This document shows, one piece after another, positions 1-64,000 of a DNA stretch of 64,000 nt. Both the position numbers and the translations under genes were made by a program. Below the pieces are notes generated by a model. That model searched no databases and had not been told where the DNA came from. It saw only the letters and a program-made list of their open reading frames with translations. The DNA is from an uncultured Fretibacterium sp. (GTDB taxonomy: Bacteria; Synergistota; Synergistia; Synergistales; Aminobacteriaceae). The stretch's first letter is position 1. Each line of letters starts with the position of its first letter. The stretch covers positions 1 through 64,000 of the forward strand of contig CAMGZM010000009.1 of assembly GCA_946183145.1 (NCBI GenBank), read 5' to 3'.

Positions 1-2366
1 ACACGCACATAAGTACATATGCACCGTCAGATGCGGCCATGGCTTCAGGAAGTGAGAAGAGAATTTCCCCGCCGATTTCGTACGCGTCATTGCTTGAGAG
101 AGTCCACGTCTCAGAAGTTATTATGCTGTGGAATGTATTAACATCAGAAGCAGCTATTCCCGGGAAAGCATCTGTTACAGCGTTGATCAGGCCGGAGTCG
201 AGAGTTATATTCGCGACCCAGAAACTTCCGCCCCTCGGATAATACATATGGAGTGTCGGAACGCTCAAAGTCATTTTCATTGCGCCTAATGCAGAGCCTG
301 TATCATACTCATACACAACACGTGAAGGGCGCGAGGCAAAAAGCACAGTCTCACCGAAAATCAAAGCTATTTCACGGCCGTTGCTGTCGTATGCCTTTAC
401 GGATTTTACGCGGCTTATGCTGCTGCCGACATATTCAGACAAGCTCATGCTGTAGGGATAATCACTTCTGCCCGACGGGACAATATGCAGCGTTTCCAGG
501 GCGTTATCACAGCTTAGGGCGGTGAGGGCGTAATTTCTCGACAGATCCAAGGCTGGTATGTCGTTGCTGTTGCAGGCAAGAAGCTCAAGAGCTGTATTAT
601 TTCTCAGGTCTAAGGCCGTAAGCAAATTGAAGTTGCAGTCCAATGCCTTAAGGTTTGTGTTATTTCTCAAATCAAGCTCCGTAAGCAAATTGCTGTAGCA
701 GTAAAGAACAGAAAGATTCCGGCAGTTTCTGACACCAAGACGGGTCAGACGGTTCGCGCTGCAATTAAGTATTTCCAGAGCTGTGCACCTGCTTACGTCC
801 AGTGCTGTGAGCTTATTCTTGAAGCAGTCAAGCACTTGCAGGATTATGCATCCGCTTACGTTTAACGAGGTGAGCTGATTGTCTTCGCAGTAAAGCATTT
901 GCAGGGCTGTACACTTGCTTGCGTCTAAGGCTGTGAGCTTGTTGTGTTCGCAGTCAAGTATATTCAGCAAAGTACATCTGCTAACGTCTAATGCTGAGAG
1001 CTGGTTTGTGTCGCAGTCAAGCACTTCCAGAGCCGTGCACCCGCTAACGTCTAGTGCTTCAAGTCGGTTGCTGTCGCAGGCAAATATTCTCAGGGCAGCG
1101 CATGAACTCACATCCAAAGCTGAAAGTTTGTTGTTATCGCATCGGAGTGTATTCAGGTAAGTGCAGCCGTTTACGCTGAGTGATGAAAGGTCATTGCTGT
1201 AGCACAGTATCTCTGTCAGAGCTTCTTTGCCCGAAAGATTTAGGCTTGTGAGGCTGTTATTGTAGCAGTAAATCTTTCTGAGAGATGCGCAGCTGGTTAC
1301 GTTCAGCGATGACAAATTATTATTGGAGCATTCAAAATCCGTGAGAGACGTATTTCCTGAAAAGTTGAGGCTTGTTATTCTGTTGTTGTAGCAGTTGAAG
1401 CTTCTGAGCAAAGGAGAAGTGCTTACGTCCAATTCTGCGATATTGTTGTTGTAGCATTCGAGTACGTCGAGAGAAGAACAGCCAGTTATGTTCAGCGATG
1501 ACAGGTTATTATTGTAGCACCATAAATATACAAGCGCGCTTTTGCCCGAAAGATTGAGGCTCGTGATACTGTTGTTATGGCAGTCAAGAATACGGAGAAG
1601 ATTCAGCCCGCTTACGTCTAATTCTGAGAGATTGTTGTTGGAGCAAGTGAGCCTGTCTAGGTTAGCGCATCCTGTTACATTCAGCGAGGTTAGCTCATTG
1701 CTGTAGCATAACAGGTCAAAGAGAGCCGGACTGCCCGAAAGGTCAAGAGCTTTGATGCTGTTGTTGCTGCAATTAAGAAGCCTGAGAACGGAAAATCCGC
1801 TTGTGTCTAACGCCGTAATGCTGTTGTTCTGGCAGTAAAGCGTATCGAGTGAAACACAGCCCGTTATGTTGAGTGAGGATAAATCATTGCTGTAGCACCG
1901 TAAATCTGTCAATGCCGGACTCCCGGAAAGGTCAAGAGCTGTGAGCTTGTTATCGTAGCAGTAGATAGTATCAAGTGCTGTGCAGCCCGTTATGTTCAGT
2001 GAGGCTAAATCATTGCTTGAACACCATAACCCTATGAGAGCCGGACTGCCCGAAAGATCGAGGGACTTAATGCCGTTGTTGTTGCAGTCAAGAATCCGCA
2101 AGTATCTTGTGCCGGAGGTATCAAGCTCAACAATATTATTCATCGCACAGTACAGTTCGAACAAATACCTGTTTGCGCTTATGTCGAGTTCCGAAATGTC
2201 ATTACTCTCACAGTTCAAATTAGCGAGGCGCGGATTTCCTGAAATATCAAGTTTACTCAGCTTATTATATGAACAGTCGATCAGCACAAGTTGGGGATTG
2301 CCGGAAATATCAAGCTCCGTCAGACCGTTGTAAGAGCAGTTGATTCCCATAAGGTTTGGGAAATGC
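1..2366 (-). repeat. 63-bp coding tandem repeats (LRR units)
   Basis: On the minus strand a diverged 63-bp unit encoding 21 residues recurs in tandem from about 520 to 2360. Each copy carries a Cys-containing strand (LDC or LxC) followed by N-x-L-x-x-L-D. Two subtypes alternate in the middle: 'LDLSGSPAL' or 'LNLSG' units and 'LNITGC' or 'LNVTGC' units. This suggests duplication of two-repeat blocks of 126 bp. The repeats are protein-coding, not a CRISPR array. Confidence 0.8.
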
Positions 2367-2597
2367 TCAATACCCTTCAGGGAAGATATACCCCTGTTTA
2401 CCGCAAGCAATTATACTTGTGTTTTCTGCCTGTTCAGTTGTGAGTATGCTCTCTCCTCCGGCTATATAATACTGAACGTAAAATCGGAATGTTTCATCGG
2501 GGAAATTCGCGGAATTAATTGCGACATCAGCCCACGCACACGCGCACATAAACAGCGAAAGCACAATTGCCAATGCGAACACAAAACGCTTGTTCAT
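1..2597 (-). CDS. Secreted leucine-rich-repeat protein, frameshifted and truncated by the window edge
   Basis: This gene encodes an exported protein made almost entirely of about 28 leucine-rich repeats of 21 residues, pattern LxxLxCxxNxLxxLDxSxCxx (close to the IRREKO-type LRR consensus). ATG at 2597 has AGGAGG 8 nt upstream and is followed by a signal peptide (MNKRFVFALAIVLSLF) and an 'INSANFPDETFRFYV' leader typical of such proteins. The signal-peptide frame stops at 2367. The LRR frame begins one base out of phase at CCCC 2391-2394. Removing one C restores a continuous reading 'GKQGISSLKGIEHFP'. The LRR frame is open from there to base 1, ending in a non-repeat C-terminal region. Either the gene is broken or phase-variable, or the assembly has a homopolymer error. 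The target is unknown; surface adhesion or binding is inference. Confidence 0.8.
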
Positions 2598-2630
2598 TTG
2601 CAAAACCTCCTGTAATTTTTGTCGATGATG

Positions 2631-3587
2631 CTATTTCTTCTTTTTGCTGCTTTTTTTCACCCCGCTGTCTTTTGCAAAAGCTTTTATCTTGATGAGTTTG
2701 TCAGCCTCCCTTTGTGTGAGCGGCTCTGCTTTGTTTCCTTTCCTGAGGCTTGAAGCCAGACCGCCGTTCTTAATTACCTGCGCATAGCTGAAATCACGCT
2801 GTGAATCCGTAACCTTCACCACAGCAAGAAGCGTTAATTTCCTGCCCATTGATGTGCCGTCAAGGTTGAATACTTCTTTTCCCTCTGAGTAAATCCCGAA
2901 CATGCTCCCGTCGCTGATGCCCCAATTTTTCCCGGCGTTAAGGGTTATTTCTTTTGCGGTGATATTCACAACTTGAATACGGTCTCCGGCTAAGTCTTCT
3001 CGTATCCTGAAACTTGTTCTGAATACAGCCTCAGCGATTGCAGACTCTTCAATGCCCTCGAAAAATTTTCCCATGTCGCTCCTGAAACCGTAAAAATTAA
3101 AGCCCTTGCCACTCCGCGAGGAACTTCCGCTTTCAGAGAATGCCATAATCACTTTGCTTGTTGTAATGTCTACTACACGTACATCAATTGCGGCTATAAC
3201 TTCTTCACGCTTTTCACTGTAAAGCCACAAATCTGTCTCTGAAACTTTGCGCTCAAGATTCGTTACGGAACCGACAAGCATATAGTTGCAGCTCATTAAT
3301 TTACCCAGCTGAACAACTTCGCTGTCGTCAAAAATTCCTGACTGCGCTAACTGATGTTCTTTCGCAAGATCATCAAATCGATCACGTTCAACGACAACAA
3401 GAGACGGTGAATTTGTCAGAACACGCGCAAAAATATCACCGATTGCGGCGGCCTGCTGTTCTGTTACGCCTTCTGCCCTCGAAAGAAATTTCATGACTCC
3501 CAGACGTATAGAGGGATTGCCGTCTGCATTCGCGCATGAAACACACACGCACATCAACAAAAGAAACGATAGTATTATTCTTTTCAT
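2631..3587 (-). CDS. CsgG-like exported protein with C-terminal extension
   Basis: 318 residues. A signal peptide (residues 1-21) is followed by a CsgG/curli-assembly-like domain: 'RLGVMKF' strand, 'VVVERDRFDDLAKEHQLAQSG' helix (about residues 68-90) and 'MLVGSVTN'. Family members act as secretion channels or as periplasmic and lipid-anchored assembly factors. No lipobox is evident beyond the Cys-rich signal peptide, so anchoring is unclear. Residues about 200-290 form an extra beta-rich region ('GKNWGISDGSMFGIY'), and the protein ends in a Lys-rich tail. It lies 7 nt downstream of a second CsgG-like gene (3595-4215) and upstream of the LRR protein gene, all on the minus strand, so the three may be one surface-export unit (inference). 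Confidence 0.7.
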   Translation of the reverse strand: MKRIILSFLLLMCVCVSCANADGNPSIRLGVMKFLSRAEGVTEQQAAAIGDIFARVLTNSPSLVVVERDRFDDLAKEHQLAQSGIFDDSEVVQLGKLMSCNYMLVGSVTNLERKVSETDLWLYSEKREEVIAAIDVRVVDITTSKVIMAFSESGSSSRSGKGFNFYGFRSDMGKFFEGIEESAIAEAVFRTSFRIREDLAGDRIQVVNITAKEITLNAGKNWGISDGSMFGIYSEGKEVFNLDGTSMGRKLTLLAVVKVTDSQRDFSYAQVIKNGGLASSLRKGNKAEPLTQREADKLIKIKAFAKDSGVKKSSKKKK

Positions 3588-3594
3588 GTTAATG

Positions 3595-4215
3595 TTATTC
3601 CTTCCAGTCTCTTGCCTTTATTGCTGTTACGTGTTTCATTACTGCGTCGCGTGTTGCTGAAGCGAGAATGCCGCCGTGTGTCCTCTTGTAGCCGCCTATG
3701 AAGAAGCCTTTATAGCCTCCGAGACTCCCTTTTGCGTCCTGCTTTGAGCTTCCGAGCTGTTCCGATGAGTAAACGATTCTGCCTGTCGTGTTGTCGATAA
3801 TGCGAATCTCAAGGAGTACGTAAGCTGTTTTTGACACGGCCGCGCTGCCTATTATGGGAAGGACGAAGCCCCTGCCTTTCTCATGGTAGTAATAGAGAGT
3901 TATAGCTCCCTCCATACCGTATTGTGCGCTGTGAAGTTTACCGATCTCAAGAACCATAGAGGGATCAATCAAACCTTCCTGGCTGAGTTTCAGCTCCTGC
4001 GCTATGTGGTCGAGCCTCTCACGTTCTACAAGCTCAAAGACTTGTGCCTTGTTCAGCTCAGTAACCATCATGTCCATCACTGCGCCGGCGGGAGCGTCTT
4101 TCTCCTGCGTTCTGTCCTCGAACTGTCTGACGGCCATTCGCGGCAAAGCGTATCCCGTACTCGTCAACATTGCTGCAACTGCGAACACTAATAACCATCT
4201 TGCAATAGTACGCAT
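3595..4215 (-). CDS. CsgG-like exported protein (short)
   Basis: 206 residues. The ORF track starts at a TTG (4221), but AAGGAG lies 9 nt from the ATG at 4215, so I use that start. An N-terminal signal peptide is followed by the CsgG pattern 'MAVRQFEDRT', 'FELVERERLDHIAQELKLSQEG' and 'YGMEGAITLY', then 'LEIRIIDNTTGRIVYS'. It is shorter than the neighbouring 318-residue paralogue and lacks its C-terminal beta region. It is the first gene of the 4215-to-1 minus-strand unit. A role in outer-membrane transport or assembly is inferred only from the family. Confidence 0.7.
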   Translation of the reverse strand: MRTIARWLLVFAVAAMLTSTGYALPRMAVRQFEDRTQEKDAPAGAVMDMMVTELNKAQVFELVERERLDHIAQELKLSQEGLIDPSMVLEIGKLHSAQYGMEGAITLYYYHEKGRGFVLPIIGSAAVSKTAYVLLEIRIIDNTTGRIVYSSEQLGSSKQDAKGSLGGYKGFFIGGYKRTHGGILASATRDAVMKHVTAIKARDWKE

Positions 4216-4341
4216 ATACAATTACTCCTTATGAAAAATTTTTGTGTCTGGAAATATTTTTATCTTAGCATATACACTTTTAACACACAATGAATCAAAG
4301 TTATTTGCGATAAGAGAGGGAATCTTTCTGAAATGTTGAGA

Positions 4342-4382
4342 TAAAAAAAGCACTCCCCGATTCATTCAGAGAGTGCAAAAAA
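4342..4382 (-). terminator. Rho-independent terminator of the FAD oxidoreductase operon
   Basis: Perfect 6-bp stem GCACTC (4350-4355) with GAGTGC (4371-4376). On the minus strand it is followed by a run of seven T. It lies just after the stop of the 4392-5654 gene. The plus strand also has A/T runs, so it may work in both directions. Confidence 0.7.
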
Positions 4383-4391
4383 ATTCACGTA

Positions 4392-5654
4392 CTATATCAA
4401 TGCGCCCTGCCTGATTAATTCCCGGCGAATCGATTCAGAGTCAGTATGTCCCGTTTCACCCTGCAAAGCCGCAGCGACTCCCGCAGCATGTCCCGTAGCG
4501 AAACACGTACCCATTACACGCGATGCCGCCATAGCCTGAGAGTCAGCGCAGATCATTCTTCCGGAGCCGTAAAGATTCTCTGTGTCAACGCTCTGAATAC
4601 ATCCCAGCGGAATATCGTAGTAACTTGCTCCCGGTACATCAAGATATGTTGCCGCCTCGTTAAGTGATGAATGTATTTCGGGCTTCCATCCTCCCCGTGC
4701 GATTCCTTCAGGGGATTTGCGGCGGTTGAGTACGTCTTCTGCTGTCAGCATGTATTTTCCTGCAAGCCTGCGAGTCTCTCTGAATCCTATTGACGGCCCT
4801 ATCATCGTTAATTCTGCGTTCTCCATGCCAGGCATGAAACGTTTGAACGCGTCAACGTAATACAACGCCTGAGAGCGCGTGAATTTCTCCATTCTCGTCA
4901 ATTCCTCAGCGTTAAGCCCTTCAGGTATTACGCTCGGCAATAACACAATTACTTCCTGAGAGCCTGAAATCTTGAGGATAAATCCCCGTTCGCGTGTGAG
5001 ATTCGGAATCCCCGCGTCTTTTCCCGCCTTAACAGCTCGTTCAACAGCCGAGGGACTCATATCCTTTGTGATGTCGACTCCGCAGAGCCTGAAAGGAAGA
5101 GTCGCCGTCATTACCTGCCCGCGTTCATCGCCCCATAAAGTTTTTGCCCCGGCCATGTGAGCGAGATTCGCATCCCCTGTAGCATCAACAAAAGTTTTTG
5201 CGTGAACCGTGAAGCGCGACTCATCATCAATACATGTTACGGACTCAATCACATTCCCGGTGCGTTTTACGTCAATAATGTTTGTGTGAAGGAAGTACTT
5301 TGCGTTGTTCCTGTCCATCAAGTTATCGAGCGCAACTTTCATGTATTCGGGCTTGAAGTTTATGTTTTTGTTCCCCGCCGCTGAGATTATTGTTTCGGTT
5401 GACGCTGGTGAAAGCCTCTGCATTTCCTCAAGCACTGACTCGCAGACTCCCGCAACACATTTCACGGGGTTTTCTCCGCAAGTGTAGACCGCGCACAAAG
5501 CACCGACTCCCGCGTTAGTCCCCTCGCCGCCAAGATACGCGCTACGTTCGACGAGAAGGACATTCGCCCCGGCCTGTGATGCTCCGATTGCAGCAGAGAC
5601 TCCCGAAGTACCTCCGCCCGCTATGAGTACGTCAGCAAAATATTCTGTCTGCAT
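4392..5654 (-). CDS. FAD-dependent oxidoreductase (FAD_oxidored family)
   Basis: 420 residues. The N-terminal Rossmann motif 'DVLIAGGGTSGVSAAIGAS' (residues 8-26) is followed by 'LLVERSAYLGGEGTNAG', then a central 'VDATGDANLAHMAGA' and a C-terminal 'SGRMICADSQAMAASRVMGTC' FAD-binding stretch. This fits the FAD-dependent oxidoreductases near fumarate-reductase/succinate-dehydrogenase flavoproteins whose substrates are mostly unknown. It lies 3 nt downstream of a DASS-type anion permease (5658-7112), so the permease may import its organic-acid substrate (inference). The ATG is close to the upstream stop, suggesting translational coupling. Confidence 0.8.
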   Translation of the reverse strand: MQTEYFADVLIAGGGTSGVSAAIGASQAGANVLLVERSAYLGGEGTNAGVGALCAVYTCGENPVKCVAGVCESVLEEMQRLSPASTETIISAAGNKNINFKPEYMKVALDNLMDRNNAKYFLHTNIIDVKRTGNVIESVTCIDDESRFTVHAKTFVDATGDANLAHMAGAKTLWGDERGQVMTATLPFRLCGVDITKDMSPSAVERAVKAGKDAGIPNLTRERGFILKISGSQEVIVLLPSVIPEGLNAEELTRMEKFTRSQALYYVDAFKRFMPGMENAELTMIGPSIGFRETRRLAGKYMLTAEDVLNRRKSPEGIARGGWKPEIHSSLNEAATYLDVPGASYYDIPLGCIQSVDTENLYGSGRMICADSQAMAASRVMGTCFATGHAAGVAAALQGETGHTDSESIRRELIRQGALI

Positions 5655-5657
5655 GGC

Positions 5658-7112
5658 CTAAATCATCCCTATAATCATTTCGCCCAGAGGATAGCCCACG
5701 AACGTAAGCACAAGCACCGCCATCACCGCGAAAAATCCGCCCCATATGAACATGTCTTTTGCCGTCGTCCATCCTGAGCCGATAGCAACAGTGTTGATTG
5801 TTGACTGGCCAGCCGGAGTCATGTTGCAGACAGCCGCCGAAAATCCCACCATCATCAAGACAGCCCCGACGCTCACACTTCCTGCGGGCATTGCTGTTAA
5901 TACTGAGAGAGCTACTGCGCTGACGACTGTTGTTGTTACGATGTTAGAGGAGAAATTTGTCTCAAGTATCGCCCACGTCATGAAGAAGAGTATCATTGCG
6001 GTTAATGACATGTTAGCTGTGAGAGGCTGAAGAGTCGCCGTAAGCCATTCGGATATTCCCACGTCCTTGTTTGTGAGGCATGAACCGAGCCATGTAGCCG
6101 CGCCAGTCATGAGAATAGATCCCCATAATATTCCCTTTGATGTTACTTCCCGGAAATTCATTATGCGTTCGCCCTTGTCCTTGAGAATGTAGAGGATTAT
6201 GCAGCCCAAAAGCGGAGGCATTGCGGTTGTGTAGCTGTTGATTGTCTTGTAGAGTCCCGGAAATGTCCCGCGTATCAAGCTCGGCCCTACCCATAAAAGC
6301 ACAACGAGTCCCATTGTCGACAAAATGATTTTCTCGCGCCTGTCAGCAGGTGGAACAGTTCCCCGGAGTGCCATAGCTTTTGACGGGTCAATGCCGTGAA
6401 TATCGTCCGGCCTGTAGAAGATTCTGAAGACGAGAATCAATAACACGATCAGCAATATACCTGTAGGAATCCCGAACGCCATAAACTGGAACTGATTGAT
6501 GTCATGGCCTGTTGCCGCCGCGTAATATCCTATCGCCATCGTTGGCCAAACATGACCGATCGCCGTCATTCCTGATGAAAGACTGATACACATTGCGGTG
6601 CCCATCATAATCATGTTGCCAGTCTTGCCGCCCTTTTTGACTTCAAGCACTGAGAATATATCCTCAAGGAATGGCATAAACGCAACGAACAATACAGACG
6701 GAGAAATGAACAGTCCCATGAACGTAACCGCCGCGAAAAGGAAGCAGACAAAATGCCACGCTCCCCGGCGAGCTACTGCGTTTGTGATGAATGCGATTGT
6801 GCAGCGTCTGACGAAATTAGTTTTTGACAGGGGATATACAAGCGCGAACGTGAAAAGAAGAAATGCAACTGTCGAATTTCCGAACGCACCCGCAAATGTC
6901 TTCCCGAATCCGAAAACAGGAAGGAATCCAAGCGCAAGAAGCGTAATCATGCTCGGCCAGTCAATAGAGATAGTTATCCACATCAGCAATGACCCGAAAA
7001 AGACTCCAATAACGCCCCACGCATTAGGAGTCAGCCCCCATAATTCCGGCATGAAACGGGAGCCGATAATCAGCGCAAGCGAAAGAACGAGGAAAAAATT
7101 ATCCTTCTTCAT
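5658..7112 (-). CDS. SLC13/DASS-family anion:sodium symporter
   Basis: 484 residues, with about 12 hydrophobic segments. Family signatures include 'NAWGVIGVFFGSLLMW', 'FGNSTVAFLLFTFALVYPL' and a C-terminal 'NMTPAGQSTINTVAIGSGW' re-entrant-loop region. The family moves di- and tricarboxylates or sulfate with sodium across the inner membrane. AAGGAG sits 8 nt before the ATG. It is the first gene of a two-gene unit with the FAD oxidoreductase. The divergent neighbour is an RraA-family gene, so the region may serve uptake and breakdown of a carboxylic acid; the substrate cannot be read from sequence. Confidence 0.8.
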   Translation of the reverse strand: MKKDNFFLVLSLALIIGSRFMPELWGLTPNAWGVIGVFFGSLLMWITISIDWPSMITLLALGFLPVFGFGKTFAGAFGNSTVAFLLFTFALVYPLSKTNFVRRCTIAFITNAVARRGAWHFVCFLFAAVTFMGLFISPSVLFVAFMPFLEDIFSVLEVKKGGKTGNMIMMGTAMCISLSSGMTAIGHVWPTMAIGYYAAATGHDINQFQFMAFGIPTGILLIVLLILVFRIFYRPDDIHGIDPSKAMALRGTVPPADRREKIILSTMGLVVLLWVGPSLIRGTFPGLYKTINSYTTAMPPLLGCIILYILKDKGERIMNFREVTSKGILWGSILMTGAATWLGSCLTNKDVGISEWLTATLQPLTANMSLTAMILFFMTWAILETNFSSNIVTTTVVSAVALSVLTAMPAGSVSVGAVLMMVGFSAAVCNMTPAGQSTINTVAIGSGWTTAKDMFIWGGFFAVMAVLVLTFVGYPLGEMIIGMI

Positions 7113-7331
7113 CTTTGAAGCTCCTTATTGAAATAAATTTTATGGAATTATTGTTATTGTATAATCGTTTCACCGTGAAAGCAATCGAGGACGAAATTGG
7201 AATCCCGCTTTTGTTCCGTCATTCTCACACAATATCTCTCACTTACGCGGGTATTCTTTGAGTTTGCGGAGAAAAGATTTTCCGTAAAGCTGTAACAAAT
7301 TTTCTTTGTCCGAAAATAAAATTATCACTGT

Positions 7332-7360
7332 TTGAGTTAGTGAAGTCCCTGCTGTAATAT
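7332..7360 (+). promoter_or_regulatory. Putative sigma70 promoter for the RraA-family gene
   Basis: TTGAGT (7332-7337), a 17-nt spacer and TAATAT (7355-7360), about 45 nt before the ATG at 7405. The rest of the 292-bp divergent gap (7113-7404) is AT-rich; I see no further clear element in it. Confidence 0.4.
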
Positions 7361-7404
7361 TCGCTCGTCCACAAAAAAATCACACGCAAAAGGAGCAAAA
7401 TATT

Positions 7405-8106
7405 ATGTCAGTCGGAAAGAGAATATATCTCAAGAGAAATCTTCCTGACCCCGCAATCGTTGAAGAGTTCAAGAAAATTCCCGCCTCAAACACAGCCGAT
7501 GTCATGGGAAGAAGCTGCGCAATGAATCCCCGTATACACCTTGTGAGCAGCCCGAAACATCAGATGATGGCCGGCCCGGCGTTTACGGTGAAATGCAGAG
7601 CAGGCGACAACCTTGCGCTTCATGCCGCGCTGAATTACTGCAACGAGGGTGATGTTCTTGTCGTATCGAATGAGGAAGACACAACACGCTCATTAATGGG
7701 TGAAGTTATGATGGCGTATTTGTACCTTCAGAAGAAAATCGCGGGTATAGTTCTCGACGGCCCAATACGCGACATTGACGAGATAGGAAAATGGGACCTC
7801 CCCGTCTACTGCACTGGAACAACTCCCGGCGGCCCCTACAAAGAAGGCCCGGGCGAGCTCAACGTGCCAATCTCATGCGGAGGAATCAGCGTAAACCCCG
7901 GCGATATTATTCTCGCTGACCCGGACGGCGTTATAGTCATCCCGCGAAAAGATGCAGCTCACATTCTCGAAGACGCAAAGAAATTCCAGGCCGCTGACGA
8001 GGGAAAACTCGAAAAGACCCGCAAAGGCACAATCAACCGCGACTGGGTATACAAAACGCTTGAGGCAAAAGAATTTGAGATCATCGATGAGGTTTATGAA
8101 GCATAG
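7405..8106 (+). CDS. RraA-family protein (HMG/CHA aldolase-like)
   Basis: 233 residues, with strong AAAGGAG about 10 nt before the ATG. It shows the RraA fold signature 'GIVLDGPIRDIDEI' (G-x-x-x-D-G-x-x-R-D, about residues 113-126), with 'NCNEGDVLVVSNEED' upstream and 'VNPGDIILADPDGVIVIPR' near residues 165-195. Proteins of this family are either RraA regulators of RNase E or 4-hydroxy-4-methyl-2-oxoglutarate/oxaloacetate aldolases. The metabolic context (permease, oxidoreductase, amidohydrolase nearby) favours an aldolase or decarboxylase role. The old name 'demethylmenaquinone methyltransferase' would be wrong. Single-gene unit closed by a terminator. Confidence 0.8.
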   Translation: MSVGKRIYLKRNLPDPAIVEEFKKIPASNTADVMGRSCAMNPRIHLVSSPKHQMMAGPAFTVKCRAGDNLALHAALNYCNEGDVLVVSNEEDTTRSLMGEVMMAYLYLQKKIAGIVLDGPIRDIDEIGKWDLPVYCTGTTPGGPYKEGPGELNVPISCGGISVNPGDIILADPDGVIVIPRKDAAHILEDAKKFQAADEGKLEKTRKGTINRDWVYKTLEAKEFEIIDEVYEA

Positions 8107-8130
8107 AAATTTTTTGTGAGCAAGTGAAAA

Positions 8131-8167
8131 GGCAGGCCGTGAGTCTTTCATGACCTGCTTTATTTTT
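8131..8167. terminator. Terminator between convergent RraA and amidohydrolase genes
   Basis: 11-bp stem with one mismatch, GCAGGCCGTGA (8132-8142) and TCATGACCTGC (8148-8158), 5-nt loop, then TTTATTTTTT on the plus strand. It sits between the stops of convergent genes and may serve both. Confidence 0.65.
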
Positions 8168-9307
8168 TCAGAATGCTATATCCCTGTAAACAACTTCCCC
8201 GTTCTTGACCGTCATCAATGGCCTGTAAATATATTCGCCGCGCCTCAAATGCCCGGAGCCGTCCGCCCTGTCCCCAAACGTAACAGAAAATTTCTCACGC
8301 CTGAAAATCGCAACATCTGCAGAACTCCCAACGCTAAGAGTCCCCGCGTCAATCTTCATGTGTCTTGCGGGATTTATTGTGCAGAGACGGAATAATTCAT
8401 CTTCAGGGATTCCCATCATGCTGTATTTCGCGAGCTGATTGGCCATGCTGAAAGATGTAGGACGCAAGTACACGCTGAGTTTCGTTATGTCCGTCGCAAG
8501 AATGTCCGGGAAAAATCCTTCACGTATTGCGCGTTCTGCAACGTCAAAACCGAAATGCGCCCGTGCGTCTGAAGCCTCAAATATTACACCGCGTTTTCGT
8601 GCTTCAAGTGCTGACTGTTTCACATGGCCGTTATCATCAATAATAGTGCTTGCCTTGTTCATGTACATGTGCGTAATCACATCGCCTTCACGCAAGTATG
8701 ACAGTAATTCGTCCATTTCGCCGGGGGGATTCGTGCAGTGAACCATGACGGAGAGTCCGAGTCTTTCCGCAAGATTCACAGTCTCACGCAATGGAGCATA
8801 ACCCATATCACCGACAATTTCCGCGCTCGTTCTCAGCTTCAAGCCCAAGAGATTCCCGCGTTCCTCCTCGAAAATTTCGCGGATTTCTCCCTCGTCATAA
8901 TGTGCCGGGTTTACGTCCTCCATTTTCACAGGAAGAGAGTCGAGTCCTGTTGAGCATACGTTGATATAGGCTTTCACAGTGAGCTTTGATTTTGTGATGA
9001 AGTCCTTGTGCTGACGGAAATTTTTTGCGCCTGTGCTGCCTGCGTCCACAACTGTCGTTACTCCTGACGAAAAGCAGACGGACTCGGCGGGGATTCCGAT
9101 TTTCGCGAGGGGGTAAACATGCGAATGATGATCGATTAGTCCCGGCACAACAATACAGCCGGAAGCGTCAACCTCATTCACGGCTTCACCGTCAAGATTT
9201 TTGCTTACGGATGAAATTTTGCCGCCCTCAATCGCTACATCAAGAACATCATGAATATTATTCGCAGGGTCTATCACAGTCCCGTTGCGTATGAGTATCT
9301 GATACAT
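8168..9307 (-). CDS. Amidohydrolase/dihydroorotase-like metallohydrolase
   Basis: 379 residues, AAAGGAGG before the ATG. Amidohydrolase-superfamily layout: a small beta-sandwich made by both termini ('ILIRNGTVIDPANNI' and 'SADVAIFR'), metal-ligand motif 'PGLIDHHSHVYP' (about residues 56-67), 'LKLRTSA' with the likely bridging Lys, 'MVHCTNPP', 'DVITHMYMNK' and 'ILATDITKL' for the last Asp. It resembles the EF_0837/AHA_3915-type hydrolases, often annotated as dihydroorotase or deacetylase-like. No pyrimidine genes lie nearby, so a catabolic cyclic-amide or N-acyl hydrolase role is more likely (inference). The upstream region is taken over by the IS-like remnant ending near 9345. Confidence 0.8.
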   Translation of the reverse strand: MYQILIRNGTVIDPANNIHDVLDVAIEGGKISSVSKNLDGEAVNEVDASGCIVVPGLIDHHSHVYPLAKIGIPAESVCFSSGVTTVVDAGSTGAKNFRQHKDFITKSKLTVKAYINVCSTGLDSLPVKMEDVNPAHYDEGEIREIFEEERGNLLGLKLRTSAEIVGDMGYAPLRETVNLAERLGLSVMVHCTNPPGEMDELLSYLREGDVITHMYMNKASTIIDDNGHVKQSALEARKRGVIFEASDARAHFGFDVAERAIREGFFPDILATDITKLSVYLRPTSFSMANQLAKYSMMGIPEDELFRLCTINPARHMKIDAGTLSVGSSADVAIFRREKFSVTFGDRADGSGHLRRGEYIYRPLMTVKNGEVVYRDIAF

Positions 9308-9339
9308 TTATTCAGCCTCCTTTGTGTAAGATTATAATC

Positions 9340-9765
9340 TCAGTATCATCAAAACATCGCGCGGATACCCCTAGCTTTAGCTATGGACAGGAAGCGCACT
9401 ACTTTACTTTTTGCTTTTTCTCTCTTAAAATTCTTATATATGTTTAGCATAGGCGTTCTGTAAAAGGAACGGATGAAAATACACAACGGTCTTAGAGCCG
9501 TTCCGGGCTGGCATGTCGCCCTTGCGATTTCCGCATAAAAATTGCCAAAACATGAATCGGGGGAGTAAGCCGTAAAAAGTAAGCGGATGAGTAGCAATAC
9601 TCTACCGGGTAGAGGCGAGTACTCCGTAACTACGGCAAGCACGCCCCAGTGAATAAGGGTATTCTGAAGCGGTAACATGCGTGTTCAGACTTTTGTCCGT
9701 GTACCATACTTCTCTGTTCTCGCAGAGCGCGCAAGCATCCGGCTTTAGCTGTGAGGTGGCTTACT
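9340..9765 (-). mobile_element. Structured IS200/IS605-like 3' end remnant (candidate omega-RNA without tnpB)
   Basis: About 425 bp with no convincing gene. Read on the minus strand it starts right after the SprT-like gene's stop. It holds many short inverted repeats, for example CTCTACC/GGTAGAG, CCGTA/TACGG and AACGG/CCGTT. It ends in a subterminal imperfect hairpin around 'CATAGCTAAAGCTAG' followed by 'GGGTATCCGCGCGATG'. That layout, a dense structured RNA then a terminal hairpin, resembles the right end of TnpB transposons that encodes omega-RNA. The two short track ORFs here look like chance reading of this sequence. No transposase gene is attached and no left end was recognised. Identification is from general structure, not from a database match. 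Confidence 0.4.
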
Positions 9766-10480
9766 TCTCCCAATAGTCTAAAGGCATTTCCGTTAAAGTT
9801 CGTTTTGCCTCGCGCCACGCAGGATAATATTTTTCCACGAGACTCCTGAAACGGTTTGTGTGATTCTTCTCCAGAAGGTGAACAAGCTCATGTATTAATA
9901 CGTATTCTATGCACTCAAGTGGTTTTTTCACAAGCTGAAGGTTTATCAGTATATTCTTCCGTGAAATGTTGCAAGATCCCCAGCGCGTTTTCATGTTCCT
10001 AATGTTGCAAGCGTTTACTTTTACGCCGACTCTTTTCTCGCATTCAGGCAATAATATAGCAAGAAATTTCTTGAGTTCTCCCCTGTACCATTCTGTGAGA
10101 AGGCTCTTGCGTTTGTCGGTTTGAGTTCCTTCCGGCACAGTCATTATGATTCTGTTCGGGACTCTCTGAATCTTGCAGCGATTACCCTCGTAAATCACTT
10201 GAAGCATATACGGGACTCCGAAATAGTAACAAGTTTCACCCGATACATATTCGCGTTTAGACTGGCGGAACTGATTGCGGATTCTTTCGCGGGCTTTCGT
10301 GATTTCGGGAATCTTCCGGAGAATGAAATCTTTGATGAGCTTGTCAGAAATTTTTGCGGGCGCGCTGACTGTGATTTTTCCGTCGGGAGGATTAACCCTG
10401 ATGTAAATATTTTTCTGACCGGGGCGTTTCGTTACGTTTGCTTCAAGATTTCCGGCCATGATGATTTTGCTGATCGTCAT
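9761..10480 (-). CDS. SprT/YgjP-like zinc metallopeptidase linked to type I RM
   Basis: 239 residues. The zinc motif 'HELVHLLEKNH' (HExxH plus a third His, about residues 190-200) and the preceding 'NMKTRWGSCN' are the hallmarks of YgjP-like (DUF45/M48-type) metallopeptidases. The ATG overlaps the hsdR stop by 4 bp (ATGA), so it is translationally coupled and the last gene of hsdM-hsdS-hsdR-this. Such peptidases are repeatedly found beside hsdR; a role in turnover or control of the restriction complex is inferred, not shown. The structured remnant at 9340-9765 begins directly after its stop. Confidence 0.8.
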   Translation of the reverse strand: MTISKIIMAGNLEANVTKRPGQKNIYIRVNPPDGKITVSAPAKISDKLIKDFILRKIPEITKARERIRNQFRQSKREYVSGETCYYFGVPYMLQVIYEGNRCKIQRVPNRIIMTVPEGTQTDKRKSLLTEWYRGELKKFLAILLPECEKRVGVKVNACNIRNMKTRWGSCNISRKNILINLQLVKKPLECIEYVLIHELVHLLEKNHTNRFRSLVEKYYPAWREAKRTLTEMPLDYWEK

Positions 10481-13400
10481 TCCGGCTGCGCTTTCAGAAT
10501 CTCAAATATTTCTCTGGTCTCTGACTCTGCTTTGTCGCGTTTTCTCCCTGATGACATCAACACACCGTAAATTATCTCGCATATTTGCCGGGCTTTCTGC
10601 TCGTTTTCACGGAAGCCTGACTCTTTGCCCGCCTCTATTGCTCCGTCAACCTTCAGCGTTAATTTCTCGTCCCCGTCAAGATAGTCATATATTGCCCGGC
10701 GTGTTGCGCTGTCTTTCACGGAGTCGGGATAAGTCTTGTCCTCTTCAGGGTGCAGAACTTTGCGGGCTAAATCTGCAATTTCCGCTAAATATTCCGCGTA
10801 GTCAATCGCTTCACTCTTCCGGCGTTTGATTAAGGCTCTCAGAATTTCCGACAATCTTCCGTAATATATCGCGTTCGTGTTCATTCTCTGCGTGATCTCG
10901 TACGTGATATTGTTCTCTATGATTTCCGGCTTTGCTGAGTCATCGCAGTTTATTTCCCGCAAAACTTCATCAGGCGTTAAATTTTTCCCGTCAGCAAGAA
11001 GTTCAACAAGCGACATATCAGCCAGCGCACTAATAATTTTCGACTCGTCAGCATGTATATATGTGTCGAGAATATAGCGCATGTCAGCCGCGTATGCTTT
11101 CAAGTCAACGTAATCACAGCTTGAGAGCATGACAAGATATTTTATCCTGCTGTACTCGTTAATCTCCCTCCGTATTCTTTCAACATCTTTCACCGTATAG
11201 CCGTAATCAGACTCCAATCTCATGCTGCAATTCCCGAACGAACGTACAGCCGAAGCCGTCAGCCTGTAAAGATTCTCGCGCTCCGTCTGACTCTCATGGC
11301 CGCAAAAGTATTCTACATAGTCCGAATCACGCCGCGAATCCTTCACGCCTGACATCAATTCTTCAAGCCCTCGGAGACTCCCCCGCATTTCCGCTTCTGC
11401 CTCGTCAAATTTCCCCTTCAGGAAGCCTTCAACATCTTTCTTGTCGTATGAGTCAAACGCTCCTGACGTGTAATCTTTCACCGCTGACTCGATGTTCCTG
11501 AATAAGTCCTTATAGTCGATAATATAGCCGTAATCTTTATCCTCACCGTCGCGCCTGTTGACCCTGCATATAGCTTGAAACAAATCATGATCCCTCATGC
11601 TCTTATCGATGTATAAATATGTCGCGTGTGGAGCGTCGAATCCCGTAAGCAATTTGTCGACAACTATCAATAATTTCATCTGCGCGGGCGTTTTCGTGAA
11701 GGATTCTTTTGCGAACTTCTCGAAATTTTCCGGGGTTTGTCCGTTGAGCATACGTTCATAGATTTCTTTCTTGTATTCTTCCTCGCTCTGCTGGCTTGTG
11801 TCTGATGATGCTGTTCGCACGCTTCTTTCTGTCGGCTCATAGGACGTAACGACGGCGCATTTCGTGAATCCTTTCGCCTGAAATATATCCCAGTACTTGC
11901 ACGCCTCGTATATGCTTCCCGCAACAAGCATGGCATTTCCCCGGTCATTCGCGAGTCTCGGCTTCTCGGCCATGTCGAAAATTATATCCGCCGCAATTCG
12001 TTCGAGCCTTTCACGTGAGCTGTATAGCTTGCTGATTGTCGCCCATTGTTGTATCAGTTTGGCCTTTGCGCGAGCAGTCAGTCCGCGAGTCTTGAGGTCA
12101 AAATATCGGTCAACTTTTTCCGGGCTGTCTAAACTCTGTTCTACGTCCCTTGCTTCATATCTCAGGTCAACAACAACGCCGTCATTCACAGCCTCGTTGA
12201 ATTTGTACGTGTGAATATACGCCCCGAATATCGCCAAACTCGTAGGCTTGTCCGACTTCAGCAGAGGAGTCCCCGTAAACCCGATTAATTTCGCGTGAGG
12301 CATCAATCTTTTCATGGCCTGATGCAATTTCCCCGATTGAGTCCTGTGGCACTCGTCAATGAACGCAATAATATTCCCTTTCGCCGCGTAATTTTTCGGC
12401 AGGTTCGCTAACAATTCCCGCGTGTATAGCTCTATGTCAGACTGACTCCCCGCGTTATGTCCGTACTTGTGAATCAGCGAGCAGATTATGAAGTCCGTGT
12501 TATTGTTGAGAATGTTACGGAGATCCGCCCCGCTTTTCGCACGCCTCACGTTTTTTTCTCCCGTCTTCTGAAATACTCCCTCAATCTGTGAGTCAAGCTC
12601 TTCACGGTCCGTTATGATTACGACTCTCCCGTCATCAATATTTTCACGTATCCATTTCGCAAGCCATACCATAATGAGCGATTTCCCGGAGCCTTGAGTG
12701 TTCCAGATTATTCCGCCCTCGCCCTGCATGATTCGAGTCTGCGCAGCACGAACCGCAAAATACTGGTTATGCCTCGCAATCTTTTTCCGTCCATTGTCGA
12801 AAATCACAAAGTCATGTATCAGGTTCAGGAATCTTTCACGATGGCACAATGAGATTATCCCGTCCCGTAATATGTCCCTCTCTTTTGACTGCTCACGGCG
12901 GATTTTCACCGACAAAGAGTCCTCTGCTCTTTCGTCCTCGCGCCATTCAAGATAATATTTCTCCGGGGTCTGAATGACTCCGTAGCGCAGTCCCTGAGAG
13001 CCATTCCCGGCCATGAGTATTTGAACCGTCCCGAAAAAATTCTGTATGCACTCGCTGCTTTGGTTACGAATCATCTGCCTTATTCCCTCGCCGACAGACA
13101 CACGGGAATTTTTCAGCTCAATCATTCCCAATGCGATTCCGTTCACGTAAAGCACTAAGTCCGGGCGTTTCGTCTCATTCAGCGAGATAGTAACTTCCTC
13201 CGCAAACGCAAAATCATTCGCGCCGATGTCCTTCCAGTCGATATAGTTCACAGTAACATCATGGCCGTCTTTGTCCTTAACTCCCATGTCGCCGTAACGC
13301 AATAAGCCGTAAATTTTCTCGTTGAGCTGGTAAAGTGATAAGCTCTGATTTGCGGCTGTGCTTGTGAGGTCATAAATTGCGCGTGTGATTGTCTCCTCGC

Positions 13401-13581
13401 TGTAGTGCCGTGAACGCAGATTTTTCCGCAGAAGGTCATCAATTACGGGAGTGTTGTTCATGTTCTCGCGGCTGCCGAGAAATTCATAATGAAGGTCATC
13501 AATCAGCCAATGCTTTACGCGGTTTTGCAGCTGTCTTTCAGATTCCAATTTTGAGTCGCACCTTTCCTGTGAGAAGATCAT
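10477..13581 (-). CDS. hsdR: Type I restriction enzyme, R (HsdR) subunit
   Basis: 1034 residues, normal HsdR size. N-terminal nuclease domain with 'RPDLVLYVNGIALGMIELK' (PD-(D/E)xK core, about residues 138-156). SF2 motor with Walker A 'TQGSGKSLIMVWLA' (about 296-309), DEAD-like box 'IDECHRTQSGKLH' and 'GFTGTPL', then motif VI-like 'QAICRVNRRDGEDKDYG'. It cuts unmodified DNA after ATP-driven translocation as part of the HsdR2M2S complex. The start (ATG 13581) overlaps the hsdS 3' end by 44 bp and has GGAG 6 nt upstream. All key motifs are present, so it appears functional. Confidence 0.95.
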   Translation of the reverse strand: MIFSQERCDSKLESERQLQNRVKHWLIDDLHYEFLGSRENMNNTPVIDDLLRKNLRSRHYSEETITRAIYDLTSTAANQSLSLYQLNEKIYGLLRYGDMGVKDKDGHDVTVNYIDWKDIGANDFAFAEEVTISLNETKRPDLVLYVNGIALGMIELKNSRVSVGEGIRQMIRNQSSECIQNFFGTVQILMAGNGSQGLRYGVIQTPEKYYLEWREDERAEDSLSVKIRREQSKERDILRDGIISLCHRERFLNLIHDFVIFDNGRKKIARHNQYFAVRAAQTRIMQGEGGIIWNTQGSGKSLIMVWLAKWIRENIDDGRVVIITDREELDSQIEGVFQKTGEKNVRRAKSGADLRNILNNNTDFIICSLIHKYGHNAGSQSDIELYTRELLANLPKNYAAKGNIIAFIDECHRTQSGKLHQAMKRLMPHAKLIGFTGTPLLKSDKPTSLAIFGAYIHTYKFNEAVNDGVVVDLRYEARDVEQSLDSPEKVDRYFDLKTRGLTARAKAKLIQQWATISKLYSSRERLERIAADIIFDMAEKPRLANDRGNAMLVAGSIYEACKYWDIFQAKGFTKCAVVTSYEPTERSVRTASSDTSQQSEEEYKKEIYERMLNGQTPENFEKFAKESFTKTPAQMKLLIVVDKLLTGFDAPHATYLYIDKSMRDHDLFQAICRVNRRDGEDKDYGYIIDYKDLFRNIESAVKDYTSGAFDSYDKKDVEGFLKGKFDEAEAEMRGSLRGLEELMSGVKDSRRDSDYVEYFCGHESQTERENLYRLTASAVRSFGNCSMRLESDYGYTVKDVERIRREINEYSRIKYLVMLSSCDYVDLKAYAADMRYILDTYIHADESKIISALADMSLVELLADGKNLTPDEVLREINCDDSAKPEIIENNITYEITQRMNTNAIYYGRLSEILRALIKRRKSEAIDYAEYLAEIADLARKVLHPEEDKTYPDSVKDSATRRAIYDYLDGDEKLTLKVDGAIEAGKESGFRENEQKARQICEIIYGVLMSSGRKRDKAESETREIFEILKAQPE

Positions 13582-14749
13582 TCATTGCTCCGTCGCATAT
13601 CTGTGAGATTTTTGCGCGTTCGGTTTCGAGTGAAGATATTTCTTTGTCGAGTGCTGAGAGTGTATCAGCGATTGCTATTTGTTCGTCGAGAGTCGGAAGG
13701 GGGATTAGTATGTCCGCTAAAATTTTTCCGCTGAGGCTCGGCAATGCTGTTGTCTGTACGTAATCGCCAAATTTCAATTTCTGCATCAGATACCAGATAA
13801 AGCGACTTGAAATATTTTGAGACGGCTGGAATGACATCATATTATTATCAATACAGCAATCACATGTTGTAATCCTTTTCCTTTCGAGAAAAATAGCTGC
13901 ACCGATTTTTGCGAATATCACAGAAGCTGCGGGAATAATATTGCATGAAAGTTTTTTTGCAACATCATCGGAAATATAATTATTCGCTCTGAACATATAA
14001 TTTTCGTTTCCTTCATTGCTGAAATCTGAAACTTTGTAAAACGGATATGCGCCTTTTCTTTGTCCTTGATGTTTCAAAGGAAAACCGTTACCGCTAACAA
14101 ATTTTCCGCATTCCCCTAATGTTTTCACCTCCCAATCTCCGCAAAAACCTTCAAGCCGAGTCCGCCCGCTCATTAAGTCATCAAGTGCGCCGTCCCGGAT
14201 TGCTTTCTTCTTGGTGATCAGCTCCGTGAGATTCGTTATGTGCGTGTCGAATGCCGCGAGGGTTTCGGCTATTGCTGTTTGTTCTTTGAGCGGGGGAAGT
14301 ATTATCTCTTGAGATTTCAATAAACTTTGATTGATACTCGCTTGATTTACAGCCGGATTTGCGTTGATTCTTGCCCATGTCCTGCTACGTTCAGAAATCA
14401 GCAGATAAAACAAGAAGTCAGCAGAAACATTTACACAAGGAACAAGCCTCAACAAATTAGCTCCGTGATAAAGTTCGGATTCATTTTTGTACTGAGCAAC
14501 TTTTCCAATATGGGCAATCGAATTAATGTTACTGTACAGAATATCGCCAAATCTCAATCTGAAAGAGTCGTCAGGCTTGACATTGCTATAGCCAACTTTA
14601 TGTTCATCAATAAAACCATCAGCAATAGTTTCTATTCTCGTTATTCGATATTTCCCCCTTGTAAGACGAAAATCACCCATAAAGCCAGATGATATTTTGC
14701 ACACTTCACCCAGCTTTTTGACTTCCCAATCACCCGGATATATCACCAT
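13538..14749 (-). CDS. hsdS: Type I restriction enzyme, specificity (HsdS) subunit
   Basis: 403 residues with two half-repeats. Each has a variable target recognition domain (about residues 1-150 and 205-350) followed by a conserved helix region, 'KEQTAIAETLAAFDTHI' and 'DEQIAIADTLSALDKEI'. This is the standard two-TRD layout that recognises a bipartite DNA site; both copies also repeat the 'GDWEVKxLGE' start. It overlaps hsdM by 7 bp and hsdR by 44 bp. The recognition sequence cannot be deduced. No inverted extra hsdS copy that would allow TRD shuffling is visible in the window. Confidence 0.93.
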   Translation of the reverse strand: MVIYPGDWEVKKLGEVCKISSGFMGDFRLTRGKYRITRIETIADGFIDEHKVGYSNVKPDDSFRLRFGDILYSNINSIAHIGKVAQYKNESELYHGANLLRLVPCVNVSADFLFYLLISERSRTWARINANPAVNQASINQSLLKSQEIILPPLKEQTAIAETLAAFDTHITNLTELITKKKAIRDGALDDLMSGRTRLEGFCGDWEVKTLGECGKFVSGNGFPLKHQGQRKGAYPFYKVSDFSNEGNENYMFRANNYISDDVAKKLSCNIIPAASVIFAKIGAAIFLERKRITTCDCCIDNNMMSFQPSQNISSRFIWYLMQKLKFGDYVQTTALPSLSGKILADILIPLPTLDEQIAIADTLSALDKEISSLETERAKISQICDGAMNDLLTGKVRLKIGI

Positions 14750-17076
14750 ACGTAACCCATCCCCCTCAAAGCATTATGCACAGCTTCACGCGATTTTTCC
14801 GTGTCATTCTCAATCTCACCGAGAGTCCGCCCGTACCTTTCTGCAATCATCACGAGACGCGACAAACATACATTCATTACGCCGTCAATTTCCCCGTGAA
14901 TATCCCCCGTCAATCTCGCAGCCCATTTTGAGTCAATCAGCAAGTGCTTTATCTCGTCAACGCTCAAATCACCGTATTGTTTCATCACAGACTCGTCAAG
15001 CTCTTTGTGAAGTCTCTTTGCTTCTTTCAGCTTGGCTTTGATTTCCTTCTCTTTTTCCGATATGGCTTGAAGCGTTTCAGGCGGTAAATCTTCATCAGAC
15101 TCCGAATCTCCGCGCATGTCTTCAATCTCGGAATTAATGTACTCTATTTCGTCCGTTAATGCTTCTATGTCATCAATTTCTTTCTGGAAATATTCACTCT
15201 CTATTATTTCACGCGGGATTAATTCACCGTCCCAGCTTGTGATTTTTCCGTTCTTGTCTTTCTTCACGTCTATCATTCTCCCGGCCTCATAACCGTATGC
15301 GCGTATCATGTAAACGTCATCCTGTAATGTTTCGTTCCAGTAATTCATGAGGCAGTCAAACACGCTGAACTTGTCCACAATCAAAGCACCGTCATAAAGA
15401 CTCAGGATTGACTCGCCGAGTTCGTGAATCAAAATTTTCGGGCTTGTGTCATCGTTAATGTTAAGGAGAGACTCGCGGGCTTTTGTCTTCCATGCGTCAA
15501 AAATTTCTGTGCCTTCCGTGAATTTCTGAGCGCACAAAGACTCGTCATCCTCAAAAATTTTCTCTGCTTCGTCAACGCTGACTCTTAAGCGGTAAATGCC
15601 GCCGGTGAACGCAAAAATTTTCCCTTTCATGGCCGGGGAGATTCGCCAGATTTTAGCGAGCGTGTTAATGTCGTATTCGGGTATACTGCCGTTAAGGTGA
15701 GCTGAAATATTCTGCGGGAGTGTGTCATCGGGCTTCTGAATGTAGCGGGGGACGTTCATATTTCCGCCGTTTTGCTCTAAGATTTCGGAGTAAGGGACGA
15801 GGCGCGAATATCCGTCAATTTCTTCCTGAGCGTTATAGACTCTTACGATTCGTTCTATGTCCTGCTCTCTGAGTCTGTTTTTGTTGCCGTCTTTCTTGAA
15901 GCCGTTACTCGCGTCGATGAAGAAGATATTTTGACGTCCGGGGGCGTTTTCTTTGTCGATGAACATCAAGCAGGCGGGGATTCCTGTTCCGTAAAAGAGA
16001 TTGGGAGGGAGGCTGATTATGCCCTTGATGTATTTCGTTTTGAGGAGGTTGATGCGTATAGTTTCCTCTGCGTTTCCTCTGAACAGTACACCGTGAGGCA
16101 GAACGATTCCGGCTTTACCGTTAGGCTTGAGGGATTTTATGACGTGAAGGAGCCAGGCAAAGTCGCCATTTTTCGCGGGAGGAACTCCGAATCCCTCGAA
16201 GCGGTGAAAGGTATCATCTTCAAGGTTAACGCCGTCGCTCCATGATTTATACGAAAAGGGAGGGTTCATCACAATGAAATCGAATCGCGTCAGCTGCCCG
16301 AATCCGTCCAAAAATTTCGGCTCGGATAAAGTATTTCCCTTCTGAATTTCTGCTGTGCCTCTCTGGTGAAGGATGAAATTCATCTTTGCGAGTCCTGCTG
16401 TTGATATGTCGATTTCCTGGCCGTAAATTTCTGCGAGTGATATACCGTACTCATTCACGGGTGCTTCATCTGCTGCCCTGATGAGGAGGCTTCCGCTGCC
16501 TGCTGCGGGGTCATAGATCTTAACTTTGTCCGTGATGTTTCTGATTCCGATTAGCCGGGCAATGATTCGTGAGACTTCTGCGGGGGTGTAGAACTGCCCT
16601 TTGCTTTTTCCTGACTCCTGTGCGAACTTCATCATGAAGTATTCATACGCATCGCCGATAATGTCATCACCGTCAGCCCTGTTTGACTTGAAATCGAGCG
16701 CGGGATTCTGAAACACTCCGATTAAACCCGACACTTTATCTATTAATTCTTTTCCCGTTCCTAGCTCATTAACATTCTCAAAACTGACTTCAGAGAGTGA
16801 ACCGCGTAACTTGTTTGCGTCAAGGAATCTTTCAAGAGTTTTGTTGACGATTTCGCCGACATTGGGCTTTCCTTTTGCGTCAATGAGAGTCTGAAATGTT
16901 GCGTCTTCAGGGACGGAAAATTTTGCGAACGGTGAATCGCTGTATTTGTCCGAAACATATTTGAAGAACAGGAGAACGAGAACGTAATCTTTGTAGCGAG
17001 CAGGCTCGACTCCTCCGCGTAATTTGTTGCACGCTTCCCACAATGCTGAATAGATTTCTGATTTTTTCACTGGCAT
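14743..17076 (-). CDS. hsdM: Type I DNA methyltransferase (HsdM) with long C-terminal extension
   Basis: 777 residues, longer than the usual roughly 500. HsdM_N helical domain (residues 1-150), SAM motif I 'KIYDPAAGSGSLL' (about 186-198) and catalytic 'FIVMNPPFSY' (about 266-275, NPPF) identify an adenine-N6 methyltransferase. The extra 250 residues include an acidic, charged, probably coiled-coil stretch ('EKEKEIKAKLKEAKRLHKE') and a C-terminal helical part. GGAG lies about 10 nt before the ATG. First gene of the RM operon; transcribed away from the NRPS-like gene at 17197. Confidence 0.93.
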   Translation of the reverse strand: MPVKKSEIYSALWEACNKLRGGVEPARYKDYVLVLLFFKYVSDKYSDSPFAKFSVPEDATFQTLIDAKGKPNVGEIVNKTLERFLDANKLRGSLSEVSFENVNELGTGKELIDKVSGLIGVFQNPALDFKSNRADGDDIIGDAYEYFMMKFAQESGKSKGQFYTPAEVSRIIARLIGIRNITDKVKIYDPAAGSGSLLIRAADEAPVNEYGISLAEIYGQEIDISTAGLAKMNFILHQRGTAEIQKGNTLSEPKFLDGFGQLTRFDFIVMNPPFSYKSWSDGVNLEDDTFHRFEGFGVPPAKNGDFAWLLHVIKSLKPNGKAGIVLPHGVLFRGNAEETIRINLLKTKYIKGIISLPPNLFYGTGIPACLMFIDKENAPGRQNIFFIDASNGFKKDGNKNRLREQDIERIVRVYNAQEEIDGYSRLVPYSEILEQNGGNMNVPRYIQKPDDTLPQNISAHLNGSIPEYDINTLAKIWRISPAMKGKIFAFTGGIYRLRVSVDEAEKIFEDDESLCAQKFTEGTEIFDAWKTKARESLLNINDDTSPKILIHELGESILSLYDGALIVDKFSVFDCLMNYWNETLQDDVYMIRAYGYEAGRMIDVKKDKNGKITSWDGELIPREIIESEYFQKEIDDIEALTDEIEYINSEIEDMRGDSESDEDLPPETLQAISEKEKEIKAKLKEAKRLHKELDESVMKQYGDLSVDEIKHLLIDSKWAARLTGDIHGEIDGVMNVCLSRLVMIAERYGRTLGEIENDTEKSREAVHNALRGMGYVW

Positions 17077-17196
17077 GATATATTTTCTCCGATAGGTTGA
17101 TTTCTTACATCTGCAAATCAGTGAATATTGTATTACATCAAGCAGTTAATCATGAAACTTGACGTAATTTCTTTCTTTGAAGGGTAAAATATCAGC

Positions 17197-20100
17197 ATGA
17201 AAACAATTCACGAAATAATATCAGAATACGCCGTGAAAAATCCTGCAATGAAAGCTGCTGAAGACTCATCAGGCAGTCTCACTTATGCGGAGCTTGACGG
17301 CGAAAGCAATACAGGCGCGAAAATACTTCAGGGACTTGGCGTTATTGTTGGTGATTCTGTCGGCGTTTATGTTCCGTATGTGAAGGACGTAATAACGTGT
17401 GCTTTGTCAGTGTGGAAGACGGGCGCAATCTATATCCCTATGGATGACGCATATCCCGCTGAAAGACTCGAATATATCCTCAGAGACTCAAACGCAAAAG
17501 CTATCCTCACATGCCGGACTCTTTGGGAGAAAAAGCCGCTGAATTTCCCGGCCGATAACGTAATCTTCATTGACGACATAACAGAATGCGGCTCATCATT
17601 CACACCATGTAACACAATCACCGAAAAATCTCCGGCCATGATTCTCTACACTTCCGGCACAACAGGAAGGCCGAAAGGAGTCCTTCACAGGCACGAATTT
17701 TTGACTCACATTGTTGACTGGATGAACGTCGGCGGGGGATTCGAGCTGTCAGAAAGCTCACGTGTGGGACTCATTTCGCGGTTCACGTTTGTTGCGACTG
17801 TAACATTCATGTTCGGCGCATTGCTGAAGGGAGGAACGTTATACTTTGCGAACGAAAACGCAAGGAATGATCTTGAGCATCTGTATGAATTTCTCGCGGA
17901 CAAAGGAATAACCCATATATTCATTGCTTCAGGACTCGCGGCAATTCTCGCTGAGGATTACGACATTTCCGGCGTTAATGTTTTTGCGGCGGGTGAAAAG
18001 CTCCCTAACTTCCGGGCGCATTCAGACTCCGTATATCTCAGAAACATTTACGGATCTACAGAGCTCGGCGTTGTTACGTCAGCGGAAATTCACGGCCAAG
18101 AGAATCCCATCACAATCGGAAAACCCGGGCCGGGCGTAAAAGCAATGCTCATTGATGAAAATCTCAGTCCGTCAAAACCTGATGAAGCAGGCGAACTCCT
18201 GATAGCGTATGAATACATGTCGAGGCAATATCTCAATCTCCCGGAGCAGACAGCGGAGAAATGGACTCAGATTGACGGCCTCACTTGGTACAGGACTGGC
18301 GACAGAGCAACAATGACTCATGACGGGGATATATGCATTCTAGGCAGAACCGACAACATGATAAAGCTGCGGGGATTCAGAATCGAAACGGGCGAGGTTG
18401 AGTCGCAGGTGTCAAAAGCTGTAACAGGAATCGGGCGCGATGACGTGAAAAACATTGTCGTATGTCTGCGAACCGTAAGCAGGAATGATTATCTTGTCTG
18501 CTACTACGAGTCGGAAAATGACCTTGACGCAAACGAAATCAGAACGGTGAAAACGGAAGCCGCAAAATATCTCGCTGACTACATGATCCCCGATATATTT
18601 ATGAGAGTCGCCCGAATGCCCCGCAACCTTAACGGGAAAATCATACGCAAAGACCTTCCGCAGCCAAAATCGCACACTCACGAAATCACCGCCCTTGACA
18701 GTGAGACTCTTGCGAGGGTCGTGTGGGCTGTTTCTGACGTTCTGGGAATCTCATCGGCTGAACCTGAAGACACATTCACGGAGCTTGGCGGCTCATCAAT
18801 CACGGCCATGAAGCTCGCGGCGTTGTTGCGTCCTCAAGGCATAAAGATTACGACAGCGCAGATACTGAAGCTGAATGTTTTGCGGAAAATTGCTGACGCT
18901 GCTGAAGTAGATTACGCTAAATTGTGGTCAGAGGAAGAATACAGCGCGGTAATTGCCGATTTTGCGTCAAGGGGAGAACACATACAGAAAGTACTTCCCA
19001 TTACAGCACAACAAGATGATATGCTGTTCGACTACTTGCTTTACCCCGACAGAAACAGCTTCAGATCCGTTTACATACTTCAGGCTGACAGCGTTATAAC
19101 AGAGGAAAATTTGCGGCTCGCGCTTGATACTGTCTCACAAGAAAATGAAGAGCTGCGATCATCTATCGTATTTCACCGCACACGGGTTATACAGCAGGTG
19201 ATAACAGACAGGAAGATTCCCGCAAAATTCGTGAACATGAACAATCTTGATGACAGGAATCTCCAAATCGCATGGAATATATTTCAAAGTCCCATTGATT
19301 TGCAGAGAGACACATTAATGCGTGTCGTTTGCGGAGAGTTTTTCGGGAAAAGTTTCCTGTACATAATGACGAGTCATATCAGCTTCACAAAAGAACAGAC
19401 GCGTAAATATATCGCCCGTATAATGTCAGTGCTTGAGGAAAAATATCCTGATGACAAATCGATTCATGGCTGGCGGGAAATTTTTGACGGGAATCTCACG
19501 GAAAATTTTGCGGAAAAAACGAAATCCCGCGGCGAGTCAAAGCTGAGAGAACTTGACCGATCAAGAAGCAATATTCCCCCGGAAATCTGCATTTACTCCG
19601 AGAACAGCGGCCCTAAAATGACGTTCATTCACACAGGCAACACAGGAAGCGAAGCATATTACCGTCTCGCGGACAGAATCAGGGACAAGATTTATTTCTC
19701 TGTGATTGAGCCGTTCAACTTGTGGCACATTGAGGAGGCTACATACGGTATACCGAACATCGCAAAAAGGTACATAGAGATTCTCAAGCGTCATCAGCCC
19801 GAAGGCCCGTATATTTTGGGCGGATGGTGTTACGGCGGAATGATAGCCCACGAAATGGCATGTCAGCTTCAGGAAGCAGGCGAGGAAGTGAAATATCTCT
19901 TCATGCTCGACTCACACGCAACGACAGACCCCGCGTTAAGGCAGATGGCACAAAGCATGTATGACGCGTCGGGGCGTGAATATTTCGAGACAAGCCCGCT
20001 TTTTGCGGATCTCCGTGAAGCTGGAATGCTTGAAACTATGATAATCAACTCGGAGCATGTTTATCACGACATGGCCGCTCATATGCCTTCATTCTTCAAC

Positions 20101-20328
20101 GGTGCTGTAACATACTTCAAGCCCGATGTGATTCCGGCAGAATCTTCCGGGGACGCACGAAAATATTGGGAGAGAATGATGGAGTTCCCCGCCGGTAATT
20201 ACAGGCCATTCTGCAACAGGGATTTATTCCGAATCATTCACACACCGCACGAGCATGATTTGATGATGGATGATGCTTCACTTGATATTATTGTCCCGGA
20301 AATTTTCAGGGCATTGGGCATAAAGTGA
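17197..20328 (+). CDS. Monomodular NRPS-like protein: A-PCP-degenerate C-like-thioesterase (Cys)
   Basis: 1043 residues. Adenylation domain, about 1-490: 'ILYTSGTTGRPKG' (A3), 'NIYGSTELG' (A5), 'YRTGD' (A7), 'NGKIIRKDL' (A10 Lys). Carrier domain, about 500-575: 'ELGGSSI', Ser534 as the phosphopantetheine site. Residues 590-770 resemble half a condensation domain, but HHxxxDG reads 'SHISFTK', so it is probably inactive. Thioesterase, 800-1043: 'GGWCYGG' with Cys878 in place of Ser, Asp905 in 'FMLDSH' and His1020. The position usually holding Asp235, which binds the alpha-amino group, is Val199, so an alpha-amino acid substrate is doubtful. A matching Sfp-type activator follows 6 nt downstream. 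Product unknown. Confidence 0.85.
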   Translation: MKTIHEIISEYAVKNPAMKAAEDSSGSLTYAELDGESNTGAKILQGLGVIVGDSVGVYVPYVKDVITCALSVWKTGAIYIPMDDAYPAERLEYILRDSNAKAILTCRTLWEKKPLNFPADNVIFIDDITECGSSFTPCNTITEKSPAMILYTSGTTGRPKGVLHRHEFLTHIVDWMNVGGGFELSESSRVGLISRFTFVATVTFMFGALLKGGTLYFANENARNDLEHLYEFLADKGITHIFIASGLAAILAEDYDISGVNVFAAGEKLPNFRAHSDSVYLRNIYGSTELGVVTSAEIHGQENPITIGKPGPGVKAMLIDENLSPSKPDEAGELLIAYEYMSRQYLNLPEQTAEKWTQIDGLTWYRTGDRATMTHDGDICILGRTDNMIKLRGFRIETGEVESQVSKAVTGIGRDDVKNIVVCLRTVSRNDYLVCYYESENDLDANEIRTVKTEAAKYLADYMIPDIFMRVARMPRNLNGKIIRKDLPQPKSHTHEITALDSETLARVVWAVSDVLGISSAEPEDTFTELGGSSITAMKLAALLRPQGIKITTAQILKLNVLRKIADAAEVDYAKLWSEEEYSAVIADFASRGEHIQKVLPITAQQDDMLFDYLLYPDRNSFRSVYILQADSVITEENLRLALDTVSQENEELRSSIVFHRTRVIQQVITDRKIPAKFVNMNNLDDRNLQIAWNIFQSPIDLQRDTLMRVVCGEFFGKSFLYIMTSHISFTKEQTRKYIARIMSVLEEKYPDDKSIHGWREIFDGNLTENFAEKTKSRGESKLRELDRSRSNIPPEICIYSENSGPKMTFIHTGNTGSEAYYRLADRIRDKIYFSVIEPFNLWHIEEATYGIPNIAKRYIEILKRHQPEGPYILGGWCYGGMIAHEMACQLQEAGEEVKYLFMLDSHATTDPALRQMAQSMYDASGREYFETSPLFADLREAGMLETMIINSEHVYHDMAAHMPSFFNGAVTYFKPDVIPAESSGDARKYWERMMEFPAGNYRPFCNRDLFRIIHTPHEHDLMMDDASLDIIVPEIFRALGIK

Positions 20329-20334
20329 AAAAAT

Positions 20335-20925
20335 GTGCGGCTGACTCTTCTCGACATTCGCGGACTCAGGCCGAAATCTGAAGAATTATTGCGTGGACTC
20401 CCTGAAGAGTTACGGAAAAAGGCATTGCGTTACAGAAAGGAAGATGACCAGTTACGCAGCATAGGGTCATCTTTTTTGCTGCTCAAAGCCTCAAAGGGTC
20501 AAGAGATTCATTACAGCCCTGAAGGAAAGCCGTTTGTTGACGGAGAATTTTACTTCAGCATTTCACACAGCGGTGATTATGTTGTGCTTGCTGAATGTGA
20601 TTCGCCTGTTGGTGTTGACGTTGAGAGAGTCGCGGACATTGGGATTAATGACGGCTTGAAGGATATAGCATTGACTGAGAGGGAAAAACTTTTCGTGAAA
20701 GATTCATTGCTGAGATTTTATGTTGTGTGGACGAGAAAAGAGAGCCTCATTAAATGCGAGGGGCACGGATTCATTTCAGAGCCTAACCAGATTGAAACGC
20801 TTGACGATGAAAATTTTGACGCTCCTGTGAAGTACGAGGGAAAATTTTACCGCATAGAAAGTTTTATGCTTGACGGACATGTAATATCATGTGCTGTAAT
20901 TGACTGCCCTGCAAATCATGTGTAA
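20335..20925 (+). CDS. Sfp-type 4'-phosphopantetheinyl transferase
   Basis: 196 residues, GTG start, 6 nt after the NRPS stop and with a weak ribosome site, so probably coupled to it. Three family motifs are visible: 'FYFSISHSGDYVVLAE', 'PVGVDVERVADIG' (Mg-binding Asp/Glu) and 'FYVVWTRKESLIK' (W-x-x-K-E-A/S). It transfers phosphopantetheine from CoA to a carrier Ser; the obvious substrate is Ser534 of the neighbouring NRPS-like protein. It is on the short side for Sfp (usually about 220-230 residues), but no motif is missing. Confidence 0.88.
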   Translation: MRLTLLDIRGLRPKSEELLRGLPEELRKKALRYRKEDDQLRSIGSSFLLLKASKGQEIHYSPEGKPFVDGEFYFSISHSGDYVVLAECDSPVGVDVERVADIGINDGLKDIALTEREKLFVKDSLLRFYVVWTRKESLIKCEGHGFISEPNQIETLDDENFDAPVKYEGKFYRIESFMLDGHVISCAVIDCPANHV

Positions 20926-20929
20926 GGAT

Positions 20930-20964
20930 AAAAATATAACCCCGCGAAATTTCCTCCGCAGGGT
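20930..20964 (-). terminator. Terminator after tctA
   Basis: Stem CCCCGCG (20940-20946) with CGCAGGG (20957-20963), one mismatch, followed on the minus strand by TTATATTTTTA. It ends the tct operon and lies between convergent stops. Confidence 0.5.
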
Positions 20965-20986
20965 CATTGATTGCGTGTGTGAAAGT

Positions 20987-22516
20987 TTACAGCTCGCCTT
21001 CTTCAGGTTCGTGGAACTCTTTGCCCTCAAGCTCGGCTTTCTTCTTTGCTCTGAGGTTGCTTATGACTGTATACGTGCAGAACACAACCGCGACAATCAG
21101 GAAGCCCAAAGAGATCGGACGCTGTACGAATATCATCCAGTTGCCATGACTCGCCTGCAATGCCATTCTCAAATTCTCCTCGAACATTGAGCCGAGTATG
21201 AACCCGATAATCAGCGGCGTTGAAGGAATCTTGAAGCACTTGAACATGAGTCCCAATAACGCGAAGAATAATACGCACTGGACATCAAACACTCTGCTGT
21301 TGCTCGAATATGCACCGACGCAGCACATAATCATGATGATGGGCAGCAAAATATGTTTGGGAATGTCGAGAAGTTTCGCAAAGATTCTCAGACCTGCGCG
21401 TTCAAATATCAGCATGAAAACACTTGCCATAATCAGCGCAAAATATATCCCGTAAACGTATACGCCGCTCTTGTCGAAAATCAGCGGGCCGGGGTTTATT
21501 CCGTGAACGAGCAATCCGCCCAAGAACACCGCCGCTACAGTGTTGCCCGGAATGCCCATGCAGAGAAGCGGAACGAGTGAGCCGCCTATAACCGCGTTGT
21601 TCGATGTCTCGGAAGCTATTACGCCGTCAATGATTCCTGTGCCGAATTTCTCAGGATGCTTTGAGCGCGATTTTTCAGCAGTATACGCTAAGAGTCCCGC
21701 TGTTGATCCTCCGATGCCCGGCAATATTCCGATTATGATTCCGATGATTGATGAGATTATTGCGTTGGGTATCTGCTGTATGAACTCAATCATCGATATT
21801 CCGTAGCCCTTGAGCTGATATTTTTTCTGTTCGAGCCTCTGAGCTAATGTACGTCTTCCGAAGCCCGCAAGAATTATATCTGTAACCGCAAACACTCCGA
21901 TCAACAGCACCGTAATTTCAAAGCCATTGAGTAATTGATAGTTCCCGAATGTGTAGCGTACCTTCGTGTCAATCGGTGCCATTCCGACCATCGATAACGC
22001 GAGTCCCGTCAAGCCTGCAATGAGTCCGTTGAGCATGTCTTTACCCGACAACGCCGCAATAATCGTAAGCGAGAATACAGCAACCGAGAAATATTCAGCA
22101 GGCCCGAAAAGCAGGCACACTTTTGCGAGCAATGGACTAATGAACATTAACGCGAGTATACCGAGAATTGACCCGATGAATGAATAGAGAATGCCGACTC
22201 CTAATGCGCGCCCTGCCTCGCCTTTTTCCGCCATTGGGCCGCCGTCAAAAACTGTTGAGATTGACGAGGGAGTTCCGGGAATTTTCAGAAGGATTGCAGA
22301 AATGAGTCCGCCCGAAATACCGCCCATGTACAAGCCGACAAGAAGAGCGATTCCCCGCGTTGCCTCAAGTGAGAACGTCATCGGGAGGAACAATACAACC
22401 GCCATTGTTGCCGACAGTCCAGGAACTGAGCCGAATATTATCCCGATCACAGTACCCGCCCAAATCAGGAACAAGCATACAGGGTTGAATACGTTGGCTA
22501 ATGCGTCTGCTATCAT
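20987..22516 (-). CDS. tctA: Tripartite tricarboxylate transporter large permease TctA
   Basis: 509 residues, the typical TctA length, with about 12 membrane segments. Family signatures: 'IFGSVPGLSATMAVVLFLPMTF' near the N-terminus and the second-half repeat 'IIGILPGIGGSTAGLLAYTAEK', plus 'IPGNTVAAVFLGG'. With TctB and TctC it forms a secondary uptake system driven by the ion gradient. Last gene of the minus-strand unit SLC13 permease-DUF6282-DUF1932-tctC-tctB-tctA. Confidence 0.9.
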   Translation of the reverse strand: MIADALANVFNPVCLFLIWAGTVIGIIFGSVPGLSATMAVVLFLPMTFSLEATRGIALLVGLYMGGISGGLISAILLKIPGTPSSISTVFDGGPMAEKGEAGRALGVGILYSFIGSILGILALMFISPLLAKVCLLFGPAEYFSVAVFSLTIIAALSGKDMLNGLIAGLTGLALSMVGMAPIDTKVRYTFGNYQLLNGFEITVLLIGVFAVTDIILAGFGRRTLAQRLEQKKYQLKGYGISMIEFIQQIPNAIISSIIGIIIGILPGIGGSTAGLLAYTAEKSRSKHPEKFGTGIIDGVIASETSNNAVIGGSLVPLLCMGIPGNTVAAVFLGGLLVHGINPGPLIFDKSGVYVYGIYFALIMASVFMLIFERAGLRIFAKLLDIPKHILLPIIMIMCCVGAYSSNSRVFDVQCVLFFALLGLMFKCFKIPSTPLIIGFILGSMFEENLRMALQASHGNWMIFVQRPISLGFLIVAVVFCTYTVISNLRAKKKAELEGKEFHEPEEGEL

Positions 22517-22531
22517 GATGATTATTCCCCC

Positions 22532-23002
22532 TTAGAATCCAAACACGCCGACAGGAAGCGGCATCTTTATCACGTACACAAACAAAGCATCAACAGCAAG
22601 AGGAAGCACAACAGCAATCACCGCAAAGAGCAAAATTTTCCTGTTACTTTTCTCGCTGAACAACAGCATCTGAAGGAACAAATACACCGCGCTTGCTACA
22701 ACAAATCCGACAGGCTGGAACGCTAACATATACAGCACCATTAATACAATTGTCCCAATGCCGCCAAAAAAATCCTGGTCAAAAACTATTTTCTTGCTCT
22801 CTTCTTTCAGCCCGGTGAATATCGAGTAAAACAGCTTGCAAGCCCCCGTAACGACAATGCACCATCCTATGAGAGTCGGAACAAACGCAGAGCCTACATC
22901 AGTGCGAATGACTCTGCGCACGTCCTTCACGAAATAAATCATGGCCGCGCCGAACGCAAGTACAATGATCGAGCAAATAATATCGCGTGTTTTGTTGGTC
23001 AT
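22532..23002 (-). CDS. tctB: Tripartite tricarboxylate transporter small permease TctB
   Basis: 156 residues from ATG 23002, which has GGGAGGG about 8 nt upstream. The track's 171-residue version would start inside the terminator-like stem and has no ribosome site. Four hydrophobic segments ('ICSIIVLAFGAAMIYFV', 'LIGWCIVVTGACKLFYSIF', 'IVLMVLYMLAFQPVGFVVASAVYLFL', 'ILLFAVIAVVLPLAVDALFVYVI') match TctB. Poorly conserved in sequence as usual; assigned by size, topology and position between tctC and tctA. Confidence 0.85.
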   Translation of the reverse strand: MTNKTRDIICSIIVLAFGAAMIYFVKDVRRVIRTDVGSAFVPTLIGWCIVVTGACKLFYSIFTGLKEESKKIVFDQDFFGGIGTIVLMVLYMLAFQPVGFVVASAVYLFLQMLLFSEKSNRKILLFAVIAVVLPLAVDALFVYVIKMPLPVGVFGF

Positions 23003-23022
23003 TAAGATTTTCCCTCCCTGTA

Positions 23023-23061
23023 CAAAAATCCGCCCGCAACTTTTCACATTGTCAGGCGGAA
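23023..23061 (-). terminator. Attenuating terminator between tctC and tctB
   Basis: Minus-strand stem TCCGCCTG/CGGGCGGA (23053-23060 with 23029-23036) followed by five T. Placed inside the operon, it would let the soluble binding protein be made in excess over the two permease subunits. Confidence 0.55.
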
Positions 23062-23074
23062 ATTTCTTCTCTTC

Positions 23075-24049
23075 TTACTCAACCGCTAATCCCGCTTCAA
23101 GCTCTTTGACTTCTTCGGGGTCTTCCTTGTTCATTTGTTCCGCGTCCCTGTAAAGCGGCTGTGCGTAATACACTTTCAGGACATCGGCATATGACTTGTC
23201 ATTGAGTACTATATCTTTGCAGATTCCCGCAAGTTTTGAGACTATTGCCTTGTCCGTTCCTTTCGGGAATTTGACTTCGTATTTTTTCGCCGTAACAACT
23301 TTGTCATATCCCAGCTCCGTGAATGTCGGGTAATCGATTCCGGGGACTCTCTGCTTTGACATTACAGCGAGGCAGACAAGATCGCCCTTCTCTATGTAGT
23401 CTTTCACCTGCATGTAGTTAGCCGCAAGAATATCAACCTGCCCGCCTAACATGGCCGCCATTCTCTCACCGCCGGATGTGCCTACGTTAATGTTGTCGAA
23501 CTCGACTCCCGCCTGACGCTCTAACATTGTCCCAACGTACTCAGTTGTTGACCCGAAAACTGTCGAATAACGTACCTTGCCGGGATTCTTCTTTGCGTAG
23601 TCGATCATGTCAGCGAGAGTCTTCCAGCCTTTGCTGTAGCTCTTGTACTCGCCTTCGGGTGAAATTGCGACAAGCGAATACGTTTCATCAATCGCAACCG
23701 TGCAGCAGTTCTCGAAATCTTTTGTGTACGAGAAATCTACCATCCCCGTAGCTTCCTGAACGAGTGCCGCGCCTGTGTGGTTGAACAGTAACGTGTAGCC
23801 GTCATTGGGCTTGTTCATTACGTCCATTGCCGCAACGATTCCGCTTCCGCCCTGCTGGTTGATGACTACGAACGTTTGACCCGTTACTTTGCTGACTCTC
23901 TGGAACAGCTGACGGCAATATGTATCTGTATCACCGCCGGCACCGTAAGGCAGTACAACATTCACAGTCCCTGAAGGCCATTCAGCCGCAAACGATACAG
24001 CAGACAGAGCCATAACGACAACGAGAGCGAGCGCAAATATTTTCCTCAT
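23075..24049 (-). CDS. tctC: Tripartite tricarboxylate transporter substrate-binding protein TctC (Bug family)
   Basis: 324 residues. Signal peptide (1-21, ending 'SFAAE') then the Bug-type fold: 'VNVVLPYGAGGDTDTYCR', 'QQGGSGIVAAMDVMNK', 'GYTLLFNHTG' and 'LGGQVDILAANY'. The domain captures an organic acid in the periplasm for TctAB; the ligand is not readable. GGAGG lies 8 nt before the ATG. First transporter gene after the DUF1932 enzyme in the operon. Confidence 0.9.
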   Translation of the reverse strand: MRKIFALALVVVMALSAVSFAAEWPSGTVNVVLPYGAGGDTDTYCRQLFQRVSKVTGQTFVVINQQGGSGIVAAMDVMNKPNDGYTLLFNHTGAALVQEATGMVDFSYTKDFENCCTVAIDETYSLVAISPEGEYKSYSKGWKTLADMIDYAKKNPGKVRYSTVFGSTTEYVGTMLERQAGVEFDNINVGTSGGERMAAMLGGQVDILAANYMQVKDYIEKGDLVCLAVMSKQRVPGIDYPTFTELGYDKVVTAKKYEVKFPKGTDKAIVSKLAGICKDIVLNDKSYADVLKVYYAQPLYRDAEQMNKEDPEEVKELEAGLAVE

Positions 24050-24061
24050 GATAATTTCCTC

Positions 24062-24973
24062 CTAACTGTATTTCTTTTCTTCCCAAAGTGAATATATACG
24101 TGAAAATTCTTTCGGGACAATTCCGTGAAGCTCCTCATTGAGTCCAAGCGCGGCAGTACGTGCGAGTCTGTCTTTTGTGCCTTGTGCCATTAACGGCTCG
24201 ACTCCGACTTCCTTCATCAGCTCCATTGATTCGCCAACCTCGAAAGATCTCCGCTCCGAATGAATGAGATCCGCTCCGGCCATGCGCAAAGCAATATCCT
24301 CAAACTTGTCGCGATTCATTGAGTTTGAGATTGACGAGAGAATATAATCCTCGACTCCGCATTTCCGCGCAAATAACAGCGTCTCAACGATAAGCCCCTC
24401 GATTCCCTTCATGAACACCGAACGGACGAGCTTAATTTTTGATGCCTCGCCTGCTTTCGTGTTGTCCGGGTCATCAGGATTCACGAGTGAGATTTTCATG
24501 TTGTAGGGGTTCATTGTGTCGTGCCATTTCTTGCAGCCTTTTCCCGATGCTAGAATAGGTACTTTGTGGCCGAGTGCCATCAATGAGCCTAACATGGCCG
24601 AGTCAATATAGTCCGCTCCGATTTCGGCGTATGCTTTTGCCTGAGCCTCTTTGATCGGAGGAAGCGCGGTTGTTACGTCCGCGAAAAGCTGTCCTGCCCT
24701 CGCAAAAGGCCTGAGTCCGTCAGCGGTTGAAGCTGTGAATCTTGCCGGGACTGCTATCACAACAAAGTCGCTGTTCTCTACGAGTTCTTTTGCTGAGAAC
24801 ACAGGCTTGATTTTTGCGTCCTCGCAGCGTTTCAATACTGTGTCGCGCATTGGGCCTTCTTTGTCCATCACAACATCGTATGCTTTGATGTCTTCAAGCC
24901 CCTCGCCTTTGAGACCTTTGCCCATGTTGTAGGCCGCCTCGCCGAATCCGATAAATCCTAACGATAACGCCAT
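24062..24973 (-). CDS. NAD(P)-dependent oxidoreductase, DUF1932 C-terminal domain
   Basis: 303 residues. N-terminal Rossmann 'LGFIGFGEAAYNMGKGL' (G-x-G-x-x-A) and 'DVTTALPPIK'. The central 'AGEASKIKLVRSVFMKGIEGL' carries the Lys typical of beta-hydroxyacid dehydrogenases and is followed by the DUF1932 helical domain. Related enzymes act on 6-phosphogluconate-like or hydroxy acids; the exact substrate is unknown. AGGAGG precedes the ATG. It lies between a DUF6282 protein and the TctCBA transporter, which suggests they handle the same carboxylate (inference). Confidence 0.8.
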   Translation of the reverse strand: MALSLGFIGFGEAAYNMGKGLKGEGLEDIKAYDVVMDKEGPMRDTVLKRCEDAKIKPVFSAKELVENSDFVVIAVPARFTASTADGLRPFARAGQLFADVTTALPPIKEAQAKAYAEIGADYIDSAMLGSLMALGHKVPILASGKGCKKWHDTMNPYNMKISLVNPDDPDNTKAGEASKIKLVRSVFMKGIEGLIVETLLFARKCGVEDYILSSISNSMNRDKFEDIALRMAGADLIHSERRSFEVGESMELMKEVGVEPLMAQGTKDRLARTAALGLNEELHGIVPKEFSRIYSLWEEKKYS

Positions 24974-24995
24974 GAGATTTAACCCTCCTGTAAAT

Positions 24996-25811
24996 TTATA
25001 TTCCGAGCATTTCTGCCGGAGTGTCCCGGAACATTAACCGGGTTTCACTTTCACTGAAGCCGTTTGAACGCATTAACTCTTCAAACTCTTTCAGCCCCTC
25101 GTCAGGATACGGGGAAGCGGGCTGCCCTAAGTCTGACGAAAGAAATACATTCTTCACGCCGACTGCGCGTATTTGCTCAGTCATTAATTCTATTGGGGTT
25201 CGTTTGTAGTAGATCGTGAAGTAACTGTGTTCGACAACCGCACCCATACTTACGGCTTCAATCTGCTGTTCTGACGTGTAAAAGTCTGCGGGGTTGTCTG
25301 CGTGTGTCAAAACAATTCTGCATCCGATTTTCACGTTTGCTTTCACGAGACTCATACCTTCATCCGCGCTCATATGTCCCGTGCCTACGATCATGTTGTA
25401 CTTTTTCGCGGCCTCAAGAACTTTCACAGCTTCATGTTTGAGCCGGCCATCTGAGTCAAGAATATATATTCCGTCTGACGAGTCTATATTTCTGTGATTC
25501 ATGTAGTGCTTTGCGTCCATTGTCGGAAACCACACGAAACGCCCGCCCATTTTCCCGCTTGCCTCGACCGCGTAAGGATTGATTCCTCCGGCTGAATTGT
25601 TGAGGACTACTCCGCCGTAAAACTTCATTCCCGAATCACCGTAAATCTCATTGAGGACTCCTGCTCTTGCTGATGTGTCTGCGTAATGGCATTTGATTAC
25701 CGCGCCTGAGAATCCCGCGTTCCTGAATTTTTCTGCAAGCTCAGCATCATTCAGTTTCCGTGATACAACGTCAGGCGATGTGTGAACGTGCATGTCGAAA
25801 ATGTTAATCAT
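24996..25811 (-). CDS. DUF6282 amidohydrolase-like protein
   Basis: 271 residues from ATG 25811 (track start 25865 lies inside the upstream permease gene). 'IFDMHVHTSPDV' near the N-terminus is the His-x-His metal motif of PHP/amidohydrolase folds. 'IVGTGHMSADEGMSLV', 'RIVLTHADNP' and 'VFLSSDLGQP' supply further likely metal ligands. Matches the DUF6282 family by these motifs. The start is only 1 nt after the upstream stop, so translation is coupled to the SLC13-like permease. Hydrolysis of a lactone or amide is plausible but not shown. Confidence 0.7.
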   Translation of the reverse strand: MINIFDMHVHTSPDVVSRKLNDAELAEKFRNAGFSGAVIKCHYADTSARAGVLNEIYGDSGMKFYGGVVLNNSAGGINPYAVEASGKMGGRFVWFPTMDAKHYMNHRNIDSSDGIYILDSDGRLKHEAVKVLEAAKKYNMIVGTGHMSADEGMSLVKANVKIGCRIVLTHADNPADFYTSEQQIEAVSMGAVVEHSYFTIYYKRTPIELMTEQIRAVGVKNVFLSSDLGQPASPYPDEGLKEFEELMRSNGFSESETRLMFRDTPAEMLGI

Positions 25812-25812
25812 C

Positions 25813-27066
25813 CTAGTAAGGCATATACACCGGGATAACCGCGACAATGACAAGCCACGTAACAAGCAGCATAGGCAATCCTATTTTCAGGTAATCCGTG
25901 AATTTGTAGTTAGTCCAGCCGACTGTCATCATGTTTTGGGGAGCCGCGAAAGGTGTTGCATATGAGGCCGCGCCCGCAAGAGTTATTATCATGCATATCG
26001 GGTACGGGCTGACGTTGATAGCTTTTGCGATTGAGACTCCTATAGGCATGAACAGCATTATCGTGGGAATGTTCGACATGACTTGAGTCAGCAATGCCGC
26101 CGCCAAGAACATAACCGTTGTAATCATAAACGTGCTGGGATTCTCGCCGAGTATCTGAAGAATTATCCCCGCAACAGCATCACCCGCGCCGGAATTTTTC
26201 ACGCCCGTTGAAATCGCCGTAAGTGATCCGACAAGCATCATGCAGTTCCAGTCCACAGCGTCAATAGCTTCCCGCACTGTCATGCACTTAGTGCCCATAA
26301 TCACGAGAGAACCTATCACAGCTGCTACGTGCATGGGCATATTCTTTGGACTCATCGCGATAACGACTAATACAGCCGCCATTGTTATACATGCGATTGC
26401 TGCCTTCTTAGGGTTAAAGGGTTTCTTCTCGACCTTTGCGAACTCAGGAATATATCCCGTGTCAGGTATGAATCTCATTCCGATAAACGTAAAGTAGAGA
26501 GTACCCAATACGCAAACGCCAAGCCCGAAAGGTGTAATGCCGAAAAATCCGAACGGTGTCAAGCCTAAATCAGCCATCGCATTAGCCGCAGAAGCATTAG
26601 ACCCGACTCCCACAAGCGTAACGAACCCGCCGAACTGCGCCCCGAACAATAACGCCATAAGAGTCCGTGAAGGCCCGCACCCCGCCGATATGCACATTGC
26701 CGTAACAAGAGGTGCCATCGCCGTCATGACTCCGATGTTCGAGCATATAGAGCTTAAAGCGCACGACACAATCAGAGTCGCAAGAACGATATTGCGCTCG
26801 CTTTTTCCTGTCAGCTTCACCATTTTTGCGCCGATGATGTCCGTAACTCCCGTGTGAAACAATGACGAGCCTACGATCATCATTCCCGCAAGAAGTACTA
26901 TCGTTGTGCTGTTGTACCCGGCAAAAATATCTTTTATCGGAATAATTCCTGCGTATGCGTATGCGATTGATGCGCCGATTGCCGTAACAAGAATCGGTAC
27001 AGGCTCCCAAATGAATAATATTATCGTGATTGCGAGGATAAGAAGAGCTATTGCCATCTGACTCAC
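25813..27066 (-). CDS. SLC13-family permease
   Basis: 417 residues, GTG start supported by GAGGTGT 7 nt upstream; the in-frame ATG would be too far away. About 11-12 hydrophobic segments; 'GYNSTTIVLLAGMMIVGSSLFHTG' and 'VGVGSNASAANAMAD' match the CitT/ArsB-like anion permease group. It probably imports a dicarboxylate or similar anion across the inner membrane. First gene of the operon that ends in tctA, so this operon carries two unrelated transport systems. Divergent from a LysR regulator. Confidence 0.8.
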   Translation of the reverse strand: MSQMAIALLILAITIILFIWEPVPILVTAIGASIAYAYAGIIPIKDIFAGYNSTTIVLLAGMMIVGSSLFHTGVTDIIGAKMVKLTGKSERNIVLATLIVSCALSSICSNIGVMTAMAPLVTAMCISAGCGPSRTLMALLFGAQFGGFVTLVGVGSNASAANAMADLGLTPFGFFGITPFGLGVCVLGTLYFTFIGMRFIPDTGYIPEFAKVEKKPFNPKKAAIACITMAAVLVVIAMSPKNMPMHVAAVIGSLVIMGTKCMTVREAIDAVDWNCMMLVGSLTAISTGVKNSGAGDAVAGIILQILGENPSTFMITTVMFLAAALLTQVMSNIPTIMLFMPIGVSIAKAINVSPYPICMIITLAGAASYATPFAAPQNMMTVGWTNYKFTDYLKIGLPMLLVTWLVIVAVIPVYMPY

Positions 27067-27207
27067 TTAATGACACCTCTTTATGATGAATTGTCTAATG
27101 GATGATGTGATTATATTTTTGCGGTCTCACAATGTAAAACTGTTAATGATTGTCATTTTCACAAAATTTTTTGTTATACTTAGGAAAATTTCTGGGAGGC
27201 GTTAAGA

Positions 27208-28194
27208 TTGGAACTTGAGAGCTTGTATTACTTCATGGAAACAGCAAGGGAGCTTCACATTACGAGGACAGCGGGAAGGCTTCACATATCACAGCAGACA
27301 TTAAGCAATCACATAATGAGGCTTGAAGAATATTACGGCGCGAAATTATTTTACCGTTACCCGGCGTTGCAGCTCACAGAAGCGGGAAAAGAAGTACTGA
27401 AATTCGCACGCAAAGTTTATCAGGAAGAACGAAATCTCAAAGCGATTCTCACAGACACAATACAAAGCGACACAGGGGAAATAACAATCTCGGCAAGCTC
27501 ACCGCGATTCAATTATTATCTCCCTGACGTTCTCAAAAAATTTTCGGCTAAATATCCCAATGTCATAATAGATCTCATAGACAGAACGAGCGATGACTCA
27601 GAAATGCTTGTGCAGAAGAATCAAGTTGACTTTGCTGTTACGGTTGACACTGACGCGCAAAGACTCCGGGTTAATGTCCGCGCTACATATGATGACCCTG
27701 TATATTTCTGCGTGTCGGATAAATTATTGATGAAACATTACGGTGATGAGATGCACGCATTGAAGGAGAAAGCGTTTCATGAGGGAGCAGACTTGCGGGA
27801 ATTTTCTCGTCTTCCGTTCCTGATAGTTTCGCCGCTTGGGAGAATGGGACGGAGAATAGCTCAGTGTTTCAATGACGCGGGGTATGAGCCGAATGTTTAT
27901 CTCAAGGCCGGGTACACAACGATAATGGCTCCTTTGTGCAACGCTGCTTTAGCTGGGTGTTTCACGTCCCACATGAATTTGGCGCGATGGCATTACCATA
28001 TGAATGACGATGTGAATATTTTTCCGCTTTGTTTGAGGGGCGAGCCTGTTACGCTGAAAATTTACGTCATCTACAGCCGACAGAGATATTTGAATCATCA
28101 TTGCAGGTACTTCATTGATTTGCTTGAAGAACAGTTTTCAGTTATCGGCGGTGAAAAGCTCAAGAGAATCAGCACATCAGAGCAGACACTGTAA
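27208..28194 (+). CDS. LysR-family transcriptional regulator
   Basis: 328 residues, TTG start with GGGAGG 8 nt upstream. N-terminal winged helix-turn-helix 'YFMETARELHITRTAGRLHISQ' (residues 6-27), linker helix, then a LysR substrate domain ('GEITISASSPRFNYYLPDVL'). LysR proteins usually control the divergent gene, here the permease-DUF6282-DUF1932-tctCBA operon, through the 141-bp intergenic region. The inducer is probably the transported acid (inference). Confidence 0.88.
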   Translation: MELESLYYFMETARELHITRTAGRLHISQQTLSNHIMRLEEYYGAKLFYRYPALQLTEAGKEVLKFARKVYQEERNLKAILTDTIQSDTGEITISASSPRFNYYLPDVLKKFSAKYPNVIIDLIDRTSDDSEMLVQKNQVDFAVTVDTDAQRLRVNVRATYDDPVYFCVSDKLLMKHYGDEMHALKEKAFHEGADLREFSRLPFLIVSPLGRMGRRIAQCFNDAGYEPNVYLKAGYTTIMAPLCNAALAGCFTSHMNLARWHYHMNDDVNIFPLCLRGEPVTLKIYVIYSRQRYLNHHCRYFIDLLEEQFSVIGGEKLKRISTSEQTL

Positions 28195-28237
28195 GCCGGG
28201 AATTTTTTGCGTCCACATTCCTTTTTGCTTATTGTGC

Positions 28238-28243
28238 TATAAT
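28238..28243 (+). promoter_or_regulatory. -10 element candidate for the sugar ABC operon
   Basis: Perfect TATAAT at 28238, 145 nt before the ABC ATPase start, preceded by T-rich DNA without a good -35. The rest of the 193-bp gap (28195-28387) shows only the strong AAGGAGG ribosome site at about 28370. Confidence 0.3.
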
Positions 28244-28387
28244 TCCGGCATTCCAGAAAAAACAAACAAGTGCCTTGCATGACGCAGAGAGATTATATCT
28301 TTTGCAATGAAGAGTAACTCATCAAATTTTGCCGGGTACAAATAATTTTGTTTCACACAAACAGCATTAAGGAGGAAGGTGGAATGA

Positions 28388-29896
28388 ATGCCTGAAAGCA
28401 AAGGGCAGATGATTCTTGAGATGAACGACATCGACAAGACATTTCCGGGAGTACATGCGCTCGATCATTGCCGCTTCGATCTCAGGGAAGGTGAAGTGCA
28501 CGCCCTAATAGGTGAGAACGGCGCGGGGAAATCGACTCTCGTGAAGATCATGACCGGGATTCACACAGATTACACCGGGGAATATCGTCTTTTCGGCCGG
28601 CAGGTTCACTTCAAGAACATCAAGGAAGCTCAAGAAGCAGGCATCTCAATGGTTCATCAGGAGCTAAACATGATGAACGATTTGACAGTGGCGCAAAATA
28701 TTTTCATAGGCCGCGAGTCAGACGGATTTTTTTGCAGCGACAAAATAATCAACCAGAAAACAGAAGCTCTCATCAAAGACTTCAACATTGAAGTGAAACC
28801 CACAGACCGAATCAAAAATCTCACAGTCGGAAAATGTCAGATGGTTGAAATCGCACGCGCAATGTCTTATCCGTCAACAAAAGTACTCATTCTTGACGAA
28901 CCTACAGCGGCATTGTCAGAGGCAGAAGCAGAAGATCTTTTCGAGAAAATGGAGCAGCTTAAAGCGAGAGGCGTTGCAATAATATTCATCTCTCACAGGC
29001 TCGAAGAGATAAAACGAGTCTCAGACCGTGTAACAATAATGCGCGACGGGCAGTATATCGACACTCTTAACGCAAAAACTTGCACGATACAAGACATCGT
29101 TCGGCTTATGGTTGGCCGTGAAGTCTTAGAGGAGCCGAAATCAAAAAGCAATGTCCCTGAAGGCGCGCCCGTTGTACTTTCTGCGAATCATCTCAAGTCC
29201 AGCAAGGTGAAAGATGTATCATTCGAGCTTCACAAGGGGGAAATTCTCGGCTTCGCGGGGCTTGTAGGAGCAGGACGGACTGAGACAATGAGACTCATTT
29301 ACGGAGCAGATCCCAAAGACGGCGGCGAGGTCATCATTAACGGGAAAAGTACCGACATCAATCACTCAAAGGACGCAATCGCAAACGGAATCGGTTATCT
29401 CTCTGAAGACAGGAAGCGTTACGGACTCATTCTCGGACTCTCAATCACAGATAACACCGTGCTGTCATCATATGACCTTGATGAATTGCATCATGGCCCG
29501 TTCGTGAACGAAAAGAAATGCGCGCAAGTCTCAGAGGATTACGTCAGCCAGCTCAAAACGAAAACTCCCTCAGTGCGTCAGCTCGTCAAAAATTTATCCG
29601 GCGGGAATCAGCAGAAAGTTGTAATCGCAAAATGGATGCTGAGGAACTGCGATATTCTGATATTCGACGAACCTACAAGAGGAATCGACATCGGCGCAAG
29701 GGCAGAAATCTACAGCCTAATGGACTCGCTCGTAAAAGAAGGCAAATCGATAATCATGGTTTCATCAGACATGACGGAAGTCTTGAAGATGAGCGACAGA
29801 ATCATAGTCATGTGCGAGGGGCGCAAAACCGGCGAGCTTGACATAGCAGACGCGACTCAGGACAAAATCATGACGCTTGCAACAAAATATCAGTAG
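28388..29896 (+). CDS. Sugar ABC transporter ATPase (RbsA/MglA type)
   Basis: 502 residues with two ABC domains. Domain 1: Walker A 'GENGAGKSTLVKI' (about residues 40-52), signature-like 'LTVGKCQMVEIARAMS', Walker B 'VLILDEPTAALSEAE'. Domain 2: degenerate Walker A 'GLVGAGRTETMRLI', signature 'LSGGNQQKVVIAKWM', Walker B 'ILIFDEPTRGIDIG'. The asymmetric double-ATPase layout is diagnostic for ribose/galactose-type importers. First of three genes (ATPase-permease-binding protein). Confidence 0.92.
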   Translation: MPESKGQMILEMNDIDKTFPGVHALDHCRFDLREGEVHALIGENGAGKSTLVKIMTGIHTDYTGEYRLFGRQVHFKNIKEAQEAGISMVHQELNMMNDLTVAQNIFIGRESDGFFCSDKIINQKTEALIKDFNIEVKPTDRIKNLTVGKCQMVEIARAMSYPSTKVLILDEPTAALSEAEAEDLFEKMEQLKARGVAIIFISHRLEEIKRVSDRVTIMRDGQYIDTLNAKTCTIQDIVRLMVGREVLEEPKSKSNVPEGAPVVLSANHLKSSKVKDVSFELHKGEILGFAGLVGAGRTETMRLIYGADPKDGGEVIINGKSTDINHSKDAIANGIGYLSEDRKRYGLILGLSITDNTVLSSYDLDELHHGPFVNEKKCAQVSEDYVSQLKTKTPSVRQLVKNLSGGNQQKVVIAKWMLRNCDILIFDEPTRGIDIGARAEIYSLMDSLVKEGKSIIMVSSDMTEVLKMSDRIIVMCEGRKTGELDIADATQDKIMTLATKYQ

Positions 29897-29911
29897 CAGA
29901 GGGGAATCAAA

Positions 29912-30895
29912 ATGGGTGAAAACAACGGAATAATAGCCTATCTTAAAGGGGACGGCCTTCAAAAAGTTATCGCTGTCGGCTGTCTTGTTGTGCTGTATAT
30001 ATTTTTCGGCATTTTCGGAAATCATTTCTTGACGTTCAACACTTTCGTGAGCATTCTCGACTCATCGTACTATATCGGCTTCCTCGCAATCGGTATGACG
30101 TTCGTTGTGATTACGGGCGGAATAGATCTCTCATGCGGTACTGTCATGGTAGGAAGCGCGTTAATCGGCGGAGTTGCGTATAAAGTTTGGGGATTCCCTA
30201 TACTTTTGTGCTTGGTTGTTGTTATGCTTGTTGCGCTTTTGTTCGGATTGTGCAACGGTCTTCTTGTCGGCAAATTGCATCTTCCTCCGTTTATCGCTAC
30301 ATTGGGAATGCAATTCATTTCGCTGGGTATATGCTCAGTTGTCGCAAAAGTCCAGACTCAGACTTACCCTTCACTGAAATCCCCGGACGGATGGTTCAAG
30401 CTGTTAATCTACAAAAATCATAATTTCCCTGTCGGCGCGATATGGCTTCTTGTGTTCTTTGTTGTGGGATGGATATTGCTGAACAAAACGATATTAGGCC
30501 GCTACACATACGCAATGGGAAGCAATGAGGACGCAGTAGAGCTTTCCGGCATTCAGACATCACGCTGGAAAACAATTGTGTACGTCGTAAACGGATTCTT
30601 TGTCGGACTTGCGGGGATAATTTATGCGGCTACGTACTCAACTATTACCCCTCAGACAGGAAACGGGCAGGAAATGTATGCGATTGCGGCCTGCGTTATC
30701 GGGGGAACGTCATTAGCGGGCGGAGTCGGTACGTTATTCGGGACAATATTGGGCGTGTTCGTAATCTCGGTGCTTAAGACTGGCTTGCTGTCGATGGGAC
30801 TCCCTGTACAGTGGCAGCAGGTGTTAATCGGAGTCGTTGTGCTTCTTGCGGTTCTTGTTGACGTAATCAGGGCGCAGAAAGCAAAGCGGACGTAA
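29912..30895 (+). CDS. Sugar ABC transporter permease (RbsC type)
   Basis: 327 residues, about 9-10 membrane segments. 'FVVITGGIDLSCGTVMVGSALIGG' and 'YAMGSNEDAVELSGI' (the cytoplasmic coupling loop to the ATPase) are typical of BPD_transp_2 permeases. AGGGGA precedes the ATG; 15 nt after the ATPase stop. Probably homodimeric channel of the importer. Confidence 0.9.
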   Translation: MGENNGIIAYLKGDGLQKVIAVGCLVVLYIFFGIFGNHFLTFNTFVSILDSSYYIGFLAIGMTFVVITGGIDLSCGTVMVGSALIGGVAYKVWGFPILLCLVVVMLVALLFGLCNGLLVGKLHLPPFIATLGMQFISLGICSVVAKVQTQTYPSLKSPDGWFKLLIYKNHNFPVGAIWLLVFFVVGWILLNKTILGRYTYAMGSNEDAVELSGIQTSRWKTIVYVVNGFFVGLAGIIYAATYSTITPQTGNGQEMYAIAACVIGGTSLAGGVGTLFGTILGVFVISVLKTGLLSMGLPVQWQQVLIGVVVLLAVLVDVIRAQKAKRT

Positions 30896-30946
30896 ATTTG
30901 TTGTTGGCGGGAAAATCCCGTAAAAAATAAAGGAGGAAACAAATCA

Positions 30947-32041
30947 ATGAAAAAGTTTCTCAGCGTAATATTATGCGGCGTTATGGTACTTGCAGCGGCT
31001 TCAGTCTTTGCGGCGGAATACAAGAACACTTCCGGCAAAGAAATGGACATCCGAATCATCTCAAAGAGCTTCAACAACCAGTTCTATCAGTCAGCGTTCA
31101 AAGGTGCGGCAGATGCGGCGGCAAAACTCGGTGTGAAAATCACAACTAACGGCCCTGACGTAGAGACAAACACATCACAGCAGGTTGAACAGGTCAAAGC
31201 GGCAGTTAATGCGAAGCCCGACGCGATTGTGCTTGCGGCCTGCGACACAGCTTCGCTTGAGGAGACTCTCGACTCGGCAAAAGAAGCAGGAATCCCCGTA
31301 ATCGGTTTTGACTCAGGCGTACCCGGCGACACAACCGGCGCAGTACTCGCAACAGCAGCTACGGACAACGTAAACGCGGGCGGAAATGTCGCGGCGAATC
31401 TCATCGCTGATGCAGGATTTCAGGCGTTAATCCTCAAAGGCACGGAGAAAGCTCCCACAGTGCTGGCTATTCTTGCGCAGGATGCTACATCGGGATCAAT
31501 CGTTCTGCGTGTTGATGGATTCATCGCAAAGGCTCTTGAAGCTCTTGAAGCTCTTGAAGGCTTGAAGGGTCATGTATCAGTTTCAGGGCAGGAGAGATGG
31601 ACGAAACCCGCCGCAAATGCAGAAAAGGTGAAAATCGTTGTCGTTGTTCCTCCGTCATCAAGCGCGGCAGATATTCAGGCAGCCTCGAAAACAATTTTTG
31701 CGATGGACAATCTTGCAGGAGTTTTCGCGGCGAATCAGGACGCGGTGAACGGCGTAATCTCAGCGACAAATGACGGTACAGACCTCGACAGGGCGGACGG
31801 AATCTACAAGAACATTTACGTTGTCGGATTCGATTCAGGGACTTCACAGCGCGAGGCAATAAAGGACGGTCAGTTCTTCGGAAGCGTAACGCAGGATCCC
31901 TATCAGATGGGCTATCAGGCTGTCGGACTTGCAGTCATGGCCGCGAACAAAGAGAAAGTCTCTGATGTCGATACAGGCTCAAAATGGTACAACGCAAAGA
32001 ACATCGACAACCCGGACATTGCAATTCTCCTTTACGACTAA
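30947..32041 (+). CDS. Sugar ABC transporter substrate-binding protein (RbsB-like)
   Basis: 364 residues, strong AAAGGAGG. Signal peptide (residues 1-22, cleavage after 'SVFAA') then a Peripla_BP_4 fold: 'DIRIISKSFNNQFYQSAFKG', 'PDAIVLAACDTASLEE', 'IPVIGFDSGVPG' and 'VVGFDSGTSQREAIKDG'. It delivers a monosaccharide or similar ligand to the permease. Residues about 195-203 are three exact copies of a 9-bp repeat giving Glu-Ala-Leu, an uncommon insertion. The gene is followed by a terminator at 32059. Confidence 0.9.
   Translation: MKKFLSVILCGVMVLAAASVFAAEYKNTSGKEMDIRIISKSFNNQFYQSAFKGAADAAAKLGVKITTNGPDVETNTSQQVEQVKAAVNAKPDAIVLAACDTASLEETLDSAKEAGIPVIGFDSGVPGDTTGAVLATAATDNVNAGGNVAANLIADAGFQALILKGTEKAPTVLAILAQDATSGSIVLRVDGFIAKALEALEALEGLKGHVSVSGQERWTKPAANAEKVKIVVVVPPSSSAADIQAASKTIFAMDNLAGVFAANQDAVNGVISATNDGTDLDRADGIYKNIYVVGFDSGTSQREAIKDGQFFGSVTQDPYQMGYQAVGLAVMAANKEKVSDVDTGSKWYNAKNIDNPDIAILLYD
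31532..31558 (+). repeat. Three tandem copies of GCTCTTGAA inside the sugar-binding protein gene
   Basis: Three perfect 9-bp copies (31532-31540, 31541-31549, 31550-31558) encode Ala-Leu-Glu three times. Replication slippage can add or remove whole copies without breaking the frame. Confidence 0.85.
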
Positions 32042-32058
32042 TCACGGAAATTTACGCG

Positions 32059-32089
32059 GGGGGCTGGCGTTTTGTCGGCCTCCTTTTTG
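32059..32089 (+). terminator. Terminator after the sugar ABC operon
   Basis: 8-bp stem GGGGGCTG (32059-32066) with CGGCCTCC (32076-32083, two G-T pairs) followed by TTTTT. Confidence 0.7.
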
Positions 32090-32108
32090 TATGCAGAGAG
32101 GTAGAAAC

Positions 32109-32510
32109 ATGAACGGCATTTACGGTATTCATCACATATGTATTCACACTCCTGAAATTGAGAAGTCAATCAATTTTTACAGGGATATTATTGGCTTTCA
32201 CGTTATCGGGCGCGAGACTTGCGGCTTTGGCGAGTATGCAATGATGAAGCTGAACGACTCACTTCTTGAGCTTATACAGCCGAATGAACAGGATGAAAAT
32301 ACTTTTGGCGATATAGGCTCAATAACTCACATCGGGCTTGGGGTGAAAGGTATCGACTCAGTTCTTGAAGATCTCCGCGCAAAAGGAATCCCGCTTCTTT
32401 CAGACGGAATTGAAGACGATGACGCGCCTATGGGAGGGTTGCGGGTGATTCAGTTACTCGGGCCAAGCAATGAACATCTCAATTTGTACGAATGGAAACG
32501 CGATTTCTGA
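32109..32510 (+). CDS. VOC-superfamily (glyoxalase-like) protein
   Basis: 133 residues from ATG 32109, which has AGAGG 7 nt upstream. The track's longer ORF begins inside the binding-protein gene and crosses the terminator, so it is rejected. Two beta-alpha-beta-beta-beta modules: 'IHHICIHTPEIEKSINFYRD' with the first metal His, 'LLELIQPNE' with a Glu, 'ITHIGLGVKGIDSVLEDL', and 'EHLNLYEW'. The layout fits methylmalonyl-CoA epimerase or lactoylglutathione lyase-like enzymes. Function not resolvable; possibly cotranscribed by readthrough with the sugar ABC genes. Confidence 0.75.
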   Translation: MNGIYGIHHICIHTPEIEKSINFYRDIIGFHVIGRETCGFGEYAMMKLNDSLLELIQPNEQDENTFGDIGSITHIGLGVKGIDSVLEDLRAKGIPLLSDGIEDDDAPMGGLRVIQLLGPSNEHLNLYEWKRDF

Positions 32511-32529
32511 TTTTGTTACAGCGCACAAA

Positions 32530-32562
32530 ATGACCCGGTGATTTTTTGCCGGGCCGTTTGCT
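32530..32562. terminator. Terminator between convergent VOC and P-loop genes
   Basis: Stem CCCGG/CCGGG around a T-rich loop (within 'ACCCGGTGATTTTTTGCCGGG') between convergent stops; the trailing T run is weak, so strength is uncertain. Confidence 0.4.
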
Positions 32563-32584
32563 TTCATGAGAATGTATGTGATTT

Positions 32585-33148
32585 CTAGTTCATGCACCTG
32601 TCGAGGATAATATCCTTCACTCTTTCAACAACATAATCAAGCCCGCCGGAAGTATCAAGCGTTACTGTTCGCGCCATGAGTCCAAGCTCGTATAAACACT
32701 CGTCAATCTTTTCACCCACACGCGAATGAAAGTCTACCGCCCATTCCTTGTTGTCGCTGAAAGTTTTTGTGCGTTCGTGCATTTGTTCGGGAGTCGTGAG
32801 GAGCTTTATCCCCCATGCCTTTTCGATTAGCGGAGATGTTCGCATTAACGCTGAGAGCCGCCGGAAACTTTTCGGGTTACGGACTGCGACATACGCGAGA
32901 TTTCCCGGGTGCCACGTCTCAGACATCGAAACGCCCGGAAGATTCGCAAAATACATATCCCGCTCAAGCTCCATTTTCGTCAATTCAACTTCAAACGCTT
33001 CATCACGTTTATCGGGAATCCCTTTGTCCCTGTAGAATATCTCTTTGCCGATTTCATACCCGCAGCCCGTTATGATATTGTCCCTCTCAAGAGCGCGGAG
33101 AATGCTCGTTTTTCCGCTGGCGTGAGGCCCGCAAATGAACATGAACAT
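32585..33148 (-). CDS. P-loop ATPase/kinase-like protein
   Basis: 187 residues. The start 'MFMFICGPHASGKTSILRAL' is a Walker A P-loop in the first 15 residues. It resembles AAA_28/deoxynucleoside-kinase-like small ATPases of unknown role; no second diagnostic motif was recognised. The ATG lies 3 nt after the mfd stop and its GGAGGG ribosome site is inside the last mfd codons, so the two are coupled. A nucleotide or small-molecule kinase is one possibility. Confidence 0.6.
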   Translation of the reverse strand: MFMFICGPHASGKTSILRALERDNIITGCGYEIGKEIFYRDKGIPDKRDEAFEVELTKMELERDMYFANLPGVSMSETWHPGNLAYVAVRNPKSFRRLSALMRTSPLIEKAWGIKLLTTPEQMHERTKTFSDNKEWAVDFHSRVGEKIDECLYELGLMARTVTLDTSGGLDYVVERVKDIILDRCMN

Positions 33149-33151
33149 GAA

Positions 33152-36100
33152 TTAACCCTCCGTTGTGAATTTTATGTTACGGCCTAATGATTTGAGATAT
33201 TTTCTCACACGTTCAGGGATTTCAACGCCGGAATATTTCACTGTTACGGTGCCTTTCTTCACGCTTACTTCACGGATTCCGTAACGCCCGCCGAAATTTC
33301 TCGCAGCCGTCAATCCCGCAAGATATTTCACCTCAGAAGGAACTGCCCCGAATCTGTCGGACATCTCATCACATAACGCGTCAATCTCATCAAGCCCGAT
33401 TGCGTTAATGAGTCTGCGGTAAATTGTGATTCGCACATCATCTTGTGGGATATAATTTTCGGGAATGAATCCGCCGCCGCGGTCTGAAATTATTTCTGGC
33501 TTCTCTGGCTCTTTTTTCCCGCGCAGTCTGTCAAGCTCCTCTTCAAGAAGTTTGTAGAAAATGTTGTATGAGCTGTTTCGTGTTGTACCGTGCTGAACCG
33601 TTCCGCCCGCCTCGCCTCCTCCGCGTATGTCAAGGTCTCTCCTCGCAATCTCGTAGCCTGAGCCTAACTCCGTCATTGTTGAGATTGCCTCTAAACGGTC
33701 TAAAGTGTCCTGATTGAGCTTTGATTTCTCCGGGTAAAAGAAGTATGCGAATGCCTTTTCTCCTCTTCTGCCGACTCTCCCTCGTAACTGGTACATTTGC
33801 GCGAGTCCTAACTCTTCAGCATTGTCGATGATTATCGTGTTAGCGCGTCCGACATCAAGCCCGCTTTCGATTATCGTTGTCGCTATGAGGATGTCTATTT
33901 TCCCGTCGTAAAACTCAAGCATTGTTGACTCTAGTTCTTTCTCGTTCATTTGGCCGTGAGCCGTCTTTATTGTCGCGTCAGGGAAAAACGCCGTAAGCAT
34001 TCTCATATATTCGCCCATTCGTGAAATTTTTGCTGACAGAAAATATACCTGCCCGCCCCTGTTAAGCTCGTACGTAATTGCACGCCGAATCACTCCCGCG
34101 TTGAACTGCCCTGTGTATGTCGTGATGGGGAGTCGGTCTTCAGGAGGAGTCGAAAGCACCGATATACTACGCAGGCCACGCAACGCCATCTCAAGAGTAC
34201 GCGGAATCGGAGTCGCTGAGAGGCTCAACACATCCGTTTTTCCGTAGGTCAGTTTGAGGCTCTCTTTGTGCATTACGCCGAACCGATGTTCCTCGTCAAT
34301 AATGAGCAATCCTAAATCACGAAACTTTACGCCTTTCTGCAAAAGTTTGTGAGTCCCAATGAGAATATCTATTTTGCCTTCTTCGGTTGATTTGAGGACT
34401 TCACGCGCCTGTTTTGCTGTGATGAAACGCGACAAGAGTCCGACATTCATGGGGAAGCCCGACAATCTCGACTGAAACGCCGCGTAATGCTGCTGCGCTA
34501 ATATCGTTGTGGGAACAAGTACGCAAACCTGAAACCCGGCCATGACAACACGGAACGCCGCACGTAATGCAACCTCAGTTTTTCCGAATCCAACATCACC
34601 GACTAACAATCTATCCATCGGGAAATTTGACGACAAGTCCTTCATGATCTCGTCTACTGCTTTAAGCTGGTCTGCTGTCTCGTTGAACGTAAACGCTTTC
34701 ACAAAATCATCATATGCGCTGTCATTCGGTGCGTAAGGGGGACGGCGTTCAAGCTCTCTTTTCGCAAAAATCTCCATCAGCATCAACGCTTCTTTTTGCG
34801 CCCGCTCCTGTGTCTTCTGAAGACTCTTCTTCCACGTTTTACCCTTCAGGCTGTCAAGTTTTGCCGATTCTGACTCGTGTTCGTTAAGCCCCGTGAGTTT
34901 TGCCGACTGCGTTACGGGTATCAATAATCTCTGATCGTCAGCAAACTCAATCGCAAGAACATCTATCTGCATTCCTCCGACAGTTGTGCGCTCAATCCCG
35001 CGAAAAATCCCAGTCCCGTAATCCTCATGAATCACAAGCTGGCCAGGCGACAATTTACCGCCCTCGTTCCAGTCGTTCGGCGTGTGTCTTTGAGTGAGTG
35101 AGACTCCCGCGTTAATGCCGGATAATTCACGCTCCGAGATAAAAGCCTTCTTTGCTTCTTTGTCGAAAAATCCCGCTGACAAATTCCCGTCATGAATCGT
35201 GTAGGGCAGTTTCTGAAACACCGGGTTGTTCGTGAAAACCTCAATGTCAAATCCATTCCGTGAAAGCTCATCGCATGTATGAAGTATCGTGTACGAATTT
35301 CCCCTGAAAGCAGGTAATGAGTCAGTCGGAAATTCTGCGTCAGATTTCGCTGCGTCGTTCGTGATTCTGATTACGGGGAACTTTGCGAGCCTCATGAAAA
35401 TTTTGTCCCACTCGTCAACAATATATCCCGCTTTTATCTCGTCAAAAACTTCACGCCATAACCATATGAATGACTCGGCCTGCGACTCAACTTTTGCGGG
35501 TTCGTAAAGCGTAATGAGAGTATCAGGGGGCATGAGAGAGTCAGTTTTTGTGCGTTCAGCCTCAGTTATGCCGTGCAAAATTATCTCGTCAATGTGCATT
35601 AACTGAGAGCTAGTTTTCTGTGTGTCAGGGAAAAATCCGCCTATTCGTTCAACATCATCATCAAGAAACTCAAAACGCAATGGCAAAGCATACGCAGGAT
35701 CATAGACATCAAGAATGAATCCTCTTTGCGCGAACTGTCCAGGCAGCCAAACGAGACTCGACGGAGTATAGCCCGAATCAATCAGCCATTCTTTGAGCTT
35801 GTCAGGGTCAAAATTTTCTGAGCGTGAAACCCTGAGAGCCTTAACGCCTACAAGACACGACGACATTAACGCGCCCGGTGAAGAAGCTATTACGCCGTCA
35901 GTGTGCGCCCATCTCCGCAATATTTCTCCGCGCTCAAGAAGCAGTGCCCGAATGTTTGCGCTTTGCTGTGAGAGGGGCATTTCGGGAAGAAGATATACAT
36001 TTGCGCCGGGGTGAAGTGTCCTGAAGTCCTGCGTGAATGCTGAGGCTTGAGTCGTGTCCGGGAAAATTGCGAGCGTGTGTCCTCTTGTGGGAGTCAGGTA

Positions 36101-36187
36101 AGCTCTTGCTGAAATTCCTGCGCGTTCAAGAATCGTTTTGTTGCGTAATGAGGGTGTCAATGATTTTTTTATTGGACGGTTTATCAT
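33152..36187 (-). CDS. mfd: Transcription-repair coupling factor Mfd
   Basis: 1011 residues, somewhat shorter than the usual 1100-1200. N-terminal UvrB-like module (about 1-230), RNA polymerase interacting CarD-like domain 'LSPGQLVIHEDYGTGIF' (from about residue 379), RecG-like SF2 motor with Walker A 'GDVGFGKTEVALRA' (about 530), 'IIDEEHRFGV', 'SLSATPIPRTL' and 'QLRGRVGR', then the C-terminal TRCF domain. It removes stalled RNA polymerase and recruits UvrA for nucleotide excision repair. The shortening is in the N-terminal half; every motor motif is present. Confidence 0.95.
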   Translation of the reverse strand: MINRPIKKSLTPSLRNKTILERAGISARAYLTPTRGHTLAIFPDTTQASAFTQDFRTLHPGANVYLLPEMPLSQQSANIRALLLERGEILRRWAHTDGVIASSPGALMSSCLVGVKALRVSRSENFDPDKLKEWLIDSGYTPSSLVWLPGQFAQRGFILDVYDPAYALPLRFEFLDDDVERIGGFFPDTQKTSSQLMHIDEIILHGITEAERTKTDSLMPPDTLITLYEPAKVESQAESFIWLWREVFDEIKAGYIVDEWDKIFMRLAKFPVIRITNDAAKSDAEFPTDSLPAFRGNSYTILHTCDELSRNGFDIEVFTNNPVFQKLPYTIHDGNLSAGFFDKEAKKAFISERELSGINAGVSLTQRHTPNDWNEGGKLSPGQLVIHEDYGTGIFRGIERTTVGGMQIDVLAIEFADDQRLLIPVTQSAKLTGLNEHESESAKLDSLKGKTWKKSLQKTQERAQKEALMLMEIFAKRELERRPPYAPNDSAYDDFVKAFTFNETADQLKAVDEIMKDLSSNFPMDRLLVGDVGFGKTEVALRAAFRVVMAGFQVCVLVPTTILAQQHYAAFQSRLSGFPMNVGLLSRFITAKQAREVLKSTEEGKIDILIGTHKLLQKGVKFRDLGLLIIDEEHRFGVMHKESLKLTYGKTDVLSLSATPIPRTLEMALRGLRSISVLSTPPEDRLPITTYTGQFNAGVIRRAITYELNRGGQVYFLSAKISRMGEYMRMLTAFFPDATIKTAHGQMNEKELESTMLEFYDGKIDILIATTIIESGLDVGRANTIIIDNAEELGLAQMYQLRGRVGRRGEKAFAYFFYPEKSKLNQDTLDRLEAISTMTELGSGYEIARRDLDIRGGGEAGGTVQHGTTRNSSYNIFYKLLEEELDRLRGKKEPEKPEIISDRGGGFIPENYIPQDDVRITIYRRLINAIGLDEIDALCDEMSDRFGAVPSEVKYLAGLTAARNFGGRYGIREVSVKKGTVTVKYSGVEIPERVRKYLKSLGRNIKFTTEG

Positions 36188-36280
36188 TGCAATGTAAAAA
36201 TCTCCGGGAAAAAATTTTAGTATGATATTATCTTCACTAAATCCCGATTATAACATTCAATGAAGGAGGCTTATTTTCAC

Positions 36281-37144
36281 ATGAAGAACATTGCTTTTAT
36301 AGGAGCCGGGAAAATGGGAAAACCTATGATAAAGAATCTCATAAAACTTGGCTTTTCTGTTGACGTTTACGCCCGCTCAATAATGAAAGTGTACGACATA
36401 ATAAGCAACGGCGCGAAATATCACAGCTCAATTTACGACTGCGCTAAAAATTCTGACGTTGCAATAACAATGCTCGGATTCCCGAAAGACGTAGAAGAAG
36501 TATATTTTGCGTCAGGGGGATTGCTCGACAGCATGAAGAAAGACACATACATTATCGACATGACGACAACGAGTCCATCACTCGCGGAAATGATTCACGA
36601 TGAGGCGGAAAAACGCGGGCTTCATTTTCTTGACGCGCCTGTTACGGGAGGAGTCAGCGGCGCAAAGAATGCTTCACTCTCAATCATGGCCGGAGGAAAT
36701 GAGGACGACTATCAAGCGTGCCTGCCGTTATTCCGCGCAATGGGGACGAACATAAACTACATGGGCGGGCCTGGAATGGGTCAGCACACGAAAATAGCGA
36801 ATCAGATCATCATAGCCGGAACGATTGCGGGAGTCTGCGAGGCTATGACGTATGCGCGTGCTGAAGGACTCGACATGCCGAAATTCCTGCGTGCTGTCTC
36901 AACTGGCGGCGCAAGCTCGAAACAGCTTGAAGGAGCGGGGCCGAAAATTTTAGACCGCGATTTTACTGCAACATTCAGCGTGAAACATTTCGTGAAAGAC
37001 TTGTTGCTTGCTGTTGACGAGGCCGGAAAAGAGAATCTGAATCTTGATGTTCTGTTGACGGTGATGAGTCATTACAAGCAGCTTGAGACAGACGGATTCG
37101 GCGAGGACGGGACTCAAGTCCTCATAAAATATTACGGAGGCTAA
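36281..37144 (+). CDS. 3-hydroxyisobutyrate dehydrogenase family NAD(P)-dependent enzyme
   Basis: 287 residues from ATG 36281. The track's earlier ATG (36260) includes the AAGGAGG ribosome site itself, so it is not the start. Rossmann motif 'IAFIGAGKMGKPMIKNL', conserved 'DMTTTSPSLA' and 'FLDAPVTGGVSGAKNASLSIMAGG', catalytic Lys in 'GMGQHTKIANQIII'. Members oxidise 3-hydroxyisobutyrate, tartronate semialdehyde or similar beta-hydroxyacids. It lies 3 nt before ddl; a functional link to ddl is not evident. Confidence 0.85.
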   Translation: MKNIAFIGAGKMGKPMIKNLIKLGFSVDVYARSIMKVYDIISNGAKYHSSIYDCAKNSDVAITMLGFPKDVEEVYFASGGLLDSMKKDTYIIDMTTTSPSLAEMIHDEAEKRGLHFLDAPVTGGVSGAKNASLSIMAGGNEDDYQACLPLFRAMGTNINYMGGPGMGQHTKIANQIIIAGTIAGVCEAMTYARAEGLDMPKFLRAVSTGGASSKQLEGAGPKILDRDFTATFSVKHFVKDLLLAVDEAGKENLNLDVLLTVMSHYKQLETDGFGEDGTQVLIKYYGG

Positions 37145-37147
37145 TCG

Positions 37148-38059
37148 ATGAAACGTGTTGCAGTTTTGTGCGGAGGAGACAGCAGAGAGCGTGAAGTGTC
37201 ATTGCGGAGCGGGAAAGCTGTTGCTGATGCCTTGAATGAGGCGGGATTTTACGCGGACATGATCGACTTGCTGAGGCTTGAAGAGGCTGACAGGGTTAAA
37301 GGTTACGACGGCGCGTTTATCGCTATGCACGGTGATTGGGGCGAGGATGGACGATTACAGGCAAGACTCTCAGAGATGGGAATACCGTACACAGGTTCAG
37401 GCCCACACGCGAGCGCGCTGGCGATGGACAAATGGGAGGCGCAGAAATTTTTTGCACAGGCTGGAATCCCCGTCCCGAAATCTGTATTTCTCCCGAAAAA
37501 TTATGATGATGTTGTGCGTGAAATCGGCCGTAACATTGTCGTGAAACCCTGCGCGGGCGGCTCAACCGTAGGAGTGTCAATAATCCCGGAATTGACTCCG
37601 CAGAGTCTCAATGACGCTGTAAATCTTGCACGTGAAAGTTACGCCGGAGAAGTTATAGCAGAGACATACATTCCAGGCCGTGAGATAACGTGCGCTGTTT
37701 GGGAGAACAACGGAATAACAGAATCATTGCCGGTAATCGAAATCAAACCGCATGAAGGATATTACGATTACGCGAACAAGTACACGAAAGGCGCAACGGA
37801 ATATATTTGCCCGGCAGAAATTGATGATGAGACAGCAAAACGAATCGGAGATTACGCGGTGAAGGCTCATGAGTCGTTAGGGTGCAGAGCGTACAGCAGA
37901 TCCGATTTCAGATTAACGCCTGAAGGTGAAGCATATATCCTTGAAGTGAACACCGCGCCGGGAATGACAGCAACGAGCCTCGTACCAAAAGCGGCAAAAG
38001 CAAAAGGCATAAGCATGGCCGAATTTGTGAAAGCGATAATGAACATGGCCAAAGTGTAA
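37148..38059 (+). CDS. ddl: D-alanine--D-alanine ligase
   Basis: 303 residues, the usual Ddl size. Motifs: 'VAVLCGGDSREREVSLRSG' near the start, 'AMHGDWGEDGRLQ' (normally HGxxGEDGxxQ), ATP-grasp Lys in 'IVVKPCAGGSTVGVS', 'SRSDFRL' and 'EVNTAPGMTATSLVPKAAK'. It joins two D-Ala for peptidoglycan precursors in the cytoplasm. The omega-loop reads 'GYYDYANKYT', a Tyr-type loop, expected for D-Ala-D-Ala rather than D-Ala-D-Lac. Confidence 0.92.
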   Translation: MKRVAVLCGGDSREREVSLRSGKAVADALNEAGFYADMIDLLRLEEADRVKGYDGAFIAMHGDWGEDGRLQARLSEMGIPYTGSGPHASALAMDKWEAQKFFAQAGIPVPKSVFLPKNYDDVVREIGRNIVVKPCAGGSTVGVSIIPELTPQSLNDAVNLARESYAGEVIAETYIPGREITCAVWENNGITESLPVIEIKPHEGYYDYANKYTKGATEYICPAEIDDETAKRIGDYAVKAHESLGCRAYSRSDFRLTPEGEAYILEVNTAPGMTATSLVPKAAKAKGISMAEFVKAIMNMAKV

Positions 38060-38120
38060 TTTAACCTGTATAATTACTTCATCACCAAAAAATTTAACAG
38101 ACAGACAAAAATATTCAGCG

Positions 38121-38969
38121 ATGAAAACATTTTGCTTCAAGCTGTATAAATCTGAGCATAACAAAAAATTGATGAGGCTCATAAACATTGCGGGACTCAT
38201 TTACAATCATTGTATTGCTCTGCATAAGAGATATTACAGGCTGTACGGGAAATATATTCACAAGTACACCTTGCAGAAGCATATCACGAAACTGAAGCGG
38301 ACAAAGAGATTCGGTTATTTCTGGTCGCGGAATATTGAAGGCAGAGTCAAAACGGTAACAGTTAAGCACGATTTATTGGGGGACATATATATTTACTTGG
38401 TGTGCGATTCTCAGTGCGATACAGTTAGGCCGCGAACAGGTGAAATTGTCGGGTTAGATTTCGGGCTGAAGAAATTTCTCACCGCCAGCAATGGAAATGA
38501 TATAGTCTCTGCTGACTTTTTCAGGCTCAATGCAAAAATCATCAGGACGAAATGCCGCAAATTATCCCCGAAAAAGAAAGGCTCAGGCAATTTTCAGCAG
38601 GCAAGACTCGAATTAGCCCGTGCATACAGAAAGATAAATAATCAGCGCAGGGATTTTCATTTCAAGACCGCAAGAAAACTCTGCAATGATTACGCGCTGA
38701 TCTGCCTTGAAGAACTTAACATTAAGGGAATGGCAAAACGATGGGGCAGGGAGATTCACAGCTTGGGCTTCTCTGATTTCGTCAGGATACTTCAATATGA
38801 GGCTATGAAGCTGGGAACGAGGATTATTTTTGTTGACCGTTTTTATCCGTCAAGCCAGCTCTGCAATGTATGCGGGTACAGGAACAAGGAAGTAAAGAAC
38901 CTGAAAATCCTGGAATGGGACTGCCCTTCATGCGGGACTCATCACGACAGGGACAGGAACGCGGCATAA
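38121..38969 (+). pseudogene. tnpB: TnpB (IS200/IS605 OrfB, RNA-guided nuclease), internally deleted and C-terminally truncated
   Basis: 282 residues against the usual 360-420. The RuvC-like catalytic set is intact: 'GLDFGLKKFLTA' (Asp113), 'ICLEELNIKGMA' (Glu197) and 'HHDRDRNAA', with a four-Cys zinc ribbon at residues 248, 251, 268 and 271. The N-terminal part jumps from 'KRFGYFWS' straight to 'RNIEGRVKTV', which removes about 60-80 residues of the DNA/RNA-binding region in frame. The ORF then ends at TAA just after 'NAA'. Inserting one base gives the expected 'NAAINIADTSGNF', so a 1-nt deletion is likely. No TnpA, clear left end or right-end RNA segment flanks it. Probably inactive remnant. 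Confidence 0.8.
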
Positions 38970-39057
38970 ATATTGCAGATACAAGCGGCAACTTTTGAGC
39001 TTAACAGCACGTTTCATAGTGTTGTGAGGTTATAAATTTTGAGGAGGTAAAATCATA

Positions 39058-40233
39058 ATGGATTACGCAAAAGAGTCATTACGGCTTCACGAGCAGTGGA
39101 AAGGCAAGATTGAAGTAATCGCAACCGTTCCCGTCAAGACAAAAGAGGATCTCTCACTCGCCTACACGCCCGGAGTCGCTGAACCCTGCCTCGCGATTCA
39201 GAAAGACGTGAATAGGAGCTACGACCTCACCAGACGGCACAATCTCTGCTTAGTCGTAACGGACGGAAGCGCAGTACTCGGACTCGGCGACATCGGCCCT
39301 GAAGCAGGTATGCCCGTCATGGAGGGAAAATGCGTTCTCTTCAAGTCATTCGGAGGCGTTGACGCTTTCCCCCTCTGTGTGAAAACGAAAGACGTTGACG
39401 AGTTTGTAGAGACCGTGTACAACATATCAGGGTCATTCGGCGGGATTAACCTTGAGGATATAGCCGCGCCACGTTGCTTTGAGATTGAGAGGAAGCTCAA
39501 AGAGAAGTGCGACATTCCGATTTTCCACGATGACCAGCACGGAACAGCCGTTATCACTCTCGCAGGACTCATCAACGCATTGAAGGTTGTCGGAAAAGAC
39601 ATCGGCAAAATCAAAGTAGCAGTAAACGGAGCAGGAGCCGCCGCAATCGCAATCACAAAATTACTCATCTCAGCGGGACTCAAGAACGTAACACTTTGCG
39701 ACCGTACAGGAATCGTCTACAAAGGCCGCGAAAAGGGAATGAACTGGATCAAATCCGAGATGGCCGAAATCACTAACCCTGAAGGACTCAAAGGCTCACT
39801 TGCTGACGCTATGAAGGGCGCGGATGTCTTCATCGGAGTGTCAGCTCCCAACAGCGTAACTCAAGACATGGTGCGCTCAATGGCAAAAGACCCGATAATT
39901 TTTGCGTGCGCTAACCCGACTCCCGAAATTTTCCCGGATGACGCAAAAGCAGCAGGAGCAAAAGTAATCTCAACAGGAAGAAGCGATTTCCCGAATCAGA
40001 TCAACAATGTGTTAGCATTCCCCGGAATTTTCAGAGGAACATTTGACGTAAGAGCCAGCGACATCAACGAGGCTATGAAGGTCGCAGCTTCACACGCGCT
40101 TGCGGATTTGGTCGAACCCGAAAAGCTCGGCCCTGATTACATCATTCCGGCGGCGTTCGATCCGAGAGTCGGCCCGGCAGTGTCAAAAGCTGTTGCTGAG
40201 GCCGCGAGAAAATCAGGTGTAGCGAGGTTATAG
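39058..40233 (+). CDS. NAD(P)-dependent malic enzyme
   Basis: 391 residues, short bacterial type. 'LAYTPGVAEPCLAI' (N-terminal malic signature), 'CVLFKSFGGVDAFPLCV', 'FHDDQHGTAVITLAGL' (metal-ligand region) and the Rossmann 'VAVNGAGAAAIAITKLL'. Decarboxylates malate to pyruvate in the cytoplasm. GAGGAGG lies before the ATG. The 2HCT-type carrier starts 3 nt downstream, a malate uptake plus decarboxylation pair that can generate an ion gradient. Confidence 0.92.
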   Translation: MDYAKESLRLHEQWKGKIEVIATVPVKTKEDLSLAYTPGVAEPCLAIQKDVNRSYDLTRRHNLCLVVTDGSAVLGLGDIGPEAGMPVMEGKCVLFKSFGGVDAFPLCVKTKDVDEFVETVYNISGSFGGINLEDIAAPRCFEIERKLKEKCDIPIFHDDQHGTAVITLAGLINALKVVGKDIGKIKVAVNGAGAAAIAITKLLISAGLKNVTLCDRTGIVYKGREKGMNWIKSEMAEITNPEGLKGSLADAMKGADVFIGVSAPNSVTQDMVRSMAKDPIIFACANPTPEIFPDDAKAAGAKVISTGRSDFPNQINNVLAFPGIFRGTFDVRASDINEAMKVAASHALADLVEPEKLGPDYIIPAAFDPRVGPAVSKAVAEAARKSGVARL

Positions 40234-40236
40234 CAC

Positions 40237-41613
40237 ATGGAAGAATACAGAGGTTTCAAGATTTTCGCGCTTCCTCCGAAATATTTTGCGCTGTTCGCTG
40301 TCGTTGTGCTTCTGTCGGCTATGCTCGGCGTGCTTCCTGCGGGAATGGCCGGATGCTTTGCGTTCATGATTGTGTGCGGTGCTATCTTGCAGGAGCTCGG
40401 AGACCATCTCCCAATCGTAAATACTTTCTTGGGCGGCGGCCCTGTCGTGATAATTTTCGGCATGGGATTTTTGCGCTACGAGAACTTCTTCGGCGTGTTC
40501 GATGTGATTTCAGGCTTAATCGGCAAGACTGGCTTCACAAAAATTTTGATGACGAACATTGATACGTTCTTCAAGCCTGCCGGGGCATTTCTTGATTTCT
40601 ACATAGCGGCGTTAATCACAGGCTCAATTCTCGGAATGAACAGAAAACTTCTCGTGAAAGCGGCGGCGCGTTACTTTCCGGCAATTTTCGGAGCTGTTGC
40701 GGTTTCGTTTGGGCTTGTGGCGATTGCAGGACATTTCAGCGGATTCGGCGTTGTGAAAGCTGTATTGCTTATCGCGCTTCCTATTATGGGCGGCGGAATG
40801 GGAGCAGGAGCAGTACCACTCAGCAAAATTTTTGAGTCTTCCGGCACAATGACCGCTGAAGAGGCTATCTCTATCATGAATCCCGCTGTCGCTATCGGAA
40901 ATGCTACATCAATCGTGCTTGCGGGAATCCTCGTGAAAGTCCTCGCGGGAAAATTCTTCAACGGACAAGGCACGCTCATGAAGGCCGGAGCGAATGAAGA
41001 TCCGTCAGAGTACGAAATTTCGCCCGAAATGCAAGCCAAGCGCGACAAAGTTACAGTAACGAATCTCGGAATCGGACTCCTTGCCGCAACAACATTCTTT
41101 GCATGGGGCTATATCGTTGCGGGAATATGGATTAAGCTCGTACCCGCCGTAAACATTCATGCTTATGCGTGGATGATTATCACGGTCGCTTTGTGCAAAG
41201 TCTTCAACGTTCTCCCCGAATTTATAGAGGTATGCTGCTATCAGTGGTTCCAGTTCGTAATGAAGAATCTTACGTCAATGTTGATGGTTGGAATCGGTCT
41301 GTGCTACTTGAGTCTTGACGTTGTAATAAGCAGCTTCAGCATGATGTACTTGCTTATGTGCTTCCTTGCGTGCATAGGCGCGTTTGTCGGAGCTGGACTC
41401 ATTGGCGCGATGGTCGGATTCTATCCTGTTGAGGCGGGAATCACTGCGGGGCTTTGCATGTCGAACATGGGCGGCACCGGTGATGTTGCTGTTCTTTCGG
41501 CGGCTCATCGAATGGAGTTAATGCCGTTCGCGCAGATCTCTTCACGACTCGGAGGCGCAATCATTCTCATCATTGGCTCGTTAATGCTTTCGACTCTTGG
41601 CAGTATGTTATAG
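40237..41613 (+). CDS. 2-hydroxycarboxylate transporter (CitS/MaeN/CimH family)
   Basis: 458 residues with about 11 membrane segments. The two re-entrant loop GGxG motifs are visible: 'IMGGGMGAGAVPLSK' (about residue 185) and 'SNMGGTGDVAVLSAA' (about 412). Carries malate, citrate or lactate by sodium symport or precursor/product exchange. Directly after malic enzyme, so malate is the most likely substrate (inference from neighbourhood). Confidence 0.9.
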   Translation: MEEYRGFKIFALPPKYFALFAVVVLLSAMLGVLPAGMAGCFAFMIVCGAILQELGDHLPIVNTFLGGGPVVIIFGMGFLRYENFFGVFDVISGLIGKTGFTKILMTNIDTFFKPAGAFLDFYIAALITGSILGMNRKLLVKAAARYFPAIFGAVAVSFGLVAIAGHFSGFGVVKAVLLIALPIMGGGMGAGAVPLSKIFESSGTMTAEEAISIMNPAVAIGNATSIVLAGILVKVLAGKFFNGQGTLMKAGANEDPSEYEISPEMQAKRDKVTVTNLGIGLLAATTFFAWGYIVAGIWIKLVPAVNIHAYAWMIITVALCKVFNVLPEFIEVCCYQWFQFVMKNLTSMLMVGIGLCYLSLDVVISSFSMMYLLMCFLACIGAFVGAGLIGAMVGFYPVEAGITAGLCMSNMGGTGDVAVLSAAHRMELMPFAQISSRLGGAIILIIGSLMLSTLGSML

Positions 41614-41623
41614 GGGTGATTGA

Positions 41624-42457
41624 ATGAAGAAGTTATTGCTTGCGTTTTTGATTGCGGGAATTTTCGCGGGTTCTGCGTTCGGAGCTGGCATGAGAATGGG
41701 AGCTTTGACACAGCAGAATATGAGCGCGGAAGAGTTCGCAGAGTTCATAAAGTCCCAGGAGAGAAATTTTTTCGGCTGGAAGATTATGAACACAAATCAC
41801 AGCCTTGAGGACTCATTCACATATTTTGACTCTCTAACGTCTATGATTATGGCTCTTCATTCCGGGAAAATTGACGAGGCCGCACTCCCTGAACCTGTTG
41901 CGGAATACGTCAAGACAACTGACGCGGGAGTCGAAATTTCCTGCGCGCTTCATTCGAGAACGACTCACCTTGCGTTAGGCTTCAGGAGCGATGACGGAGG
42001 GCAGAGACTCTGCGATATGGTGAACGGGGCATTATCGGCCATGAAATCAGACAGGAGACTCAGTATTCTCACGTCAAAATATCTTCACCGCCCTGGCACA
42101 ACACTCCCGGCTGCTGAATCGTTCGCGAGTTTTCCCGGTGCTGAAACGGTGAAAGTTGCCGTAACGGGAGATCTTCCCCCGCTCGACATGATTGCACCCG
42201 ACGGAAGGCCGATAGGGTACAACACCGCTGTATTGTCGGAAATCGGCAGGAGAATGGGAGTCAATATTGAGCTTGTGAACATTGACTCAGGTGCAAGAAC
42301 AAGCGCGTTAATGTCCGGGAGAGTCGATGCTGTTTTCTGGTATCAAGTCTGGGAAGGAGTCGAGAAACAGCCCGACGCTCCAGCAGGAGTCCTTCTCTCT
42401 GAGCCTTATTACGAGTGGGATACGTTCCTTCACTTGAGGCATTACGTGAGAGACTGA
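41624..42457 (+). CDS. Orphan SBP_bac_3-like binding protein with circularly permuted lobes
   Basis: 277 residues with signal peptide (1-21). Residues about 25-155 resemble the usual second lobe plus C-terminal helix of amino acid-binding proteins: 'DSLTSMIMALHSGKIDEAALPEPVAEYV', 'LALGFRSDDG' and 'VNGALSAMKSDRRLSILTSKYL'. Residues 176-277 resemble the usual first lobe: 'VKVAVTGDLPPLDMIAPDGRPIGYN', 'LSEIGRRMGVNIELV', 'SALMSGRVDAV' and 'LSEPYYEWD'. The order is therefore reversed. Paralogue of 59932-60759. No ABC permease adjoins it; neighbours are the 2HCT carrier and a membrane protein. It may be a sensor or solute-binding subunit of unknown system. Confidence 0.75.
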   Translation: MKKLLLAFLIAGIFAGSAFGAGMRMGALTQQNMSAEEFAEFIKSQERNFFGWKIMNTNHSLEDSFTYFDSLTSMIMALHSGKIDEAALPEPVAEYVKTTDAGVEISCALHSRTTHLALGFRSDDGGQRLCDMVNGALSAMKSDRRLSILTSKYLHRPGTTLPAAESFASFPGAETVKVAVTGDLPPLDMIAPDGRPIGYNTAVLSEIGRRMGVNIELVNIDSGARTSALMSGRVDAVFWYQVWEGVEKQPDAPAGVLLSEPYYEWDTFLHLRHYVRD

Positions 42458-42461
42458 ATGA

Positions 42462-43064
42462 ATGTCCTGCCTTGAATGCAAAAGTGATTCGCCTGACGCA
42501 ATAAGATTCCGTTTGCTTGAAATTCACACGCTGCACATAAGGGACTTTGACGGCGAGAAAATTATTCAGGCATTAGGCGACTTTCAAGAATACGAAATTT
42601 GTACGGCCTGCGCTCTTGAGGGGGCGCGGGTCTTTCTTTATCCGGCGAAATTGCTGCTGCGTAAATGTTTCGCGTTCTTCATGCTTATACTTGCGGGAAT
42701 AATTCTGAGTCTGATGTTGACGGTTAATGACTCGTTCATGAAGGAAATTTTTGCGGTGAAAGCTATCGGGCCTCTTGCTGTGATTGTGGGATTGTCGGGA
42801 ATTTTTGCGAATGTCCGGGAGATTCTGAGAGTCCGCGAGTCCGTCAGCAAAATGAATCATGACGAGGCACTTCACTTTTCAGCATACAGACTCATCATCA
42901 AGAACGCTCCGAAAAAATATAACGACAACGACATAACATATATTCCCGTCAGCAAAGAGACTCAGAGAATAAGTCCTTCAGAGCTTGCGGAGAAATACAA
43001 TCTTCTTTCAGCAATCGCAGTTAAAGCGCATAAACTTATAGAGGAGGAAAAAATTAATGGGTGA
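42462..43064 (+). CDS. Membrane protein of unknown function with Cys-pair N-terminus
   Basis: 200 residues, not assigned to a family. Starts with CxxC ('MSCLECKS') and has a second pair 'CTAC' near residue 47, a possible small zinc ribbon. Two hydrophobic segments follow (about 68-88 and 98-118), then a charged C-terminal cytoplasmic part. The gene starts 4 nt after the binding protein stop and overlaps the AEC permease by 8 bp, so it is translated in one unit with both. Confidence 0.55.
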   Translation: MSCLECKSDSPDAIRFRLLEIHTLHIRDFDGEKIIQALGDFQEYEICTACALEGARVFLYPAKLLLRKCFAFFMLILAGIILSLMLTVNDSFMKEIFAVKAIGPLAVIVGLSGIFANVREILRVRESVSKMNHDEALHFSAYRLIIKNAPKKYNDNDITYIPVSKETQRISPSELAEKYNLLSAIAVKAHKLIEEEKING

Positions 43065-43998
43065 AAGTTTCATAGCGGCGTTGACCGTAGTATGTCCGAT
43101 GATGATATTGATGATAATCGGCTGGCTTTGCAGGACAAAAGGAGTAATCACGCGCCCGGCCATGAAGGAATATGACAGGCTGATATTCAGAATCTTTATG
43201 CCGCTGTTATTGTTCAAGAATATATACGAGATAAATTTTTCGGGAGGCGTTGCGGTGAAAGAGATGATATTCACTGCTGTATGTCTCCTGATTCTGTTCG
43301 CGCTGTGCCTCGACTGCCCGCGATATTTGACGAAAGATCCCCGGAAATATTCCGTGATAGGTCAGGCGATCGTGAGAGGGAACTACGTAATATTCGGCGT
43401 AGTTGTGTCAGAAGCGTTATACGGTGAGGGCAATATAGGCATGGTGATAATGATGAGCATAATTGTTGTGCCGATGGTAAATGTATTTTCTGCAATACTG
43501 CTTGAGGCGGGGCGGTCCGGGAAATCGAGTCCGGCAAAATTATTCCTCGCTGTGCTGAAGAACCCCATGATAATCGGAGCAATATGCGCGTTCATAGTGA
43601 AGGGATTCGGGATAAAGATTCCGGCTGTATTGTGGTCAGTCATTCGGAGCATAGCGAACTCAACAACAACAATCAGCTTCATTTCATTGGGAGTCGGTCT
43701 CGACATGGCCGATGCGATTGCAGACAGGAGGCTTCTTGCATGGGGAGTGATTCTGCGGATGATAATTTTGCCGGGAGTCGTGCTGCCTCTTGCGGTGATT
43801 TCGGGGTTCAGGGGTCAGAGTCTTTGCGCAATGATGGTAACGTTTGCGGCACCTTCTGCGGTTGCGTCATATCCTATGGCGGTTGCGATGGGTGCTGACG
43901 GACAATTAGCGGGGCAACTTGTTTGCGCGACAACGATTCTTTCTGTGATTACGATATTTTTATGGACGTTCGCATTCAAGAGTCTCGGCTTGATGTAG
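43057..43998 (+). CDS. AEC-family (auxin efflux carrier-like) permease
   Basis: 313 residues, about 10 membrane segments. 'MPLLLFKNIYEINFSGG', 'RGNYVIFGVVVSEALYG' and the second-half 'FISLGVGLDMADAI', 'APSAVASYPMAVAMGADGQLAGQ' match the AEC family, several members of which carry malate, malonate or other dicarboxylates. GAGGAGG before the ATG. Lies at the end of the malic enzyme-2HCT-binding protein group, consistent with dicarboxylate transport. Confidence 0.85.
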   Translation: MGESFIAALTVVCPMMILMIIGWLCRTKGVITRPAMKEYDRLIFRIFMPLLLFKNIYEINFSGGVAVKEMIFTAVCLLILFALCLDCPRYLTKDPRKYSVIGQAIVRGNYVIFGVVVSEALYGEGNIGMVIMMSIIVVPMVNVFSAILLEAGRSGKSSPAKLFLAVLKNPMIIGAICAFIVKGFGIKIPAVLWSVIRSIANSTTTISFISLGVGLDMADAIADRRLLAWGVILRMIILPGVVLPLAVISGFRGQSLCAMMVTFAAPSAVASYPMAVAMGADGQLAGQLVCATTILSVITIFLWTFAFKSLGLM

Positions 43999-44032
43999 AA
44001 TGAGAACGAGAAAATTTTGAGGAGTGATATTT

Positions 44033-44254
44033 ATGGAACAGGCAGCAGAACCCAAAATTGACTGGCGCAACATTAGGATTTACGACGAGGACGGAACGCA
44101 GATAAAGAATCCCCGGACTCTGCGCTCAATTGCTGAAGGGCAGGAACTCATAGCGGCGTGGGAGAAGAGAATGGACAGCTATCACCTTGAGGAAATATTC
44201 GGCGACTACGACGAGGAGGACGGAGAAATTGACACCGAAGAAGAAAACTCCTGA
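44033..44254 (+). CDS. Small acidic protein, possible antitoxin
   Basis: 73 residues from ATG 44033 (GAGGAG upstream; the track's GTG start lies in the ribosome site). Very acidic C-terminus ('DYDEEDGEIDTEEEN'). No antitoxin family recognised. Its 3' end overlaps the next reading frame, which carries a RelE/YafQ-like stretch, and its leader GGAGTGATATTTATGGAA is identical to that of the HicB-like gene at 44486. On context it is a candidate antitoxin. Confidence 0.5.
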   Translation: MEQAAEPKIDWRNIRIYDEDGTQIKNPRTLRSIAEGQELIAAWEKRMDSYHLEEIFGDYDEEDGEIDTEEENS

Positions 44255-44462
44255 GAGAAAGCGCACGCCATTTCCCAGAGAAGTGATTTACGCAAAAGGT
44301 TTTGTTGACGACTGGGAAAAACTTTCACGTTCCGGCAGACACGACATGAACCGCATCAAGGAAGTAATATCACTCAGAAATATTCGGGTAACAAAAAACT
44401 CCGGGACATTCACGCACCCGGAGTCCTCAAAAATTTTTCCCATTGCAGAATCATTAACATGA
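44229..44462 (+). pseudogene. RelE/YafQ-like toxin remnant
   Basis: TTG start at 44229 with GGAGGACGGAG directly upstream; overlaps the 44033 gene by 26 bp. 'REVIYAKGFVDDWEKLSRSGRHDMNRIKEVISL' (split here: 'REVIYAKGFVDDWEKL', 'SGRHDMNRIKEVISL') resembles the first half of RelE/YafQ mRNA interferases. The expected catalytic second half is absent: the frame runs through a terminator hairpin and stops. Probably a decayed toxin. Confidence 0.4.
44399..44437 (+). terminator. Terminator-like hairpin in the truncated toxin
   Basis: Perfect 7-bp stem CTCCGGG (44399-44405) with CCCGGAG (44417-44423), followed by TCCTCAAAAATTTTT. Separates the first and second toxin-antitoxin-like modules. Confidence 0.55.
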
Positions 44463-44485
44463 TAACAATATAAGGAGTGATATTT

Positions 44486-44827
44486 ATGGAAGCTCATGCA
44501 GAACGAATGACAGCGATCTATGCGAATATGCTTCAATTTTTCCTTGAGACGCTGAATTTTACAGTTTCGTTTGACGCTGAAGATGACGGATCTTTTACCG
44601 GCACTGTTGAAGAGCTTGACTTGTGCGAAAATTCCCAGTCAAAAAATGGCTGTATGATGCTTTTGCTTGAGGCCATGAAGGAATACGCGCAGGATTTTTA
44701 CAGGGAGTTTGATTTATGGTCGTCAGCCCCTAACAGAAGAAAGCATATCCCATACGTGATTAAGATACTTTCATCGTCAGACAAAAAACTTCTGGAGGCT
44801 ATGAAATGCCAAACTGGAGAGAATTAA
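44486..44827 (+). CDS. HicB-like antitoxin
   Basis: 113 residues from ATG 44486 (AAGGAG upstream). The central 'FDAEDDGSFTGTVEELDLCEN' and 'LLLEAMKEYAQDFYREFDL' follow the HicB partial-RNase-H-like pattern (edge strand, ED-G-x-x-G turn, helix). The C-terminus 'APNRRKHIPYVIKIL' is conserved in relatives. It overlaps the following toxin-like gene by 22 bp, typical of antitoxin-first operons. Predicted to neutralise and autoregulate the pair; the DNA-binding part is not obvious. Confidence 0.6.
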   Translation: MEAHAERMTAIYANMLQFFLETLNFTVSFDAEDDGSFTGTVEELDLCENSQSKNGCMMLLLEAMKEYAQDFYREFDLWSSAPNRRKHIPYVIKILSSSDKKLLEAMKCQTGEN

Positions 44828-45024
44828 AGCGTTTCTGCGACAATGACGGCTGGGAATGTTACAAGGTTACGGATCATTATTTTTACCGCAAAAGGCTTCC
44901 GAACGGTGATATTCTGTTCACAAAAATTTCTATGGGCAGCGGGGAAATTCACAAAAACTTGTGGCAGAAAATCAGAAACAGGCAGCTTCACGTTACGCAG
45001 GAATACTTCAACAGCAAAATATAG
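44806..45024 (+). CDS. HicA-like toxin (putative mRNA interferase)
   Basis: 72 residues, GGAGG 7 nt before the ATG, inside the antitoxin 3' end. 'WRELKRFCDNDGWECYKVTDHYFYRK' gives the short alpha-beta-beta pattern of HicA, with 'DGW' and the aromatic/His strand. The usual 'G.SHH' His is represented by 'DHYF'. The C-terminus 'GEIHKNLWQKIRNRQLHVT' replaces the HicA helix. Length and overlap fit a type II toxin; family assignment is tentative. Confidence 0.55.
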   Translation: MPNWRELKRFCDNDGWECYKVTDHYFYRKRLPNGDILFTKISMGSGEIHKNLWQKIRNRQLHVTQEYFNSKI

Positions 45025-45029
45025 CGCAC

Positions 45030-45070
45030 AAAAAAACTCCGGGAGATTTGAGTCTCTCGGAGTCGTTTTT
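45030..45070. terminator. Bidirectional terminator between HicA-like and pilin genes
   Basis: 9-bp stem CTCCGGGAG (45037-45045) with CTCTCGGAG (45054-45062). GTTTTT follows on the plus strand and a TTTTTTT run on the minus strand; it lies between convergent genes. Confidence 0.75.
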
Positions 45071-45091
45071 CGTCTGTATGAGAATTGGAAA

Positions 45092-45649
45092 CTAGTTCGT
45101 CGGCCAAGAAGTTAAAGCCTCGATTTTGCCGTTGTAGAGGGTTACCTTGAACATCTTATTTGTAGAGAGATCAACATTTGTACCACTGTCCAACGCACCA
45201 TTATTATCCGTAGCATAAACCTTATCATAGCCCCGTATACCAGCAAGAGCCGTTGCTATATCAGCCGCGTCAGCCTCGTCCACAAAACTCACGTTCAGTA
45301 CCCACTGCTTGGGATCCTTGCTCTCATCAATACCTGTAGTGCTAGCATCATCCGTAGCCGCTGTAGCCTTGTACTTAGTCAGATTATCGGTCTGTGTAAA
45401 GCTACCCCATCTAGGAATTGCAGCCAAAAGAACCGCATCGACTGTATCAGTTGTCTTAACACCGATATTATTCGCTACGTATGTACTAACTGCTGTAACA
45501 CACGCATCGACATTCGCCGCTATTGTTGATGCCTTCGCCTTTGCTGTTGAACCGCTGACTGCTACAGTCATGCTTGCCGTAAGAGTCGCCAAAATAGCCA
45601 CTACAATGAGCAGCTCAACCAACGTGAAACCTTTGCGCGCTTTTTTCAT
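45092..45649 (-). CDS. Type IV pilin-like (pseudopilin) protein
   Basis: 185 residues from ATG 45649 (AGGAGG 9 nt upstream; the longer track start lacks a site). The prepilin motif 'RKGFTLVELLIVVAILATL' gives cleavage after Gly with Phe+1 and Glu+5, followed by the hydrophobic N-terminal helix. The rest is Ala/Thr/Asp-rich with a C-terminal beta part. No pilus assembly genes or prepilin peptidase lie in the window, so it depends on machinery elsewhere. Could be a major pilin or a type II secretion pseudopilin. Confidence 0.85.
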   Translation of the reverse strand: MKKARKGFTLVELLIVVAILATLTASMTVAVSGSTAKAKASTIAANVDACVTAVSTYVANNIGVKTTDTVDAVLLAAIPRWGSFTQTDNLTKYKATAATDDASTTGIDESKDPKQWVLNVSFVDEADAADIATALAGIRGYDKVYATDNNGALDSGTNVDLSTNKMFKVTLYNGKIEALTSWPTN

Positions 45650-45821
45650 CGCTTTCTTCCTCCTATAATCAAACACACAATATTAAACCTATTTTCCGCA
45701 CAGTACGTTCATCAAATACGCCCCGCCTATTGAGCGCAAATGCAATACATTTTTTAATCCGAAATCGAATCTTTTTCACGCGTTTATGTTTCTCTCACCA
45801 CTGAAATTTTATCTGAACGCA

Positions 45822-45862
45822 CAAAAAATCCCGGCCATGTTCCTTTTCACACGACCGGGAAA
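45822..45862 (-). terminator. Terminator after the TRAP operon
   Basis: Minus-strand stem TCCCGGTC (45853-45860) with GGCCGGGA (45829-45836) followed by TTTTTT. Lies 54 bp beyond the dctP stop. The remainder of the gap to the pilin gene (45650-45820) is AT-rich with nothing else clear. Confidence 0.7.
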
Positions 45863-45915
45863 ATGATTGCCTGTTTGATTCTTATTGCTGCGTTTTTGAC
45901 TCTCCGACTCGATCC

Positions 45916-47025
45916 TTACTCAGCAGGAGCAGGAACGGGAGCGGGTGTTTCAGCTTTTGACGGTGCATTTTTCTGCGCGTCATCAATAGCTGTTGCGGGT
46001 TTGGGCTTTGAGGCTTCTGCTACGTCAGCAAGACTCTTCTCAAGCGTTGATGCGAGTCCGTTCGTGGCTGTGTCGATTCGCTTGTACAGATCCTTCACTC
46101 CCTGAACCGCTAATACATCGCTGAAGAATGAATTATCGTACTCAATCAGCTTCATTCCGCCTTTTACGAGGATTGCCTTGTTACTCTTGTCGATCTCCTC
46201 AAGTTTCGGGCGCATTTCCTGCAACGCTTCAGCTACTGCTTTGTCAAGGAGTGCTTTATGTTCGGGCTTGAGTGCCTTGTAGATTTTGTCATTGATACAG
46301 ATCTGGTTGCAGTAGAGAATATGATTCGTGCAGGCAAGGAATTTCTGTACTTCCTCAAAGTGCGCTCCTACGCATGTATCAGCGGCGTTCTCCTGAGCGT
46401 TTACCGTTCCGCTCTGAAGTGAGAAGTAAAGCTCGCCCCATGCAAGCGGTGTAGGCTCTGCTCCGATTGCCGTCCAGAAGTCCATGTGATTCTTGTTCTC
46501 CATCGTACGGATCTGAAGTTTTGCGAAATCCGTCAGCGTCTCCAAATCTTTATTGGCCGTCGCAAGTCTGTATGTTGCGTTCTGCATGAAGCCGAGAAGG
46601 TGAAGCCCGGCCTTTTCGTAAGCGGCTGACATTTTGCGGTGAAATTCCGAGTCTCCGTTCAAAACTTTGTCAATCGTATCGCCGTCATATCTCGCAAATA
46701 CCATCGGCAAATCGAATACGGCCATCTCAGGAATGAATGACACTATCGGGGCTGTCTGGCATACTGTGATTGCGATATATCCCTTCTGAGCCTGACGGAG
46801 CAAATCAGCGTCCCCGCCTAATTCGCCGTTCGGGAAATAGTCAATCACGAGGCCAGCGTTCGCAGCTTTAACTTTTTCCTGGATTAGCTGTGCAAATACC
46901 TGGCCTGCCGCGCCTTTTGCTGTTGTGTCTGCAGTAACAAGCCATACTTCATCAAATTCTGACGCTCCGAAAGCAAACGAACCGAGCGCAAGAACTAACA
47001 TAAGGGCAACGATAAATTTTCTCAT
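45916..47025 (-). CDS. dctP: TRAP transporter substrate-binding protein DctP
   Basis: 369 residues. Signal peptide (1-20, 'FAFGAS') then the DctP fold: 'FAQLIQEKVKAANAGLVIDYFPNGELGGDADLL' region, 'RTMENKNHMDFWTAIGAEPTPLAWGELYFSLQSGTV' with the conserved Arg for the carboxylate, and 'ENAADTC'. The last 35 residues form a Pro/Ala-rich tail ('ETPAPVPAPAE') not usual in DctP. It catches a carboxylate in the periplasm for DctQM. Last gene after dctQ and dctM, downstream of the aro-type catabolic genes. Confidence 0.9.
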   Translation of the reverse strand: MRKFIVALMLVLALGSFAFGASEFDEVWLVTADTTAKGAAGQVFAQLIQEKVKAANAGLVIDYFPNGELGGDADLLRQAQKGYIAITVCQTAPIVSFIPEMAVFDLPMVFARYDGDTIDKVLNGDSEFHRKMSAAYEKAGLHLLGFMQNATYRLATANKDLETLTDFAKLQIRTMENKNHMDFWTAIGAEPTPLAWGELYFSLQSGTVNAQENAADTCVGAHFEEVQKFLACTNHILYCNQICINDKIYKALKPEHKALLDKAVAEALQEMRPKLEEIDKSNKAILVKGGMKLIEYDNSFFSDVLAVQGVKDLYKRIDTATNGLASTLEKSLADVAEASKPKPATAIDDAQKNAPSKAETPAPVPAPAE

Positions 47026-47037
47026 GATTTCACCCTC

Positions 47038-48339
47038 CTAATATGCAAGCCACGTGCTTATTTCAGGGATATATACAATCAACGCCAATGAAAGCAAGAA
47101 TGCCACGATGAACGGGAAAGCCCTCTTTGCGACATCCATCGGCTGATCCTGCGAGATATTTCCGGCCACGAACAAATCGAGTCCGAACGGAGGAGTCGCA
47201 AGCCCTATCGACAAGCAGCACACAAGGACAACGCCGAAATGTACCTCATCAACACCGAGCATTTTGACAGCAGGAAGAAGAACGGGTGCGAGAATGATAA
47301 TCGCAGGGCCTGTGTCCATAATCATGCCGAGTATCAAGAATATTATTGTGCATATCGTGAGTACTGAGATTGAGCTGTGGAAGTTTGTGAGAATGAAATC
47401 CTGCACTGCTGACGTTGCATGTGTGAGCGACAATACGCGCCCGAATGCCGTTGCGAATGCGAGAATGAACGCAAGTCCGCCGTAAGTTTTCACCGAGCTT
47501 GTGAGGAACGCAGGAAGTGCCGAGAATTTTATCGTCCTCTCAATGAACAGACATACAATAATTGCATAGAAGACCGAGACAACAGCCGCTTCAGTTGGCG
47601 TGAAGAATCCCGAATAGATACCGCCGAGAATGATTAACGGGCACATTAACGCCCAGAATGAATCCTTCAGGAGGGGCATAAATCCGTTCGCGCTGATCTC
47701 GTCAAGCCTGATCTTTGTCTTCCTGTTGATTTCGTCTTTGCCTTCCTTGTTCGTAGCGCAGTAGAAAACCGCATAGGCCATGAGGAATATACCGATTAAA
47801 ATTCCGGGGAAGACTCCGCCGAGGAATAATTTTCCGGTTGAAACTCCTGTTGCGAGTGAGTAAAGGACGAAAGGAATCGACGGGGGAATTATGACTCCGA
47901 GTCCGCCCGCGACCGCGATTAATCCCGCCGCCCATGTCTTGTTGTAGCCTAAATCAACCATGAACGGAATGCACATCGCGCCGACAGCCGCCGTTGTTGC
48001 AGGGCCTGAACCCGAAATAGCACCGTAGAACAAGCACGTCAAAACTACAGCGCAGGGAACTCCGCCCGTGAATCTTCCGACAAAGTAAGAGAAGAAGTTA
48101 AAGAGTTTCTTTGAGATTCCGCCCTCGGCCATGATAACGCCGCCGAGAATGAACAGGGGAACCGCAAGAATCGGTGTTGAGTTTGCGCCGGATAATGTGT
48201 TGTCGACAATCTGAGGAATGACTCCGCCCCTCGCCATCATGAGAATGGGAGCGACTGAGCCGAGAATCATACTTACTCCGATAGGTATCGAGAGAATTAT
48301 TGCTACGAGAAATACTACGAATACGAGTAACGCCGCCAT
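47038..48339 (-). CDS. dctM: TRAP transporter large permease DctM
   Basis: 433 residues, about 12 membrane segments. Signatures 'AVPLFILGGVIMAEGGISKKLFNF', 'GAISGSGPATTAAVGAMCIPFM' and 'TPPFGLDLFVAG' are typical of DctM/SiaM. Sodium-coupled transport subunit. Starts 3 nt after the dctQ stop and ends 12 nt before dctP. Confidence 0.93.
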   Translation of the reverse strand: MAALLVFVVFLVAIILSIPIGVSMILGSVAPILMMARGGVIPQIVDNTLSGANSTPILAVPLFILGGVIMAEGGISKKLFNFFSYFVGRFTGGVPCAVVLTCLFYGAISGSGPATTAAVGAMCIPFMVDLGYNKTWAAGLIAVAGGLGVIIPPSIPFVLYSLATGVSTGKLFLGGVFPGILIGIFLMAYAVFYCATNKEGKDEINRKTKIRLDEISANGFMPLLKDSFWALMCPLIILGGIYSGFFTPTEAAVVSVFYAIIVCLFIERTIKFSALPAFLTSSVKTYGGLAFILAFATAFGRVLSLTHATSAVQDFILTNFHSSISVLTICTIIFLILGMIMDTGPAIIILAPVLLPAVKMLGVDEVHFGVVLVCCLSIGLATPPFGLDLFVAGNISQDQPMDVAKRAFPFIVAFLLSLALIVYIPEISTWLAY

Positions 48340-48342
48340 TGA

Positions 48343-48915
48343 TTACTTCGCCCCCTCTGCCTTTGCTGCCGCTTCAAGTTCGGCCTTTGCGTCAAGCTGT
48401 GTCTGCTCAAGAGTCGTAAGCTCTCTCTCGTTAAACTTGCTGAGATGGATAAAGAACATCTGAACCGCCCTGAGAGTCGCCAGGCAGAACCCGAAAAGCC
48501 CGACAGCGTATAACCACCACATAGGCCAGTTCATGGCCGGGGAAGTCTCAGCCTTTGCGCCTTCAAGCATTTCACCTTTAGCCCATTTGAGGCACTCTAT
48601 GCAGTGATACGCAAGAAGAGCCATGCACGCGCCTACAATCACATCAACGCATAAATTTATGACCTTGCGGACTTTTTCGGGGAGAAGGTCAATAACGACA
48701 TTTACGCGGAGCATGTTTGCTTTTCGCACTGTGTAGGGAAGGGAGATGAATACGCTCATAATCCACATGAAGCGCGAGAACTCTTCAGCCCACGTAAGCG
48801 ACGGCAAAAACGGAATCTTTCTGACGATAACCTGAAGCATCATGACACATGCAATCAGTATCAGAAATATGACCATTAAGCACTCTTCAAAATGCTCATC
48901 AAGCCATTTGAACAT
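48343..48915 (-). CDS. dctQ: TRAP transporter small permease DctQ
   Basis: 190 residues with four hydrophobic segments; 'VIVRKIPFLPSLTWAEEFSRFMWIMSVFISLPYTVRKANMLRV' region (conserved W-x-E-E/R-x-x-R-x-x-x-x-W pattern) is the DctQ hallmark. The C-terminal 30 residues are an Ala/Glu/Lys helix. AGGAGG before the ATG. Partner of DctM. Confidence 0.9.
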   Translation of the reverse strand: MFKWLDEHFEECLMVIFLILIACVMMLQVIVRKIPFLPSLTWAEEFSRFMWIMSVFISLPYTVRKANMLRVNVVIDLLPEKVRKVINLCVDVIVGACMALLAYHCIECLKWAKGEMLEGAKAETSPAMNWPMWWLYAVGLFGFCLATLRAVQMFFIHLSKFNERELTTLEQTQLDAKAELEAAAKAEGAK

Positions 48916-48943
48916 GAAGAATATTCCTCCTAACTGTAAATAT

Positions 48944-48972
48944 TAAAACCCCCCGCAAAATTCACAGGGGGA
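48944..48972 (-). terminator. Terminator after the HMG-CoA-lyase-like gene
   Basis: Minus-strand CCCCC (48967-48971) paired with GGGGGG (48949-48954), then TTTTAAT. Lies between the catabolic enzyme genes and dctQ, so TRAP expression may be by readthrough or its own promoter. Confidence 0.6.
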
Positions 48973-48983
48973 AATTTCCTGAA

Positions 48984-49910
48984 TTACTCTGACTGAGACG
49001 CAATTAAATCCTTCGAGCGTCCTGCCCTTAACACGTAGCTGTCTAAGTCATGGCCGACAATCCCGCGAATCTTCCGGGACATCTCCATAACCTTCAGCAC
49101 GTCAACGCCCGTTGCAATTCCCATCTCATCAAGCATATTGATTACGTCTTCTGATGAGATATTTCCAGCCGCGCCGGGAACAAACGGACATCCGCCAAGC
49201 CCGCCGAATGAAGCATCAAAGCGAGTCATTCCCGCCTGCATTGCCGCAAGAATATTCGCCATTGCCGCGCCTCGTGTGTTGTGGAAGTGAAGCCACCATG
49301 AAGCCTGCGGATATTTTTCCCGGACATGCTTGCAGAGATCGTAGACCTGATTCGGGACTGCCTGCCCTGAAGCGTCAGACAACGAAATCTCATCAATTCC
49401 GACCTTCAAATACGCCTCTATTATCGCGTCAACATCTTCAACGGGAGTCCTTCCTTCCCACGGGGACGCATAAGGCATTGAGATTGAGCCGGATATAGCT
49501 ATGTGATTCTCGTTGGCCATCTTCACGCAGTCAGCAAAACCCGCAACGCTCTCTTCTGGAGTCCTGTTGAGATTCTTCAGGTTGTGCATACGGCTTGCGG
49601 AAACGTTGAGTTTTACCTTCTTGCAGCCGCAATCTATAGCCCGCTGTACTCCGCGTGTATTGGGAATGAGCGCGCGCAGTTCAACATCTCCGGGAATCTC
49701 GCCTATACGCTTGAAGATTTCATCAGTGTCGGCCATCTGAGGGACTCTTTTCGGGTGCATGAATGAGCCGACCTCGATAACCTTATATCCCGCGTCAATG
49801 AATCCCCGCAGGATTTCTATTTTCTGGTCTGTGTTCGGGTAAACTTTTTCATTCTGGACTCCGTCACGCAGACCGACTTCACACACTGTAACTTTTTCGG
49901 GTAAATTCAT
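48984..49910 (-). CDS. HMG-CoA-lyase-like DRE-TIM metallolyase
   Basis: 308 residues. 'VGLRDGVQNEKVYPNT' (DRE-TIM 'RDGxQ' metal site; human-type enzymes read 'PRDGLQNE'), 'IEVGSFMHPKRVPQMADTDE', 'HFHNTRGAAMANILAAMQAG' metal His pair and the lyase loop 'GGLGGCPFVPGAAGNISSED' with the catalytic Cys. Cleaves 3-hydroxy-3-methylglutaryl-CoA or a related beta-hydroxyacyl-CoA. Fourth gene of the aroE-led operon; why a lyase belongs there is unclear. Confidence 0.87.
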   Translation of the reverse strand: MNLPEKVTVCEVGLRDGVQNEKVYPNTDQKIEILRGFIDAGYKVIEVGSFMHPKRVPQMADTDEIFKRIGEIPGDVELRALIPNTRGVQRAIDCGCKKVKLNVSASRMHNLKNLNRTPEESVAGFADCVKMANENHIAISGSISMPYASPWEGRTPVEDVDAIIEAYLKVGIDEISLSDASGQAVPNQVYDLCKHVREKYPQASWWLHFHNTRGAAMANILAAMQAGMTRFDASFGGLGGCPFVPGAAGNISSEDVINMLDEMGIATGVDVLKVMEMSRKIRGIVGHDLDSYVLRAGRSKDLIASQSE

Positions 49911-49913
49911 CGT

Positions 49914-50705
49914 TTATGCACCTGCCTGTGCGTTATGAATTTTTGTCAGCATGTCTTTTAACTCGCCGACCTGAATTTGACCGGGTGCGCTTGTCTGACC
50001 CGCTGCCCCGAATGTCATACATGACCCGGATAATTCACACGCAACACGGCTCATCATTCCCAGAGGCCCCATCGAGATTGTGAGATATGGACGGTCAGTA
50101 ACATTCCCGAACTCAACGGACGCGGCAATAACGGCTAATACGTCTTCTTTTGACTTTGGCATTACGGCGGCTTTCGGGATGTCTGCTACTGCTCCCTGCT
50201 GATGTCTCAATGTCGTAACAATCTCATTCGCCGGGGGAGTCGCTGAGAAATTATGACGTGAACCAACAACGAGACATTTCGCCGCGTGAATTTCGTCAAC
50301 AAGTTTTGCGGAAATGTCAGAGGCCGGGGCGTTCCAGTCAGTATTACCCCAGAACATTTCAACGTCAGCGATATCAGCATCACCGCTTTTTGCGACTGCG
50401 AGATTTGCGGCTCTGTAATCGTCAAATGCTGGTGCGACTTCTCCGCCTTCAGGTTTCGTGCGAATCGTGAAAAGTATCGGCGTATCCTTCAGCACTCCGC
50501 GTAAAGCCTTGAGGGTATCCAGCAATTTCGGAGTGTTGAACAAATCCTCGTAGAAATCAGCGCGCCATTCAACCAAGTCAACGGGAAGCCGTGTAATCTC
50601 ATCAGCCTTTGCGAGAATGTCAGCTTTTGTTTTTGCGACAATGGGGACGATTGTTTTCGGGACACCCGCGCCGAGTTCAACGCCTCGTATTGTGATTGTC
50701 TTCAT
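49914..50705 (-). CDS. aroD: Type I 3-dehydroquinate dehydratase
   Basis: 263 residues, the usual type I length. 'VDLVEWRADFYEDL' (conserved EWR), Schiff-base region 'DIPKAAVMPKSKEDV' (Lys), general-base His in 'VGSRHNFSATPP' and 'YLTISMGPLGMMSR'. Interconverts 3-dehydroquinate and 3-dehydroshikimate. Found with an aroE homologue, a TIM-barrel isomerase-like protein and a TRAP transporter but without other aro genes, so a catabolic quinate/shikimate role is likely (inference). Confidence 0.92.
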   Translation of the reverse strand: MKTITIRGVELGAGVPKTIVPIVAKTKADILAKADEITRLPVDLVEWRADFYEDLFNTPKLLDTLKALRGVLKDTPILFTIRTKPEGGEVAPAFDDYRAANLAVAKSGDADIADVEMFWGNTDWNAPASDISAKLVDEIHAAKCLVVGSRHNFSATPPANEIVTTLRHQQGAVADIPKAAVMPKSKEDVLAVIAASVEFGNVTDRPYLTISMGPLGMMSRVACELSGSCMTFGAAGQTSAPGQIQVGELKDMLTKIHNAQAGA

Positions 50706-50708
50706 GGA

Positions 50709-51566
50709 TTAGTCGATACCGTTCGCGGCAAAATATTTCTTTGCGACATCAAGGCACTGTTTCGCATGTCCTGCAACGCCGCGGGCTTTTATCTCAGCGA
50801 GATTCGGAAGCTCAATCGACAGCGGGATATTGGGCATTGCCTTAACCATGTCAGCGATTGCCATTGCGCCTTCGCCCGGGTACATTCTGCCTTCACGAGC
50901 CGTAAACAGCATGAGGTCATCTTTGATGTTGTCAAGCACGGGGTCTCCGTTGGGCATGTCATCGGAGGGCTTTCCTGCGGGGCCATCGCAGAGGTGAATG
51001 AAGCGGAAATACTTTCTCGGCGTTCTCGCAAGCTCTGAGCCCGTAACACCTGCGCGTCCTGCGTGAAGTGTGTCAACCATCACAAAGACGTTATCCCTGT
51101 AAAGGTCATCGATGAGGGAAATATCTTCCTGAAGGTTACGTACTCCCGCCCAAGGCAAAAACTCAATGTTGAACATGAGTCCGAACTCTTTGGCCATGTC
51201 TGCGACTTTTCCGGCTGTCTCTGTGTACCATTTCCTGTCGCGTGTCCAGACTGAGCCAAGTACGTCCGTTGCGCCTAATTTCGCGGCTGCCTCGAATGCG
51301 GGCTTGTACTCGTTGATGTCGAGATCTTTGCGGATTCGTGCAAGCTCAATGTCCATTAACGGCATGTCGTACTCTTTGAGGGCTGCTTTGATGTCGGCGA
51401 AAAGTTTGGGGTCATCCTGCGGAAGGAATGAAGGCTCTCCGGGAAGGTGCATAGGAATTGTGCGGAGGCTCACATAGTCATAGCCTGCTTCTTTTGCGAT
51501 TTTGATCTGATCCATCGGGTTTGTGCCGGGGATTGTGAGATAAGCTAACGAAAATTTACGGGACAT
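50709..51566 (-). CDS. Sugar phosphate isomerase/epimerase-like TIM barrel (possible 3-dehydroshikimate dehydratase)
   Basis: 285 residues of the AP_endonuc_2/xylose isomerase-like barrel. 'KIAKEAGYDYVSLRTIP' (strand 1-helix), metal-ligand Glu in 'MFNIEFLPW', 'FVMVDTLHAGRAG' (D-x-x-H) and 'PLSIELPN' (second Glu). Sits between aroE and aroD, which makes a 3-dehydroshikimate dehydratase or a related epimerase of the same pathway plausible. That assignment rests on fold and neighbours only. AAGGAG 11 nt before the ATG. Confidence 0.75.
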   Translation of the reverse strand: MSRKFSLAYLTIPGTNPMDQIKIAKEAGYDYVSLRTIPMHLPGEPSFLPQDDPKLFADIKAALKEYDMPLMDIELARIRKDLDINEYKPAFEAAAKLGATDVLGSVWTRDRKWYTETAGKVADMAKEFGLMFNIEFLPWAGVRNLQEDISLIDDLYRDNVFVMVDTLHAGRAGVTGSELARTPRKYFRFIHLCDGPAGKPSDDMPNGDPVLDNIKDDLMLFTAREGRMYPGEGAMAIADMVKAMPNIPLSIELPNLAEIKARGVAGHAKQCLDVAKKYFAANGID

Positions 51567-51634
51567 TTAATGTACTTCTCCTTTCGTGAAAATGAACAAA
51601 CCGCCCATGTGAAAGCGGCGGCGTTATTCTCTTG

Positions 51635-52513
51635 TTACTTTCCTTCTTTTTCCTTCATGATTGTCTCAAGGGTCTGGCGCATGACATCCAGCGGCACGGC
51701 TTTTCCGCCCGTCCATAACTGAATCTGCCTGAGTCCCTGATACAATGACATTCCGAGTCCGTTGATGGTTGTGCATCCGACTTCAGCGGCTTCTTTGAGG
51801 AAACGAGTCGTCGCGGGGTTATATGTTGCGTCAAAGCAAATGTGCGACGGCTTGAGGAATTTTTTGTCGACGCAGGTATATTCCTCTTTGCCCTTCATGC
51901 CGAGTCCTGAGAGGTTGAGAATAATATCTGTCTCACTGAGTGCCTTTGCGATTCCGGCTTCGTCAGCTGCTCTTACGGGTACGCATACACCGGGGTAGAA
52001 CTTGTTGATTTCCTCGCTGAGGGTCTCGCATTTCTCTGAACGTGAAGAGATGTAGATTTTCTTTGCGCCCTCGTTGGCAAGCTCAAGGCAAACGCTCCTG
52101 CCAGTTCCGCCCGCGCCGAATGAGAACATAACTTTGTCCTTGATGATGCAGCCGTGCTCTTTGATGTCGCGCAATGCTCCGTAACCGTCCGTGTTGTAGC
52201 CGATGAGTTTTCCGCCTTCAGTTTTTACGACAGTGTTCGAGCTTCCGATTTTCTTGCAGAGGGGATCTAAATCGTCGAGGTACTGCATTACGGCTTCTTT
52301 GTTGGGCTTTGTTACAGCGCATCCGAGGAACGTGGGCATGTAGCGTATACCGTCAATAATTTCCTTGAGGTGAGTGCTGTCTGCCTCGCAGTAGCAGTAC
52401 ACCATGTTGAAGCCTGCCGCCTGATACGCTGAGTTCTGCATTCTCGCGGCGAATGACTGACTCAGAGGCGTTCCGATAAGTGCGATAAGTCTGCTGTTAA
52501 TATCAATCTGCAT
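51635..52513 (-). CDS. aroE: Shikimate/quinate dehydrogenase
   Basis: 292 residues from ATG 52513 with AGGAG upstream; the track's 366-residue version extends across the promoter. 'LIALIGTPLSQSFAARMQN' (substrate 'S-x-S' motif; canonical 'PxxHSxSPxxHN' is altered), 'LGCAVTKPNKEAVMQYLDD' (catalytic Lys; canonical 'NVTxPxK' has become 'AVTKPNK'), 'GYNTDGYGALRDI' and Rossmann 'FSFGAGGTGRSVCLELA'. The altered substrate motifs suggest a quinate/shikimate dehydrogenase-like paralogue used for catabolism. First gene of the operon running to HMG-CoA-lyase-like and probably dctQMP. Confidence 0.88.
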   Translation of the reverse strand: MQIDINSRLIALIGTPLSQSFAARMQNSAYQAAGFNMVYCYCEADSTHLKEIIDGIRYMPTFLGCAVTKPNKEAVMQYLDDLDPLCKKIGSSNTVVKTEGGKLIGYNTDGYGALRDIKEHGCIIKDKVMFSFGAGGTGRSVCLELANEGAKKIYISSRSEKCETLSEEINKFYPGVCVPVRAADEAGIAKALSETDIILNLSGLGMKGKEEYTCVDKKFLKPSHICFDATYNPATTRFLKEAAEVGCTTINGLGMSLYQGLRQIQLWTGGKAVPLDVMRQTLETIMKEKEGK

Positions 52514-52571
52514 AATTAACGCTCCTGACATATAGAATTTTGTTGAGAAAATTTGTGATTGAACGGTGATA

Positions 52572-52600
52572 ATTTTATTCACGTAGCTGTGAGATTGCAA
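52572..52600 (-). promoter_or_regulatory. Promoter of the aroE-led operon
   Basis: Minus-strand TTGCAA (52600-52595), 17-nt spacer, TAAAAT (52577-52572), about 60 nt before the aroE ATG. The other half of the 220-bp divergent gap should hold the promoter of the 52734 gene; TATGAT near 52686 is a possible -10. Confidence 0.5.
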
Positions 52601-52733
52601 ACATAATTTTACTGGTTGTGAAATTTTGTGCAGGGAAAAAAATTGTCCGCGGTGTTTTTCAACAGTCAAAAATTTCCCTGTGATATGATATGCCAATCCC
52701 ACAAAACTGAAAACGAAACGGAGATTGATATTC

Positions 52734-54284
52734 ATGATTCCCGGCGCATTAATCGGAGATGTTATCGGAAGCGTTTACGAGTTCAACAACGTTAAGACAA
52801 AAAATTTCCCGCTGATGTCAGAACGCTCAATCCCTACTGATGACTCATTCATGACTATGGCAATTTCTCACGCTCTCATGAAGTGGAAGAAAGGAGAAGA
52901 GATTGACGAGTCAGAATTTCAGCAGGCAGTAATAGACTCAATGCGTGAATTTGGCAGGGCATATCCGAGAGCGAGTTACGGAAAAAGATTCAGGGAATGG
53001 ATTTTCTCAGACGATCCCAAACCCTATAACAGTTTCGGAAACGGTTCGGCCATGAGAGTCGCTCCTGTTGCATGGTATTTTGACGATTTGCAGACTGTAG
53101 AAAGATACGCGGAAATTACAGCACTTCCGACACATAATCACCCTGAAGGCATCAAAGGAGCGCAGGCAACAGCGGCAGCAATATTCCTCGCACGAACAGG
53201 AAAAAGCAAGGACGATATACGGAGCTATATCTCAATACGTTACGGCTATGACATGAAGAGGACATGCGACGAGATTAGACCGTATTATGATTTCGATGCT
53301 TCATGCCAGGGGACAGTACCAGAGGCAATTATCGCATTTCTTGACTCAGAAAATTTTGCGGACGCAATCAGGAACGCAATATCACTCGGAGGAGATTCAG
53401 ACACTATTGCATGTATCACAGGCGCAATTGCTGAAGCGTTTTACGGAGTCCCGGAAGAGATTGACGCGCTTGTTCGTCCCGTGATTGATGAGTTCATGAT
53501 GTCGGAGATTGAGAGATGGAACAAGGCCATTAACGGCACGGATGTTACGCAGGACTCAAAGCCTGTTGAGAGAGTCAAGAACAATATAACCGAGATGATA
53601 TTCATTCTCGACAGGAGCGGATCAATGACGGGTCTTGAAGGTGATACAATCGGCGGCTTCAACTCAATGATCGCAAAACAGAAGAAAGAGCCGGGCGAAG
53701 CGTTCGTGTCTGCAGTCTTGTTTGACCACGAAATAGAAGTGATACATGACCGCGTGAAGCTCGCTAAAATTCCCGAACTCACAGAGAAAGAATACTTTAC
53801 GAGGGGAAGCACTGCGCTTCTTGACGCTATGGGAAGGTCAATACGGCACATCATCAAAGTACACAGGAGCATGAACCCGAAAGAAGTCCCCGAAAATGTT
53901 GTGTTCGTGATAATCACTGACGGAATGGAGAACTCAAGCCGCGAATATTCCGGGCATGAAGTGAAAAAGATGGTTGAGCATGAGAAGACTCAATACGGCT
54001 GGGAGTTTCTTTTCATCGGCGCGAACATGGACGCAATAGCCGAAGCCGGAAAACTCGGTATCAGCGCAAACAGGGCAGTGAACTACAGGGCAGACAGCCG
54101 CGGAACGGGGGCAGTGTGGCGCGGTGCGAGCTATGCTATGTACTCTATGCGTACTATGGCATCAATGGCGGATGACTGGTCAGCGGAAATCAGCGAGGAT
54201 TACGACAGCAGGAATGACTCTGACGGAAGCGACAAAAAGAAAACGACTCTCAGGGATTTATTCCGTCGCAAAAATAAGAAGTAA
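52734..54284 (+). CDS. ADP-ribosylglycohydrolase-VWA domain fusion protein
   Basis: 516 residues from ATG 52734 (GGAG 10 nt upstream; the track TTG is too close to it). Residues 1-265: DraG/ARH fold with 'GALIGDVIGSVYEF', 'PTDDSFMTMA' (metal Asp pair), 'PTHNHPEGIKGAQATA' and 'LGGDSDTIACITGAIAEA'. Residues about 285-490: von Willebrand A domain with MIDAS 'ILDRSGSM', 'RGSTALLDAMGRSI' and 'VIITDGMENSS'. The Lys/Arg-rich tail ends 'FRRKNKK'. The first part would remove ADP-ribose from a target; the VWA part likely binds a partner. No signal peptide, so cytoplasmic. Single-gene unit. Confidence 0.85.
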   Translation: MIPGALIGDVIGSVYEFNNVKTKNFPLMSERSIPTDDSFMTMAISHALMKWKKGEEIDESEFQQAVIDSMREFGRAYPRASYGKRFREWIFSDDPKPYNSFGNGSAMRVAPVAWYFDDLQTVERYAEITALPTHNHPEGIKGAQATAAAIFLARTGKSKDDIRSYISIRYGYDMKRTCDEIRPYYDFDASCQGTVPEAIIAFLDSENFADAIRNAISLGGDSDTIACITGAIAEAFYGVPEEIDALVRPVIDEFMMSEIERWNKAINGTDVTQDSKPVERVKNNITEMIFILDRSGSMTGLEGDTIGGFNSMIAKQKKEPGEAFVSAVLFDHEIEVIHDRVKLAKIPELTEKEYFTRGSTALLDAMGRSIRHIIKVHRSMNPKEVPENVVFVIITDGMENSSREYSGHEVKKMVEHEKTQYGWEFLFIGANMDAIAEAGKLGISANRAVNYRADSRGTGAVWRGASYAMYSMRTMASMADDWSAEISEDYDSRNDSDGSDKKKTTLRDLFRRKNKK

Positions 54285-54300
54285 GGATTAATTTCATCAT

Positions 54301-54340
54301 GGCCGGAGAAAAGTTTATGACTCAGACTCCGGCCTTTTCG
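54301..54340 (+). terminator. Terminator after the ARH-VWA gene
   Basis: Perfect 8-bp stem GGCCGGAG (54301-54308) with CTCCGGCC (54327-54334), then TTTTCGT. Confidence 0.75.
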
Positions 54341-54382
54341 TAAAAAATCTTCCCGGTGTTTTATGCCTGTTTATGTTCCTGC

Positions 54383-55360
54383 TTAATATTTCAGGTATTT
54401 CCGTGTCTTTATCATATTTACAGCGAGAATGAACGCGCTTACGGTTTCTTTCTCCGCCGCGCCAAAACTGAAAACGCTTGAGGCAATAATTACAGCCGTT
54501 ATCCCTATGCCTATAGGACTCGTGAGCAAAGCCCCAAGGGGTGAAAGTATAGTGCCTATAGCGTGGCCGATTCCCTCAGCTATCAATATAAGTATCGTAC
54601 TGTCCGTAATCAGATCGACAATCAGCACGAATACAGTAGCAATTATTTTAGGAAGCCCCCATATTGTAATAGCTCCCTGAAGAGCCGCAAGAACCGCCGC
54701 TCCTTTCATGCCGGATATTGTTTCGTAGTCAATTTTAACGCCTGACTCCTTCTCTATGTTTTTTAGGAGTTCAACCCGTTTTTCATGCGGCATTTTGTCC
54801 CAAATATCCTCAAAATATTTCCCGGCTATTTTCGTCTCAAGCGCGAATGTAGGAAGGCTTTTCACCTGTTCTTTGCTAATTCCTGCTTTTTCCGCCGCCC
54901 ATTGAACTATCTCATGATAATTCACGTCCTGAGTGTTGCGTCCTAGGTATGTCAGCTTGTTGTATGCCCTGTAAACAAAGTTGCGCCGTATTTCTCTCAC
55001 AGTTATGGGGACTTTAATCAATCCTTTGTCTGAAGCGTCAATGACTGTAACGGGCAGAACTTCATTGAACGTTCCGGGCTTAAGCGGCTTTTCTGATGTT
55101 GCGCTTTTACTGTCTTTTGCGAAACGTGAAAGCTCAGGGAGTCCCTTAAGTTTTCCGAAATACTCATCTTTGAGGCCGGGAAATGCTTTCAGCGTCTGCA
55201 ATAACTGTACGCGCTCCTCGTCAGTGCAGTCTGAAAGAAAGTCTGTGAAGTCCTGCGGGGTTTCCTTGCGGGAATCTGAGAAGTAATATTTTGCTTCAGA
55301 TGCGTTTGACATTAATATAACAAAAATCATAACAGCGGCGGTAAATTTCACGCACTTCAA
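54383..55360 (-). CDS. YaaW-like (DUF3944-type) protein with signal peptide
   Basis: 325 residues, TTG start with GGAGG 8 nt upstream. An N-terminal hydrophobic segment (1-23, probable signal) is followed by an acidic 'CTDEERVQLLQTLKAF' helix region. Residues about 135-215, 'LGRNTQDVNYHEIVQWAAEKAG', 'LETKIAGKYFEDIWDKMPHEKR' and 'IEKESGVKI', closely follow the YaaW family. Two to three glycine-rich hydrophobic segments end the protein. The function of YaaW is not established. Confidence 0.65.
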   Translation of the reverse strand: MKCVKFTAAVMIFVILMSNASEAKYYFSDSRKETPQDFTDFLSDCTDEERVQLLQTLKAFPGLKDEYFGKLKGLPELSRFAKDSKSATSEKPLKPGTFNEVLPVTVIDASDKGLIKVPITVREIRRNFVYRAYNKLTYLGRNTQDVNYHEIVQWAAEKAGISKEQVKSLPTFALETKIAGKYFEDIWDKMPHEKRVELLKNIEKESGVKIDYETISGMKGAAVLAALQGAITIWGLPKIIATVFVLIVDLITDSTILILIAEGIGHAIGTILSPLGALLTSPIGIGITAVIIASSVFSFGAAEKETVSAFILAVNMIKTRKYLKY

Positions 55361-55438
55361 TAGTGATTCCTCCTTGCTGAAAATTTAATAGTCTAGCATA
55401 TACAACTTCATGTTTTCATGTCCAGTGCGTCAGAATTT

Positions 55439-55624
55439 TTACACGATATTTTCCCCCTGCGGTTGATTCTGATTCTCTTTCGTGGCATAATTACCCGCAA
55501 CAATTTTCCCAAGAGGTGAAACAGTATGCGTAACCGTGAAATCATCAGCAACATTTTTGAGGCCGTATGCTGTTGTCGTCCCTTCACATTCTAGCTTCGC
55601 GCAGGAAATCAATTTTTCACACAC
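55439..55624 (-). CDS. Small hypothetical ORF, doubtful
   Basis: 61 residues ('ISCAKLECEGTTTAYGLKNV') with a GTG start and no clear ribosome site. Amino acid content looks protein-like, not a shadow of another gene, and it fills most of the 332-bp gap 55361-55692. It could be a gene remnant. Nothing else was recognised in the gap except the AAAGGAG of cysK. Confidence 0.25.
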   Translation of the reverse strand: MCEKLISCAKLECEGTTTAYGLKNVADDFTVTHTVSPLGKIVAGNYATKENQNQPQGENIV

Positions 55625-55692
55625 AAATTTTTCATTAACGCCTGAGAATTAACCGGGCAATTATCACATTAACACAAAAGGAGTCGTGTATC

Positions 55693-56625
55693 ATGTCAGG
55701 AGTCTATACTTCTATCGATCAGCTTATCGGACGCACGCCGCTTCTTGAGCTTGTGAGGATTCAGAATCACTTCGGGCTTCACGCGAAAATCCTCGCAAAA
55801 CTTGAGTACTTCAACCCAGCCGGAAGCGTAAAAGACAGAGTCGCAAAATCAATCCTCGATGACGCAGAGTCAGACGGCAGACTTACTCCCTCAAGCGTCA
55901 TAATCGAACCCACAAGCGGAAATACAGGTATCGGCCTCGCATCAGTCGCAGCAACTCGCGGTTACCGGGTCATTATCGTTATGCCCGAAACAATGTCAGT
56001 CGAACGCCGGAAAATCATGAAGGCTTACGGAGCGGAGTTAGTTTTGACGGACGGGAAATCAGGCATGATGGGAGCAATCAAGAAAGCCTCAGAAATTGCT
56101 GACGAGACTCCCGGCTCATTCATCGCTGGTCAGTTCGTAAACCCGTCGAACCCGAAAATTCACAGACTCACAACAGGCCCGGAAATCTGGCAGGACACAA
56201 ACGGGAATGTTGACATATTCATATCAGGTGTCGGCACTGGCGGGACTCTCACAGGCGCGGGCGAATATCTCCGCTCGGTCAAGCCTGACATTAAGATTAT
56301 CGCTGTTGAGCCGTCCGGGTCTCCTGTACTTTCGTCGGGGCGTAAAGGCTCGCACAAAATTCAGGGAATCGGCGCGGGGTTCGTTCCTGAAGTCCTCAAC
56401 ACTAGACTTTATGACGAGATTATTACGGTTGACGACTCAGACGCAATCAACGCCGCAAAACTTACGGGAAAATATGAGGGATTCCTCGCGGGAATTTCAT
56501 CGGGGGCTGCTCTTCATGCCGCGATTGAGGTCGCAAAACGTTCGGAAAATCACGGGAAAAATATTGCGGTGATACTTCCTGATTCAGGGGAAAAATATTT
56601 GTCGACAGAATTATTTGCTGACTGA
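55693..56625 (+). CDS. cysK: Cysteine synthase A (O-acetylserine sulfhydrylase)
   Basis: 310 residues. PLP Lys in 'FNPAGSVKDRVAKSILDDAE' (Lys about residue 46), substrate loop 'EPTSGNTGIGLA', phosphate-binding 'GVGTGGTLTGAGEYL' and 'GIGAGFVPEVLN'. Makes cysteine from O-acetylserine and sulfide in the cytoplasm. AAAGGAG upstream; followed 3 nt later by the serine acetyltransferase gene that supplies its substrate. Confidence 0.95.
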   Translation: MSGVYTSIDQLIGRTPLLELVRIQNHFGLHAKILAKLEYFNPAGSVKDRVAKSILDDAESDGRLTPSSVIIEPTSGNTGIGLASVAATRGYRVIIVMPETMSVERRKIMKAYGAELVLTDGKSGMMGAIKKASEIADETPGSFIAGQFVNPSNPKIHRLTTGPEIWQDTNGNVDIFISGVGTGGTLTGAGEYLRSVKPDIKIIAVEPSGSPVLSSGRKGSHKIQGIGAGFVPEVLNTRLYDEIITVDDSDAINAAKLTGKYEGFLAGISSGAALHAAIEVAKRSENHGKNIAVILPDSGEKYLSTELFAD

Positions 56626-56628
56626 TTC

Positions 56629-57417
56629 ATGAATATCATCGAGGCTTTAACGTCAGCAGAAAAGAGTCTCACATCTCAAGCTGGCAATATCACGTACAAC
56701 GGCATAAAAGAGAGCATAGAGTCCGCGTTCGTAAATTTACAGTCGGCAATGTTCCCTTCACACGTCAACAATGAGAATAAATCTGTTGCTGAAAGTCTGA
56801 GTCTTGCGTCAAAAAATCTAATGTCAGCAATTTCACGCTTAATGACGATTGAAGACGGCGAAAAGTTTACGGCCATGTTAATATCGCGTCTTCCTGAGAT
56901 AAAACGGGTATTGCTCACGGACATTACAGCGGCTTATGAGGGAGATCCGGCGGCAAAGAGTCCTGATGAGATAATTCTGGCCTATCCTGCGTTTACTGCA
57001 ATCAGCGCATACAGGACAGCACACGAGCTTTATGTTATGGGAGTTCCGTTAGTGCCGCGAATAATCACCGAGTACGCTCACAGGCTCACGGGAATCGACA
57101 TTCACCCGGGCGCGACAATCGGAGAATATTTCTTCATAGATCACGGAACAGGAGTCGTAATCGGCGAAACTTCAACGATCGGCAAACGAGTCAAAATCTA
57201 CCAGAATGTTACGATAGGCGCGAAAAGTTTTGACGTTGCACCAGATGGGACTCTCGTGAAGGGGATAAAGCGACATCCCGACATCGGCAACAATGTTGTG
57301 ATTTACGCGGGTGCTACGATATTGGGGGGTGATACTGTAATCGGGGATAATTGCGTGATCGGCGGAAATGTCTGGCTGACTCATTCGGTTGAAACCGGGC
57401 AAATTGTAGTGAGGTAA
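56629..57417 (+). CDS. cysE: Serine O-acetyltransferase (CysE/EpsC type)
   Basis: 262 residues. The N-terminal helical domain is followed by '[20 protein letters not shown]' and the hexapeptide-repeat barrel '[28 protein letters not shown]' region (His pair), '[10 protein letters not shown]' and '[24 protein letters not shown]'. Acetylates serine for CysK. It ends soon after the barrel, without the long C-terminal tail that binds CysK in enterobacteria, so the cysteine synthase complex may not form the usual way. Confidence 0.93.
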
Positions 57418-57423
57418 AAATTT

Positions 57424-57456
57424 CCCCCCAGTCGTAAAAGGCCGGGGGATTTTTTC
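57424..57456. terminator. Terminator between cysE and the amino acid ABC genes
   Basis: CCCCC (57424-57429) pairs with GGGGG (57444-57448), followed by ATTTTTT on plus and AAATTTTTA on minus; lies between convergent stops. Confidence 0.7.
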
Positions 57457-57458
57457 TG

Positions 57459-58208
57459 TTACCGTCTCAATACTTTTGAGAGAAATTCTATCGTTCGCGG
57501 CTGTTTGGGGTGATTGAACACTTCATCCGGCGTGCCTTCCTCGCTGATTATTCCCTTGTCGATGAATAGTACCCTGTGAGCTATCTTGTACGCAAAGCCC
57601 ATCTCATGAGTCACAAGATACATAGTCATTCCCGCGTCGGCAAGCTCCTGCATAACATCAAGAACCTCGCCGATCATTTCGGGGTCTAACGCGCTCGTAG
57701 GCTCATCGAACAGCAGGACATCAGGACTCATCGCCATAGCCCGGGCAATAGCGACTCTCTGCTTTTGCCCGCCCGATAACCTGTCAGGCCATTCGTCTAT
57801 CTTGTCAGCAAGTCCGACTCTCGCAAGAAGTTCATGTGCTTTCACGTCGGCTTCTTCCTGAGTCATCAATTTCTGGTCGACGGGGGCGAGCGTAAGATTC
57901 TTTCTCACTGTCAGATGCGGGAACAAATGAAAGTGCTGAAACACCATGCACATTTTACGCCGTACAAGATTTATGTTGCATGAAGGGGACGTAATATCTT
58001 CTCCGTTGAATGTGATTGTCCCGGAAGTAGGCTCCTCCATTCGGTTAAGGCAGCGGAGGAATGTAGATTTTCCCGAACCTGAAGGGCCGATTACCGCAAT
58101 TTTCTCACCTTTCACAATCTTTGTGTTTATCCCGTTGAGGACGTGCAGCTCTGTACCGTCAGGACGCACGAAAGTTTTGCGAAGGTCTTTCACTTCAATA
58201 ACCGCCAT
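57459..58208 (-). CDS. Polar amino acid ABC transporter ATPase
   Basis: 249 residues. Walker A '[20 protein letters not shown]' (from about residue 37), Q-loop '[14 protein letters not shown]', signature '[16 protein letters not shown]', Walker B '[15 protein letters not shown]' and H-loop '[10 protein letters not shown]'. GlnQ/HisP-type. Third gene of binding protein-permease-ATPase, 4 nt after the permease. Confidence 0.95.
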
Positions 58209-58212
58209 TTTC

Positions 58213-59022
58213 TTACCTCCTGCCCCTGCTTAACCATTGTTCGAGCTTCTTTACGAGCTTGCTTAACACCATAACCATAATCAGATAGATGATTGCTACC
58301 ATGACTAACGGCTGTGAATGTTCGAGCGTAAGAGCCTGTATATTCTGCCCGGCCCGTGTCAAGTCGTCAATGCCTATATACCCGGCTATTGATGTCTCTT
58401 TCAGCAACGCTATGAACTCGTTGAACAGCATCGGCACAACGTTGCGCAATGCCTGCGGTAATATTACGTGCCTCATTGATGAGCCGTATGTGAGTCCGAG
58501 AGATCTTGCGGCTTCCATCTGCCCCGCGTCAATAGACTCGATTCCGCCCCTGAAGATTTCCGCGACATATGCCCCCGAATTAAGCCCGAATGCTAATATC
58601 GCTATGTACTGCGTGTTGAGGTCTCTAGCTGATGCAAAAATCGTGAAGTTCCATATCAATAACTGCACCATTGCAGGAGTCCCGCGCAAAACAGTTATGT
58701 ACGTCTCCGCAAACTTGTTGAGAACGGGAATATGCACGCCGCCTTTGTACGCAACACGTATAACGCTGAGTATCAATCCGACAATAACGCCGATTACTGT
58801 TGCGCCCGCCGTCATGAAGAGAGTCGATTTCAGTCCGTCAACAAGCATCATATAGCGGTCATCCTTCACGAAATTCTGATAGAACCTCCTGTTGAAGTCC
58901 GACCAAGCCTCAGCCGTAAAGAATCCCGAACGCCACAGCAAAAACACAAGGAACGCGCCGACAATCCACAGCAATAAATCTCCGCGCCCTGCTCCTGAAT
59001 ACGTCTTACTTCTCATAGTCAT
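58213..59022 (-). CDS. Polar amino acid ABC transporter permease
   Basis: 269 residues, five or so membrane segments. '[23 protein letters not shown]' (HisM/GlnP N-terminal motif), '[19 protein letters not shown]' and the EAA loop '[23 protein letters not shown]'. The start lies inside the binding-protein gene (17-bp overlap); ATG 59022 or the second ATG 6 nt later could be used. Probably a homodimeric channel, since only one permease gene is present. Confidence 0.93.
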
Positions 59023-59803
59023 CTGCCCGGATTAATGCTACCTGCTTCGCGCCCGTAACGTAGTTGTCGGAGAAGTCCATATTCTCTTTGCGCTCGTCTG
59101 TTACGGTAATCCCCGCACAAATCATGTCAACTTTTCCCGTTGATACTGCTGTGGGGAGCGAGTCAAAATTCATGTTGATGATTACGAGTTCTTTGCCGAG
59201 CTTCTTTGCGATGTTCGCGCACATTTCCACGTCGATTCCTATGAAGCTGTTTCCGACTTTAAGCTCATAGGGCGCAAATCCTGCCTCTGTTCCTACGTAG
59301 AGTTTTCCGCCCTTCGCGCCCTTGTTGAAGTCGATATTTTCAGGCTTCACCGCTGAATAATCGCCGTCAATGTATTTCGCCATAATCGCGGCTAATGTCC
59401 CGTCAGCTTTCATTTCAGCAAGAATTTTGTTGACCTGTGAGACTAGCTCCGTATTTCCCTTCTTGAAGCCGATCGCGTAACTTTCCTCCGTCAAAGGCTT
59501 CTCCATAATAGCGAGTCCGTCAACTTCCTTCACGAATCTTTTTGCGGGCATTTCGTCCATGATTACCGCGCGGATTTTCCCCTGCCGTAAAGCCGCTACT
59601 GCGTCAACGTATTTCTCGTATGTCGTGAGAAGCTCACCTTTCTTGTCGCCGAGCATGTCCTCAGCTATGAGCTGTCCGACAGTACCTCGCTGTGCCGCAA
59701 GCCTTTCTGTTTTGAGCTGGTCAGTGTCCTTCAGCTTTTCACCCTCAGCAAAAGCACACGAGCATAACGCAAGAACGAGTAATAACGCGAGAAACTTTTT
59801 CAT
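59006..59803 (-). CDS. Amino acid ABC binding protein, SBP_bac_3 type with circularly permuted lobes
   Basis: 265 residues. Signal peptide 1-19. Residues 28-146 match the normal second half of the family: 'AAQRGTVGQLIAEDML', 'DAVAALRQGKIRAVIMDEMPAK', 'ESYAIGFKKGNTELVSQVN' and 'MKADGTLAAIMAKY'. Residues 167-262 match the normal first half: 'LYVGTEAGFAPYELK', 'GIDVEMCANIAKKLGKEL', 'FDSLPTAVSTGKVDMICAGI' and 'RKENMDFSDNY'. The halves are in swapped order. Lobe residues for amino acid binding ('DFSDNY', 'GITVT', 'GTV') are kept. Coupled to a permease and ATPase, so it is expected to be a working transport protein. Confidence 0.85.
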   Translation of the reverse strand: MKKFLALLLVLALCSCAFAEGEKLKDTDQLKTERLAAQRGTVGQLIAEDMLGDKKGELLTTYEKYVDAVAALRQGKIRAVIMDEMPAKRFVKEVDGLAIMEKPLTEESYAIGFKKGNTELVSQVNKILAEMKADGTLAAIMAKYIDGDYSAVKPENIDFNKGAKGGKLYVGTEAGFAPYELKVGNSFIGIDVEMCANIAKKLGKELVIINMNFDSLPTAVSTGKVDMICAGITVTDERKENMDFSDNYVTGAKQVALIRADDYEK

Positions 59804-59931
59804 GATAAGAACAATCCTTCCTGTGAAAATTTTTCGACAAATAATTATAGCCCAATCCGCATATTATTCTTGCGATTATCAATCGTAGGCGTTAATCTTT
59901 AATTATCATTTCATTTTAGGAGCGTGATTTC

Positions 59932-60759
59932 ATGAGAAGATTTTTGCTTGCTTTAACGGCGGTTATGATTTTCGCGGGCGTTTCATTCGCGGGAGTCTTC
60001 AACGTAGGAATATTGACTCAGCTCAACTCGACAAAGGACGCGTTCAAGAATTTTATGGACGGCGCATTAGCTGCGGGATTATGGACTCGCTACGAGTCAG
60101 GCACAGTTGACAGCAACAATAACACGGCAATGTTCACGTTTTATGACTCACTTTTGGCCATGATCATGGGACTCGACCGCGGGGAAATTGAAGAAATTGC
60201 TCTCCCTGAAGCTGTCGGAAAATATATTCTCTCGAAACGCCCGGAATATTTCGTGGCTGCCGAATCAATTTCACGTCCTGTATTTTTCGCGATGGGATTC
60301 AGGAAGGAAGACGGAGAAGAGTTAATGCAGAAATTCAACGGTGCAATCAAGTCCATGAATGAAGACGGAACATTAGCGGCAATCAAAGAGAAATACATCA
60401 CAAATTTTGACGTTCCTTCACAGCCTGTGAGCTTCACGAATTTTGACGGCGCACAAACGATATGGACTGCCGTAACTGGAGACTTGCCCCCGGTTGATTA
60501 CGTTGATGAAGCGGGCAATCCGTCAGGCTTCAACATTGCTTTACTCACCGAAATTGGCAGAAGGCTTGAGATTAACATTGAGATTATCTACGTAAACTCA
60601 GGCGCGAGGGCTTCCGCATTGGCCTCAAAACGTGCTGACGTGGTATTCTGCTTCAGGGTCTACAGCTGGGACGGGATTCAGCCGGATTTGCCTTCAGGGG
60701 TCATTGTGTCGGACTCATATTTTGACTGGACGAAATATCTTCACATCCACAAGAAGTAA
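59932..60759 (+). CDS. Orphan SBP_bac_3-like binding protein with circularly permuted lobes
   Basis: 275 residues, AGGAG before the ATG, signal peptide 1-20. Residues about 25-156 look like the usual lobe 2: 'YDSLLAMIMGLDRGEIEEIALPEAVGKYI', 'FAMGFRKEDGEELMQKFNGAI' and 'MNEDGTLAAIKEKYI'. Residues 178-275 look like lobe 1: 'TAVTGDLPPVDYVDEAGNPSGFN', 'LTEIGRRLEINIEIIYV', 'SALASKRADVVFC' and 'VSDSYFDW'. Close paralogue of 41624-42457. Divergent from the permuted ABC binding protein at 59006, without its own permease. Confidence 0.78.
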   Translation: MRRFLLALTAVMIFAGVSFAGVFNVGILTQLNSTKDAFKNFMDGALAAGLWTRYESGTVDSNNNTAMFTFYDSLLAMIMGLDRGEIEEIALPEAVGKYILSKRPEYFVAAESISRPVFFAMGFRKEDGEELMQKFNGAIKSMNEDGTLAAIKEKYITNFDVPSQPVSFTNFDGAQTIWTAVTGDLPPVDYVDEAGNPSGFNIALLTEIGRRLEINIEIIYVNSGARASALASKRADVVFCFRVYSWDGIQPDLPSGVIVSDSYFDWTKYLHIHKK

Positions 60760-60765
60760 TACGGG

Positions 60766-60812
60766 AAAAAGTTTTTGCAGCCGGAGATTGTGACTCTCTG
60801 ACTGCAATTTTT
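60766..60812. terminator. Terminator between binding protein and radical SAM genes
   Basis: Stem TTGCAG (60775-60780) with CTGCAA (60802-60807), T run after on plus and a T run on minus; lies between convergent genes. Confidence 0.5.
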
Positions 60813-60816
60813 GCGC

Positions 60817-61734
60817 TCATTCCCCGGTCCACTCTTCTATTTTCCGCTCTGATACGTGCCATTTTACAGTCCCGTGAACGTCCGAAATTTTGCAGAAACG
60901 GCACACAGGAACAGGCTTCGTAAGTCTCTGGAGAATATCATCCCCGCTTATCCCTTCCTCGTAAATGTCTACGCTGTCCTTGTCGGTAACTTCAATGTTC
61001 TGTGAAAACCTCTTGTTGAAATGACGCACATACGGTATGAGCATGCAGGTGTACAGCCTTCCGTGACTGAGCTGAATACATCTGTTTGACCACACGCAGC
61101 CCGCAAAATTCTTCCTGTAGTCGCCGCTGCCGGATAAATCTATAGGCTTAAGGTAGAAGAAATCTTTTACCGAATTGCTCACGAACCACTCAAAATTAAT
61201 ATCATATTCCTTAGCGAGAGATCTTATTTTTTCCTCGTCAAGTTTTATCGGGTAATGTGTTACTGACACGCCAACGTTATAATCATGACATGCCCGCCAG
61301 AAATCCCCGCTCATTTTCGTGAGAAGTATACCGTTTGTTATGACTTTGATTGTGCCTTTCGTGAAATTTTCCCGCGCAATTTTTATGAACGTGATTATTT
61401 CCGGGTGAAGCAGCGGTTCTCCTCCCATAAGGTCAATACATCCGCATTCATGGCCGAAAAGCCCGGCGAGTCTTTCAGCGTCGCGCCTGAACTCCTCAGT
61501 ATCAAGATATTCAGCCTCAGCAAGCGGTGAAAAGTGAGAGCAGCTGCAGCAGTTGAGATTGCAATGTTCAGCTATGTGAACCTCAAATGAAAGTTTGTCG
61601 AGCTTTTTGCGAATCGGTATTGAGAGAAATGATTTCACGGGAGCTGAAAGCATGTTGAACTTTGTGGCAATACGGAGAATTTTTGTGTGAATGAAGTTCG
61701 GAATGTGCCTCTTCACAAAGCCTGCTATGCCCAT
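60817..61734 (-). CDS. Radical SAM protein
   Basis: 305 residues from ATG 61734, which has GGAG 7 nt upstream (the track TTG start overlaps that site). The 4Fe-4S motif is CxxxCxxC in 'AEHCNLNCCSCSHFSPLA' (about residues 56-73), followed by 'DLMGGEPLLHPEI' (SAM-binding GGE) and 'KVITNGILLTK'. Further Cys residues near the C-terminus ('GCVWSNRCIQLSHGRLYTC', 'VCRFCKISD') could hold a SPASM/Twitch-like auxiliary cluster. Such proteins occur with glycan or peptide modification genes; no partner is present here. Confidence 0.85.
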   Translation of the reverse strand: MGIAGFVKRHIPNFIHTKILRIATKFNMLSAPVKSFLSIPIRKKLDKLSFEVHIAEHCNLNCCSCSHFSPLAEAEYLDTEEFRRDAERLAGLFGHECGCIDLMGGEPLLHPEIITFIKIARENFTKGTIKVITNGILLTKMSGDFWRACHDYNVGVSVTHYPIKLDEEKIRSLAKEYDINFEWFVSNSVKDFFYLKPIDLSGSGDYRKNFAGCVWSNRCIQLSHGRLYTCMLIPYVRHFNKRFSQNIEVTDKDSVDIYEEGISGDDILQRLTKPVPVCRFCKISDVHGTVKWHVSERKIEEWTGE

Positions 61735-61761
61735 GACATCACTCCGCAATTATCGCGGACA

Positions 61762-61799
61762 ACAAAAAAGCCCTGCCCCTCTCGTGAGGTAACAGAGCC
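61762..61799 (-). terminator. Terminator downstream of mgtE
   Basis: Minus-strand stem GCTCTG (61798-61793) with CAGGGC (61775-61770), inner CCTC/GAGG pairing, then TTTTTTG. Confidence 0.5.
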
Positions 61800-61832
61800 G
61801 TTATTGTCGTCAGTTATCAGTGCATAATTATG

Positions 61833-61895
<63 letters not shown>

Positions 61896-61949
61896 TACTG
61901 ACATTACTCAAAATGTGTCAAGTCCTTTCTTGGGATTTCACGCATTATA

Positions 61950-63311
61950 TCATACGCTCCCGACGGACATAATTTGACTCGCGACCGCAAAATACATCGT
62001 GAGGCTTCCAGCGTCAACAATCGTCGTAACAATCGGCGCGGCCATCAATGCAGGGTCAAACCCCAAAGATTTAGCCAGCAGAGGCAGCATTCCCCCGACA
62101 GTCTGGGCGAAAATCACCGTCGCAAAGAGGCTTATTCCCACAGTCAGCGACAAAAGCCAGTCCCCGCTCATAGCGTACTTGTAGAAGAAGTTGACGAACG
62201 CAAGCCCCCCGCCGACAATGAGACTGACTCGAATCTCCTTGAACAATACGGTGAAAGCGTCCCGGAGCTTCAGTTCACCGACAGCAATCCCGCGTATTAC
62301 GAGCGTTGAGGACTGCGACCCGGCATTACCGCCCGTATCCATCAACATTGGGATTGACGCAATCAGGGCAGGAAGAGCGGCAAATACAGACTGGTAATGA
62401 TTGAGTATTGACCCTGAGAGAGTCGCGGAGATCATCAGCACCATGAGCCAAATTACGCGCTTTTTCGCCAATTCCCCGACTCCCATCGACAAATACGGCT
62501 CATCCATCGGCAGCATGGCCGCCATCTTGTGAAAATCCTCTGTGCTTTCCTCCTCTAATACCTCCATAGCGTCATCAACCGTAACGATACCGACAAGATG
62601 ATTCTGCGAGTCAACAACAGGAACAGCCATAAAGTCATATTTCTGGAAAATCTCCGTAACTTTCTCGCGGTCGTCGTTAGTGTTTACGGTGATTAGGTTC
62701 GTGTCGGTCATAATGTCGCCTATCTTGTCAGCATACTGTGATAAGAGCATTGTGCGTACAGTAACGACTCCGATTAGGATTCCTTTCGGGTCAGTAACGT
62801 AGCATGTGTAGAGAGTCTCTTTGTCGGTTCCGACCTCGCGGATGTGCCTGAAAGATTCCTCAACGTTCATATCAGGACGCAGCGAAATATATTCTGTCGT
62901 CATTATGCTTCCGGCTGAATCTTCCTGGTACTGCAAAAGCTGGTTGATTCCCCTACGAGTCTCCGGGCTTGCGTTTGCGAGTATTCTGTTCACGACATCG
63001 GCGGGGAGTTCTTCAGCCAAGTCAGCGGCATCATCAAGGAACAATTCATCAACAATGCGTCCTAATTCGGGAGCTGTGAGCTGTGATACGAGTGCTTCTT
63101 TCGTGTCTGGGATAAGGTGCGCAAAAACTTCTGCGGCCATGTCCCTGCTTAAAGCCCGGAACAATACGACTCTTTCTTCCGGCTCTAGCTGCTCTATAGC
63201 GTCGGCTATGTCTGCGTCATTCATGTCTTCTGTTATGGCTCTGAGTTCTCGTACATTCTTTGACTCGGCGAGTGATTTTATTGTGTCTAATGTGTCTGTG
63301 ATTTCGGGCAT
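61950..63311 (-). CDS. mgtE: Magnesium transporter MgtE
   Basis: 453 residues from ATG 63311 with AGGAGG upstream, the normal MgtE length; the track's 544-residue start lies in the neighbouring LprI-like gene. N-terminal superhelical MgtE_N domain ('LSRDMAAEVFAHLI', 'LPADVVNRILANASPETR'), two CBS domains (about residues 130-255, 'GVVTVRTMLL' and 'VVDSQNHLVGIVTVDDAMEVLEEE'), then five membrane segments with 'IPMLMDTGGNAGSQSSTLVIRGIA', whose Asp is the Mg site. Cytosolic Mg closes the channel through the CBS and N domains. Confidence 0.95.
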   Translation of the reverse strand: MPEITDTLDTIKSLAESKNVRELRAITEDMNDADIADAIEQLEPEERVVLFRALSRDMAAEVFAHLIPDTKEALVSQLTAPELGRIVDELFLDDAADLAEELPADVVNRILANASPETRRGINQLLQYQEDSAGSIMTTEYISLRPDMNVEESFRHIREVGTDKETLYTCYVTDPKGILIGVVTVRTMLLSQYADKIGDIMTDTNLITVNTNDDREKVTEIFQKYDFMAVPVVDSQNHLVGIVTVDDAMEVLEEESTEDFHKMAAMLPMDEPYLSMGVGELAKKRVIWLMVLMISATLSGSILNHYQSVFAALPALIASIPMLMDTGGNAGSQSSTLVIRGIAVGELKLRDAFTVLFKEIRVSLIVGGGLAFVNFFYKYAMSGDWLLSLTVGISLFATVIFAQTVGGMLPLLAKSLGFDPALMAAPIVTTIVDAGSLTMYFAVASQIMSVGSV

Positions 63312-63417
63312 GGTTTTATTCCGCACCTCCTGTGTAGTATCAACGCAGAATTTTATCATGAGGGGAAAAAAAATCTGCCCCCGCTTTTGTTGCGAGAGCA
63401 GAAATATTTTTTGTGAA

Positions 63418-63771
63418 TTATTGCTTTCTTCTGAGTTCCCTTGCGATTTCTTTTGCTCTGTCAGGAAGGTAATCCGCTCTGTCATTCGTGGCCTTAGTGT
63501 ATGCTCTTGTGCGGCTGTAACCTTCATCCATGTATGCTTCTGCGTCATCATCACGTCCCCAGTCCACCCAGTTTTTTTGTTCATCGCTTAGGACTCTCCA
63601 CACTGCTTTTGACACGCTTCTTTTCAGGTCTGTATATACCCTGTTCAATCTTCTGTCAGCGCGCGCAAATTCTTCATTGCTCATCAGTTCGCCGTACTCC
63701 TCGTTGCTTGTGGCAAATGAAGGAACTGCGAGCAAAAATACGAGTGTTATAGCTGCGAGTAAACGTTTCAT
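63418..63771 (-). CDS. LprI-like (DUF1311) secreted protein
   Basis: 117 residues. Signal peptide 1-20 ('LAVPSFA'), then 'ADRRLNRVYTDLKRSVSKAVWRVLSDEQKNWVDWGRD', the L-N-x-x-Y ... L-x-x-x-Q-x-x-W-x-x-x-R-D pattern of the lysozyme-inhibitor LprI-type family. Periplasmic. It lacks the usual disulfide-forming cysteines. A lysozyme-inhibitor role is known only for a few members. Confidence 0.75.
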   Translation of the reverse strand: MKRLLAAITLVFLLAVPSFATSNEEYGELMSNEEFARADRRLNRVYTDLKRSVSKAVWRVLSDEQKNWVDWGRDDDAEAYMDEGYSRTRAYTKATNDRADYLPDRAKEIARELRRKQ

Positions 63772-63795
63772 GATGAAAAATCCCCCTTGTGTGAT

Positions 63796-64000
63796 TTATT
63801 TCACGGAATTATACAGCATTGGCCTTATGTAACCAATCATGTACAGACTTCCGCAGACGAGAGTCAAATCATTTCCATTCTTCACGGATTCTTTCACAGC
63901 GTCTGAAGGCTCATCAAACGCGCATAAATTCTCCCATGAAAATTTTTCAGCCGCCCTCATAAGCTCATCAGGTTTTGCGGCTCTTGCCATTCCCGGAACA
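63796..64000 (-). CDS. folC: Folylpolyglutamate/dihydrofolate synthase, C-terminal end (truncated by window)
   Basis: The last 68 codons of a gene entering from the right edge. 'VCGSLYMIGYIRP' matches the C-terminal FolC signature (G-S-L-Y-x-x-G-x-x-R), preceded by 'RAAKPDELMRAAEKF'. The M at 63990 in the track is internal. FolC adds glutamates to folates, and often makes dihydrofolate as well. Confidence 0.7.
   Translation of the reverse strand, partial: VPGMARAAKPDELMRAAEKFSWENLCAFDEPSDAVKESVKNGNDLTLVCGSLYMIGYIRPMLYNSVK

Follow-up and report, generated by a model that had tools for sequence, protein, structure and literature searches.

A synthetase gene with a half condensation domain and a cysteine thioesterase in an uncultured Fretibacterium sp., and its probable link to an R-terminated NRPS

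The gene pair and its domains

We report the analysis of a 64,000-nucleotide stretch of DNA (the window) from an uncultured Fretibacterium sp., in which an uninterrupted open reading frame of 1043 amino acids (17197-20328, forward strand, as are all the features of the gene pair) encodes a synthetase whose domains, in Pfam matches and in orthologues, stand in the order adenylation (A), carrier (T or PCP), half condensation (half-C) and thioesterase (TE), just as an earlier note on this DNA had proposed. Six bases after this gene lies that of an Sfp-type phosphopantetheinyl transferase (PPTase; 20335-20925), which has the size of this type (about 200 amino acids) and matches the Pfam ACPS family with 40.8 bits against a cut-off of 25.

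The A domain (17197-18681, approximately residues 1-495; Pfam AMP-binding at 12-346, and alignment) has Val199 (17791-17793), within the motif FTFVATVTF, at the position of Asp235, so that the absence of this aspartate is borne out, and its A5 motif reads NIYGSTE, with Ser for the Pro of GPTE. The T domain (18682-18951, residues 496-585; Pfam PP-binding at 511-568) contains the motif LGGSS and the predicted phosphopantetheine serine, Ser534 (18796-18798). The half-C domain (18952-19566, residues 586-790, some 205 amino acids), recognised by Pfam and from the homologues, consists of the N-terminal lobe only: the Pfam Condensation match (597-711) covers profile positions 2-122 of 456, with 28.8 bits against a cut-off of 30.6, and SHISFTK (726-732) stands in the place of HHxxxDG. 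In the TE domain (19567-20325, residues 791-1043; Pfam Thioesterase at 810-911) the GxSxG region reads GWCYG, within GGWCYGG, and the candidate catalytic residues are Cys878 (19828-19830), Asp905 (19909-19911) and His1020 (20254-20256). The residue numbers that had been given for Val199 and Cys878 are correct.

Six sequences were aligned, namely the window protein, its orthologues from three genomes of the same genus (80-92% identity), one from a Bacteroidaceae MAG (L050, 53%) and one, the C-terminal half only, from a Lachnospiraceae MAG (L052, 55%), and these span MAGs of the Synergistota, Bacteroidota and Bacillota. L050 and L052 being MAGs, binning errors are possible, although the 67-kb L050 contig also has genes that look, by eye, like those of Bacteroidota. 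Cys878, Asp905 and His1020 are invariant in all six sequences, as is Asp977 of the TE, whilst HHxxxDG is lost in every homologue (SHISFTK, HNIAISQ or HSIAFDA) and the length and many residues of the half-C domain are fixed. An active NRPS condensation domain has two lobes and HHxxxDG, and the half-C domain has neither: its profile, searched against solved condensation domains (best E 6.5e-9), matches over positions 1-132 of 204, ending at the HHxxxDG region, and this search found no C-terminal lobe. The nearest solved TE by profile is that of NocB. A structure model of the half-C and TE domains (residues 586-1043, four input sequences) reached a pLDDT of 43 and was not used as evidence.

Because the homologues keep them, the odd traits of this protein are, on the alignment, fixed features and neither errors nor decay. 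A sequencing error at Cys878 is ruled out by its invariance in all homologues, which supports the proposed cysteine nucleophile, and the view that the middle region belongs to a full, active condensation domain is ruled out by its half size and its want of HHxxxDG throughout, as the earlier note had supposed in calling this domain dead. A full TE match is kept in 4 of 185 Synergistota genomes, all of one genus, and a fifth carrier (G022) has a gene cut by the end of its contig. The nearest named records are Fretibacterium and Synergistaceae MAGs, two of which came from the reticulum of goats and a third from the rumen of water buffalo, which fits the suggestion of a gut anaerobe. In the open-licence literature we found no description of a half-condensation domain with a cysteine TE, nor of such a pathway in the rumen.

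An R-terminated NRPS as the putative partner

In two genomes of the same genus, G030 and G040, a multimodular NRPS ending in a thioester reductase (R) domain, the A-T-halfC-TE gene and the PPTase gene follow one another in this order, placed almost end to end or sharing a short overlap. The junction between the NRPS and the A-T-halfC-TE gene, again with few intervening bases, is likewise kept in G003 and G022, of the same genus, and in G003 the PPTase gene again comes next. L050 has an R-terminated NRPS followed by the A-T-halfC-TE gene; in L052 the A-T-halfC-TE gene comes first and is followed by an NRPS that is truncated where the contig stops. Linkage to an NRPS is thus found in 6/6 other carrier genomes, with an R domain in every partner NRPS whose 3' end is covered. 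The partner in the genome of the window lies elsewhere, in the central part of a contig of 90 kb (C11; L041:5793-13814, 2673 amino acids). The description of the synthetase as self-contained and as a single module therefore finds no support, an R-terminated NRPS being directly upstream in G030, G040, G003, G022 and L050 and present on C11 here.

By Pfam, the C11 NRPS comprises a C domain, the C-terminal lobe of a second C domain and then A-T-C-A-T-R, with intact R motifs (TGATGYLG and YIHSK). This is the core of AusA in the AusAB system (aureusimine or phevalin, Staphylococcus aureus), which consists of an A-T-C-A-T-R NRPS and a dedicated PPTase (PMC12153313). The best NCBIfam matches of the NRPS and of the window PPTase are indeed AusA (NF047350) and AusB, but both remain far under the curated cut-offs (1107 bits against 2500, which is not reached, and 52 against 225), and the system described here differs further in its additional N-terminal C domains and in the additional A-T-halfC-TE protein. 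In the genome of the window (L041:5793-7600) the first C domain of the NRPS is unlike its counterpart in G030 and G040 (HHIAFDA), and the second, of which only the C-terminal lobe is present, is complete in the relatives; the G030 NRPS (L039:5935-14532) has tandem C domains and looks to have lost one internal A-T unit with respect to G040.

The dN/dS ratio of the A-T-halfC-TE gene is 0.17-0.18 over its whole length, 0.21-0.23 in the half-C domain and 0.09-0.13 in the TE, and that of the NRPS from A to R is 0.12-0.13 in all pairs; dS is similar in the two, at 0.26-0.33 and 0.32-0.39, respectively. These low ratios and similar dS values show the two putative halves of the pathway to be under purifying selection and of like age and constraint. 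From gene order and substitution rates taken together, the A-T-halfC-TE protein and the NRPS very probably belong to the same pathway.

Two PPTases exceed the cut-off in the genome of the window, AcpS and the window PPTase, with a third match below it, and the count above the cut-off is identical in G030 and G040. The earlier note had spoken of the synthetase's own Sfp activator. An Sfp-type PPTase does adjoin the gene, but its service need not be exclusive: as the only one of this type found in the genome it would, from what is known of the family, probably serve both the NRPS and the A-T-halfC-TE protein.

Separation of the gene pair from the NRPS

Directly upstream of the A-T-halfC-TE gene, at 17134-17188 on the forward strand, the sequence repeats in degraded form the 3'-terminal 55 bp of the partner NRPS gene. 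This remnant has 9 mismatches to the copy on C11, against 25 for the next-best place in the window, and intact NRPS 3' ends differ among themselves by 1-5. The gene pair forms the end of an island of about 11.6 kb (9311-20927) that also holds a YgjP-like metallopeptidase gene and hsdR, hsdS and hsdM of a type I restriction-modification system. This island is missing from the same site in eight relatives. What separates the amidohydrolase gene (8168-9307 in the window) from the TctA block (from 20928) in these eight is either a gap of no more than some 20 bases or a single other gene of about 270-310 amino acids, and we therefore take approximately 9311-20927 to be an insertion.

Given the NRPS 3'-end scar directly upstream, the lone state of the gene pair is a derived one, and the pair has, on this reading of the sequence, moved away from the NRPS in this genome; the surroundings of the C11 NRPS showed no trace of the A-T-halfC-TE gene. 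An assembly error is a less likely cause of the split, as each locus is embedded in a long contig and the scar has diverged. The locus is thus a clear case in which relocation appears to have split an NRPS operon, left a scar and taken with it the only Sfp-type activator of the pathway.

Two other origins were considered and rejected. A recent horizontal arrival of the gene pair is at odds with its identity to G030 and G040 (90-91%), which is within the range of other regions of the genome (82-92%), and the similar dS of both halves from these two genomes (0.26-0.29 for the A-T-halfC-TE gene, 0.32-0.39 for the NRPS) likewise indicates that the pair is no recent arrival from afar. A plasmid origin was rejected as no plasmid record matched at an identity of at least 60%.

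The site between the amidohydrolase gene and the tctA block looks to be a hot spot for insertion, other single genes being found there elsewhere: a 269-amino-acid gene with an HNH domain in L073 (1371-2177) and similar-looking genes in L069, L071 and L076. Nuclease- or restriction-like genes also lie upstream of the C11 NRPS (L041:88-4204, with a NucS C-terminal domain in 3404-4201), so that both halves adjoin defence-like genes in this genome.

Substrate, proposed reaction and alternatives

The code of the A domain, from position 235 to 331, reads V-A-T-F-F-A-I-V-V and that of L050 reads V-A-M-F-F-A-L-P-I, both with Ser for the Pro of GPTE, whereas the NRPS A domains with which they were compared all retain Asp235 and this Pro. 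Valine at the first code position is found in the homologues as well, and is characteristic of alpha-keto-acid synthetases (PMC10316625); in the sole solved alpha-keto-acid A domain an aliphatic residue occupies position 235 and the GPTE Pro is lost (PMC11253843). McyG has Val at 235 yet activates L-Phe (PMC11253843), so that Val235 alone cannot exclude amino acids. It is the conservation of both changes in the window and in L050 that makes the earlier claim of a substrate other than an ordinary alpha-amino acid a probable one, and we consider it likely that the substrate is not an amino acid.

The A domain groups (support 98/94) with that of an A-T-C protein from a genome of the same order (G062, L047), which has Ile at 235 and the same Ser for Pro but differs in having a full C domain, with HHLLMDG, and no TE. 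The ancestor was therefore plausibly a starter or acyl-loading module, and the A-T-halfC-TE protein may have arisen from such an acyl-loading module by loss of the C-terminal lobe and gain of a TE.

A catalytic Cys for Ser, as in the window TE, is found in the TEs of ObiF1 (obafluorin) and SulM (sulfazecin), and RalA-type enzymes have a Cys in the TE. In ObiF1, Cys1146 is followed by Gly1173 at Cys+27, with Asp1254 on a later strand (PMC6668435); the window TE has the invariant Asp905 at Cys+27, and Asp977 is also invariant. The hint at beta-lactone formation in the earlier note retains the catalytic cysteine in its favour, but an ObiF-type reading of it is weakened by Asp905.

On balance we favour the reading that the A-T-halfC-TE protein is an accessory second protein of an R-terminated NRPS pathway, split from the NRPS in this genome. 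The PPTase would prime both proteins, and the A domain would adenylate a hydrophobic carboxylic acid with no amino group at the alpha position (an alpha-keto, alpha-hydroxy or simple acyl acid) and load it onto Ser534. The half-C domain, presumably unable to form peptide bonds, might persist for docking or as a spacer. From the carrier the acyl group would then move to Cys878, and the TE would transfer it in trans onto the NRPS product, be this a peptide or a peptide aldehyde; the R domain predicts the latter, which may cyclise to a pyrazinone. We put forward acyl transfer in trans only tentatively as the reaction of this protein. Two points speak against this reading: a TE beside an R-terminated NRPS would place two release activities in one pathway, and the L050 NRPS, which begins with an A domain, offers no starter C domain as an acceptor.

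Gut NRPS peptide aldehydes are reactive protease inhibitors, and the accessory genes of their pathways are little studied. For the dipeptide aldehydes of anaerobic gut bacteria (ruminopeptin and related compounds) reductase release is expected to give peptide aldehydes, as here, and the excerpted text of the paper mentions no second protein with a half-C domain and a cysteine TE (PMC12327764). A wider proposal, more speculative still, is that a Cys-dependent acyltransferase, conserved across three phyla of gut and rumen bacteria, acts in trans on the product of an R-terminated NRPS. Each such pathway would then have two release domains and yield peptide aldehydes or alcohols capped with an acyl or ester group, a class not yet described. 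The conserved companion protein, with its A domain without Asp235, its half-C domain and its cysteine TE, predicts a product that carries a cap or another modification and that a single-locus search would miss, above all where, as in this genome, the halves lie apart.

The best of the alternatives, though we think it unlikely, makes the A-T part a supplier of starter units: the first C domain of the NRPS would accept the acyl group from it to give N-acyl peptide aldehydes, and the TE would do no more than clear mis-loaded carriers. The NRPSs of this genome, G030 and G040 do begin with a C domain, and the related G062 protein, with its intact C domain, adjoins an acyltransferase gene. The L050 NRPS, however, begins with an A domain, without a starter C, and no second NRPS gene lies upstream of it, so that transfer to a starter C domain cannot, as judged from these gene layouts, explain every case; a dN/dS of 0.09-0.13 and an invariant Cys would also be odd for a simple editing TE.

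We regard as improbable a self-contained single-module synthetase in which, following the A-T-TE logic of the alpha-keto-acid quinone and furanone synthetases, the cysteine TE turns the loaded acid into a dimer or a ring and the NRPS is an incidental neighbour. A-T-TE synthetases (atromentin, polyporic acid) do combine A, T and TE in one protein with Val at code position 1 (PMC10316625), an A-T-TE protein with GFCYG occurs in another genome of the Synergistota, and the gene stands physically alone here; but such synthetases are tri-domain, and the half-C domain, conserved between T and TE in the present protein, is foreign to their layout, the clade of the window A domain does not include those of the A-T-TE proteins from Synergistota, and both the NRPS linkage in 6/6 other carriers and the derived nature of the lone state speak against it. 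The weakest reading, a relocated gene pair that no longer works in this strain, could draw on the distance from the NRPS, the decayed NRPS tail upstream, the changed N-terminus of the partner NRPS and a promoter scan in which the number of sites was not above chance and none lay upstream of the gene, but it is made very improbable by the intact reading frame, by dN/dS values in pairs that include the window copy (0.175, 0.181) like that between operon copies (0.170), and by the adjoining, sole Sfp-type PPTase.

The A-T-TE protein with GFCYG (L028:1000-3519) represents a second cysteine-type thioesterase in the phylum. RND efflux genes adjoin the NRPS both in the genome of the window and in L050, and the former genome also has a stand-alone adenylation gene that is apparently cut by the ends of contigs C22 and C8 (L054:1-1167 and L055:5644-6000).
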